From positions 1-39,147 of the forward strand of contig JAIXSO010000044.1 of the NCBI GenBank assembly GCA_027484685.1: a DNA stretch of 39,147 nt, read 5' to 3'. Under the pieces are notes generated by a model. It saw nothing but the letters and a program-made list of their open reading frames with translations. It did no database searches and was not told the DNA's origin. A program made the position numbers and the translations under genes. The DNA is from Bacteroidota bacterium. Its GTDB lineage: Bacteria > Bacteroidota > Bacteroidia > UKL13-3. This document shows positions 1-39,147 of the stretch, piece after piece (position 1 is the stretch's first letter; each line of letters begins with the position of its first letter).

Positions 1-204
1 CCAACTAACGGCTTGGTACAAATACAAAGCCCTGTAAACATGCAAAGCATTTTGGTTTTTGATATAACAGGTAAACAATTGTTACAACAAGAACCCAATA
101 CCCAAGCAGACGAAATAAATATAAGCCACTTACCACAAGGTTTGTATCAAATACATATTCAAACAGAAATGGGTGTAGTGGTAAAAAAATTGGTGAAAGA
201 GTAA
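1..204 (+). CDS. C-terminal end of a T9SS type A sorting-domain protein (partial)
   Basis: The reading frame is open from the first base, so the gene starts outside the window. The visible end reads PTNGLVQIQ, then ILVFDITGKQLLQQ, then LPQGLYQIHIQ, and finishes with a basic VVVKKLVKE tail. This is the usual pattern of the Por_Secre_tail (type A) sorting domain: an NPTNG-like turn, a DxxGK strand, a G-x-Y strand and a short basic end. Known family role: it directs a cargo through the type IX secretion system, after which it is normally cleaved at the cell surface. The cargo function cannot be told from this fragment. The TTG at base 13 is an internal Leu codon, not the start. Confidence 0.85.
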   Translation, partial: PTNGLVQIQSPVNMQSILVFDITGKQLLQQEPNTQADEINISHLPQGLYQIHIQTEMGVVVKKLVKE

Positions 205-238
205 AATCTTTTAATTAAACTTCATTTCTTTTGGCACG

Positions 239-266
239 GTAGAGACGTTTAATGCAACGTCTCTAC
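239..266. repeat. Short family A-related hairpin
   Basis: The 9-bp arms GTAGAGACG and CGTCTCTAC form a perfect inverted repeat around a short loop. It matches the outer arms of the longer family A repeats seen elsewhere in the first 10.5 kb. It lies between the sorting-domain gene and the 3' end of the first WG-repeat gene, so it could end transcripts from both sides, although no T-run follows it. Confidence 0.75.
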
Positions 267-289
267 AAAACACAAACCCATTCCAGTAA

Positions 290-1339
290 TTATTTATTTT
301 CAATCAGGTTTCCTTTTAAATCATATTTAAACGAATTGGCTAAAGTTTCTGCTCTTATGTGGTTAATGTGTTCGGTATGTTCGTTACGTTCATTGAAGTA
401 TTCAAAATAAATATGCTCATAAATGATTGGTATAATTACTTTTCCAGTAATATCAATAATGCCAAATTTATTATTTTCTTCTATTTTACAAATACCATCA
501 AAAAATCTATTTATTTCAAATCTTTCTCCTTCGGTCATATCCTTCATTCCTTCAGAATTTATGTTATTTTCAAACCTAGGTTCAATAATTACTTTGCCTG
601 TTGAATCAATAAAACCTAGTTTGTTTCTGAACACAACTGGGTAAATTGGATTTTGACAAGGGAGTAATGTTTCATTATATTTCAAACCTACATAATCATA
701 AATTAAGGGTAATACCACTTTACCATTTTCATTTATTATACCAATTTGATAATGAAAATAAACATGTTCTTTTCCATTGGAAATATTTTCGCTTTCGTAT
801 TTAAACACATTTGGATAAAAATTTCCCCATTGGTCAACATAATTCTTATATTTATAACTTAGCATATCTTCTGATGAAAGATCATAAATATTATGGTAAT
901 CTAAAACATTGTTTTTTCTATCACATACTAAAAAGTCAAAATTATATCTTTCCTTATTCAATATACTTCCAACAACTTTATAGTTATTAAAGCTACTATC
1001 AGGATACAATAAAGTCCAGTAATTAATAATTATTGAATCATCTGAAGCATGATAATAATAAGGAACATTTAGGTTAATAAGAGAAAAAAAAGGAGCAGAC
1101 CTTGCAATTGTAGCCAAGCCAAATTTATTGAAGTTTCCAATGCTAATATAAATTGGAGGAGTTATGCAAACGGTATCATCTAAATAATTTGGTTTATTTA
1201 TCTGCTTGATACCATAGCTATCACCATCCCATAAGCCACGATAAGCAAAAGATTTTTGTGCTTTTGCAGTAAATACAAATAAGCTTTGTAAAAGTATAAA
1301 TATACCAATAGTTATTTGATGTTTTTTTGTTTTTTTTAT
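290..1339 (-). CDS. WG-repeat secreted protein, copy 1, with lost start codon
   Basis: Close paralogue of the gene at 3051..4100. The frame is open and aligns along the whole length, including a signal peptide (HQITIGIFILLQSLFVFTA then KAQ). WG-repeat units are visible as KLGFIDSTGKVIIEP and KFGIIDITGKVIIP, each followed by a Y/F strand; this repeat is known from many bacterial envelope proteins but has no fixed function. The paralogue starts with ATG-CTT-GCA; here the matching codons (1328..1336) are AAA-AAA-ACA, and there is no in-frame ATG, GTG or TTG near the signal peptide. The first usable codon is a TTG at 1117, which would drop the signal peptide and about 70 residues. It is either a fresh pseudogene or starts at a rare codon such as the ATA at 1337..1339. 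Confidence 0.7.
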   Translation of the reverse strand: MKKTKKHQITIGIFILLQSLFVFTAKAQKSFAYRGLWDGDSYGIKQINKPNYLDDTVCITPPIYISIGNFNKFGLATIARSAPFFSLINLNVPYYYHASDDSIIINYWTLLYPDSSFNNYKVVGSILNKERYNFDFLVCDRKNNVLDYHNIYDLSSEDMLSYKYKNYVDQWGNFYPNVFKYESENISNGKEHVYFHYQIGIINENGKVVLPLIYDYVGLKYNETLLPCQNPIYPVVFRNKLGFIDSTGKVIIEPRFENNINSEGMKDMTEGERFEINRFFDGICKIEENNKFGIIDITGKVIIPIIYEHIYFEYFNERNEHTEHINHIRAETLANSFKYDLKGNLIENK

Positions 1340-1380
1340 AAAGGTAATATAAAGTATTTTGAAGGAAATTATTAATCGGT

Positions 1381-1450
1381 GCGGGAAATGTAGAGACGTA
1401 ACATGTTACGTCTCTAATAAAAAAAGACGTTGCGTGCAACGTATCCACAA
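1381..1450. repeat. Family A double-hairpin repeat, copy 1
   Basis: Starts with GCGGGAAA, then the palindrome GAGACGTAAC/GTTACGTCTC, an AATAAAAAA linker, and a second hairpin GACGTTGC/GCAACGT. It sits between the diverging WG gene (minus) and the leader of 1528 (plus). Confidence 0.85.
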
Positions 1451-1475
1451 AATTCAAAACCATTCCAATAATTTT

Positions 1476-1527
1476 CCCAAACAAAACGTTTTAGGTTTGG
1501 TCTTTATTTTATTAATATTGTTTTACC
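1476..1527 (+). promoter_or_regulatory. Conserved cassette leader, copy a
   Basis: Begins CCCAAAC, continues with the 10-bp palindrome AAAACGTTTT, then AGGTTTGG, then TTTATTTTATTAATATTG, and ends in ACC right before the ATG of 1528. Outer arms CCAAAC/GTTTGG are complementary. Five more copies precede other genes here. TTTG and TAATATTG resemble Bacteroidota promoter boxes, but the gap is only 13 nt against the usual 19-20, so the promoter assignment is tentative. Confidence 0.8.
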
Positions 1528-2160
1528 ATGAAAGCTAAAATACTACTAATAATAACCTCTTTTGTTTTATTCCATAACAACGGAATTTGTCAAAAAAACA
1601 AAACAAAGCCCAAGTATAGTTATTCCTTAAAATATGTAAACATTGATACAATAAAAGATGTAGTTTATTTTAAAGTAGGGGTTTTAGTAAAGCAAAATAG
1701 TTGTTTTGGGAGCAAAAAAATCCCTTATCCTGTATTTGTTACACATTTAAGAACTGATGAAATAGATTCATTTGCTTATACCCCAAATAAAAATTTAATT
1801 AGTAATCTTTCATTGTACATACTTGATAGTAATGGCACTAAATTTTATCTTCACCCTGCTTTTGTTGATTGTGGCAGAGATTTTCCATCTTTTTTCAATA
1901 AGTATATTTATCTTAAAAAAAACACATCAACTTTGATTGAATTATTGATTGATTACAAGTATTTAAATGCTAACACAAAAAATCAATCAAAGCGAAATAA
2001 CTGTTATGTTGATGGCCGTTTTTACGAGAAAATTAGGTGGGGTGATACAAAAATAAATGATTATAAGAAAATAGTAATTGGCTCAACTGTTATTCACAAT
2101 GAGTTCAAAATTAAAAATACTATTTACTATGGATCTAGCGTAATTTTGAATAGCCAATAA
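1528..2160 (+). CDS. Secreted protein of unknown function (210 aa)
   Basis: Not recognised. The N-terminus MKAKILLIITSFVLF is a signal peptide, with a likely cleavage near the ICQ before KNKTKP. The mature part is mixed beta-rich and charged, with several aromatic residues and four or five Cys (CFGSKK, DCGRDF, NNCYVD). There is no lipobox, no T9SS tail and no membrane segment after the signal. The start is well set: the conserved leader ends exactly at this ATG and the first codons (MKxKIL) match those of 4291, 5614 and 9612. Family A and B repeats follow within about 165 bp. It is probably periplasmic or surface exposed; the function is open. Confidence 0.75.
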   Translation: MKAKILLIITSFVLFHNNGICQKNKTKPKYSYSLKYVNIDTIKDVVYFKVGVLVKQNSCFGSKKIPYPVFVTHLRTDEIDSFAYTPNKNLISNLSLYILDSNGTKFYLHPAFVDCGRDFPSFFNKYIYLKKNTSTLIELLIDYKYLNANTKNQSKRNNCYVDGRFYEKIRWGDTKINDYKKIVIGSTVIHNEFKIKNTIYYGSSVILNSQ

Positions 2161-2169
2161 TTCTCACTG

Positions 2170-2239
2170 TGCGTGAAATTGTAGAGGCGTAACATGTTAC
2201 GTCTCCAATAAAAAAGACGTTGCACGCAACGTCTCTACA
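2170..2239. repeat. Family A double-hairpin repeat, copy 2
   Basis: GCGTGAAATT, then GAGGCGTAAC/GTTACGTCTC, the AATAAAAAA linker, and GACGTTGC/GCAACGTC with a CTCTAC end. The second loop reads AC instead of GT and keeps the stem. Lies just after the stop of the gene at 1528. Confidence 0.85.
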
Positions 2240-2279
2240 GATGGTTTTTTCTTATTTCAATTGTTTTTCCGTTGGCATG

Positions 2280-2308
2280 GTAAAGACGAGATTAATCGCG
2301 TCTCTGCG
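2280..2308. repeat. Short family A-related hairpin
   Basis: GTAAAGACG then ATTAAT then CGCGTCTCTGC, an imperfect inverted repeat like those at 239..266 and 10502..10530. It is preceded by TTGGCATG, as the first copy is by TTGGCACG, so the flank is part of the repeat. Confidence 0.6.
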
Positions 2309-2322
2309 GCATATCAACTGTT

Positions 2323-2396
2323 GTTCGACCCCTTAGGGGTCGCATATTTATAGCCTCATGTGTTTCTATAAACATACGACCCCAAAGGGGTCGAAC
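2323..2396. repeat. Family B hairpin repeat, copy 1 (74 bp)
   Basis: Arms GTTCGACCCC and GGGGTCGAAC pair across the whole element. Inside them a second pair, ATATTTATAG and CTATAAACAT, extends the stem, leaving a short loop near 2356..2366. Each end is also a mini-hairpin (CGACCCC/GGGGTCG). Two more copies lie at 5450..5523 and 9448..9521. Confidence 0.85.
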
Positions 2397-2456
2397 AGAC
2401 GAGCAAACGTTTTAGTTATAGATAAATAAATTTAAGGGTAATGAGTTTCAATTTTT

Positions 2457-2464
2457 TATATTTG
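2457..2464 (+). promoter_or_regulatory. Putative -7 box of the TA operon
   Basis: TATATTTG fits the Bacteroidota -7 consensus TAnnTTTG and lies 23 bp before the antitoxin ATG. No clear TTTG was seen at the -33 position. The conserved cassette leader is absent here, so this operon has its own promoter. Confidence 0.5.
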
Positions 2465-2487
2465 TAAAAACAATAATTATTAATAAA

Positions 2488-2682
2488 ATGAAAGGTGTAA
2501 GCTATATAACAGATGATAAAAACCGTAAAAAAGCTGTTGTTATTGAAATGAAAACTTTAATTGAGCATGAAGAGGAAATTGAAGATTTATTTGATGTAAT
2601 CATTGCTGAATCGCGAGCAGAAGAACCAACAGTGGCTTGGGAAGAGGTAAAAGCGCAACTAAAGAAAAAAGGTAAACTGTAA
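2488..2682 (+). CDS. Type II antitoxin, partner of the RelE/ParE toxin
   Basis: Small acidic protein of 64 residues directly upstream of a RelE/ParE toxin with a 2-bp gap, the classic antitoxin-first order. The N-terminal half (YITDDKNRKKAVVIEMKTLI) looks like the short beta-hairpin of Phd/RelB-like antitoxins. The C-terminal half is Glu-rich (EHEEEIEDLF, AEEPTVAWEEVKAQL) and ends in a Lys tail, typical of a toxin-wrapping helix; it resembles small Bacteroidota antitoxins with an EEVKAQLKKKGKL-type end. Expected role: neutralise the toxin and repress the operon. The exact antitoxin family is not certain. Confidence 0.8.
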   Translation: MKGVSYITDDKNRKKAVVIEMKTLIEHEEEIEDLFDVIIAESRAEEPTVAWEEVKAQLKKKGKL

Positions 2683-2684
2683 TT

Positions 2685-2942
2685 ATGTACAGTATTGTTT
2701 TAAAAAAATCGGCTCAAAAAGAATTGAGTAAGCTACCCACAATTATTGTAAAAAAAATAGCTACTGTAATTGATGATTTGGCAAGTAACCCTCGTCCTGT
2801 TGGTGCAAAGAAATTGGAAGCGCAAAAAAATGAATTATGGCGAGTAAGATCAGGAGATTATAGAATTGTTTATAGTATTGAAGATGTGGTAAAAGTTGTA
2901 GAAATTCAAAAAATAGGTCATAGAAAAGATATTTATAAATAG
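2685..2942 (+). CDS. RelE/ParE-family toxin
   Basis: 85 residues, full family length. It opens with a strand (MYSIVLKKSAQKEL), continues with a helix pair containing KLPTIIVKKIATVIDDL, then NPRPVGAKKLEAQK and the hallmark WRVRSGDYRIVYSIED (about 52-67), and ends with IQKIGHRKDIYK. The central WRVR-x-GDYR-x-Y motif and the closing GHRKDIY are typical of RelE/ParE toxins. Known members cleave mRNA on the ribosome (RelE) or inhibit gyrase (ParE); the sequence does not settle which, though the C-terminal H-R-x-x-I-Y is common in the RelE branch. It is translationally coupled to the antitoxin and flanked by family A/B repeats on both sides. Confidence 0.92.
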   Translation: MYSIVLKKSAQKELSKLPTIIVKKIATVIDDLASNPRPVGAKKLEAQKNELWRVRSGDYRIVYSIEDVVKVVEIQKIGHRKDIYK

Positions 2943-2960
2943 AAAACCTTCCTCAGACGT

Positions 2961-3029
2961 GCGGGAAAACGTAGAGACGTAACCTATTACTTCTCCAATA
3001 AAAAAGACGTTGCGTGCAACGTCTCTACA
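2961..3029. repeat. Family A double-hairpin repeat, copy 3
   Basis: GCGGGAAAAC, a decayed first palindrome (GAGACGTAAC / CTATTACTTCTC), AATAAAAAA linker, and an intact GACGTTGC/GCAACGTC second hairpin. It lies between the toxin stop and the 3' end of the second WG gene. Homology with the 239..266 flank begins in its right arm. Confidence 0.8.
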
Positions 3030-3050
3030 AATGCCAAACCCATTCAATAA

Positions 3051-4100
3051 TTATTTATTATCAATCAGGTTTCCTTTTAAATTGAATTTAAAAGAATTGC
3101 CTAAATTATCTTGGGAGGTTATATAATGAATATGTTCATAAGGTATGTCGTGTTTATTGGTAAACTCAAAATAAATATGCTCATAAATGATTGGTATAAT
3201 TACTTTTCCAGTTGTATCAATAATGCCAAACTTATCATTTTCTTCTATTTTACAAATACCATCAAAAAATCTATTTATTTCAAATCTTTCTCCTTCGGTC
3301 ATATCCTTCACTCCTTCAGAATTTATGTTATTCTCAAACCTTGGTTCAATAATTACTTTACCCGTTGAATCAATAAAACCTAATTTGTTTCTGTAAACAA
3401 TTGGATAAATTGGATTTTGACAAGGGAGTAATGTTTCCTTTTCTTTCAAACCAACATAATCATAAATAAGAGGTAAAATAACTTTACCATTTTCATTTAT
3501 TAGTCCTTCTTGTTCATGAAAAAAGATTAGTTCACTTCCATTCAATACATTTTCAGTATAAAAATTAAACACATTTGGATAAAAATTTCCCCATTGGTCA
3601 ACATAATTTTTATGTCGGGGAGAACCAAGCATATCTTCCATTGTAAGATTATAAAAATTAGGGTTATGTAAAACATTATTTTTACTATCACTTATTAAAA
3701 AGTCAAAATAATATCTTTGCTTATCCAAAACACTTCCAACTACTTTATAGTTATTAAAGCTACTATCAGGATAAAAAAAATACCAGTAATTAATAATTAC
3801 AGAATCATCTGAAGGATGGTAATAATAAGGAGTTTTTGGATTAATAAGAGAAAAAAAGGGCGCAGACCTTGTAATTGTAGCCAAGCCAAATTTATTGAAG
3901 TTTCCAATATAGTGATAAATTGGAGGGGTTATGCAAATCGTATCTGAATAATTTTGTATGTTGATTTGCTTTAATCCGTAGCCATCACCAACTCCTAAGC
4001 CATAATAAACAAATGATTTTTGTGCTTTTGCAGTGAAAACAAACAAGCCTATTAAAAGAATAAATATACCAATAGTTATTTGATGTTTTTTTGCAAGCAT
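3051..4100 (-). CDS. WG-repeat secreted protein, copy 2 (intact)
   Basis: 349 residues. Signal peptide: MLAKKHQITIGIFILL then FVFTAKAQ, with cleavage likely after KAQ. WG-like units follow as NKFGLATI, QEGLINENGKVILPLIYDYV, KLGFIDSTGKVIIEP and KFGIIDTTGKVIIPIIYEHI, spread over the mature part. A stretch of about 74 residues covering the last two units differs from copy 1 (290..1339) at only about three places, while the middle differs far more. WG-repeat proteins are found in envelopes and in effector or immunity loci, with no fixed activity known. The ATG is supported by the signal peptide right after it. It diverges from the gene at 4291, with family A copy 4 and leader b between them. Confidence 0.85.
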   Translation of the reverse strand: MLAKKHQITIGIFILLIGLFVFTAKAQKSFVYYGLGVGDGYGLKQINIQNYSDTICITPPIYHYIGNFNKFGLATITRSAPFFSLINPKTPYYYHPSDDSVIINYWYFFYPDSSFNNYKVVGSVLDKQRYYFDFLISDSKNNVLHNPNFYNLTMEDMLGSPRHKNYVDQWGNFYPNVFNFYTENVLNGSELIFFHEQEGLINENGKVILPLIYDYVGLKEKETLLPCQNPIYPIVYRNKLGFIDSTGKVIIEPRFENNINSEGVKDMTEGERFEINRFFDGICKIEENDKFGIIDTTGKVIIPIIYEHIYFEFTNKHDIPYEHIHYITSQDNLGNSFKFNLKGNLIDNK

Positions 4101-4143
4101 AACAAAGGCAATATAAATTTTTTTGAAGAAAATTATTAATTGA

Positions 4144-4212
4144 TGCAGAAAATGTAGAGACGCAACACGTTACGTCTCCAATAAAAAAGATGTTGCACTT
4201 AACGTCTCTACA
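4144..4212. repeat. Family A double-hairpin repeat, copy 4
   Basis: GCAGAAAATG, then GAGACGCAAC/GTTACGTCTC, the AATAAAAAA linker, and a decayed second hairpin (GATGTTGC / TTAACGTC) ending CTCTACA. Same position relative to the WG gene and leader as copy 1. Confidence 0.8.
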
Positions 4213-4238
4213 AAACTCTAAACCATTCCAATAATTTT

Positions 4239-4290
4239 CTCAAACAAAACGTTTTAGGCTTGGTGTTTATTTTATTAATATTGTTATACC
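4239..4290 (+). promoter_or_regulatory. Conserved cassette leader, copy b
   Basis: Same element as copy a with two changes in the outer arms (TCAAAC and GCTTGG); the AAAACGTTTT core and the AT-rich part up to ACC-ATG are unchanged. The preceding 30 bp (AAACCATTCCAATAATTTT) are shared with copy a too. Confidence 0.8.
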
Positions 4291-5412
4291 ATGAAATCCA
4301 AAATACTATTTTTTATATTATTTACTTTACAAATGGCATTTGCTCATGCACAATACATTAACCTAAGTGGAATGAAAGTTTACACTCAGCTTGCGGATGA
4401 TTCTGATGGTGAAGGGGAATATGTTAGCACAAGAATGTTATATAATTATAATTCACCAAATGATTCTATTTATGATGAAATAACATATAGCTATTATAAA
4501 GATGGTAGATTAAAAAGAACAGAATTTGAACATGTGTATTTACATGCAACTTTAAATTACTACATTTATGATGAAAATTTAAATAAAATATTAGAATATA
4601 ATGTAAACATTTTAGATTCAACCGTAAATGCTAAATATTACAAGAATGACAACTTAGTTGAAGAATACAATTTTAATTGTAAACAATTTTCTAAAATCTT
4701 TTCTTATATGTCAGTTACTGAAGTATGGAGAATTTGGGATTACATTAAAGGTGTGCACCCCAATGAAAAATATGACCAATACGGTATTGAAATATTTAAC
4801 CATGAGGCAATATTTTATGATTCAATTGGTGCAATTATTAGTAAACATGTATTAAATGAGGATTACTTTGAGTATTTAGGTGATTCAATTTTATTGTATT
4901 TTGAAAGAGGGCCAATTCACTTTATCAAATATCCAAGAATGGATTTGCGTTTTTTTTACCCAGACGATTGGAAAGATAAACTTTATAGTTTAGTGATGAA
5001 AGCATATAATGTTAATGGAATTGAAATGAAATATTTTTATAAAAATGGTGCTTTGGAAAAGCATATAGTTCAAGATACCATAATTAAATTAGAAAATGCT
5101 TTTGACAATAAATACTATAATGTAATTTATTTAAAAGAAAAGAGATATGATAAAAAAGGTAAACTCATTCAAATAATGCGGTATCCATTAAATTTTTGTG
5201 TAGATATTATGCTGGAAAGATATAATGATATTGAAGGTCCTGATGGTTTTTCGCCAATTAAATCTACTGACAAACTTGTAGATTCTGAAAATGGCCCCAA
5301 TTACGATTATATTTCAGCTTCACAAATTCAAGCAGACTTTATGAAAAAACAATTGGAGGTACTAAAGATATACTCTTATTCAAAAATATTAAGGAAAGGT
5401 AATCAAAAATAA
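4291..5412 (+). CDS. Secreted protein with MORN/YwqK-like strands (373 aa)
   Basis: Function not recognised. Signal peptide MKSKILFFILFTLQMAFAHA with a cleavage after AHA, giving a mature start of QYINLSG. The mature part carries repeated short strands of the type Y-Y-K-D-G-R-L (about 70), YDENLNKILEY, YKNGALEKH and YDKKGKLIQI. These resemble the tandem strands of MORN/YwqK-like proteins, though the spacing is irregular and the link is weak. No lipobox, T9SS tail or internal membrane segment was seen. The start is fixed by leader b and the shared MKxKIL opening. It may be a surface or periplasmic protein. A fragment of a family A repeat (5418..5432) and family B copy 2 follow. Confidence 0.75.
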   Translation: MKSKILFFILFTLQMAFAHAQYINLSGMKVYTQLADDSDGEGEYVSTRMLYNYNSPNDSIYDEITYSYYKDGRLKRTEFEHVYLHATLNYYIYDENLNKILEYNVNILDSTVNAKYYKNDNLVEEYNFNCKQFSKIFSYMSVTEVWRIWDYIKGVHPNEKYDQYGIEIFNHEAIFYDSIGAIISKHVLNEDYFEYLGDSILLYFERGPIHFIKYPRMDLRFFYPDDWKDKLYSLVMKAYNVNGIEMKYFYKNGALEKHIVQDTIIKLENAFDNKYYNVIYLKEKRYDKKGKLIQIMRYPLNFCVDIMLERYNDIEGPDGFSPIKSTDKLVDSENGPNYDYISASQIQADFMKKQLEVLKIYSYSKILRKGNQK

Positions 5413-5449
5413 AACCTTGCGGGAAAACGTAAATTAGTTTCAAACCGTT

Positions 5450-5523
5450 ATTCGACCCCTTCGGGGTCGCATATTTATAGCCTAATGTGTTTTTATAAAC
5501 ATACGACCCCAACGGGGTCGAAC
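5450..5523. repeat. Family B hairpin repeat, copy 2 (74 bp)
   Basis: ATTCGACCCC/GGGGTCGAAC arms and the ATATTTATAG / TATAAACAT inner arms as in copy 1. The mini-hairpin loops are TTC and AAC here. It follows a truncated family A end (GCGGGAAAACGTA at 5419..5431), as if B had replaced most of an A copy. Confidence 0.85.
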
Positions 5524-5560
5524 ATAAGAACAAAGGTTTTACATTTTATTCCAATCATTT

Positions 5561-5613
5561 CCCAAACAAAACGTTAGTAGGTTTGGTGTTTATTTTATTA
5601 ATATTGTTATACC
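5561..5613 (+). promoter_or_regulatory. Conserved cassette leader, copy c
   Basis: CCCAAACAAAACGTT then AGTAGGTTTGG: one base longer and with a broken core palindrome (ACGTTAGT). The AT-rich half, from TGTTTATTTT to ATACC-ATG, is identical to copy b. Confidence 0.8.
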
Positions 5614-6438
5614 ATGAAATTCAAAATCCTGATTATATTTCTGATAGTTTTTATTGCCTGTGGCAATGAAAATAAACAGAGAATAAACTTTGATTCTACT
5701 AATGAACTATTAAATAATAAAGGCAAAGAAATAGACTCTTTCAAAACTTTATTATCAAATGCAAATGATTCAACATTGTTTAATCACTTATTATCTCTGG
5801 TACAGGAAATAAAATTCGAAAATTCACTTAAAAGCACTCAAAATCCTCAACTTAAATATTTAAGACCAAAAGAAATAAAAGGAGTTACAATAGGTTTAAC
5901 CTCAAATTCTAATAATGAATTGGATGAATTTAAAAAACTATTTTTAAAAATAAATTTAAAGCCAAGATTAATACCTAGTATCATAAATGTATATGATGTA
6001 AAGAAGAAAGTAAATTTTACTTTCAATAAAAGTGATAATGTAATTTTTGATACAGCCGAATTTGTTAATTTTTCAATTTCGATTAAAAGTAAAATTAGTT
6101 TATTTAACAATAATATTATTGTTTTAGTAATCACAATTTCTACAGGAATTGGAATGAAAGGTGATGATATGTTTCTAGTTAGTTTTCATCCAAATGGTAG
6201 TGCAATTGATTGTATTGAATGGTTAGACACACTTTGCGGTGAAAGTTCTATTGAACCAAAGGTTGATTCAAAAAAAGATTTTCATTTTAGATGTACTGAA
6301 TGTGAAAGTAGTTTTTATAAAGATGAGTTTAAAGTTCAAAAAGAATACATACTTGATTATTCGGTACGAATTAATGAAAAAGGAAAATTTTTACTTTTAA
6401 AGAATAAACTTAGCAGTGTTTCAATGAAAAATAATTGA
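5614..6438 (+). CDS. Lipoprotein of unknown function (274 aa)
   Basis: MKFKILIIFLIVFIAC then GNENKQ: a type II signal peptide with FIAC lipobox and lipidated Cys16, so it should be anchored in the inner or outer membrane. The mature part has a Ser/Asn/Lys-rich helical first third, a beta-rich centre (GVTIGLTSN, IIVLVITISTGIGM) and a Cys cluster near the end (CGES, FRCTECESS) that could hold a metal or form disulphides. It closes with YSVRINEKGKFLLL. No family was recognised. The start is fixed by leader c and by the shared MKFKIL opening with 9612. The gene stands alone between its leader and the next leader 27 bp after its stop. Confidence 0.78.
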   Translation: MKFKILIIFLIVFIACGNENKQRINFDSTNELLNNKGKEIDSFKTLLSNANDSTLFNHLLSLVQEIKFENSLKSTQNPQLKYLRPKEIKGVTIGLTSNSNNELDEFKKLFLKINLKPRLIPSIINVYDVKKKVNFTFNKSDNVIFDTAEFVNFSISIKSKISLFNNNIIVLVITISTGIGMKGDDMFLVSFHPNGSAIDCIEWLDTLCGESSIEPKVDSKKDFHFRCTECESSFYKDEFKVQKEYILDYSVRINEKGKFLLLKNKLSSVSMKNN

Positions 6439-6465
6439 AAGAAACATTTAAATCTTTATCATTAC

Positions 6466-6517
6466 CCCAAACAAAACGTTTTACATTTGGTGTTTATTTT
6501 ATTAATATTGTTATACC
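6466..6517 (+). promoter_or_regulatory. Conserved cassette leader, copy d
   Basis: CCCAAAC, AAAACGTTTT, ACATTTGG, then the shared AT-rich half up to ATACC-ATG. The right outer arm has changed (CATTTGG). It starts only 27 bp after the stop of the upstream lipoprotein and no family A or B repeat lies between them. Confidence 0.8.
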
Positions 6518-7501
6518 ATGAACAAAATAGCAATCCTTTTTATTTTAAATCCTTTTTTAGCAATTAGTCATTGCTTTTCTCAGGAAATAACTCCTTTTCG
6601 AGTTCAAGAAAAATGCGGGTTCACTGTAAAAGATGCATCAGGAAAAGTAATATCACATGTTGATGCTACGTTTAATGGTTTAAGAATTCATGCAAATTCA
6701 GTTTTAAATACAGATCTTACTCTTTACATGGATTTTGGAGATAATTTATGGTCGAATTTTGTTGATACTATTTTTACTGAAAGTCCTTGCCACAAAGATT
6801 CTGCTGACGATTGTTACAACGTAGATACTAGTGTAGTTTATGGTCGTAAATTCTTTAACAAAAACATTATGGCATTACGAAAAAAATGGGGCTTGATTGA
6901 CTATAAAGGGAATGTTATTTTGCCTTTTATTTATGATAGTATTTTGGTTTATAGGAGACATTTTTTACCAAATAGTAAAGACTCAGAATACAAACTGCCC
7001 TATCTTTTACTTTTTAAAAACAATAAAATGGCTGTTTGTGATAATAAAGGAAAAATTATTCTCAACGAAAATATACAGCAAATAATTAACAAGAATATTT
7101 CAGCAAAAGTTAAATACGATATTTTAGACTTTACGCTTATTGGAAAAAATTTATTAGTAGCCAAAGATGCAGTTTATTATGATTCATCGTTTGTGAAAAT
7201 TACTAAAAATGCAGAGATAGGTATAGTAAATAATGATACTATGTATTATGATCATTTTATACGCATCAATAATAAAGGGTTTGTTGGAGGAAGTTATAAT
7301 GTGCTCAATCTTGAAACTGGAAAATATATATTTGAAAAATGGCAGAAAAAAGTGGTAGTTAAAATAAGTTCAAGGTATAAAGATAATAACTATTATATCT
7401 TGGATATAACCAATGGTAATTCAATAACAGAGTATTTAGATAATTTTCAACATACAGAAATTTTGGAAGGATATAATATCACATTTGAAACTGCTAAATA
7501 A
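6518..7501 (+). CDS. WG-repeat secreted protein, divergent member (327 aa)
   Basis: Signal peptide MNKIAILFILNPFLAISHCF with cleavage near CFS-QE. WG-type units appear as KCGFTVKDASGKVISHVD (about 33-50), KKWGLIDYKGNVILPFIYD (about 122-140) and NKMAVCDNKGKIILNEN (about 170-186). The second is a textbook unit: WG, then DxxGxxxxPxIYD. The C-terminal third is not repeat-like. It is much more distant from the 290 and 3051 genes than these are from each other, so it is an older relative rather than a new duplicate. Unlike those two it lies on the plus strand behind the conserved leader. Role unknown; secretion is likely. Confidence 0.8.
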   Translation: MNKIAILFILNPFLAISHCFSQEITPFRVQEKCGFTVKDASGKVISHVDATFNGLRIHANSVLNTDLTLYMDFGDNLWSNFVDTIFTESPCHKDSADDCYNVDTSVVYGRKFFNKNIMALRKKWGLIDYKGNVILPFIYDSILVYRRHFLPNSKDSEYKLPYLLLFKNNKMAVCDNKGKIILNENIQQIINKNISAKVKYDILDFTLIGKNLLVAKDAVYYDSSFVKITKNAEIGIVNNDTMYYDHFIRINNKGFVGGSYNVLNLETGKYIFEKWQKKVVVKISSRYKDNNYYILDITNGNSITEYLDNFQHTEILEGYNITFETAK

Positions 7502-7557
7502 ATTAAAGACTTGCAGCGCAACTTCTATATAAAATTCAAAACCATCCCAATAATTTA

Positions 7558-7609
7558 CCCAAACAAAACGTTTTAGGTTTGGTATTTATTTTATTAATAT
7601 TGTTTTACC
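7558..7609 (+). promoter_or_regulatory. Conserved cassette leader, copy e
   Basis: CCCAAAC, AAAACGTTTT, AGGTTTGG, then TATTTATTTTATTAATATTG and TTTTACC-ATG. Upstream bases 7530..7557 (AAAATTCAAAACCATCCCAA) also match copy a, so the conserved block is about 80 bp here. A remnant of a family A right end (GCAGCGCAACTTCTA) lies at 7513..7528. Confidence 0.8.
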
Positions 7610-8131
7610 ATGAAAAAAATAATACTCATTATATTTCTATTATTTAGTTTAAATGCATTCTCAGACTGGCAAGAGGAAACGCCAAATGGAAAAATAATGA
7701 CTGATGTGTGGTTAAATGTAAAAGGTATGTACTTACAAGGAATAGAAGAATTTTATTTTTACGATGATTGTGTAATTGGTAAAAGTAGTACATCTTATGG
7801 CGATTTTAAATCTGGTTATTTTGTTATTAATGAAAAAACTGGTAAGATTGATACTTTTAACACTGAACAAGATTGGAAGACGTTTATAAAATTACACGAT
7901 TTGGAGCCATGGATTTGGAAAAGAACCTATACTGAAGGATGGAGTGTTTTAACATTTGGATTTATTTTAGCGCTTATTGCTTTTAGTATACCAATTTTTA
8001 TTATTTACAGAATACTAAAGACAGCTATCAATATGAACCGATTCAAAAAACCTTCTAGAATTATTGCTTTAATAATTATTGGCTTATTTGTATTAAGGTA
8101 TTTGTTAGATGAATTTCCAGGAAGTATTTAA
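7610..8131 (+). CDS. Membrane protein of unknown function (173 aa)
   Basis: MKKIILIIFLLFSLNAFSD is a signal peptide or first membrane segment. A soluble part of about 85 residues follows (WQEETPNGKIM to WKRTYTEGW), then two hydrophobic segments: about 112-132 (TFGFILALIAFSIPIFIIY) and about 147-163 (IIALIIIGLFVLRYLL), with basic RFKKPSR between them. The short soluble part would be periplasmic, and the protein sits in the inner membrane. No family was recognised. Its stop is 16 bp before the start of the FGE-like gene at 8148, which has no leader of its own, so the two are probably one transcript from leader e. Confidence 0.75.
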   Translation: MKKIILIIFLLFSLNAFSDWQEETPNGKIMTDVWLNVKGMYLQGIEEFYFYDDCVIGKSSTSYGDFKSGYFVINEKTGKIDTFNTEQDWKTFIKLHDLEPWIWKRTYTEGWSVLTFGFILALIAFSIPIFIIYRILKTAINMNRFKKPSRIIALIIIGLFVLRYLLDEFPGSI

Positions 8132-8147
8132 AATAATTGCTAAAAAT

Positions 8148-9341
8148 ATGAAATTCAAAATAATCATAATTGTACTCTTTACACTAAGCTGTAGTATTGG
8201 TTTTGGGCAGGTAAAAAATAAAAAACCTATCAAAATGAAGTACGTGCCAACTGATATGATATTATGCGTTCCTGCTCCGGAAGACTCATTAAAACCATTT
8301 TATATATCCAATCATTTAACCACTAATAAGGAGTATTTTACTTTTTTGCTTTGGATATATTATGTTGACCGATATTCTAGTAAAAGAAATTTAATTTTAG
8401 AATATTTACCAAAAGATGAGGTAAATTTTATAAGGCTATTTCATCCGGAATATGACAATCTTCCTGTTTTAGGGCTAACCAATAAACAAATAATAGAATT
8501 TTGTACTTGGAAAACATCAAGGCTTAATGAATATATTTTGAATAAATTTGTGATAAAAAATAAAAAACAAATCAAAAAACAATTTATTTGTTCAAGCAAT
8601 TATTCTCTGTTTACACTTGAGGCTTTTACTTTTGAAATGACACCCTTTTTTGAAAGAAAATATTATGAAAAATGGGAAATAAAAGATTCAACAACAGATG
8701 AAAATGATTTTAGAAATAGAATTATTTGGAATAGTAATTATTTATACCCTAACTTTAGATTGCCTACCAAAGAAGAACTTTTTTTTGCCAATGACCCAAG
8801 TGGAAATTTTGCAATTAGCAATGGTTTACCTGACAAAAGTATTGAGTACATTTACGATCAATTGAGAGAATACTGGTATAAAGATGATTATGCATTTGAT
8901 TTAACAAGGCAGATTGATTACTTCTTTGATTTGAAAATTGGTAATAATAGTAAACCAAGTAAAAAATTGCTTTATAATTATAAACATAGTTTTAAAATCA
9001 ACAAAAAATCCAGGTTTGTCAATAGATTAGAAAGAGTATTTTATGATTCTAATTCAAATAACTTTGATTGCTATAAAAACGAAGCTTTATTCCACAAAAT
9101 AAAAAGAGATAAAATTGAAAGATGTTTAGAATTAGATTCTTTAGGTAAAGTAAATACAAAATGTAACATACTTATAATTGATGAAGAAAATTCAAAACCT
9201 GTCTTTATTAAATACGATGAATACATTAAATGCTATAACAATATAAAACATTCAATATTGGGAACAGGGAATTATAACGATGAAGCAGAATATATTAATT
9301 ATTCAGGATTTAGATGCGTAATGTTTGCACCTGGTTATTGA
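8148..9341 (+). CDS. Formylglycine-generating-enzyme-like (SUMF1/GldJ-GldK-like) protein
   Basis: 397 residues from this ATG; a start 39 bp further up overlaps the previous gene and would hide the MKFKIIIIVLF signal. The signal has a possible lipobox (TLSC, Cys15) or ends at GFGQ. FGE-sulfatase (SUMF1) landmarks appear in order: FYISNHLTTNKEYFTFL (51-67, like the 'Y-x-s-x-x-E-V-T-N' strand), LPVLGLTNKQIIEFCTWKTS (105-124), FRLPTKEELFFA (203-214) and a closing YSGFRCVMFAPGY. The layout is closest to GldJ/GldK, the T9SS lipoproteins with this fold. The copper-binding catalytic Cys pair of true FGE is not evident, so it is probably a structural relative and not an enzyme. The central part (about 220-380) is highly divergent. 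Confidence 0.75.
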   Translation: MKFKIIIIVLFTLSCSIGFGQVKNKKPIKMKYVPTDMILCVPAPEDSLKPFYISNHLTTNKEYFTFLLWIYYVDRYSSKRNLILEYLPKDEVNFIRLFHPEYDNLPVLGLTNKQIIEFCTWKTSRLNEYILNKFVIKNKKQIKKQFICSSNYSLFTLEAFTFEMTPFFERKYYEKWEIKDSTTDENDFRNRIIWNSNYLYPNFRLPTKEELFFANDPSGNFAISNGLPDKSIEYIYDQLREYWYKDDYAFDLTRQIDYFFDLKIGNNSKPSKKLLYNYKHSFKINKKSRFVNRLERVFYDSNSNNFDCYKNEALFHKIKRDKIERCLELDSLGKVNTKCNILIIDEENSKPVFIKYDEYIKCYNNIKHSILGTGNYNDEAEYINYSGFRCVMFAPGY

Positions 9342-9353
9342 AAAATTAACCTG

Positions 9354-9424
9354 CGCGGGAAATTGTAAAAACGTAACACGTTACGTCTCCAATAAAAAAG
9401 ACGTTGCGTGCAATGTTTCTAAAA
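9354..9424. repeat. Family A double-hairpin repeat, copy 5
   Basis: GCGGGAAATTG, AACGTAAC/GTTACGTC core (outer GAGA lost on the left), AATAAAAAA linker, GACGTTGC/GCAATGTT second hairpin. Begins 12 bp after the stop of the FGE-like gene. Confidence 0.8.
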
Positions 9425-9447
9425 ATACAAACCCAATTATAACTATT

Positions 9448-9521
9448 GTTCGACCCCATCGGGGTCGCATGTTTATAGCTTAATTGTTTTCTATAAACAT
9501 ACGACCCCGATGGGGTCGAAC
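9448..9521. repeat. Family B hairpin repeat, copy 3 (74 bp)
   Basis: GTTCGACCCC and GGGGTCGAAC arms. Here the inner loops are exact complements (CCCCATCGGGG on the left, CCCCGATGGGG on the right) and the inner arm is ATGTTTATAG / CTATAAACAT, a perfect pair. Copies 1 and 2 have ATATTTATAG, so this copy keeps or restores pairing. Confidence 0.85.
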
Positions 9522-9560
9522 GTTACAACAATGGTTTGTAATCCATTTCATCATTTTTTT

Positions 9561-9611
9561 CCAAACAAAACGTTTTAAGTTTGGTGTTTATTTTATTAAT
9601 ATTGTTACACT
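9561..9611 (+). promoter_or_regulatory. Conserved cassette leader, copy f
   Basis: CCAAAC, AAAACGTTTT, AAGTTTGG, then TGTTTATTTTATTAATATTG and TTACACT-ATG. The outer arms CCAAAC/GTTTGG stay fully complementary even though the linker changed from AG to AA. Confidence 0.8.
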
Positions 9612-10376
9612 ATGAAATTCAAAATACTATTCCTAGCAATAATAATAACCACCTTATTTTCTTGCAATGAAAACAAGAACAATGAAATGTGTTTGAAATA
9701 TTCTACCTCCTTTATAAACAAAGAAACGCAGCGTTTGGTTAACCAGATAAATGATTACTATAACTTCAACCGAACTGATAAAAAAGGAATTGTATTTAAA
9801 AATAGACTAGTAATGATTGAAGCTGGTTATGAGAAGCTTTCAAACAAAATCAAATCATCTGACAATATTGAATTGAACAGAATTGCCCTGGAAGGCTTTT
9901 GTTTATTAGTAAAAAACTATTTGGTTGGGAACAAATATGCTGATTCGTTACAGCTGCTTGTTTTAAATACCAATCAAGAAATTTTGAACATAGCCAGCCT
10001 AATTAGATACGAGGCTTTAAATAATTTGGTAAACGATTTTTTTAAAACACTTGATATTATTTACGACTTTGATTATAATTATTATGCTAATGCTGATACC
10101 ATAAAACTATCAGAAGCTTTTAAAGGATTTGTTACTTATGAATTTTCATCAACCCAAAATAATGAATACAAAGACTACAAAATACTAAGTACAAAAAGAA
10201 ATGGCAAAGCTATAGAAAAATTGGAAATTCAATTAGCCCCAAATAACAGGTTATTTATAATTAAACCGGAACAAATTGGTAATTATGAAATCAATTTGGA
10301 GTACAGTAGAACAAGTAATTTACAACCTTACAAAAAAGCGTATCCATTACAAATAAAATTTGTAGTGGTGGAATAA
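9612..10376 (+). CDS. Lipoprotein of unknown function (254 aa)
   Basis: MKFKILFLAIIITTLFSC then NENKNN: type II signal peptide, lipobox LFSC, Cys18. Residues about 25-160 look mainly helical (ETQRLVNQINDYYNF, KLSNKIKSSDNIELNRIAL, LLVLNTNQEILNIASLI). The last 90 residues look like a beta domain (GFVTYEFSSTQNN, KLEIQLAPNNRLFIIKPEQI, YPLQIKFVVVE). The layout loosely recalls the helical plus Ig-like build of GldM-type proteins, but there is no membrane helix and the similarity is too weak for a call. The start is fixed by leader f. It is the last gene of the repeat-rich region; family A copy 6 follows 18 bp after its stop. Confidence 0.75.
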   Translation: MKFKILFLAIIITTLFSCNENKNNEMCLKYSTSFINKETQRLVNQINDYYNFNRTDKKGIVFKNRLVMIEAGYEKLSNKIKSSDNIELNRIALEGFCLLVKNYLVGNKYADSLQLLVLNTNQEILNIASLIRYEALNNLVNDFFKTLDIIYDFDYNYYANADTIKLSEAFKGFVTYEFSSTQNNEYKDYKILSTKRNGKAIEKLEIQLAPNNRLFIIKPEQIGNYEINLEYSRTSNLQPYKKAYPLQIKFVVVE

Positions 10377-10394
10377 ATACACCAAATAAACCAT

Positions 10395-10463
10395 TGCGGG
10401 AAAACGTAGAGACTTAACATGTTACGTCTCCAATAAAAAAGGCGTTGCGTGCAAAGTCTCTAC
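10395..10463. repeat. Family A double-hairpin repeat, copy 6
   Basis: GCGGGAAAAC, GAGACTTAAC/GTTACGTCTC, AATAAAAAA linker, GGCGTTGC/GCAAAGTC, CTCTACA. This is the last family A element; none was found in the remaining 28.6 kb. Confidence 0.85.
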
Positions 10464-10501
10464 ATTGGTTCTCAATAATTTCAATTGTTTTCTATTGGAA
10501 A

Positions 10502-10530
10502 GGTAAAGTCGTTTAATTAAACGTCTCTAC
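10502..10530. repeat. Short family A-related hairpin
   Basis: GTAAAGTCGTTTAAT / ATTAAACGTCTCTAC, with TTTAATTAAA forming the centre. It follows TTGGAAAG, matching the TTGGCAYG flank of the copies at 239 and 2280. It lies 22 bp beyond the 3' end of the SGNH hydrolase gene (minus strand). Confidence 0.7.
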
Positions 10531-10552
10531 AAAATTCAAAAGAAGCAAACCA

Positions 10553-11266
10553 TTATTTACCAACTATCTTTTTATAAACCACAGGTTTCATCAGGTCAAC
10601 CCACATTTTATACATGGCGGCACTTGGGTGTAAACCATCAGATGCTACTAATTCAGGATTGGTTAAACCCATTTGCGAAATAGGAGTAATGTTCAAATAA
10701 CTCACATTTAAGGAATCTGTTATGCTTTTATTAATTTGATTGTAGTTTTCAATTTGAGCAGAAATGGTGCTTTGGTTGTTTTTACCAAAAGGAGTAAAGC
10801 CATAATCAGGAATAGAAACCACAAAAACCTTATTGGTATCAAAATTAGCTAAAACTATTGCTTTGTTTATAAGTGTTTTAAACTCAGTTTTGTAAAGTTC
10901 AATGGGTTTGTTTTGGTATTGATTGTTTACCCCGATTAAAAGCGAAAGCAAGTTGTACTTTTTATCCAAATTTTGATTATTGATAGCATCAATCAAATTG
11001 GTGGTTGTCCAGCCGGTGGTGGCTATAATTTTTACTTCGTTAAATAAAATGGTATCGTTAGCCAATGTTTTTGCCAATTGATTCGGAAAATTTTCCTCAA
11101 AAAATACACTTTGCCCAATGGTGTAGGAGTCGCCAAGTGCTAAGAAATTCACTTTAAAAGTATCTTCTTTAGGTGTATTTGGTATAATTGGTTGGCTTAT
11201 GGTGGTGGTTTGTTTGCTGCAAGCACTTAACAATGCTGCTAAACAAATTATTTGAAAAAACTTCAT
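10553..11266 (-). CDS. SGNH/GDSL-family hydrolase lipoprotein
   Basis: 237 residues. MKFFQIICLAALLSAC then SKQTTT is a lipoprotein signal with lipobox LSAC (Cys16). SGNH blocks are clear: block I FLALGDSYTIG with nucleophile Ser47, block III LIGVNNQYQ with the Gly/Asn pair, and block V SDGLHPSAAMY with Asp210 and His213 completing the triad. The family removes acyl or acetyl groups from lipids or carbohydrates; the substrate here is not predictable, and the lipid anchor places the enzyme in the envelope. The next gene (11290..11712, same strand) lies 23 bp upstream, so the two may be co-transcribed. Confidence 0.9.
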   Translation of the reverse strand: MKFFQIICLAALLSACSKQTTTISQPIIPNTPKEDTFKVNFLALGDSYTIGQSVFFEENFPNQLAKTLANDTILFNEVKIIATTGWTTTNLIDAINNQNLDKKYNLLSLLIGVNNQYQNKPIELYKTEFKTLINKAIVLANFDTNKVFVVSIPDYGFTPFGKNNQSTISAQIENYNQINKSITDSLNVSYLNITPISQMGLTNPELVASDGLHPSAAMYKMWVDLMKPVVYKKIVGK

Positions 11267-11289
11267 ACAATCATATACGCTTTAAGGCA

Positions 11290-11712
11290 TCATTTAGTTT
11301 TTAAGGTTAAAAACCATTCTAGTTCACTGGTAAAAACTAATTTTTCTTCCTCATCATGAACGGTTACTGAAATGGTTACCAAAGCTCGTTTTTTGGTTTG
11401 TAAATCAGTTATTACAAGTTCTTTACTGGTATTTTTAAATTCAGCTTTGGCATAAATAGCCGAAAATGCAGGTTGCTTATATTTGGTTTGCGTACTTCTT
11501 AGCAAAGGGATAAACTCATGTTGAAATGCTTCAAAATTTTGAAGTAAAAACTGCGCACTTGTAGCTTCGGCAAGCGAAAAAATAACTGCCGCATGCACAC
11601 TATTAAAGTGATTGAGCAAATTGGGAGTAAACGGAATGGTATAAATAAAACCTGGCTTTTGGCTAGGTAATACATTCAAAATTTGATTCAGTTTTAAGTC
11701 TAAAGGAGTCAT
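11290..11712 (-). CDS. DUF4442/PaaI-like hotdog-fold thioesterase
   Basis: 140 residues, a single hotdog domain. The diagnostic part is LLNHFNSVHAAVIFSLAEAT (about 50-69), matching the 'NHxxxxHAGxLFxLAEA' helix region of the DUF4442/YiiD C-terminal thioesterase group. It is followed by RSTQTKYKQPAF and a beta-sheet half (KELVITDLQTKKRALVTISV). Members hydrolyse acyl-CoA or act as acyl-binding proteins; no substrate can be named. No signal peptide, so cytosolic. It is followed on the same strand by the SGNH hydrolase, which may point to a shared lipid or acyl theme. Confidence 0.85.
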   Translation of the reverse strand: MTPLDLKLNQILNVLPSQKPGFIYTIPFTPNLLNHFNSVHAAVIFSLAEATSAQFLLQNFEAFQHEFIPLLRSTQTKYKQPAFSAIYAKAEFKNTSKELVITDLQTKKRALVTISVTVHDEEEKLVFTSELEWFLTLKTK

Positions 11713-11727
11713 AATTAAAGTGTAAAT

Positions 11728-11763
11728 ATAAAAAAAGAGGTTGTCTCAAAAGGACGACCTCTT
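11728..11763 (-). terminator. Intrinsic terminator downstream of nfu
   Basis: On the minus strand AAAGAGGTCGTC pairs with GACAACCTCTTT (one G-T pair) over a 6-7 nt loop, and a run of seven T follows. It forms the left end of the MITE-like element, so the element may supply the terminator of the nfu transcript. Confidence 0.65.
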
Positions 11764-11885
11764 TGTGTTCTGTCACATTGAGCGTATACCGATAGCTATC
11801 GGTAGAAATGTTTTGAAAACGTGATTATTAGGTTCTCGACTTCACTCGAACTGACAAGCATTTTAAGGCATTTGAGACAGCCTTA
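11734..11885. repeat. MITE-like intergenic element with terminal inverted repeats
   Basis: The ends AGGTTGTCTCAAA (11738..11750) and TTTGAGACAGCCT (11871..11883) are inverted repeats with one mismatch. The interior holds a perfect palindrome ACCGATAGCTATCGGT (11788..11803), a TGTCA/TGACA pair and CTCGACTTCACTCGAA. There is no coding capacity. The design (GAGACAGCCT ends, TGTCA..TCGA..TGACA inside) is one I associate with dispersed intergenic repeats of Bacteroidota genomes. It fills the gap between the thioesterase gene and nfu. Confidence 0.7.
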
Positions 11886-11910
11886 TTTGTATGTAATCAA
11901 AAATATTTTC

Positions 11911-12486
11911 TTAAAGGCTTTCGGCCACCACTTCTTTAACCTGCGGAACCATGCGGGTTAACAATCCTTCGATGCCACGTTTTAAAGTTACCGTAGATGA
12001 TGGGCAGCCGCTGCAAGAACCTTTCAATTCAACAGTTACCAATCCACTTTCCTCGTTAAACGATTTGAACGAAATCATTCCGCCATCGTTTTCAACCGCT
12101 GGTTTGATATAAGTATCCAAAATATCTAAAATTTGAGCAACTATAATATTATCAGCACCTTCAATATTTGACTTGTCCGATTTATAACTAATTGGCTCGC
12201 CAGCTTCTACGTAAGCTTTTAAAAATTCTTTGACAATTGGTGTAATTTCATGCCATTCAGCTTCAGGAGTGCGGGTAATGGTAACAAAATTATTCATTAC
12301 AAAAACACCATTTACAAAGCTAAATTCAAATAAACTTTTAGCTAGAGGAGAGGCATTTGCCTTTTCTTTGGTTGGATAATCTTCGGCCTCATCAGGCAAA
12401 ATCATTTTGTTGAAAACAAACTTCATCGTTTCAGGATTAGGAGTTTGTTCAGCATATATATTCCAGTATTCAGTATTTTCAGTCAT
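11911..12486 (-). CDS. nfu: Nfu-type iron-sulfur cluster scaffold (Nfu_N + NifU C-terminal domain)
   Basis: 191 residues from MTENTEYWNIY; an in-frame ATG 45 bp upstream adds an unlikely MYVCISNLIRLNK extension. The N-terminal domain (about 8-95) shows AEQTPNPETMKFVFNK and FEFSFVNGVFVMNNFVTITR, the Nfu_N pattern. The C-terminal NifU-like domain (about 115-191) has YIKPAVENDGGMISF and the cluster-binding GSCSGCPSSTVTLKRGIE with Cys158 and Cys161 (CxxC). The protein receives a [4Fe-4S] cluster and passes it to apo-enzymes in the cytosol. Complete, with no odd features. It has its own terminator in the repeat element downstream. Confidence 0.93.
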   Translation of the reverse strand: MTENTEYWNIYAEQTPNPETMKFVFNKMILPDEAEDYPTKEKANASPLAKSLFEFSFVNGVFVMNNFVTITRTPEAEWHEITPIVKEFLKAYVEAGEPISYKSDKSNIEGADNIIVAQILDILDTYIKPAVENDGGMISFKSFNEESGLVTVELKGSCSGCPSSTVTLKRGIEGLLTRMVPQVKEVVAESL

Positions 12487-12757
12487 CTTATTTTTATTTA
12501 GTCTAATTAAGTTTGATATGCAAACATACAATTAACATTTATATTCACTCAAAAGTTTTTATGATTTTTTTAGCCCATTCTCAGGCGCTAGAAAAAGATA
12601 GAAGCCAAGTGCAGATAAATTAATTTCATAATAACATGAGATGAATTTAATTAATACAAGAAAATCTAGTTGTAATTTATAAGAGTTATTGCCTTATAAA
12701 ATATTCTCAAATTTAATGTTATAAATATCTATTTATCAATATAATAAAATACAATAT

Positions 12758-13216
12758 CTATTTATCAACTTTTACTTTTAATTTAGCCAATTCTTCGTCC
12801 ATTTTTTGTTGAATTTCGCTCATTCCAACTTGGGTGTTTAGTAAAATATTGTCAAGTTCAGTAAAGTGTCTTAATTCATCCATAAATAGCTTATGGTAAC
12901 TAATAACCGAGTCTGTATTTTCCTTAAATTGTTCCAGTTGTTGAGCTAAATTTTTAATATTATTGATTTCATTATCAATATTTAACGAGGTTTTTTCGAC
13001 CTTTATCATTTCACCTTTTCCTATCATTAACCAAGTGGCATCAATAGTAGGGTAGGTGTGCAGTATTTTTTGTAAAATATCCACTCCAGGCTTATTTCTA
13101 CCAGATGAAATATGGGTAATTACAGGCAGCCCTACCCCCAATTCGGTAGCAAATATTGATTTAGAGCCACAAAAACGCTCCATTATTTCACATACACGTT
13201 TGTTAAGTTCATCCAT
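12758..13216 (-). CDS. XRE-family helix-turn-helix repressor with coiled-coil tail
   Basis: 152 residues. An HTH_3/XRE-type DNA-binding domain covers about 5-60 (RVCEIMERFCGSKSIFATEL, then ITHISSGRNKPGVDILQKIL), followed by the TWLMIGKGEM motif seen in many Bacteroidota phage-type repressors. The rest (about 80-152) is charged and heptad-like (NIKNLAQQLEQF, GMSEIQQKMDEELAKLKVKV), a likely dimerisation coiled coil replacing the peptidase domain of LexA-like repressors. Upstream, between this gene and the divergent DUF1456 gene, lies a cluster of ATACA-N2-TGTAT-type sites, one 20 bp from the start codon, so it probably represses itself. Confidence 0.85.
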   Translation of the reverse strand: MDELNKRVCEIMERFCGSKSIFATELGVGLPVITHISSGRNKPGVDILQKILHTYPTIDATWLMIGKGEMIKVEKTSLNIDNEINNIKNLAQQLEQFKENTDSVISYHKLFMDELRHFTELDNILLNTQVGMSEIQQKMDEELAKLKVKVDK

Positions 13217-13235
13217 ATTGAAAATCAGCTATATA

Positions 13236-13428
13236 ATACATTTGTATAGTCGCAAATTTACAAATGTTTAGCTTAAATACAAATGTAAAGTATGCAGTTT
13301 ACATTTGTATTTTAAAGGGTTGAACTTGAATCTTAGTTTTTACACGCTAATTCACTCTTTTTTAAGTGTTTATGGTAGTGTTTTGAGCTCGAAAAGTTAC
13401 TATTTACAATAGTAAATACATTTGTAAA
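13236..13428. promoter_or_regulatory. Cluster of operator-like inverted repeats
   Basis: Related sites: ATACATTTGTAT (13236..13247), TTTACAAATGTTTA (13257..13270), ATACAAATGTAAA (13277..13289), TTTACATTTGTAT (13298..13310), TTTACAATAGTAAA (13403..13416) and ATACATTTGTAAA (13416..13428). The third and fourth are exact inverted copies 8 bp apart. Each site is a 5-bp inverted repeat (ATACA/TGTAT or TTTAC/GTAAA). They fill the 337-bp space between the XRE gene and the DUF1456 gene, which suggests cooperative binding by the XRE protein. The rest of that space, apart from a -7 box at 13536, shows nothing. Confidence 0.7.
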
Positions 13429-13535
13429 CCCAAGTAATTACTTGAACAATTAATAAGAATAGGCTTTAATTATTATGCTATTAAAACTTAAAAAATGGTG
13501 TTTTATTTAAAGCCTGACAATTGCGTATAAAATTT

Positions 13536-13543
13536 TATATTTG
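13536..13543 (+). promoter_or_regulatory. Putative -7 box of the DUF1456 gene
   Basis: TATATTTG matches TAnnTTTG and lies 10 bp before the ATG, giving a very short or absent 5' leader if used. No well-placed TTTG -33 box was found. Confidence 0.45.
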
Positions 13544-13553
13544 AAAAATAATT

Positions 13554-13793
13554 ATGAGCAACAACGATATCTTTAAAAAACTGCGCGTAGCACTTCATTT
13601 AAAAAATGATGATATTATAGCAATTTTGAAATTAGTGGACTTTAATATTTCACCAAGTGAATTAGGCGCCTTTTTTAGGAAAGAAGATCATCCAAATTAC
13701 AAAGAATGCGGTGACCAAATATTGCGTAATTTTTTGAATGGACTAGTAATTCATTTAAGAGGCCCAAGAGAAGATGGAAAAGTAATTGAATAA
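13554..13793 (+). CDS. DUF1456 (YehS-like) protein, single domain
   Basis: 79 residues. NNDIFKKLRVALHLKNDDII opens the domain; LKLVDFNISPSELGAFFRKE and the closing CGDQILRNFLNGLVIHLRG are characteristic of DUF1456 (E. coli YehS has two such units; this protein has one). Cytosolic, all helical, molecular role unknown. The stop is 44 bp before the convergent ccmB 3' end. The operator cluster upstream suggests control by the divergent XRE protein. Confidence 0.88.
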   Translation: MSNNDIFKKLRVALHLKNDDIIAILKLVDFNISPSELGAFFRKEDHPNYKECGDQILRNFLNGLVIHLRGPREDGKVIE

Positions 13794-13837
13794 TTACCCA
13801 TAAAAATGTAGATAAATAGCTTTAAATATGCTTTAAG

Positions 13838-14488
13838 CTACTCTTTCCACAAAAAAGGAAATAATACATAAGCCAAGGCTGCCACTAATAAATTCATGGC
13901 TACTAAAAGAAATAAATCGGTGTAAATTAAACTTACATCAATGCCATCCATGGCTTTTTTGCTCGATTTGATGAGTAAAAGCAAAAATGGAATAATAATA
14001 GGAAAACTTAAAATGGGCATGAGCAGGTTTCCGTTCCCACTTTTTTGAGCAATGGCCGAAATCATGGTAAAGGTAAAAGCAAAACCGATGGATGCTAAAA
14101 CCAATATCAAACAATAAAATCCTAAACTATAGATAGGGTTGCCCAAAACAGTACTGTAAAATAACAAGGCTATAAAACTTAGCACCAAATTTAAAATGGC
14201 ACTGTAAATTGATTTTGCTAAAATTAAATGCTCAGGTAAAATCAAACCATGAAAGTAAAGCATTTTGCCTTTTGATTCGGCTATAAAACTTTTAGCAATG
14301 GCATTGATAGAACTGAATAAAATCAAAACCCAAAAAACTGCGTTCCATGTAGGTAAATTAAGCACTTTAACCGATAGCGACACAGTAAAGATAGATGAAA
14401 ACACATACAATAAAATGCCATTTAGTGCATAGCGTTCGCGCCATTCAATAAGCAAAAGGTTTTTTATCAATTGTTTTATTTCTTTCAT
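13838..14488 (-). CDS. ccmB: Heme exporter protein CcmB (cytochrome c maturation)
   Basis: 216 residues, close to the usual 220. It begins with an amphipathic helix MKEIKQLIKNLLLIEWRERY; six hydrophobic segments follow at about 22-42, 47-65, 95-115, 120-148, 155-175 and 190-212. The start (LLIEWRERYALNGILLYV) and the FIAESKGKMLYFHGLILPEH loop match the CcmB family, where the loop reads 'E-x-x-x-G-x-L-x-x-L-x-l-s-P'. CcmB is the membrane subunit of the CcmAB ABC transporter needed for c-type cytochrome assembly. The partners ccmA and ccmC are not in the window, which is common in Bacteroidota where they can be scattered. Confidence 0.88.
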   Translation of the reverse strand: MKEIKQLIKNLLLIEWRERYALNGILLYVFSSIFTVSLSVKVLNLPTWNAVFWVLILFSSINAIAKSFIAESKGKMLYFHGLILPEHLILAKSIYSAILNLVLSFIALLFYSTVLGNPIYSLGFYCLILVLASIGFAFTFTMISAIAQKSGNGNLLMPILSFPIIIPFLLLLIKSSKKAMDGIDVSLIYTDLFLLVAMNLLVAALAYVLFPFLWKE

Positions 14489-14628
14489 TTTTTTTGTTAG
14501 TTAGTGCTGGTCATTCCGTAGGAATCTTCCTTGAATTTATTGGTGGCCAGCTAATGGAAAGTAACCATTTAAAGCTAAGAAGATACTTACAGTATGACGG
14601 CCATTATTAGTCTCTCTAAAAACTTGTA

Positions 14629-14824
14629 CAAAGTTGGTGTCCTTCAACAATCTTTCGTCCAAGGTTGGTGTCCTCACCAACCTTTTCTGTTTTTTCTCCC
14701 GCAGATTTCGCTGAATTCCGCTGAAAACATCTTTCACTTCTTCGTCCAATGTTGGTGTTCAATATTTTTTCGGTCGCTGAGCCTGTCGAAGCGCTTGTCC
14801 AAGGTTGGTGTCCTCACCAACCTT
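14629..14824. repeat. Cluster of GGTTGGTG repeats and hairpins
   Basis: Two identical 24-nt hairpins (arms AAGGTTGGTG and CACCAACCTT, loop TCCT) at 14661..14684 and 14801..14824, both preceded by GTCC. Two degenerate half copies, AAAGTTGGTGTCCTT near 14629 and CCAATGTTGGTGTTC near 14746, lie between. A further palindrome, CGCTGAGCCTGTCGAAGCG, sits at 14775..14793. Together they fill the 342-bp gap between ccmB and the phosphatase. The last hairpin abuts the 3' end of the phosphatase gene but has no T-run. Confidence 0.75.
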
Positions 14825-14831
14825 TATCATT

Positions 14832-15968
14832 TTACTCCAAACCTAATAATTGCTTGAAATTATAATGAATTTGGGTGTTTTCATAAATCCCACCAAACAA
14901 TTCAGCTCCAGGGCCAAAAGCAAAAACGGGAACCATTATTCCTGAATGACCTCCAGTGGAGTAATTTGCTGTAAATTGTTTTTTATTGTCTTTATTGGGG
15001 TGCAACGAAAGCCCACCTGTTTCATGGTCAGCTGTAACTACCACTAAAATATCTCCTTGTTTTTCAGCGTAATCTAAAACTGCATTGATGGTTTGGTTTA
15101 AATCGTACAATTCGGTTTTCATGTATTGGTAATCATTGGCATGTCCGCCCCAATCTACCTGACTGCCTTCAATCATGAGCATATAACCATTTTTGTTGTT
15201 ATTTAACTGACTGATAGCATGCATAGAAGCCAATTTTAAAAAATCGTTTCTGCCATCTAGTTTACGTTTCATGCCATCGTAAGCCAAAGTATAAACTTGT
15301 TTATTGCCATTAAATGGCTCAAAATTATTGGTGGTATCGGTTTTTACTATAAAACCATTCATTTGCAATAACTCAGTTAAGTTCTTTTTATCTTTTCTAT
15401 CGGTAATAAACTTAGTTCCACCACCAATAGCTATATCGCAATTGCCTTTTAACAAAAATTCTGCAATATCATCTTCGCTTTTGCGTGATGAAACATGGGC
15501 GTAAAAACAAGCAGGGGTGGCGTGCGTAATAGATGAAGTAACAACCACACCAGTTGCCATTTTTTTCTTTTTCATCATTTCAAATAAACTTGGGTATGGA
15601 AGCGAATCAGTTCCAACGCTAATTCCATAATTGAAAGTTTTTTTACCAATGGCAAAAACAGTAGCACCAGCACCGCTATCGGTTACATAATTATCGGCCG
15701 ATGAAGTTTTGCTTAAACCAATTACCTTAAACCTTTCAAAAGCATTGCGATCAGTACTTTCGCTCATGGCTCCACTAATTTGTGCCAAGCCCATTCCATC
15801 ACCAATTATAAAAATCACTTTTTTAACTTTTGGCTTTTTAGCTTTTTGGGTAAACGAATAAGAACCGCCAATAGCAAGCAATACCAACAGTATTACTCCA
15901 AAACTGAATACATTTTTTTTCAATTGTTTAAAAAATTTATTGGGTTCAAATATAATAGCCTTATTCAA
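14832..15968 (-). CDS. phoA: Alkaline phosphatase (PhoA family)
   Basis: 378 residues. A basic start (KFFKQLKKN) and hydrophobic segment at about 21-40 give a signal peptide or N-terminal anchor. Catalytic landmarks: IIGDGMG (metal Asp57), VTDSGAGATVFAIG (nucleophile Ser98), THATPACFYAHV (about 148-159), EGSQVDWGGHAND, TADHETGG and a GGHSG near the end, which gives the two-zinc plus magnesium site of the family. It hydrolyses phosphomonoesters in the periplasm, usually to gain phosphate. The start codon is only 35 bp from that of the divergent gene at 16004, so both promoters must overlap. No Pho box could be identified with confidence. Confidence 0.92.
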   Translation of the reverse strand: MNKAIIFEPNKFFKQLKKNVFSFGVILLVLLAIGGSYSFTQKAKKPKVKKVIFIIGDGMGLAQISGAMSESTDRNAFERFKVIGLSKTSSADNYVTDSGAGATVFAIGKKTFNYGISVGTDSLPYPSLFEMMKKKKMATGVVVTSSITHATPACFYAHVSSRKSEDDIAEFLLKGNCDIAIGGGTKFITDRKDKKNLTELLQMNGFIVKTDTTNNFEPFNGNKQVYTLAYDGMKRKLDGRNDFLKLASMHAISQLNNNKNGYMLMIEGSQVDWGGHANDYQYMKTELYDLNQTINAVLDYAEKQGDILVVVTADHETGGLSLHPNKDNKKQFTANYSTGGHSGIMVPVFAFGPGAELFGGIYENTQIHYNFKQLLGLE

Positions 15969-16003
15969 TTCCTTATTCTTGCAGCGTAAATTAATTATTA
16001 ATT

Positions 16004-16492
16004 ATGGCAATTAGACTATTTGTAACGGGCGGAACTTTTGATAAAGAATACAATGAATTGACAGGACAATTGTTCTTTAAAGATTCACATATCAATGAAA
16101 TTCTGAAACTTGGCCGCAGCCGATTAGATTTAAGTGTGCGCACATTGATGCTAATTGATAGTTTAGAAATGACCGATATGGATAGAAATATCATATTGGA
16201 AAGTTGCCAGCGTTGCGATGAAAATAAAATAGTAATTACCCACGGAACAGATACCATGACCGAAACGGCTAAATATTTAGCTGATAAAATTCCAGGTAAA
16301 ACTGTGGTAATTACCGGTGCTATGATTCCATATAAATTTGGCTCAAGCGATGGATTATTTAACCTTGGAAGTGCTTTGGCTTTTGTACAAAGCTTACCTG
16401 CCGGCATTTATATAGCCATGAATGGCCGTTACTATGATTGGAATAACTGCAAAAAGAACAAACAAACAGGCTTTTTTGAGGAATTGGGGTAG
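16004..16492 (+). CDS. Single-domain asparaginase-like protein
   Basis: 162 residues that match only the N-terminal (catalytic) half of type I/II L-asparaginases. Motif 1 is VTGGTFDKEY (Thr11), motif 2 is ITHGTDTMTETAKYL (Thr82, Asp83), then KTVVITGAMIPY and SSDGLFNLGSALAFVQ. Both Thr nucleophile regions of the family are present. The C-terminal domain, which adds the active-site Ser/Asn from a neighbouring subunit in full enzymes, is absent and no frameshifted remainder follows. Such one-domain proteins exist as a separate family, so this is probably not a truncation. No signal peptide; cytosolic. Asparaginase activity is uncertain. Confidence 0.88.
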   Translation: MAIRLFVTGGTFDKEYNELTGQLFFKDSHINEILKLGRSRLDLSVRTLMLIDSLEMTDMDRNIILESCQRCDENKIVITHGTDTMTETAKYLADKIPGKTVVITGAMIPYKFGSSDGLFNLGSALAFVQSLPAGIYIAMNGRYYDWNNCKKNKQTGFFEELG

Positions 16493-16555
16493 GGGTTGGT
16501 TTTGAGGTTGATTGGTTAATAAGTTGATTAAGTGATTGGTTGGTAGGGAATTTTG

Positions 16556-16891
16556 TCAGTAATCATGAGGGATTGAATCTATTAAAGCAGCTATTTCACC
16601 GTCTGTTAAATTGTCTTTTTCAGATTTATCGTAAATAGAAAGCAAAAAAACGGTTTGTTCTGAAATAATAAAGTTAGTAATTATTCTTGCTCCACCAGAT
16701 TTCCCTTTTCCTTTGGAAGCTATCGAAATTCGAATTTTATGACAGTTTTTACCAATTGGTGTGCCTTGTTCTGGGTTTAACTTAAGCTCTTGAACTAACT
16801 CCCAAAGCTCACCTTTCAAAGATGGATATTTTTTAATTAGTTTTTTTTTTTTTTTTTCAAAAACAGCAATTGTTTTAACACTATAACTCAT
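16556..16891 (-). CDS. RelE-like toxin with an internal A17 tract
   Basis: 111 residues. The order of elements fits RelE/HigB-type toxins: VFEKKKKKLIKKYPSLKGEL (10-29), NPEQGTPIGKNCHKIRIS (38-55), GGARIITNFIISEQTVFLLS (67-86) and IYDKSEKDNLTDGEI (87-101), where IYDKxExxxLTxxEI is a strong signature of this group. Expected action: mRNA cleavage on the ribosome. It follows its antitoxin with an 11-bp overlap, so translation is coupled. Codons 12-17 (GAA plus five AAA) form a 17-base A run (T17 on the plus strand, 16841..16857). A slip of one base there would stop the toxin early, so activity may vary between cells or be lost. Confidence 0.88.
   Translation of the reverse strand: MSYSVKTIAVFEKKKKKLIKKYPSLKGELWELVQELKLNPEQGTPIGKNCHKIRISIASKGKGKSGGARIITNFIISEQTVFLLSIYDKSEKDNLTDGEIAALIDSIPHDY
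16841..16857. repeat. T17/A17 homopolymer inside the toxin gene
   Basis: Seventeen consecutive T on the plus strand, coding for Glu-(Lys)5 near the N-terminus of the minus-strand toxin. It is the longest single-base run noticed in the window. Confidence 0.95.
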
Positions 16892-17087
16892 TTAAAAAAT
16901 CTTCAGCATTTCTGGCTTTTTTCTTACCAGCACGTATTAACTTTATTTCATCAACTGCTTCTTTTATTTCAGATATTAATTGCGCTTTTGCATCAGTAAC
17001 CGGTTTTGCTTTTACATAAGAAATGCTTCTTAAAACTTCTAACAAAGAAGCTGCTTTATTATCAGGAATATCTAACAAAATTTTCAT
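16881..17087 (-). CDS. Antitoxin of the second RelE-type pair
   Basis: 68 residues, first gene of the pair. It starts MKILLDIPDNKAASLLEVLRS, the short strand-plus-helix start typical of ribbon-type Bacteroidota antitoxins ('MKvLLdIpD-kkA-f-lelLksi-yVK'). The C-terminal half is charged and helical (AQLISEIKEAVDEIKLIRAGKKKARNA) and ends DFLNEL, a toxin-neutralising tail. Its end overlaps the toxin start by 11 bp. Expected to repress the pair and neutralise the toxin. Confidence 0.87.
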   Translation of the reverse strand: MKILLDIPDNKAASLLEVLRSISYVKAKPVTDAKAQLISEIKEAVDEIKLIRAGKKKARNAEDFLNEL

Positions 17088-17238
17088 ATCACAAATATAT
17101 AAATTATTGCCAAAAAAGTTTGAGTTTTACAAGCTTAAATAATAATCACAAAATAAAAGCTCAATCATCATTCACAAATCATAAATCAAAAATCAAATAT
17201 TAGTTTTATTTTGCGACACAAGTATTTTATCAGTATTA

Positions 17239-18498
17239 ATGAAAGTTTTTAAATTTGGGGGTGCATCGGTAAAAGATGCAGATGCGGTTAGAAATGTCGC
17301 AAAAGTGTTAGGCAATTTTGCCAACGAAAATGTATTAATTGTTATTTCAGCAATGGGAAAAACTACTAATTTGTTAGAAAAATTAGTAGATGCTTATTTT
17401 AATAAAACCGATGCTAAGTACTCAACTTTTGAGGAAATAAAGCAATTTCATTATAATATTATTGATAAATTATTACCACAAACACAAAGCCACGCTTTTG
17501 ACGATATAGAGAACATTTTTATTGAATTAGAATGTTTGCTAGAGGCGGAGCCTGATAATAATTACGATTACCATTATGACCAAATAGTAAGTTATGGCGA
17601 AATTATTTCTACCAAAATAGTAAGTACTTACTTAAACGAAGCTGGTTTAAAAAACCGCTGGATGGATGCTCAAAATTTTATCAGTACCGATAATACTTAC
17701 CGCGAAGGAAAAGTAAACTGGAGTTTAACCAACGAAAAAATAGCCAAAACCTTAAAACCAATTGTACAAAAAAAGATGGTTATTACCCAAGGTTTTATTG
17801 GTCGCAGTTCGGTTAACACCACGGTAACATTGGGTCGCGAAGGTTCTGATTACAGTGCGGCTATTTTTGCTTTTTGTTTAGATGCAGAAAGTGTGACCAT
17901 TTGGAAAGACGTAGCCGGAGTGATGAATGCTGATCCAAAACGTTTTGCCGAAGCAGTAAAAATTTCGGGTTTGAGTTATAATAAAGCCATTGAAATGGCC
18001 TTTTATGGCGCAACGGTAATTCACCCAAAAACCATACAACCGCTTTTAAATAAAGAAATTCCTTTGTATGTAAAATCGTTTATCAATCCCGGAGATGAAG
18101 GAACAACGGTAGGGGTTTCTAGAGAAAAAGAAGACCAAGTACCAACATATATTTTTAAGCAAAATCAAATGCTTATTTCTATAGCTAGTAAAGATTTTAG
18201 TTTTATAGTAGAAGAAAACTTGAGCAGTATTTTTTCATTATTTGCCAGTTATGGCGTAAAAATAAATGTTATGCAAAATTCGGCTATTAGTTTTACTGTT
18301 TGTGTTGACTATAACGAGCACAAATGCAATGATTTAATCAACGATTTAGAGCAAAATTACAGAGTAAAATCAAACAGCAATTTAGAACTTTTAACCATTA
18401 GCAACTACGAATCGGCTGAGGCCAATAAATTTACCGAAGGCAAAAAAATATTGTTGGAACAACGCAATAGACGCTCACTGCAATTAGTTTTAGCTTAA
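17239..18498 (+). CDS. lysC: Aspartate kinase
   Basis: 419 residues, monofunctional length. Kinase motifs: MKVFKFGGASVKDADAV at the start (the usual KFGGTSV with Ala for Thr), SYGEIISTKIV (about 116-126), LGREGSDYSAAIFA (about 195-208, for the usual GRGGSD), WKDVAGVMNADPK and GATVIHPKTIQPL. The last about 110 residues (MLISIASKDFSFIVEEN, GVKINVMQNSAISFTV) are ACT-like regulatory domains, expected to bind lysine or threonine. It phosphorylates aspartate, the first step to lysine, threonine and methionine. No homoserine dehydrogenase part is fused. No riboswitch or attenuator was seen in the upstream 150 bp, which hold only simple AT-rich repeats (near 17150..17200). Confidence 0.93.
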   Translation: MKVFKFGGASVKDADAVRNVAKVLGNFANENVLIVISAMGKTTNLLEKLVDAYFNKTDAKYSTFEEIKQFHYNIIDKLLPQTQSHAFDDIENIFIELECLLEAEPDNNYDYHYDQIVSYGEIISTKIVSTYLNEAGLKNRWMDAQNFISTDNTYREGKVNWSLTNEKIAKTLKPIVQKKMVITQGFIGRSSVNTTVTLGREGSDYSAAIFAFCLDAESVTIWKDVAGVMNADPKRFAEAVKISGLSYNKAIEMAFYGATVIHPKTIQPLLNKEIPLYVKSFINPGDEGTTVGVSREKEDQVPTYIFKQNQMLISIASKDFSFIVEENLSSIFSLFASYGVKINVMQNSAISFTVCVDYNEHKCNDLINDLEQNYRVKSNSNLELLTISNYESAEANKFTEGKKILLEQRNRRSLQLVLA

Positions 18499-18539
18499 AA
18501 AAATAAACAAAAGCAACCATATTAAATTTTAGGCTGACT

Positions 18540-18570
18540 TTTGCTTATATACAATTTACTGTTACTTTTG
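18540..18570 (+). promoter_or_regulatory. Promoter of the TPR-protein gene
   Basis: TTTG (18540..18543), 19 nt, then TACTTTTG (18563..18570): both boxes and the spacing match the Bacteroidota consensus TTTG-N19/20-TAnnTTTG. Predicted start near 18577, leaving a 5' leader of about 40 nt. Confidence 0.7.
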
Positions 18571-18618
18571 GCAGGCAATTTGTAAACCCTATTTTATAAC
18601 ACATAATATAAATATACC

Positions 18619-20022
18619 ATGAAAAAAACGCTTTTAGTTTTACTGTGCTTAGTTACCCTGAATGGATGGGCACAAAAAAGTCAAATAGAGTCAGCTGCTC
18701 TATACTTTAACAATGCAGAAATGGAAGATGCTAAAAAAGCCATTGATGCAGCATTTGAGCATCCTGATACTAAGGATAATGTAAAAATGCTTTATTTTAG
18801 AGCGGCTATTTACGATACCATAGCCACATCGAAAGATGAAAAAGTAAGAAAATTAGACATTGATGCTGCTGAAAAATGGGCTTTGGCTGCAAAACGTTGC
18901 TTAGAGTTAGATAAAAAAGAAATTTACAAAGAGCAAATTGAATACAATATAGTAAATGCTGCATTTGCTTGTAATAGTGCTGCTTACGAAGCTAGCCAAA
19001 GAGGTGATTATGCAAAAGTTCAAACTTACTACCAATTAGTTATTGATTTAATTCCTTTTGATAAAAATGGAGATATGAAAAGCAATAACTTAACCGAAAA
19101 GTCAATTGTTTTCAATCAATTTTACTTTGCTAACAAAGAAAAAAATAAAGACGATCAAAAAAGATACTTAAAACGTTTAATTGAATTAGACTACCAAGAT
19201 CATTTGATTTACGCTTACTTAACCAATATTTACTTAGAAGAAGGCGATACCAGCACAGCTATTAGCTACTTAGAAAAAGGAAGAACTTTATTTCCTGAAA
19301 AGAAAGATTTAATTGGACAAGAAATTAATATATATATAGCCCAAAATAAGCTAGATGTATTGATGCAAAAAGTAGAATTAGCTAATGAGCAAAAACCTGA
19401 TGATCCAGATTTAATTTATACTAGAGGAAATCTTTACGATAACGCAGCAACAGGCGCTACCAAAGAAGCACAAAAACTAAAAAAACTAGCTGATGAAGCT
19501 AACAAAAAAGCAAAAGCAGAAAAAAATCTAGCTACTAAAAAACAATTTGAAGCAACTGCCAAAGAAACTATGACCAAAGTGGCTGAGTTAAACAAAAAAG
19601 CAGCGGCAAATGTAGCTAAAGCTGAGGCTGATTACTTTAAAGCCATTGATTTAAATCCTGATATGATTGATGCTTATTACAATTTAGGTGCAATTACAAA
19701 TAACAAAACTGCCGCAATTGCTGAAAAAATCAATAGCATTGATGCTAAAACTCAAGCTGAATATGACAAAAGATACGCAAGCTACAAAAAAGTACAAGAC
19801 AGTATTTTTAGAGTTGCTATAGCTCAATTTGAAAAAGTAGAAGAAATTGCATTAGCTAAATCAGAAAAAACTCCTGAAGACAGAGCTAGTAAATATGCTT
19901 ACTTAAAAGATGCATATTACAGCTTACAAACAATTTATGCAGGTATGGGGAACGAGAATAAAATGAACGAATACCGCAAGAAAAAAGAAGAAGCAATTAT
20001 AAATAGTAAGAAAAAAGGGTAG
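18619..20022 (+). CDS. Secreted or periplasmic TPR-repeat protein
   Basis: 467 residues. Signal peptide MKKTLLVLLCLVTLNGWAQ, cleaved after WAQ. TPR-type helix pairs run from about 30 to 275 (AALYFNNAEMEDAKKAIDAA, LIYAYLTNIYLEEGDTSTAI, LIYTRGNLYDNAA) and again after the linker (YFKAIDLNPDMIDAYYNLGA). Residues about 280-345 are an Ala/Lys-rich heptad stretch (KLKKLADEANKKAKAEKN), a likely coiled coil that interrupts the TPR solenoid. Role: a protein-protein scaffold in the periplasm; partners unknown. Has its own consensus promoter and ends in a strong terminator, so it forms a single-gene unit. Confidence 0.87.
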   Translation: MKKTLLVLLCLVTLNGWAQKSQIESAALYFNNAEMEDAKKAIDAAFEHPDTKDNVKMLYFRAAIYDTIATSKDEKVRKLDIDAAEKWALAAKRCLELDKKEIYKEQIEYNIVNAAFACNSAAYEASQRGDYAKVQTYYQLVIDLIPFDKNGDMKSNNLTEKSIVFNQFYFANKEKNKDDQKRYLKRLIELDYQDHLIYAYLTNIYLEEGDTSTAISYLEKGRTLFPEKKDLIGQEINIYIAQNKLDVLMQKVELANEQKPDDPDLIYTRGNLYDNAATGATKEAQKLKKLADEANKKAKAEKNLATKKQFEATAKETMTKVAELNKKAAANVAKAEADYFKAIDLNPDMIDAYYNLGAITNNKTAAIAEKINSIDAKTQAEYDKRYASYKKVQDSIFRVAIAQFEKVEEIALAKSEKTPEDRASKYAYLKDAYYSLQTIYAGMGNENKMNEYRKKKEEAIINSKKKG

Positions 20023-20049
20023 TACCTAAATTTGCTAATTAATATAAGA

Positions 20050-20080
20050 ACCGACTATATAAAGCATAGTCGGTTTTTTT
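20050..20080 (+). terminator. Intrinsic terminator after the TPR gene
   Basis: ACCGACTAT and ATAGTCGGT form a perfect 9-bp stem over a 7-nt loop, followed by TTTTTT. Lies 27 bp after the stop codon. Confidence 0.9.
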
Positions 20081-20154
20081 ACATTCAAAACTATTACTTA
20101 ACATAATGTTAATTATAAGAAATAAATATAGTTTTGAATAATGGTTGATTTGTA

Positions 20155-20186
20155 TTTGAAAAACTAATAACTAATTAATATATTTG
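20155..20186 (+). promoter_or_regulatory. Promoter of the Ig-array gene
   Basis: TTTG (20155..20158), 20 nt, then TATATTTG (20179..20186): an exact consensus pair with ideal spacing. Predicted start near 20193, about 30 nt before the ATG. It supports the ATG at 20222 as the true start. Confidence 0.75.
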
Positions 20187-20221
20187 AAAAGTAAGTTTTA
20201 GCAAATGCTTACAAGCAAATA

Positions 20222-23200
20222 ATGACCATTAGTAATTTTATTATACAAATCCTTTACATTTTTATATTTAAATACAAAAAAAGCTTTTTAAGAATAGTGC
20301 TAGCCATTATGCTTATATTAAATATTTCTTCAAAAATAACTGCACAAACTGTGTTTTGTCCGCCAAATATTAATTTTGAAAACGGTAATTTAACTAATTG
20401 GCAATTTTTTACTGGAACTTGTTGTCCAATAATAGCAAATACTTCAACGACTGCAATTAATGGCCGCCACACACTCATGTCTGGAACAGGAACCGACCCA
20501 TACGGCAACTTTCCTGTAGTAGCTCCAGATGGTGGTAATTATTCACTTAAGTTAGGCAATAATATTGATGGTGCCCAAGCTGAAAGAGCCCGATATTTTA
20601 TCCGAATTCCAGCTGGAGTAAATAACTATAAACTCATTTTTAAATATGCAGTAGTTTTTCAAGATCCACAACATATTGCTTCAGAACAGCCTCGCTTTAC
20701 AGTTAGTGCCGTTGATTCGGCAACAAATGCTCCTTTAAGTTGTGTAAATTTTAACTTTGTTGCTACATCTTCATTGCCCGGATTTGTGCGTGTAGGCGCA
20801 ACAGATGTTTATTACAAAAATTGGTCATCAGCTAATTTGGATTTATCGGGATATGGTGGCAAAACCATAGCTGTAAATTTTTCAACTGGAGATTGTGATC
20901 AAGGTGGTCATTTTGGATATGGTTATGTGGATGTAAACTGTGATGAATTTAAAGCATCCGTAATTTCATGTAAAGGAAATCCCATTTCCACATTGATTGG
21001 TCCAAGTGGTTTTACTGAATATAAGTGGTACGACTCTACTTTTTCAACTTTATTAGGAAGTAACCAAGTACTAAATATTTCAACACCTACAGTTTTTAAT
21101 AAATTTAAATTAATTACAAAACCTTATCCTACTTTTGGCTGTGCTGATACTATTACCACCATTGTTAGAATTTCGGATTTAAAATTAAATCTTCAAAAAG
21201 ATACATTAGTATGTGGAAGTAACCCAATACAACTTACCAATACAGCTACGGTAAGTTCTTTTTTTCAACCTATTACTTATAACTGGTCGCCTGCAAATGG
21301 GCTTAGTTGCACCAATTGTTTAAACCCAATACTTACCCCATTAAGTAATACTAAATATGTACTAACTACTACCGATGTTAACGGCTGCGTGCAAAAAGAT
21401 AGTTTTACAGTAACGCTTAGGTTAAATATTATTAGTCAACCTAAAGATATTTCAGTTTGCCCAGATAGTACTGCCAAATTTAAAGTAATAGTTAATAGCT
21501 CATTAGCATTTACTTATCAATGGAAAAAAAATGGGGTGAATATTATTGGTGCTAATGCTGATTCACTCATTATTTCAAATGCCAGTTACAACGATACTGC
21601 AAATTACTCGGTTTTAGTTACAGCTAATTGCGATAGTGTGCTTTCAAGTACAGTTAAACTTAAAATTTTTAAGCCAATTTTTGTTAAGCAACCCATAAGT
21701 TTATTACAATGTCCAAATTCGAGAGCAGTTTTTAAAACTTCAGTAACTGGTGATACCAATGTTACTTATCAATGGTTTAAAAGGGGAACTTTAATTACTG
21801 GAGCAAACAAGGATTCTTTAGTTATAAATAATGTAACTAATGCAGATACTGGATTTTATTATTTAAAAGTAAATGGAAAATGTACTTCCACTGTAAGCGA
21901 TACTGTAAGATTAACAATTTCGAGCACCATTGTTATTAACCAACAACCACAACCAATTTTGCAATGCAGAAATACAATTGCTGTGTTTAAAGTAAAAGCC
22001 ATTGGCCCAGGAACTTTAAATTACATATGGAGAAAAGGTAATAATATTATTGCAGGTCAAACAAAAGATTCTTTAGTTTTAAACAATATAAATTATGCCG
22101 ATTCAGGCAATTATTCTGTTGAAATACGAAGCTTATGCGATACAGTATTTTCAAATATTGTGAAGCTATCGGTGCTTAGAGGCTCAACTATACTTAATCA
22201 ACCTAAGAGTGTTTCTCTTTGTAAAGATAGCAACACCCAATTCAAAGTAATTGCAACTGGCTATGGAAATATATCTTATCAATGGAAAAAAAATGGAGTG
22301 AATATTATAGGTGCTAATGCTGATTCGCTGGTTATCACTAACGCTAACTTTAACGATTCAGCTAATTATACGGTTTTGGTTTCATCGTATTGCGATAGTT
22401 TGCTCTCAAACATTGCTAAATTAAAAGTTTATATGCCCATTTTTGTAAAACAACCTAATAGTTTAATACAATGTTCGGGCTCAAAGGCTGTTTTTAAAGC
22501 TACCGTAAATAATGATACCAATATAATTTACCAATGGTTAAAAAATGGAATTCCCGTTTTAGGTGCAAATAAAGATTCGCTAATATTAAATAACATAAAT
22601 AATTCAGATACTGGTTTTTACCAATTAAAGGCTACAGGTAAATGTTTGGTTATGTTAAGTGATACCGTAAATTTAAGTTTGTATAAAAATACCGTAATTA
22701 CTTCTCAACCACAAGTCATTAACCAATGCATTAATACAAGGGCTACTTTTTATGTAAAGGCCACAGGAGATGGTGTGGTAACTTACCAATGGAGAAAAGG
22801 AAATACCAATCTTATAGGGCAAACTGCTGATTCGTTGGTTATAAATAATATTAATTATAGCGATACTGGAAACTATTCGGTAAGAATTAAAAGCTTATGC
22901 GATAGTGTGACTTCTAATACAGTTAAACTAACCATTATTCCAAGTACCAAAATCACCCTTCAACCCCAAAGCATTACCCAATGTATAAATACCAGGGCAG
23001 TTTTAAAAGCTAAAGCAACTGGTTTTGGCACAGTTACCTACCAATGGCAAAAAAATGATATTGATATTTTAAATGCCACTTTTGATTCTTTAGTTATTAA
23101 CTCTATACAATCAACAGATAGTGGAAGTTACAGGGTAATAATTAAAAGCTATTGCGATAGCGTTATTTCCCAAAATGCACGAATTGATTTACACCCCTTT

Positions 23201-24379
23201 CCTCAACCAAACCTACCCCCTATTACTTATTTATGTGTAGAAGTTGGTAAAATTGGCGTAAGCGGTTTTAAAAGTCAACTTTGGAGTACGGGCGATACTA
23301 CACCATTTACCAATATTTTTTCGAATGGCAATTATTGGGTTAAAGTAACTGACAATAATTCCTGCGTAAATTTTGATACCACCCAAGTGTTATTAAACTC
23401 ATTGCCTTTGGTATATGCTGGTATTGATACTGTGCTTTGCAATGAGTTAACATTAAGGTTAAACGGATCGGCTATAAACTATGATTCTATATTTTGGCGA
23501 GAAAATACTGATGGTACATTTGATAATAATAAATTATTTGCGACAAAGTTTACAGCCAATACTAATAAAATTGGAATGGTAACTTTGGTTTTTAATGGGG
23601 TAAACAGATGCGGAGTGGCAGCCGATAGCTTAACAGTTCAATACACGCCTAAGCCTAGTGCCGATTTTGAATTAAGCGATACTTTAGTTTGCCAAGGTTC
23701 GCCACCTGTAAAATTAACCCCTACCGATAATGCAGGTTTTTTTGCAGGTCCATTTGTTTTTAATGGTTTGTTTACGCCTGAGCAAAGTGGTTTGTTTCAA
23801 ATAAATTATATAATAAGTAGAAATTTTTGTAATAATAATAATACAAAAAGCATTGTGGTGGTTCCTCAACCCATTGCTAATTTTAGCTACCAATCTAGTA
23901 ACCCCGATATTGATCAATCAGTGCTGTTTACATCAGAAAGTAAAAATGAGTTAACCTATCTTTGGAACTTTGACAATGGAATAACAAGCACTTTAAAAAA
24001 TACAAGTTACCATTTTACAGAAGAAGGTTTTTATAAAGTATCGCTTACTGCTTTTAATAGAATTTGTTTAGATACTATTTCAAAAATGGTCCATATTAAA
24101 GGTAGTAAAAATATTTTTATTCCAAATGCATTTACGCCTAATCAAAATGGATTAAACGAAGAGTTTAAAGTTTTGTACAAAAACTCAAAAGGAGCAGTTT
24201 TAAATATTTATAACCGTTGGGGCCAGTTAATTTTTACCAGCAATAATGTAAATAAAGGTTGGGACGGAACTTTTGAAGGAAACCCTTGCCAGGAAGATGT
24301 TTATTATTATATTGTTGATTATACCAATAACGATGATGAGGTTAGGCAACTTAAAGGTAATTTCACATTGATTAGGTAA
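20222..24379 (+). CDS. Large Ig-array adhesin-like T9SS type B cargo protein
   Basis: 1385 residues. A long signal sequence with a basic middle (FKYKKSFLRIVLAIMLILN) ends near KITAQ. Residues about 45-245 are an N-terminal domain with paired Cys (FCPPNINFENG, TGTCCP, NFSTGDCDQGG) common in CHU_C proteins and possibly sugar-binding. Two linking domains (about 250-400) precede seven Ig-like repeats (about 402-993) with the mark YQWKKNG...DSLxIxNxxxxDxxxYSV and a conserved Cys pair. After 1000 come a second linker, a PKD-like domain (LTYLWNFDNGI...YKVSLTAFN) and the sorting domain, with IFIPNAFTPNQNGLNEEF, NIYNRWGQLIF and KGWDGTFEG. It should be secreted and fixed at the cell surface by T9SS. 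A role in attachment or gliding is inferred from the build only. Confidence 0.9.
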   Translation: MTISNFIIQILYIFIFKYKKSFLRIVLAIMLILNISSKITAQTVFCPPNINFENGNLTNWQFFTGTCCPIIANTSTTAINGRHTLMSGTGTDPYGNFPVVAPDGGNYSLKLGNNIDGAQAERARYFIRIPAGVNNYKLIFKYAVVFQDPQHIASEQPRFTVSAVDSATNAPLSCVNFNFVATSSLPGFVRVGATDVYYKNWSSANLDLSGYGGKTIAVNFSTGDCDQGGHFGYGYVDVNCDEFKASVISCKGNPISTLIGPSGFTEYKWYDSTFSTLLGSNQVLNISTPTVFNKFKLITKPYPTFGCADTITTIVRISDLKLNLQKDTLVCGSNPIQLTNTATVSSFFQPITYNWSPANGLSCTNCLNPILTPLSNTKYVLTTTDVNGCVQKDSFTVTLRLNIISQPKDISVCPDSTAKFKVIVNSSLAFTYQWKKNGVNIIGANADSLIISNASYNDTANYSVLVTANCDSVLSSTVKLKIFKPIFVKQPISLLQCPNSRAVFKTSVTGDTNVTYQWFKRGTLITGANKDSLVINNVTNADTGFYYLKVNGKCTSTVSDTVRLTISSTIVINQQPQPILQCRNTIAVFKVKAIGPGTLNYIWRKGNNIIAGQTKDSLVLNNINYADSGNYSVEIRSLCDTVFSNIVKLSVLRGSTILNQPKSVSLCKDSNTQFKVIATGYGNISYQWKKNGVNIIGANADSLVITNANFNDSANYTVLVSSYCDSLLSNIAKLKVYMPIFVKQPNSLIQCSGSKAVFKATVNNDTNIIYQWLKNGIPVLGANKDSLILNNINNSDTGFYQLKATGKCLVMLSDTVNLSLYKNTVITSQPQVINQCINTRATFYVKATGDGVVTYQWRKGNTNLIGQTADSLVINNINYSDTGNYSVRIKSLCDSVTSNTVKLTIIPSTKITLQPQSITQCINTRAVLKAKATGFGTVTYQWQKNDIDILNATFDSLVINSIQSTDSGSYRVIIKSYCDSVISQNARIDLHPFPQPNLPPITYLCVEVGKIGVSGFKSQLWSTGDTTPFTNIFSNGNYWVKVTDNNSCVNFDTTQVLLNSLPLVYAGIDTVLCNELTLRLNGSAINYDSIFWRENTDGTFDNNKLFATKFTANTNKIGMVTLVFNGVNRCGVAADSLTVQYTPKPSADFELSDTLVCQGSPPVKLTPTDNAGFFAGPFVFNGLFTPEQSGLFQINYIISRNFCNNNNTKSIVVVPQPIANFSYQSSNPDIDQSVLFTSESKNELTYLWNFDNGITSTLKNTSYHFTEEGFYKVSLTAFNRICLDTISKMVHIKGSKNIFIPNAFTPNQNGLNEEFKVLYKNSKGAVLNIYNRWGQLIFTSNNVNKGWDGTFEGNPCQEDVYYYIVDYTNNDDEVRQLKGNFTLIR
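21425..23200 (+). repeat. Ig-repeat array with a 762-bp A-B-C superunit
   Basis: Seven coding repeats of about 84-85 residues. The first three (A-B-C, 21425..22186) are followed by three that match in the same order (22187..22948), then a seventh, C-like repeat. The QP codons that open repeats 1, 4 and 7 lie at 21437, 22199 and 22961: a spacing of exactly 762 bp both times. At the DNA level TATCAATGG and GGTGCTAATGCTGATTC recur in repeats 1 and 4. Confidence 0.85.
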
Positions 24380-24451
24380 GATTAGTTTTATGTGGATTTA
24401 TGAAAAAAATGTACTTTAAAAATTAATTCATATACATTACATTGCGCCTTT

Positions 24452-25219
24452 ATGATAAAAGAAGCAACATTAGAATACAATACCGAACGAAATAAATTGA
24501 TACTTTCGGAATACGGACGCAGTATTCAAAAAATGGTAGATTATGCTACCCAGATAGAAGACATTGAAAAACGTAAAAAAGTAGCTGACGAAATATTAAC
24601 TTTAATGGGTCAGCTTAACCCCCACTTGCGCGATATTGCTGATTATAAGCACAAACTTTACGATCATTTATTCATTATTTCCGATTTTAAATTAGAACTT
24701 GATTCGCCATATCCAAAACCTACTAGAGAAACCGTTTTTGTGAAGCCAGAACCAATGAAATATCCGCAAAGCAAAATTTCGTATAGGTTTTATGGTAAAA
24801 ATATTCAAAACATGATTAACAAGGTTACTGAATTGCCCGAAGGGCCTTTTAAAACCTCGTATATCAATGCTATTGGAAGTTTTATGAAAACCAATTGCCG
24901 CAATTGGAACGATGAAGTAATTGGCGATGAACAAATAATGGCCCACTTAGAACAACTAAGTGATGGCAAAATTCAAATTAACGATTCGGAGGATATTGAT
25001 TTTAAAGCGCAACAAATGCGTAGAATGAACAATAACCAAAACAACAATCACAGAAATAACAATAATCGTAATTTTAGAAATAACAACAATAATAACAACC
25101 ACCGTAACAACAATAATAACAATAACCGCAAACCAAATAACAACAATCAAAACAACAAAAATCCTACTTTAGGAAGTAATGATAGTGGTTATAGAAAATT
25201 CAATAGTAAAGACAGATAA
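24452..25219 (+). CDS. DUF4290 protein with Asn-rich tail
   Basis: 255 residues. The first about 185 are a mostly helical domain (EATLEYNTERNKLILSEYGR, LMGQLNPHLRDIADYKHKLY, LPEGPFKTSYINAIGSFMK) that matches DUF4290, a family I know only from Bacteroidota and whose function is unknown. The last about 60 residues are low complexity: runs of Asn broken by Arg, His and Lys, built from AAC/AAT codons, which suggests growth by slippage and a disordered tail that may bind RNA or DNA. No signal peptide. 13 bp before the permease gene on the same strand, so probably co-transcribed. Confidence 0.87.
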   Translation: MIKEATLEYNTERNKLILSEYGRSIQKMVDYATQIEDIEKRKKVADEILTLMGQLNPHLRDIADYKHKLYDHLFIISDFKLELDSPYPKPTRETVFVKPEPMKYPQSKISYRFYGKNIQNMINKVTELPEGPFKTSYINAIGSFMKTNCRNWNDEVIGDEQIMAHLEQLSDGKIQINDSEDIDFKAQQMRRMNNNQNNNHRNNNNRNFRNNNNNNNHRNNNNNNNRKPNNNNQNNKNPTLGSNDSGYRKFNSKDR

Positions 25220-25232
25220 TTAAATTATTTCC

Positions 25233-26561
25233 ATGCATTTACAACGTATTATTTTCAACTTTAAAAATGGCATGGAAGCCCTGCTAACCAATAAGTTTAG
25301 GGCCTTATTAACTTCGCTTGGAATTATATTTGGAGTGGCAGCAGTTATTGCAATGCTTGCCATTGGCAATGGTGCTGAAAAACAAATTTTGGAACAAATT
25401 AAACAAGTAGGCTCCAATAATATTGTTATAAAACCCATTATTAAAACCAAAGAAGAAGAAAAGCAACTAAAGGAAAGTGGTATTGAACAAAAAAAGTTTA
25501 GCCCCGGTTTAAGTATGTACGATGCTGAAAATATCAGGCAAGTATTAACCGATGTAGAAGTAGTTAGCAGTGAAATAGAACAACAAACTTTATTTATTAG
25601 ATCAGGAATTAAGCTTGGCGGCAAGCTTGTTGGCGTAAGTAACGATTATTTCCATTTGCTTGATTTTTCGTTAGTAAGTGGTAATTTTTTTAGCGACTTT
25701 CAATTAATAAATGCGCAGCCAGTTTGTATTATTGGCTCCAAAGTAGCCACCAAATTTTTCAATACAGAAGCTCCAATTGGTAAAGAAATAAAATGTGGCA
25801 ATAATTGGTTGAAAATTGTAGGTGTTTTAAACAATAAAAACGTGGATGAAGGCAATATGCAAAAGCTTTCTATCCGTAATGTTGACTTAGAAATATATAC
25901 TCCCGTAAAAACATTTTTATTACGTTATAAAAACCGCGGTTTGGTAACTATTTCGGGCTTAAAAGCTTCGCAAAACCAAGAAGAAGGCAACAATCAAAAT
26001 GCAACAGATAATAACTACCATCAATTAGATAGATTGGTAGTTAAGGTGGCCAAAAGTTCTGAAATTGAAGCTACTGTAGATGTATTGCAACGCATTTTAT
26101 TGCGCAGGCATAATGGAGTGAATGATTTTGAAATCATTGTACCAGAGTTACTTTTAAAACAAGAACAAAAAACCAAAAAATTATTCAATACTGTTTTAGG
26201 AATTATAGCCTCTATATCGCTGTTAGTGGGCGGAATTGGTATTATGAATATTATGCTTGCAAGCGTTTTGGAACGTGTTAAAGAAATTGGTTTGCGCATG
26301 AGTATTGGTGCAAGTAAGCGCGATATTGTTATGCAATTTATGGCCGAAAGTGTAACTATTAGCGTTAGTGGGGGTATTATTGGTATTTTCTTAGGAATTG
26401 CCATCAGTTTAATAATTCAAGCTGCAACCGATATTGAAACCATTGTTTCACCAATAAGTGTATTTTTAAGTTTTACTATTTCAATAAGTGTTGGATTGGT
26501 GTTTGGTATACTGCCTGCCAAGCGCGCAGCCATGCAAGATCCAGCTGAATGTTTGAGATAA
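25233..26561 (+). CDS. MacB/FtsX-type ABC transporter permease
   Basis: 442 residues. TM1 lies at about 20-42 with the typical lead-in ALLTNKFRALLTSLGIIFGV and the AIGNGAEKQILEQIKQVGSNNIVI segment of the MacB periplasmic core domain. The extracytoplasmic domain spans about 45-310. Three C-terminal TMs (about 320-342, 368-392, 412-434) carry GIGIMNIMLASVLERVKEIG and LRMSIGASKRDIVMQFMAES, the FtsX-domain hallmark. Such permeases drive tripartite export or lipoprotein release together with an ATPase and a membrane-fusion protein. Neither partner is adjacent, so they must be encoded elsewhere. The substrate is not predictable. Confidence 0.92.
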   Translation: MHLQRIIFNFKNGMEALLTNKFRALLTSLGIIFGVAAVIAMLAIGNGAEKQILEQIKQVGSNNIVIKPIIKTKEEEKQLKESGIEQKKFSPGLSMYDAENIRQVLTDVEVVSSEIEQQTLFIRSGIKLGGKLVGVSNDYFHLLDFSLVSGNFFSDFQLINAQPVCIIGSKVATKFFNTEAPIGKEIKCGNNWLKIVGVLNNKNVDEGNMQKLSIRNVDLEIYTPVKTFLLRYKNRGLVTISGLKASQNQEEGNNQNATDNNYHQLDRLVVKVAKSSEIEATVDVLQRILLRRHNGVNDFEIIVPELLLKQEQKTKKLFNTVLGIIASISLLVGGIGIMNIMLASVLERVKEIGLRMSIGASKRDIVMQFMAESVTISVSGGIIGIFLGIAISLIIQAATDIETIVSPISVFLSFTISISVGLVFGILPAKRAAMQDPAECLR

Positions 26562-26657
26562 ATTGATAACATAAACCGCCACAGATTTCCCATATAGTAA
26601 TAACCATTTTTCATATTTATCTGTGAAAATAAGTGGCAAAGAATAATAAAAAATTTT

Positions 26658-28100
26658 ATGCAAAAGATAGCCAATTATATTAATGGAGCGTTAGTAGAAC
26701 CTAATGCAAAAAGTTATTTAGATAATATAAACCCTGCTACAGGAAAAGTATATTCACTTTGCCCCGATAGCGATGAAACCGATGTAGAACTAGCTTACCA
26801 AGCAGCAAACGCAGCCTTCCCTGAATGGAGTAATATGAGTGCAGATGGAAGAAGTAAAATTCTCTTGAAATTGGCTGCGCTTATGGAAGAAAATATTGAA
26901 CAATTAGCCATTGCTGAAAGCATTGATCAAGGTAAACCGGTTTGGTTGGCCAAGCTTGGCGAAATACCAAGAGCAGTTCAAAACATTCATTTTTTTGCTA
27001 CCGCAATTGAGCATTATGCCAGCGAGTCGCACTCCATGGGAAGCCACGCCATTAACTATACTTTACGCACTCCAATTGGAGTTGTAGGTTGTATTAGTCC
27101 TTGGAATTTACCCTTATATTTATTTACTTGGAAAATAGCCCCTGCCCTAGCTGCCGGTAATTGTGTGGTAGCCAAACCAAGTGAAGTAACTCCAATGACA
27201 GCTTACTTATTTTCTGAATTATGCGTACAAGCTGGAATGCCAAAAGGTGTTTTAAATATTGTGCATGGTTTAGGCGGAAAAGTTGGTTCTGCTATTGTTT
27301 CTCATCCGGGTATTTCGGTTATTTCATTTACAGGTGGAACCAAAACTGGTGCTGAAATAGCACGAGTTGCTGCTCCTATGTTTAAAAAACTATCATTAGA
27401 ATTAGGAGGAAAAAATCCGAATATCATATTTGCTGATTGCGATTTTGAAAAAGCTGTGAGTGAAAGTGTTCGTTCATCGTTTACCAATCAAGGGGAAATT
27501 TGCTTATGCGGCTCACGTATTTTTATTGAAAAACCAATTTACGAAAAGTTTAAAGCAGCATTTATTGAAAAAACCAAAACATTGAAAGTGGGCAATCCCC
27601 TACTGGATGATACTAAAGTGGGCGCCATTGCTAGCAAAATGCACTTCGAAAAAGTGTTAAGTTATATTGATTTAGCTAAACAAGAAGGTGGAACCATTTT
27701 ATATGGAGGTAATAAAATAGAACTAGATGGTGAAAATGCGGAAGGTTATTTTATGGAGCCAACCATTATAGAGGGTTTAGCGTATAACTGTAGAACTAAC
27801 CAAGAAGAAATTTTTGGCCCTGTAGTTACCTTAACTCCGTTTGAAACCAAAGAAGAAGTTTTGATGATGGCTAATAGCACGCAATACGGCTTAGCTGCTA
27901 CCATTTGGACAGAAAATTTAAATACAGCTCATTACATGGCTGCGCAAGTTAAAAGCGGAATTATTTGGATAAACTGTTGGTTATTGCGCGATTTAAGAAC
28001 TCCTTTTGGAGGCATGAAACAAAGCGGAGTTGGCAGAGAAGGCGGCTGGGAAGCTTTAAGGTTTTTTACTGAACAAAAGAATGTTTGTATAAAGCTTTAA
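26658..28100 (+). CDS. ALDH8-like aldehyde dehydrogenase (2-aminomuconate semialdehyde type)
   Basis: 480 residues, full length. NAD-binding and catalytic motifs: GCISPWNLPLYLFTWKIAPA (about 144-163), SFTGGTKTG, LELGGKNPN with the general base Glu248, and TNQGEICLCGSR with catalytic Cys282. The end, GIIWINCWLLRDLRTPFGGM then KQSGVGREGG, is characteristic of the ALDH8A1 / 2-hydroxymuconate semialdehyde dehydrogenase group. This enzyme oxidises 2-aminomuconate semialdehyde in the kynurenine route of tryptophan breakdown. No other kynurenine gene is in the window, so the substrate is inferred from motif similarity alone. Cytosolic. Confidence 0.87.
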   Translation: MQKIANYINGALVEPNAKSYLDNINPATGKVYSLCPDSDETDVELAYQAANAAFPEWSNMSADGRSKILLKLAALMEENIEQLAIAESIDQGKPVWLAKLGEIPRAVQNIHFFATAIEHYASESHSMGSHAINYTLRTPIGVVGCISPWNLPLYLFTWKIAPALAAGNCVVAKPSEVTPMTAYLFSELCVQAGMPKGVLNIVHGLGGKVGSAIVSHPGISVISFTGGTKTGAEIARVAAPMFKKLSLELGGKNPNIIFADCDFEKAVSESVRSSFTNQGEICLCGSRIFIEKPIYEKFKAAFIEKTKTLKVGNPLLDDTKVGAIASKMHFEKVLSYIDLAKQEGGTILYGGNKIELDGENAEGYFMEPTIIEGLAYNCRTNQEEIFGPVVTLTPFETKEEVLMMANSTQYGLAATIWTENLNTAHYMAAQVKSGIIWINCWLLRDLRTPFGGMKQSGVGREGGWEALRFFTEQKNVCIKL

Positions 28101-28206
28101 GTGTTAAGTATGAAGTATTAAGTGTGAATTATGAATGATAAAATAAGTAACAACTAGTTTTATTTCATTCATCATTCAATATCCAACATTCAAAATTTTA
28201 TTAAAA

Positions 28207-28953
28207 ATGAAAAAAGTCTTTTCAATATTAAGTTTAGCATTACTTTTAAGTGCTTGTTCGTTTCATACAGGTAATATTTCTTCGGGAACTCCAATCGACT
28301 GCCCTATTATGTATATAGCCTCAGGAACTGCTGGCACCACCCGGTTTTTAGAAATTGGTGGGCTAAATAAAGATGCCTTAATAATGGAGGCTAAAAACGA
28401 TTTATATCGTAAACACCCATATACCAAAAATATAAAACTCTCTAACTTTTCGGTTGATTATAAAAACACCTTTTTCTTTCCATTTCACACCACCAAAGTT
28501 ACCGTTTCGGCAGATGTATATAATTGCAATATTAAATTTTCTGATTCACTGGATGATAAATCGGTATTTAGAGTAAATGGCTTTAAAATTGGTGATGAAG
28601 TATTTATTGAAAGTTATATGATACCTGAAATAAGTTTAGGCAAAGTTATGAATCACTTGGCTGGAAACTTGGTTCTGGTGGGTGATGGTGGAATAAAATT
28701 AGGCAAGAATGGAACAGCATTTAGCTATTCAAGCATATACAGAGCTGTAAAAGACCCTGAAAATGTGCGCTATTTTGGAATAGATATTGGTGAGAAATTC
28801 CCAATTTCAGTAGTCAATTACGAAACAGGAATTAAGTATAAAACAGAATGCACAGTGATTGGAATTAACCACGAATCAGCCATTGTGGAATTTATAACTA
28901 CTAAAGGTAAAACCTTGAGAATGTCAATAGAGAAAGAAAAACTTCACCAGTAA
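28207..28953 (+). CDS. Lipoprotein of unknown function (248 aa)
   Basis: MKKVFSILSLALLLSAC then SFHTGN is a lipoprotein signal (LSAC, Cys17). The mature protein begins with a small domain (GLNKDALIMEAKNDLYRKHP, KLSNFSVDYKNTFFFPFHTT, KVTVSADVYNC) reminiscent of envelope lipoproteins of the 'TRL-like' kind, whose members have a MxEAkxdL helix and a strand with N-F-S-V-D. The second half (residues about 125-248) is beta-rich (FGIDIGEKFPISVVNYETGI). No precise family was recognised. It ends 12 bp before the M28 peptidase gene, so the two are likely one operon and the lipoprotein may act in the same envelope process. Confidence 0.8.
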   Translation: MKKVFSILSLALLLSACSFHTGNISSGTPIDCPIMYIASGTAGTTRFLEIGGLNKDALIMEAKNDLYRKHPYTKNIKLSNFSVDYKNTFFFPFHTTKVTVSADVYNCNIKFSDSLDDKSVFRVNGFKIGDEVFIESYMIPEISLGKVMNHLAGNLVLVGDGGIKLGKNGTAFSYSSIYRAVKDPENVRYFGIDIGEKFPISVVNYETGIKYKTECTVIGINHESAIVEFITTKGKTLRMSIEKEKLHQ

Positions 28954-28965
28954 ATCCATTTTATT

Positions 28966-30540
28966 ATGAAAATACTAATTTTAGCAATGTTAATGTGTTT
29001 GGCTGTTTTTGGCAAGGCCCAAAACAACCCTCCTACTGTATTTATCAATTCGGCCAATGTTGACGAAATAAATAAAACAGTAACCATTAATTATAATTTG
29101 CAGGATGCGCAAAATGATGCTTGCACAGTGTGGTTAAAGTACTCAAAAGATGGTGGGGTTTATTACGACTCCATTGCAGCTAATTTTATTACTGGTGCCG
29201 CTGGCAATGGCGTTACAGTGGGAAATAACAAATCACTTGTTTGGAATTATTCATCAGTGAGTACAAATATTTACGCAAGCAGAATAAAATTATACGCATC
29301 AGATAACAAAACAGTTAATATAAGTGATTTAGTAAACCAAGTAGATAGCAATTTATTGCGAAGCAACTTAAACTATGTGGCTGGTGTAAGGAATTTAACT
29401 GCATCGCCAATTTTAATTAATAAAGTACGCGATTCAATCGAGGCCAATTTTAAAGCCAATAATTTAGAAACGGAAAAACAATCATTTACATTTAATTCGC
29501 AAACAGGTATAAATATAATTGGCCGTAAAGCTGGAGTTTTTAATGAAGCAAAAACATATATTATTGATGCTCATTACGATGGTGTAGCAAATTCTCCAGG
29601 AGCAGATGATAATGGCAGTGGAGTGGTTGGTTTGCTAGAAGCAGCGCGTATTTTAAGTAAATACAATTTTGAAAACTCCATTAAATTTATTGGTTTTGAT
29701 TTTGAAGAACCAGGTTTAATTGGAAGTTTACGATACAACCAAAATGGAATTAAGCCTTATGAAGTAATCAATGGCGTTTTAAACTTTGAAATGATTGGGT
29801 ATTATACCAATAAAGTTAATTCACAAAGCACTCCAACAGGATTTAACTTATTATTTCCTGAAACTTATAATTCACTAGCAGCCGATAGTTTCAGAGGTAA
29901 TTTTTTAGTAGTTTGTGGCAATACCAACTCTAACTCACTAACCAATGCGTTTTTAAATGCAACCACCAATTATGTTCCACAATTAAAAGCATTGAGTGTA
30001 GAAGTTCCTCAAAATGGGCAAATAGCCCCTGATTTTAGGCGTAGCGACCATGCTATGTTTTGGGATAATAATATAAAAGCATTGATGCTAACCGATGGTG
30101 CCGATACACGCAACAAAGCTTATCATACAGCAGGCGATTCAATTGGTAATTTGAATTTTACCTTTATGAGCAATATAGTAAAAGCTACTATTGCCACAGC
30201 GGCTACTTTGGCAAAACCAATTAGCGCAGGCTTTGCAGAGTTTGACATATCGCCATTGAGCAATAACGAACTACACAAACATCAATTTCCAGCCGAAGTT
30301 ACCATTTATCCTAACCCCAATAATGGAATTTTGAATCTCCATATAAACGCTTTAGAAAACTTGGCAACTGAAATTACTATTTTTGATTTAGCCGGAAATG
30401 AAGTTTTTTCAAAGCAATTATTTATAAAAAAAGGTAAGGAAAGTTATACCATTAAACTTAATAATTTAAAAGCAGGTAATTATATTTTACTAATGAAAGA
30501 AGGAAATGCCAGCTTAAGTAAAATACTCACCATTAATTAA
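28966..30540 (+). CDS. Secreted M28-family zinc peptidase with T9SS type A tail
   Basis: 524 residues. Signal peptide MKILILAMLMCLAVFGKAQ. A beta domain (about 20-110; VNISDLVNQVDSN follows) precedes the peptidase core. Metal and catalytic motifs of M28: DAHYDGVANSPGADDNGSG (His near 203, bridging Asp near 213), GFDFEEPGLIGS (catalytic Glu-Glu near 248), NFEMIGYYTN (metal Glu or Asp region) and YHTAGDSIGNL (His near 387). The C-terminal sorting domain covers about 440-524: TIYPNPNNGILNLHI, ITIFDLAGNEVF, GNYILLMKEGN. Expected: an aminopeptidase delivered to the cell surface or medium by T9SS. Nothing is missing. Confidence 0.93.
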   Translation: MKILILAMLMCLAVFGKAQNNPPTVFINSANVDEINKTVTINYNLQDAQNDACTVWLKYSKDGGVYYDSIAANFITGAAGNGVTVGNNKSLVWNYSSVSTNIYASRIKLYASDNKTVNISDLVNQVDSNLLRSNLNYVAGVRNLTASPILINKVRDSIEANFKANNLETEKQSFTFNSQTGINIIGRKAGVFNEAKTYIIDAHYDGVANSPGADDNGSGVVGLLEAARILSKYNFENSIKFIGFDFEEPGLIGSLRYNQNGIKPYEVINGVLNFEMIGYYTNKVNSQSTPTGFNLLFPETYNSLAADSFRGNFLVVCGNTNSNSLTNAFLNATTNYVPQLKALSVEVPQNGQIAPDFRRSDHAMFWDNNIKALMLTDGADTRNKAYHTAGDSIGNLNFTFMSNIVKATIATAATLAKPISAGFAEFDISPLSNNELHKHQFPAEVTIYPNPNNGILNLHINALENLATEITIFDLAGNEVFSKQLFIKKGKESYTIKLNNLKAGNYILLMKEGNASLSKILTIN

Positions 30541-30553
30541 ACGCAATAAACTA

Positions 30554-30590
30554 AAAAATGGCTGCCTGAATTTTCAGAGCAGCCATTTTT
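30554..30590. terminator. Bidirectional intrinsic terminator
   Basis: AAAAATGGCTGC and GCAGCCATTTTT form a perfect 12-bp stem, continued by CTGAA/TTCAG inside. A- and T-runs on both sides serve the M28 gene (plus) and gldC (minus), which converge here. Confidence 0.9.
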
Positions 30591-30609
30591 ATTTGTTTAA
30601 CAAGTAATG

Positions 30610-30954
30610 TTAGTGTTGGTGGTCAGGGCCAAATATTTCGGTTTTATGACCAAAATGATGTGCAAACTCTCTAATTTCATCTGCTACTTCTTTGTTATTA
30701 GTAGCTCTTTCGTAAGTATCGCCTAAGGTAGCAAGTGTTTGAAACATAAATAAATTCATTTCATCTACTTGCATTTCGTTTGTCCAAAGGTCAATTCGCA
30801 TGGCATTTTGTTGTAATCCATCAAATAATGAAAGCAAAACAGCTTTGGCAGGTTGTTGTCCATCAAAATCAGCATCATCAGCATCCCATTTAATCATGGT
30901 TGGCATGTTTGTTTCATCAATTTCTACATCTATTCTTATTTGTGATTTTTTCAT
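30610..30954 (-). CDS. gldC: Gliding-motility protein GldC
   Basis: 114 residues. MKKSQIRIDVEIDETNMPTM then IKWDADDADFDGQQPAKAVL and RIDLWTNEMQVDEMNLFMFQ, closing with EFAHHFGHKTEIFG. The W-x-A-x-D motif, the KAVLLSLFDG helix and the EMNxFMFQTL helix are the GldC pattern, and the length fits. GldC is a small cytosolic protein needed for efficient gliding in flavobacteria and also present in many non-gliding Bacteroidota. Its presence agrees with the three T9SS sorting domains in this window. It has its own terminator shared with the convergent peptidase gene. Confidence 0.9.
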   Translation of the reverse strand: MKKSQIRIDVEIDETNMPTMIKWDADDADFDGQQPAKAVLLSLFDGLQQNAMRIDLWTNEMQVDEMNLFMFQTLATLGDTYERATNNKEVADEIREFAHHFGHKTEIFGPDHQH

Positions 30955-31095
30955 TTACGTTTAGTTTATAGGTTGATTGGTTAATTAAGTTAATTGGATT
31001 GATTGGTTTATTGGTTAAATGGTTGGAATACTTCGCAAATCACATTTCACATTTTACATTTTACAATTCACAAATCATAATTCAAAAATCTGAAA

Positions 31096-32457
31096 TCAGC
31101 TTATAGCTTCAATCAAATCTTGTTTGGTAATAATATGTACTTGATTCATTAAATCTTTAACCAACACAGCTGCATTATCTTTGGTAATTAGGCGAGAAAC
31201 TTCTTCCATGCTAGCTTTTGCATCTACAAAAGGGAAAGCGCTGCTCATCACTTCACTAACCATTTTTTGTTTCAATTCATGGTTTTCCATTAACATGCTA
31301 AATAAAGTGGTATCGTTTAATGAGCCAACAAATTCGCCTGCCTCATTGGTTACAGGTAATTGAGAAATGAAGAATTTTTTCATTAATTGAACCGCTGCGC
31401 CTACTGTATCTGTGGTTTTAGCAGTAACTAATTTTTGGTGTTTATGGCCTTCAATTAAGTTAATTGCTCTTGTTTGTTCTGTTAATAAAAATCCTCTATC
31501 GCGCATCCAATCATCGTTAAACATTTTGCCTAAATAACGTGTACCATGGTCATGAAAAATAACTACTACTACATCGTCTTTTTTAAACATATGTTTCATT
31601 TGCATGATACCTGCTAAAGCTGATCCTGCCGAATTGCCAACAAAAATTCCTTCTTCACGCGGAATTCTGCGGGTCATCATGGCTGCATCTTTATCGGTTA
31701 CTTTTTCAAAATGATCAATTAAATCAAAATTGACGTTAGCAGGTAAAAAATCTTCTCCAATACCTTCGGTTATGTAAGGGTAAATTTCATTTTTATCAAA
31801 AATGCCAGTTTCCTTGTATTTTTTAAATACCGAACCATAAGTATCAATACCAAAAGCTTTAATATTAGGATTTTGCTCTTTTAAATATTTAGCTGTTCCG
31901 CAAATGGTTCCACCTGTTCCCACTCCTACTACTAAATGTGTAATTTTGCCTTCGGTTTGTTCCCAAATTTCGGGTCCAGTTTGTTCGTAATGTGCTTGAG
32001 AGTTCGAAAGGTTATCGTATTGATTCGGCTTCCATGAATTTGGCACTTCGTTAATCAATCTACTTGATACTGAGTAATATGAACGAGGATCTTCTGGCTC
32101 TACATCTGTTGGGCAAACAATGACCTCAGCTCCAAATGCTTTTAAAGCATCCACTTTTTCTTTACTTTGTTTATCAGTAGTAGTAAAAATACATTTATAA
32201 CCTTTAATAACTGCAGCTATGGCTAACCCCATACCAGTATTTCCGCTTGTTCCCTCAATAATAGTTCCACCAGGCTTTAATCTTCCATCGCGTTCGGCAT
32301 CTTCAATCATTTTAAGTGCCATTCTATCTTTTATACTATTACCAGGGTTAGATGTTTCTATTTTTGCTAAAACCGTGCAAGGTAAGTCTTTAACTATATT
32401 ATTTAGTTTTACCAATGGCGTATTACCAATGGTTTCTAATACGTTGTTTTTCCACAT
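31096..32457 (-). CDS. Cystathionine beta-synthase (PLP domain + tandem CBS domains)
   Basis: 453 residues. The PLP fold of the beta-family covers about 1-325: GNTPLVKLN, NPGNSIKDRMALKMIEDAE with PLP-binding Lys43, EGTSGNTGMGLAIA, GVGTGGTICGTAKYL and GNSAGSALAG. Two CBS domains fill about 335-453 (RAINLIEGHKHQKLV, TVGAAVQLMKKFFISQLPVT, VMSSAFPFVDAKASMEEVSR). The TSGNTG motif and C-terminal CBS pair favour cystathionine beta-synthase over plain cysteine synthase CysK, which lacks CBS domains. It joins serine and homocysteine in reverse transsulfuration; the CBS pair is a probable nucleotide or SAdoMet sensor. The heme domain of animal enzymes is absent. Confidence 0.9.
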   Translation of the reverse strand: MWKNNVLETIGNTPLVKLNNIVKDLPCTVLAKIETSNPGNSIKDRMALKMIEDAERDGRLKPGGTIIEGTSGNTGMGLAIAAVIKGYKCIFTTTDKQSKEKVDALKAFGAEVIVCPTDVEPEDPRSYYSVSSRLINEVPNSWKPNQYDNLSNSQAHYEQTGPEIWEQTEGKITHLVVGVGTGGTICGTAKYLKEQNPNIKAFGIDTYGSVFKKYKETGIFDKNEIYPYITEGIGEDFLPANVNFDLIDHFEKVTDKDAAMMTRRIPREEGIFVGNSAGSALAGIMQMKHMFKKDDVVVVIFHDHGTRYLGKMFNDDWMRDRGFLLTEQTRAINLIEGHKHQKLVTAKTTDTVGAAVQLMKKFFISQLPVTNEAGEFVGSLNDTTLFSMLMENHELKQKMVSEVMSSAFPFVDAKASMEEVSRLITKDNAAVLVKDLMNQVHIITKQDLIEAIS

Positions 32458-32514
32458 GGTGGCAAACTTAGCAATACTATACTTGAATACAAAACAATTT
32501 ATTGTTTGTAATTA

Positions 32515-33492
32515 TTAATGATCTAAAGGACGTCTTTTAATCATACCACCTTTGGTATCTTTTACACTATTCATTACCACAAAGGCTGTTGGTTCTATTT
32601 TTTCAATTTCCGTATTTAATTTGTTTAATTCCAAACGAGTAACAACTGTGTAAATGATTTCAACTTCTTCGGTTTCGCCACGTTTTCCATAACCTCTTTT
32701 TCCGCTATACACAGTAACACCTCTACCCATGGTGGAAATTATCATTTCCCTAATTTCTTCACTATGAGATGATACTATAGTTACACCAATATATTCTTCA
32801 ATACCTTCTACTATAAAATCTAAGGTTTTAGAAGCGGCTAAATAAGTAATCATAGAGTAAAGAGCCACTTCAATACCTAAAAGATAAGCTGCTGCACCAA
32901 AAATAATTACATTTATAATAATGATTATATCGCCAATGGTAGTGCCTAATTTTTTACTTAAAAAAATGGCCAAAACTTCAGTTCCGTCAATTACAGCGCC
33001 ACCTCTAATGGCAAAGCCAATACCAGCGCCTAGAAAAAAACCACCAAAAACTGCAACCAATAAATTATCGTTGGTAATATTAGGAAAAGTAACCAAAGCC
33101 AAAACAGCAGAAAGACCTGCAATGGCTAATGCGGTTTTTACAGCAAATTGTTTTCCCATTACATGGTAAGCCAATATAATAAACGGGATATTTATACCAA
33201 TTATAAGCATGTAAAGAGGTATTTTGGTAATAGCCGAAATTAACAACGAAATACCAGTTGCTCCCCCATCAATAAAATGGTTGGTGAGTAAAAATCCTTT
33301 AAAACCAAACGATGCAGAAAAGATTCCGACTGTTATTAAAATGAAATCTTTAAGGTAACGTTTAGTAACAATTGACAGCTCGCGGTAGCCTTTTGCTAAT
33401 TCAAAACTCGATAAAGCTTGCGGATTAAATTCTTTATTTTTATTTGGCTTTAAGATTGTTCTAATGATTAAATTTTTCAAGAATGCATTCAT
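32515..33492 (-). CDS. YitT-family membrane protein (DUF2179)
   Basis: 325 residues. A basic cytosolic N-terminus of about 45 residues is followed by about five to six membrane segments between 48 and 225 (FILITVGIFSASFGFKGFLL, MLIIGINIPFIILAYHVM, LLVAVFGGFFLGAGIGFAIR, IIIINVIIFGAAAYLLG). The loop GGATGISLLI (77-86) and GAVIDGTEVLAIFLSK are marks of the YitT membrane domain. A C-terminal cytosolic DUF2179 domain (about 230-315, GVTIVSSHSEEIREMI and EIIYTVVTRLELNKL) completes it. The family's function is unsettled. It follows cystathionine beta-synthase tail to start (57 bp from its start codon), so they may share a transcript. Confidence 0.9.
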   Translation of the reverse strand: MNAFLKNLIIRTILKPNKNKEFNPQALSSFELAKGYRELSIVTKRYLKDFILITVGIFSASFGFKGFLLTNHFIDGGATGISLLISAITKIPLYMLIIGINIPFIILAYHVMGKQFAVKTALAIAGLSAVLALVTFPNITNDNLLVAVFGGFFLGAGIGFAIRGGAVIDGTEVLAIFLSKKLGTTIGDIIIIINVIIFGAAAYLLGIEVALYSMITYLAASKTLDFIVEGIEEYIGVTIVSSHSEEIREMIISTMGRGVTVYSGKRGYGKRGETEEVEIIYTVVTRLELNKLNTEIEKIEPTAFVVMNSVKDTKGGMIKRRPLDH

Positions 33493-33526
33493 AATATTAA
33501 CAATAAAATTTACAATATGTAGATTT

Positions 33527-33569
33527 AAAAAACTTTACAAGCCATTTAATAAATTAAATGGCTTGTAAA
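33527..33569 (-). terminator. Intrinsic terminator after the SMR gene (minus strand)
   Basis: A perfect 17-bp inverted repeat (TTTACAAGCCATTTAAT and ATTAAATGGCTTGTAAA) separated by 2 nt, followed on the minus strand by a G and six T. It lies 42 bp upstream of the YitT start codon, so it would cut the SMR transcript before YitT. Confidence 0.85.
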
Positions 33570-33653
33570 ATAATTCAATATTAGTATTCTTTTCAAAACT
33601 TATATTATTTTACAATAGTTCAAATCAATATTTACACAATTATGATTATTAAA

Positions 33654-33980
33654 TTAATGTGAAACTGCTTTTAGTCCTATTATTGAGCCAATTAATGTAA
33701 TAATAAAAAATACTCTCCAAAAGTCTGCTGGTTCTTTAAATATAAAAATTCCGACTAGAACAGTGCCTACTGCCCCAATGCCTGTCCAAACTGCATAGGC
33801 AGTTCCTATGGGCAAAGTTTGTGTTACTTTATAAAGTAATAACATGCTTACTGCTAAACAAGCAAAAAAACCAACTAACCATAAAGAGGCCGTTGTGCCA
33901 ACATTTTCGCGTGCTTTTGCTAAGCATGTAGCAAAACCAACTTCAAATAATCCTGCAATTACTAGTATTATCCAATTCAT
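33654..33980 (-). CDS. SMR-family transporter, SugE/Gdx-like
   Basis: 108 residues and four membrane segments. MNWIILVIAGLFEVGFATCL carries the essential Glu13 of small multidrug resistance proteins. PIGTAYAVWTGIGAVGTVLV is the SugE/Gdx-type signature, distinct from the EmrE 'AIxYAxWxGxGxVLI' form, and the end (LIGSIIGLKAVSH) also matches SugE. Proteins of this branch export guanidinium or quaternary ammonium ions in exchange for protons as dual-topology dimers. No guanidine riboswitch could be made out in the 240 bp upstream. Single gene with its own terminator. Confidence 0.92.
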   Translation of the reverse strand: MNWIILVIAGLFEVGFATCLAKARENVGTTASLWLVGFFACLAVSMLLLYKVTQTLPIGTAYAVWTGIGAVGTVLVGIFIFKEPADFWRVFFIITLIGSIIGLKAVSH

Positions 33981-34198
33981 TAACTTTTATTTAGTTAGCA
34001 AAATTAACCCAATTTAAAATTTACCCTAATTTTTTATATTGATTGTTAATTTAGTTTTTTATGTAAAAAAAACTAAGACATTAGCCCAACCAATACCGTA
34101 AGTTAACAATTAAAACATTAATTATTAATATTTTGTAACTAACATCGCAAAACATAATATACCTACTTATAGGTATTTTATAAACCAATTTATAACTA

Positions 34199-34206
34199 TA
34201 GTTTTG
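34199..34206 (+). promoter_or_regulatory. Putative -7 box of the barrel/lipoprotein operon
   Basis: TAGTTTTG fits TAnnTTTG and lies 15 bp before the ATG at 34222. The -33 region has no clear TTTG. The rest of the 241-bp gap from 33981 shows only AT-rich sequence. Confidence 0.4.
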
Positions 34207-34221
34207 ACTAAACTTTAAAAC

Positions 34222-35073
34222 ATGAAAAAAACACTGCTCAAACTGCTGTTGCTATGTGCTGTAATTTTGGTAAACAACCAATTACAAGCGCAAACCAAAA
34301 ATGCCAAAGATTCCTCATCGGTAACCTCTGATGATGACGATGAAGATGATGAAGAAATGCAAGCTGTAATAAAAGAAAAGGAGCGACTTGCCAAGCAAAT
34401 GGCTACTGATTCTACCCAAAAAGCGTTAAAAGCTGCCAGAAATTCAAATAATATTTCAAGTGAAATTACATTTGGAAGTAATTGGGCGCTAAGCATTGGT
34501 GTTGGGACATTGGGTTTTGGTGGAACCATCAACAAAAAAATATCCAATCATTTTACAGTAAATTTGGGTTACTACCAAGGAAACTTAAACCAAAGTGCGG
34601 AAACCACATTTGGTAATGACAAAGTTAGTATTGACGCCAATATAAAAGTGGGAGCAGCAGTATTACTTTTCGATTACCATCCTTCCGTTAACTCTTCGTT
34701 TAGATTTACCTTTGGAGCAGCATATAACTTAAATAACTATAATGTTGATATTACACCAAAAGGAGACCAAAGCTACGGTTTAATTATTTACAATAGTGAC
34801 CAAGTAGGTAAAATAAATTTTGACATTAAAGGTGCAAACGTGGCTCCTTATTTAGGAATTGGATTTGGAAATGCGGTACCCAAAAGACGTGTTGGTGTTG
34901 GGTTTGACTTAGGTGCATTTTACCATGGCAATCCTCAAACAAAACTAAGTGCGACAGGTTCATTTGAACCAAGCAATAATGAAGAAAACAGTGCTACTTT
35001 ACAACGTGCATTCGAAGGAAATAATGTTTATTTCTTTTTAAATTTAAAACTAAACATAAAACTAATAAAATAA
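34222..35073 (+). CDS. Outer-membrane beta-barrel protein with acidic N-terminal tract
   Basis: 283 residues. Signal peptide MKKTLLKLLLLCAVILVN up to LQAQ. The mature N-terminus has a strongly acidic stretch (SDDDDEDDEE, about 36-45) followed by a charged helix (AVIKEKERLAKQM). From about 85 to the end there are alternating strands with Gly/aromatic patterns (NWALSIGVGTLGFGGTI, FTVNLGYYQGNL, SSFRFTFGAAYNLNNYNV, GVGFDLGAFYHG). The protein ends in strands FFLNLKLNIKLIK, compatible with an 8-10 strand barrel of the OMP_b-brl type. No transport substrate can be given. The lipoprotein gene at 35078 starts 4 bp after the stop, so they form an operon and may form a complex. Confidence 0.8.
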   Translation: MKKTLLKLLLLCAVILVNNQLQAQTKNAKDSSSVTSDDDDEDDEEMQAVIKEKERLAKQMATDSTQKALKAARNSNNISSEITFGSNWALSIGVGTLGFGGTINKKISNHFTVNLGYYQGNLNQSAETTFGNDKVSIDANIKVGAAVLLFDYHPSVNSSFRFTFGAAYNLNNYNVDITPKGDQSYGLIIYNSDQVGKINFDIKGANVAPYLGIGFGNAVPKRRVGVGFDLGAFYHGNPQTKLSATGSFEPSNNEENSATLQRAFEGNNVYFFLNLKLNIKLIK

Positions 35074-35077
35074 TCGT

Positions 35078-37063
35078 ATGAAAAATAAAATTTACTTAGT
35101 AAGCTTATTGTGTTTGCTAACAATAGCAAGCTTTCAATGCAAAAGCCCGGTTGATGAACTAAATAAGTTTAAGTTAAATTTAAATGGAAAACTTGCAGAT
35201 CCTTTAGTTAAGCTAAAGTTTAATTCAAACGATTTAGCTAATCAAGAAGTTAAAAATGTAAGTATTACCATTTCTGGCCAAGATGCAAAACATATTTTTG
35301 ATGCAAACGGATTGTATAATTTTCCTGCAAAGGCAGGTATTATTGATTTAATTTTAGATCCTAGCGCCTACCCTACTAACGAAAATCCAATTGTGTTTAC
35401 AGTAGAAGCAAATGCTGAAAATTGCGCTCCCATTAAACAAGATGTTTATATTTTCTCTAAAACTCAAAAATTTGAAGTAACTCTTACTTTTAAAAGTAAT
35501 ACAAACTTGCCAAGTAATATTACTTTCAAATCTGTTGATTTAACATTTTTAGGCAAAAAAGCGATTGATACGGTAAGTTTTGATATGACTCGCGCTGATG
35601 GCGTAAAGTTTAAAGTAAAATACCCAACCGATGGATTAACTTTTATAAGACGCACTAATAAAAGGTTTAAAATTGGAGAGCAAATTAGAATAGAAGCAGA
35701 AACCAGAGATACTACCGAAATATTAGTAGATACTACCAAATTGGTAAAAGAAGAAATAAAAGAAATTATTGGAGTGCAAACTTATAATGGTCAAGTAGTT
35801 AATGAATATAAAGTAACGGGCTACAAAATGGTTCCAACTCAAAGTGTTACTGTGAAAAAGATATTTTTAGGATATAGAATAAAAGATACTGTTCCTATTT
35901 ATGAAATGCGCACTGTTATTGATACTATTCCATTTGGTAATGTTAAAGCACATATTTATAGCCAAAGCGATTTTATGGAAAATGGCTTTTTTGATGAGTT
36001 AGGAAATTACATTGAAAAACCACGCTATTTTTCAGGTGTTGTTGGTATGCCAGAAGTTTATTTATATGCTAATAACGATTATTACAATAGTGTAATTCCT
36101 GTTTATTCAAATGCAAATGGTGGAAGTATAATTGAGTGTACTTTACCAAATAAACAGTTTAATAACTTGTTTTATTCGGGCATAGCTCAGTCAGAAAAAG
36201 GAGACTATTACTATACAATAAAAAGAGCTATTCAATTGAACGATTTAAATGATTTTAAATTAACACCCGAAGGAAATTACACTTTTACTTTTAGAGATAA
36301 ATTAATTGATGGAAGATATTTTTTATATAAAACCTCAGAAACTGGTTGTGGCTATAGTACAATTAATGTTCAAATGCCTTCAATTGATTTTACTACAGGC
36401 ATTTTTGCTCAAGTTTCTGTAAATGGAAAATACTCAAGCTACTCTTACAGTGTAAATGAAAAAATTTCAGAGTTTAGAGTTCCAACATTTAATGGAGATT
36501 ATACAGTTAGTTCATATGTAAATCATATGGATAATATTTGCGCTCGTAATCCTACTTTATACCAAAGTACAACTTCAGTTAATTTATGTAATTATTTAAC
36601 CACACCATATAACTTTACTGTTTTATACAATAGCGAAGATTATATTAAAACATTACCTCCATTTTTACCTGTAAAACTTACTGCTAAAATTCAATGTAGT
36701 GGAGGAAATTATGTAATTCCTCCCGATTTAACTTTATACTACAGAAAAATTGATTGTTGGAGAGGTAACTTGGATTACGCAAACTACAGTTCAGTTAAGT
36801 TAGTTGATGGGACAATTAGTTCAAATGCATTTCAAAAAGACCAAACTTACGAAATACGCTACGATAGAGTTTCTGATTTAGGTAATGAACTCAGAATATA
36901 TGACACTATTACTTTTAACAGCAATTTACCTAACCAAGTTATTAGAGATGAAGCCTCACAATATTGGGAAGGTACAATTAAGTTTAATGGACAATCATTC
37001 AATATTGATTTTGTGTTTGATAACCGTAAACTGAAATATAAAATTAATGGTTGTGGAGAATAG
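35078..37063 (+). CDS. Large lipoprotein of unknown function (661 aa)
   Basis: MKNKIYLVSLLCLLTIASFQC then KSPVDE: a lipoprotein-like signal, but the lipobox SFQC has Gln at -1 instead of Gly/Ala/Ser, so lipidation at Cys21 is not certain. The mature part is Thr/Asn/Tyr-rich and beta-like throughout, with no membrane segments. An early Ig-like domain (about 25-135; NFPAKAGIIDLILDPSAYPT) and later strands (YSYSVNEKISEFRVPTFNG) suggest a chain of beta domains. Two Cys pairs lie near the end (CSGGNYVIPP, IDCWRGNL). No family was recognised. Close coupling with the barrel gene upstream suggests a surface lipoprotein. A strong terminator follows the stop. Confidence 0.8.
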   Translation: MKNKIYLVSLLCLLTIASFQCKSPVDELNKFKLNLNGKLADPLVKLKFNSNDLANQEVKNVSITISGQDAKHIFDANGLYNFPAKAGIIDLILDPSAYPTNENPIVFTVEANAENCAPIKQDVYIFSKTQKFEVTLTFKSNTNLPSNITFKSVDLTFLGKKAIDTVSFDMTRADGVKFKVKYPTDGLTFIRRTNKRFKIGEQIRIEAETRDTTEILVDTTKLVKEEIKEIIGVQTYNGQVVNEYKVTGYKMVPTQSVTVKKIFLGYRIKDTVPIYEMRTVIDTIPFGNVKAHIYSQSDFMENGFFDELGNYIEKPRYFSGVVGMPEVYLYANNDYYNSVIPVYSNANGGSIIECTLPNKQFNNLFYSGIAQSEKGDYYYTIKRAIQLNDLNDFKLTPEGNYTFTFRDKLIDGRYFLYKTSETGCGYSTINVQMPSIDFTTGIFAQVSVNGKYSSYSYSVNEKISEFRVPTFNGDYTVSSYVNHMDNICARNPTLYQSTTSVNLCNYLTTPYNFTVLYNSEDYIKTLPPFLPVKLTAKIQCSGGNYVIPPDLTLYYRKIDCWRGNLDYANYSSVKLVDGTISSNAFQKDQTYEIRYDRVSDLGNELRIYDTITFNSNLPNQVIRDEASQYWEGTIKFNGQSFNIDFVFDNRKLKYKINGCGE

Positions 37064-37084
37064 CCATAATATAAAACTTTACTT

Positions 37085-37110
37085 AAAGCCCTCCCCGTGA
37101 GGGCTTTTTT
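37085..37110 (+). terminator. Intrinsic terminator after the barrel/lipoprotein operon
   Basis: AAAGCCCTC and GAGGGCTTT form a 9-bp stem over CCCGT, followed by TTT. It lies 22 bp after the stop of the lipoprotein gene. Confidence 0.9.
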
Positions 37111-37184
37111 ATGCCATTATTTTTATGAAATTAATACTATAAAAAACCATAATAATAAAATATTTTCGTAGCAGATAGATAATC

Positions 37185-38966
37185 ATGATTCAAGAAATAA
37201 TTAAACACCAAATAGCTGCTGCATTAAAGCATTTATATCAGATAGATGTATTAGATAATCAAATAGTTGTTGAAAATACCAAGCCTGAATTCGAAGGCGA
37301 TTTTACCTATGTGGTTTTCTCTATTTTAAAGCAAAGCAAAAAAGGTCCTGAGCAAACTGCTCAAGAAATTGGTGAATACCTAAAAAATAATTTTAGTCAA
37401 TTAGCTAGCTTCAATGTAATAAAAGGTTTTTTAAATTTATCAATAAATAACCAATTTTGGTTTGAGTTTTTAAACAACGCTTATAATAACAAAGACTTTG
37501 GTTTTACTTTTGCCCATAGCGGACAAAAAATATTGGTAGAATATTCTTCACCAAACACCAATAAACCCTTGCATTTAGGTCATATAAGAAACAACCTATT
37601 AGGTTATTCAGTTGCTCAAATTTTAAAAGCAAATGGACACCAAGTTTATACTTGTAATTTAGTAAACGATAGAGGAATACATATTTGCAAAAGTATGTAT
37701 GCTTGGATGCAATTTGGCAATGGAGAAACACCAGAAACCGCTGGTTTAAAAGGTGATCATTTGGTAGGTAAATACTATGTAATTTTTGACAAACACTACA
37801 AACAAGAAATTGAAACTTTAATTGAAGAAGGTTTAACCAAAGAAGAAGCAGAAAAGAAAGCTCCTTCTATTATGGCTGCTCAACAGTTATTACAAAAATG
37901 GGAAGCAAATGATGAAGAAACTGTGAACATTTGGAAAACAATGAATGGCTGGGTTTATCAAGGTTTTGATGTTACTTATAAAAAATTAGGGGTTCAGTTC
38001 GATAAATTTTATTACGAATCAAATACCTATATTTTAGGGAAAGATATTGTGCAACAAGGCTTAACATCGGGTGCGTTTTTCAAAAAAGATGATGGTTCGG
38101 TTTGGATTGATTTAACAGCAGATGGATTAGACCAAAAATTATTATTACGTGGCGATGGAACTTCGGTTTACATAACACAAGATATTGGAACCGCAGAATT
38201 AAAATACAAAGATTTTGATTGTGAACGCTCAGTATATGTTGTCGGTAATGAGCAGGATTACCATTTTAAAGTTCTACAATTAATTTGCAAACGTTTACAC
38301 AAACCTTTTGCTGATGGCATTTACCATTTAAGTTACGGTATGGTTGAATTACCGCATGGTAAAATGAAAAGCCGCGAAGGAACCGTGGTTGATGCAGACG
38401 ATTTGATTGATGAAATGATTGCTACTGCTACCGAAACTACTAAGGCTTTAGGTAAAACAGATGGCATTCCAGAAGCGGAATTACAACACCTTTTTGAAAC
38501 CATTGGAATGGGTGCTTTAAAGTATTATTTACTTAAAGTTGACCCTAAAAAGAAAATGATGTTTAATCCTGAAGAATCTATTGATTTTCAAGGAAACACT
38601 GGTCCATTTATTCAATATACGCATGCCCGTATCAAATCTATTTTACGAAATGCGGGAAGTATTGATTATAGCAGTTTTGATTTTTCAAAAACCAATATAA
38701 CTGAGCCTGAACGTAAATTAGTATTTGCTATTTACCAATACCCACAAGCTATAGCCGATGCTGGCAAAGATATGAGTCCTGGTATAATTTGTAATTATGC
38801 ATACGATTTGGCTAAAGCATTTAACCATTTTTACCACGAATGTTCAGTTTTAAAAGAAGAAAATGAATCGCAACGTAACTTTAGAATTCAGTTGGTTAAC
38901 TTAACAGCTCATATTTTAAAATCAAGTTTTGGCTTATTAGGAATAAATGTTCCTGAAAAAATGTAA
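37185..38966 (+). CDS. argS: Arginyl-tRNA synthetase
   Basis: 593 residues. The N-terminal Arg-tRNA-synthetase additional domain covers about 1-110 (EFEGDFTYVVFSILKQSKKG is typical). The class I signature HIGH is HLGHIRNNLLG at 130-140, with SSPNTNKPLH before it. The KMSKS-equivalent is MKSREGTVV (about 393-401). The anticodon-binding DALR domain fills the C-terminus (about 470-593; QGNTGPFIQYTHARIKSILR marks its start). It charges tRNA-Arg with arginine in the cytosol. Full length. A TATTTTCG sequence about 20 bp before the ATG may be a weak -7 box. It has its own upstream and downstream terminators. Confidence 0.97.
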   Translation: MIQEIIKHQIAAALKHLYQIDVLDNQIVVENTKPEFEGDFTYVVFSILKQSKKGPEQTAQEIGEYLKNNFSQLASFNVIKGFLNLSINNQFWFEFLNNAYNNKDFGFTFAHSGQKILVEYSSPNTNKPLHLGHIRNNLLGYSVAQILKANGHQVYTCNLVNDRGIHICKSMYAWMQFGNGETPETAGLKGDHLVGKYYVIFDKHYKQEIETLIEEGLTKEEAEKKAPSIMAAQQLLQKWEANDEETVNIWKTMNGWVYQGFDVTYKKLGVQFDKFYYESNTYILGKDIVQQGLTSGAFFKKDDGSVWIDLTADGLDQKLLLRGDGTSVYITQDIGTAELKYKDFDCERSVYVVGNEQDYHFKVLQLICKRLHKPFADGIYHLSYGMVELPHGKMKSREGTVVDADDLIDEMIATATETTKALGKTDGIPEAELQHLFETIGMGALKYYLLKVDPKKKMMFNPEESIDFQGNTGPFIQYTHARIKSILRNAGSIDYSSFDFSKTNITEPERKLVFAIYQYPQAIADAGKDMSPGIICNYAYDLAKAFNHFYHECSVLKEENESQRNFRIQLVNLTAHILKSSFGLLGINVPEKM

Positions 38967-38984
38967 TCACTCATTGAAAAGCAT

Positions 38985-39026
38985 AAAAAAAACGAGGCTA
39001 ACTTTTACAGTTAGCCTCGTTTTTTG
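38985..39026. terminator. Bidirectional intrinsic terminator after argS
   Basis: AACGAGGCTAAC and GTTAGCCTCGTT form a perfect 12-bp stem over a 7-nt loop, with an A-run before and a T-run after. It serves argS and the convergent minus-strand gene that ends at 39046. Confidence 0.92.
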
Positions 39027-39045
39027 CTTTTAACCTGAGTTCGGT

Positions 39046-39147
39046 TTAAGCCACTAATGAAAGTTGTTGATCAAACAACATTAACATTTCAGGATTTGTT
39101 TCTTCTACATCTTTTCTGATAGATGGCTTTTTAGGAAAAAAAGAATA
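39046..39147 (-). CDS. 3' end of an unrecognised minus-strand gene (partial)
   Basis: An open frame of 33 codons runs into the window from the right edge and stops with TAA at 39046..39048. The visible end reads FFPKKPSIRKDVEE, then NPEMLMLFDQQLSLVA. The argS terminator lies just downstream and would also end this transcript. Too little is visible for a function. Confidence 0.55.
   Translation of the reverse strand, partial: YSFFPKKPSIRKDVEETNPEMLMLFDQQLSLVA

Follow-up and report, generated by a model that had tools for sequence, protein, structure and literature searches.

An open WG-repeat frame without a canonical start codon beside its intact paralogue in a Bacteroidota genome: probably a very young pseudogene

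We describe a tandem pair of WG-repeat genes in which one copy keeps a fully open reading frame and has lost its ATG start codon through a compact replacement of about ten bases. This copy (copy 1) is probably a pseudogene that is very young or only beginning to decay. The pair lies in the window, the whole stretch of 39,147 nt of contig JAIXSO010000044.1 that was analysed, and the evidence comes from one genome of the species, as read from its assembly consensus.

The following features are referred to below.

290..1339, minus strand: copy 1, an open WG-repeat frame of 349 sense codons and TAA, with no ATG, GTG or TTG at its head
1337..1339, minus strand: in-frame ATA, a candidate near-cognate start; the product would begin MKKTKKHQITIGIFILL (MKKTKKHQ...)
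1330..1339, minus strand: replaced patch at the start of copy 1; 8 of 10 bases differ from three close homologues; the change gives rise to two tandem AAAAAAAC units
1115..1117, minus strand: TTG, the first canonical in-frame start of copy 1, past the signal-peptide-like part
3051..4100, minus strand: copy 2, the intact paralogue, with an ATG-CTT-GCA start, a signal-peptide-like N-terminus and WG repeats
243..1545, no strand: left duplicated unit, 84.5% identical to 3005..4308 in a self-BLAST comparison
3005..4308, no strand: right duplicated unit, from the same comparison
1340..1416, minus strand: 5′ flank of copy 1 common to copy 2, including a palindromic GAGACGTAACATGTTACGTCTC repeat
473..546, minus strand: run of 74 nt identical in both copies, which may be a short conversion tract; coordinates set by eye

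Results

A WG-repeat frame open from end to end

Copy 1 opens downstream of a TAA at 1408..1406 and translates without an internal stop to its own TAA. The preliminary description had reported such an open frame, aligning with copy 2, and both points stood; an in-frame scan also bore out its statement that no ATG, GTG or TTG comes ahead of the TTG at 1117..1115. The earliest in-frame ATG is found at 865..863. The protein is 77% identical to that of copy 2 over residues 3–349, it belongs to the WG_beta_rep family (PF14903; three stretches, E 1.6e-13, 50.9 bits against a Pfam cut-off of 25.6), and the three gaps in the coding part of the DNA alignment of the two copies are each 3 bases long; taken together, these observations argue that copy 1 is no chance frame. 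Copy 2 matches the same family, also in three WG stretches (E 1.2e-17, 64.1 bits, cut-off 25.6), while structure prediction for it gave no usable model (mean pLDDT 33.8). We looked in copy 1 for a stop or a frameshift, by translation and by alignment with copy 2, and found none; the start is the sole sign of decay.

Stop-to-stop frames of 150 codons or more, 148 of them, were selected from a 239-kb sample of the 4.5-Mb genome (window included); the first canonical start of copy 1, 96 codons into the frame, came latest of all, and the runner-up had its first canonical start 41 codons in.

Besides the WG gene, the left duplicated unit takes in the 5′ flank and the opening codons of a plus-strand gene that runs divergently. 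The 5′ flanks of the two copies are 87% identical over 188 bases, and the N-terminal signal-peptide-like part of copy 1 is present in full. A promoter scan of positions 1..6000 gave no signal (36 sites versus 39.0 in shuffled sequences); the leader of copy 1 has a predicted fold with z of −3.1, with stems mainly from the palindromic repeats.

Homologues and polarity of the start loss

A search of the whole genome (G000 below, completeness given as 99.87%) at E ≤ 1e-5 found the two copies only; because the contig breaks 290 bases past the end of copy 1, a further, collapsed copy in the genome is not strictly excluded. At the same threshold no homologue was found in 9 other genomes of the genus. 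The family search matched 11 of 64 genomes, with full-length homologues in G000 and in two relatives, G015 and G019 (one match each); 8 weak partial WG matches were left out of the homologue counts. In the order search, made over the same 64 genomes, three genomes matched at E ≤ 1e-20. In an evenly sampled set of 395 genomes of the class, which includes G000, two genomes had matches among those listed (five candidates scored per genome): G000 itself and the distant G385. Searching genome contigs with copy 2 alone gave no further homologue, and searching viral contigs gave none, the window's own or very near records possibly being left out of both collections. The genome-contig search with the alignment gave three loci, two of which (L016 and L017) agree with G015 and G019, the third (L018) being a weak partial match (25%, residues 166–332). 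A keyword literature search on WG repeats in Bacteroidetes returned nothing beyond ice-binding proteins.

At the aligned start, copy 2, G015 and G019 all carry ATG, inside a common GTTATGCTTG, from which it follows that ATG is ancestral and the loss in copy 1 derived. The longest ORF of G019 begins at another ATG, 21 codons upstream of the aligned one, and the distant homologue in G385 is ATG-started as well. Copy 1 has thus no canonical start where its homologues have one: the codon there is AAA, preceded by ATA.

A compact patch replaces the start

The codons of copy 1 at 1336..1328 read AAA-AAA-ACA and face ATG-CTT-GCA of copy 2, as the preliminary description had seen and the alignment confirmed. 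With start columns numbered so that the A of ATG is 0, the patch occupies the ten columns −3..+6; all ten are identical among copy 2, G015 and G019, and copy 1 differs from them in 8. Its departures in conserved columns are few on either side: 1/14 at −40..−16, 1/10 at −15..−4 and 0/14 at +7..+23. The tandem AAAAAAAC pair that results in copy 1 is unique within the window. When the alignment of the two copies was shuffled, 1% of shuffles contained 8 or more differences within some 10-nt window. In the real alignment two windows reach this level, one at the start and one next to a gap ∼470 bases further downstream, and the clustering by itself therefore does not single out the start; with 9-nt windows the maximum of the cluster test falls elsewhere than the start. 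The patch is most simply explained, we infer, by one templated replacement.

It is quite improbable, in our estimate, that the patch is an error of assembly or consensus, or a minority strain allele, at an A-rich site of a draft contig. The sequence there does read A8-C-A7, the draft assembly is in 72 contigs with one contig end about 1.3 kb away, and a similar paralogue, copy 2, stands 2.8 kb off. Against such an error, the patch is a same-length replacement with no change in homopolymer length; moreover, as its sequence differs from that of copy 2, it is no simple chimera of the two copies.

A second minus-strand frame (1221–1484; 87 codons, TTG start), not in phase with the WG repeats, runs through both A-runs of the patch without a stop. 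Entry from this frame (1484..1221) into the WG frame by frameshifting or slippage was considered and set aside: it needs a +1 (or −2) shift, as judged by eye, and a terminator-like hairpin at 1442..1427 intervenes.

Selection and age of the start loss

Between the copies dN is 0.136 and dS 0.379 (345 codons). Selection was assessed with a purpose-written codon model, unchecked against a standard program, on four sequences with the start columns excluded; G385 was excluded as too distant. Copy 1 had an omega of 0.24, and copy 2 and the rest had 0.14 each; the difference between the copies was not significant (p 0.46), and omega = 1 was rejected, moderately, for each copy (p = 0.009 for copy 1, p = 0.017 for copy 2). 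With omega free on every branch, the estimates were 0.22 for copy 1, 0.17 for copy 2, 0.05 for G015, 0.83 for G019 and 0.08 for the internal branch. With an internal branch of about 2 to 3, the distance of the copies from the outgroups is saturated, and the apportionment of change between copy 1 and copy 2 is weaker for it. The codon model shows that copy 1 has been under purifying selection since the duplication.

In the AT-rich copy 1, 6.9% of neutral substitutions create a stop, a stop hazard of 71 per neutral substitution per site. Without selection, the chance of an open frame would fall to 5% after 0.042 substitutions per site (the 95% bound), or about 12% of the copy 1 branch (about 0.36). 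A long-standing pseudogene is therefore rejected: even at 0.093 substitutions per site, from the fit with omega = 1 for copy 1, the probability of no stop is 0.0013. The traces expected of relaxed selection in a pseudogene, omega moving toward 1, stops and frameshifts, were not found in copy 1, and an omega of 0.24 with no stop and no frameshift is compatible with a pseudogene only if the loss is recent. Given purifying selection and the absence of stops, a copy 1 that is unselected now would have kept its start until about the final tenth of its history. Two possibilities follow: a recent start loss, or a gene that remains in use.

An in-frame AUA as a near-cognate start

The preliminary description had called copy 1 a frame lacking any start codon. 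This holds for ATG, GTG and TTG; given the in-frame ATA at 1339..1337, the wording is too strong. ATA is among the rarer start codons of NCBI table 11, and initiation at AUA is far weaker than at AUG. As the chief alternative to a pseudogene, copy 1 might still be a gene, weakly translated from this AUA (or from an AUU at 1348..1346) into a low-dose exported protein with a signal-peptide-like start; we consider this unlikely. The poor initiation at AUA speaks against it, as do the ATG starts of the four other near-full-length homologues (copy 2, G015, G019 and G385), the sampled frames, none of the other 147 of which has its first canonical start nearly so far in, and the lack of any sign of selection after the start was lost. 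What speaks for weak translation is the fully open frame, the purifying selection along the branch of copy 1, and the string ATA-AAA-AAA-ACA-AAA-AAA, which by eye heads the signal-peptide-like part. PMC12350097, with reference to Hecht 2017, counts both AUA and AUU with the seven codons that initiate most strongly in E. coli.

In a more specific form, which seems to us distinctly unlikely, copy 1 would function as a gene that naturally starts at AUA; after the duplication, a one-step swap of its start context to a weak AUA and an A-run leader would have led to two near-equal exported WG proteins at different doses. Copy 1 may in this respect offer a Bacteroidota case of near-cognate (AUA) initiation.

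Gene conversion between the copies

The preliminary description had also proposed that copy 1 may be a storage copy for gene conversion, pointing to uneven divergence between the copies as a sign of patchwork. The unevenness is real at the protein level (pN of 0.06 for codons 240–322 versus 0.17 for codons 120–190); synonymous differences do not cluster significantly (P 0.12 for the longest difference-free stretch, P 0.30 for the lowest 40-codon window), and the proposed conversion patchwork is not borne out at these sites. In the most divergent codon windows (101–200) omega is 0.54–0.73; being below 1 even there, it gives no sign of diversifying selection. The 74-nt identical run at 473..546 was matched in none of 5000 position-preserving shuffles; in codon terms it spans 24 identical codons, for which codon-column shuffles give P = 0.004, and the strongest deficit of differences between the copies relative to the G015/G019 pair also falls there, at P = 0.06. 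A short conversion tract at this place is possible.

That copy 1 serves as a silent donor, feeding variants into copy 2 by gene conversion, is in our judgement highly improbable. It would account for an intact frame without a canonical start and could draw on the identical run just described, but the genome search found two copies only, G015 and G019 have single matches, synonymous patchiness is not significant, and copy 1 retains both its N-terminal part and the flank upstream of it. No series of variant silent cassettes was found in the genome. Nor did we find the absence of promoter and 5′ end that would mark a silent copy: the flank, which may carry a promoter, is kept at the identity given above and the N-terminal part is whole. 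With two copies found in the genome search, no cassette set found and both the 5′ flank and the signal-peptide-like start in place, we drop the storage copy as the main reading. The broader claim of silencing at the start codon survives in part, as a start loss in a formerly constrained gene, with an ancestral ATG, a derived loss and a history of purifying selection.

Neighbourhood of the two copies

An upstream block of ∼55 bases (AAACAAAACGTTTTA..TTTGGTGTTTATTTTATTAATATTGTTATACC-ATG, with variants) is common to six plus-strand genes. The blocks lie at 1462–1533, 4225–4310, 5548–5634, 6458–6529, 7544–7633 and 9556–9631, and the genes start at 1528, 4291, 5614, 6518, 7610 and 9612; by eye their bodies are largely unrelated and their signal-peptide-like starts similar. 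Pairwise BLAST pieces of the blocks are 82–93% identical, and among the 40 of 123 candidates scored, matches in the genome fell only within the window. The block resembles a promoter cassette that an array of exported-protein genes has in common. One gene of the array (plus strand, 6518–7501) has one weak WG-repeat stretch (28.1 bits against the cut-off of 25.6).

Two kinds of repeat were seen. Palindromic TAGAGACGTAACATGTTACGTCTCTA / AGACGTTGCGTGCAACGTCTCTAC repeats stand between genes at 239–268, 1391–1448, 2175–2239, 2965–3029, 4148–4212, 9345–9435 and 10395–10464, with matches also on contigs C15, C32, C36, C39 and C60 (40 of 123 candidates scored). Inverted repeats of CGACCCC..GGGGTCG hairpins stand at 2322–2397, 5451–5524 and 9447–9521; in a scan of positions 1..6000, the first two had a terminator-like form on both strands. 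Between the WG copies there is a small toxin-antitoxin-like pair (2488–2942): one member matches ParE_toxin at E 1.1e-11, and ahead of it stands a RelB-like match that is weak and falls short of the Pfam cut-off (E 0.0036).

Discussion

We favour the following course of events. A gene for a WG-repeat exported protein was duplicated along with its 5′ flank, as the paired units show, and both copies diverged under purifying selection, as the codon model shows. A compact and probably recent mutation then swapped about 10 bases across the start of copy 1 for A-rich sequence repeating the adjacent AAAAAAAC, the patch seen in the alignment; its cause may have been polymerase slippage, template switching or some other single templated event. 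With no AUG, GUG or UUG to start from, copy 1 would make none of the exported protein or much less of it, and the frame would still be open only because there has been too little time for stops or frameshifts to arise. Counted against a pseudogene are the in-frame ATA with the signal-peptide-like start that remains, the retained 5′ flank and the absence of other decay.

The start loss is an ordinary find in a small tandem duplication, with no pointer to a new system. At most, copy 1 is a clean snapshot of such a loss, in which the frame, the selection history and the mutation patch are all readable.

Gonococcal pilS/pilE and the vmp/vls loci of Borrelia resemble the pair in that a silent-looking copy adjoins an intact gene; unlike them, copy 1 comes without a cassette set, its 5′ end is not truncated and conversion is not demonstrated. 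As in other WG-repeat exported proteins (PF14903), each copy has three WG stretches and, by eye, a hydrophobic signal-peptide-like N-terminus, whereas the lineage is narrow here: among the genomes searched, it consists of the two copies, single genes in two family relatives and one distant homologue in the class sample. The likeness to bacterial start-loss pseudogenes that follow tandem duplication lies in one paralogue keeping its start while the other has lost it by local mutation, with the frame still readable; copy 1 differs from them in that a single patch, not a point substitution, replaced its whole start context.
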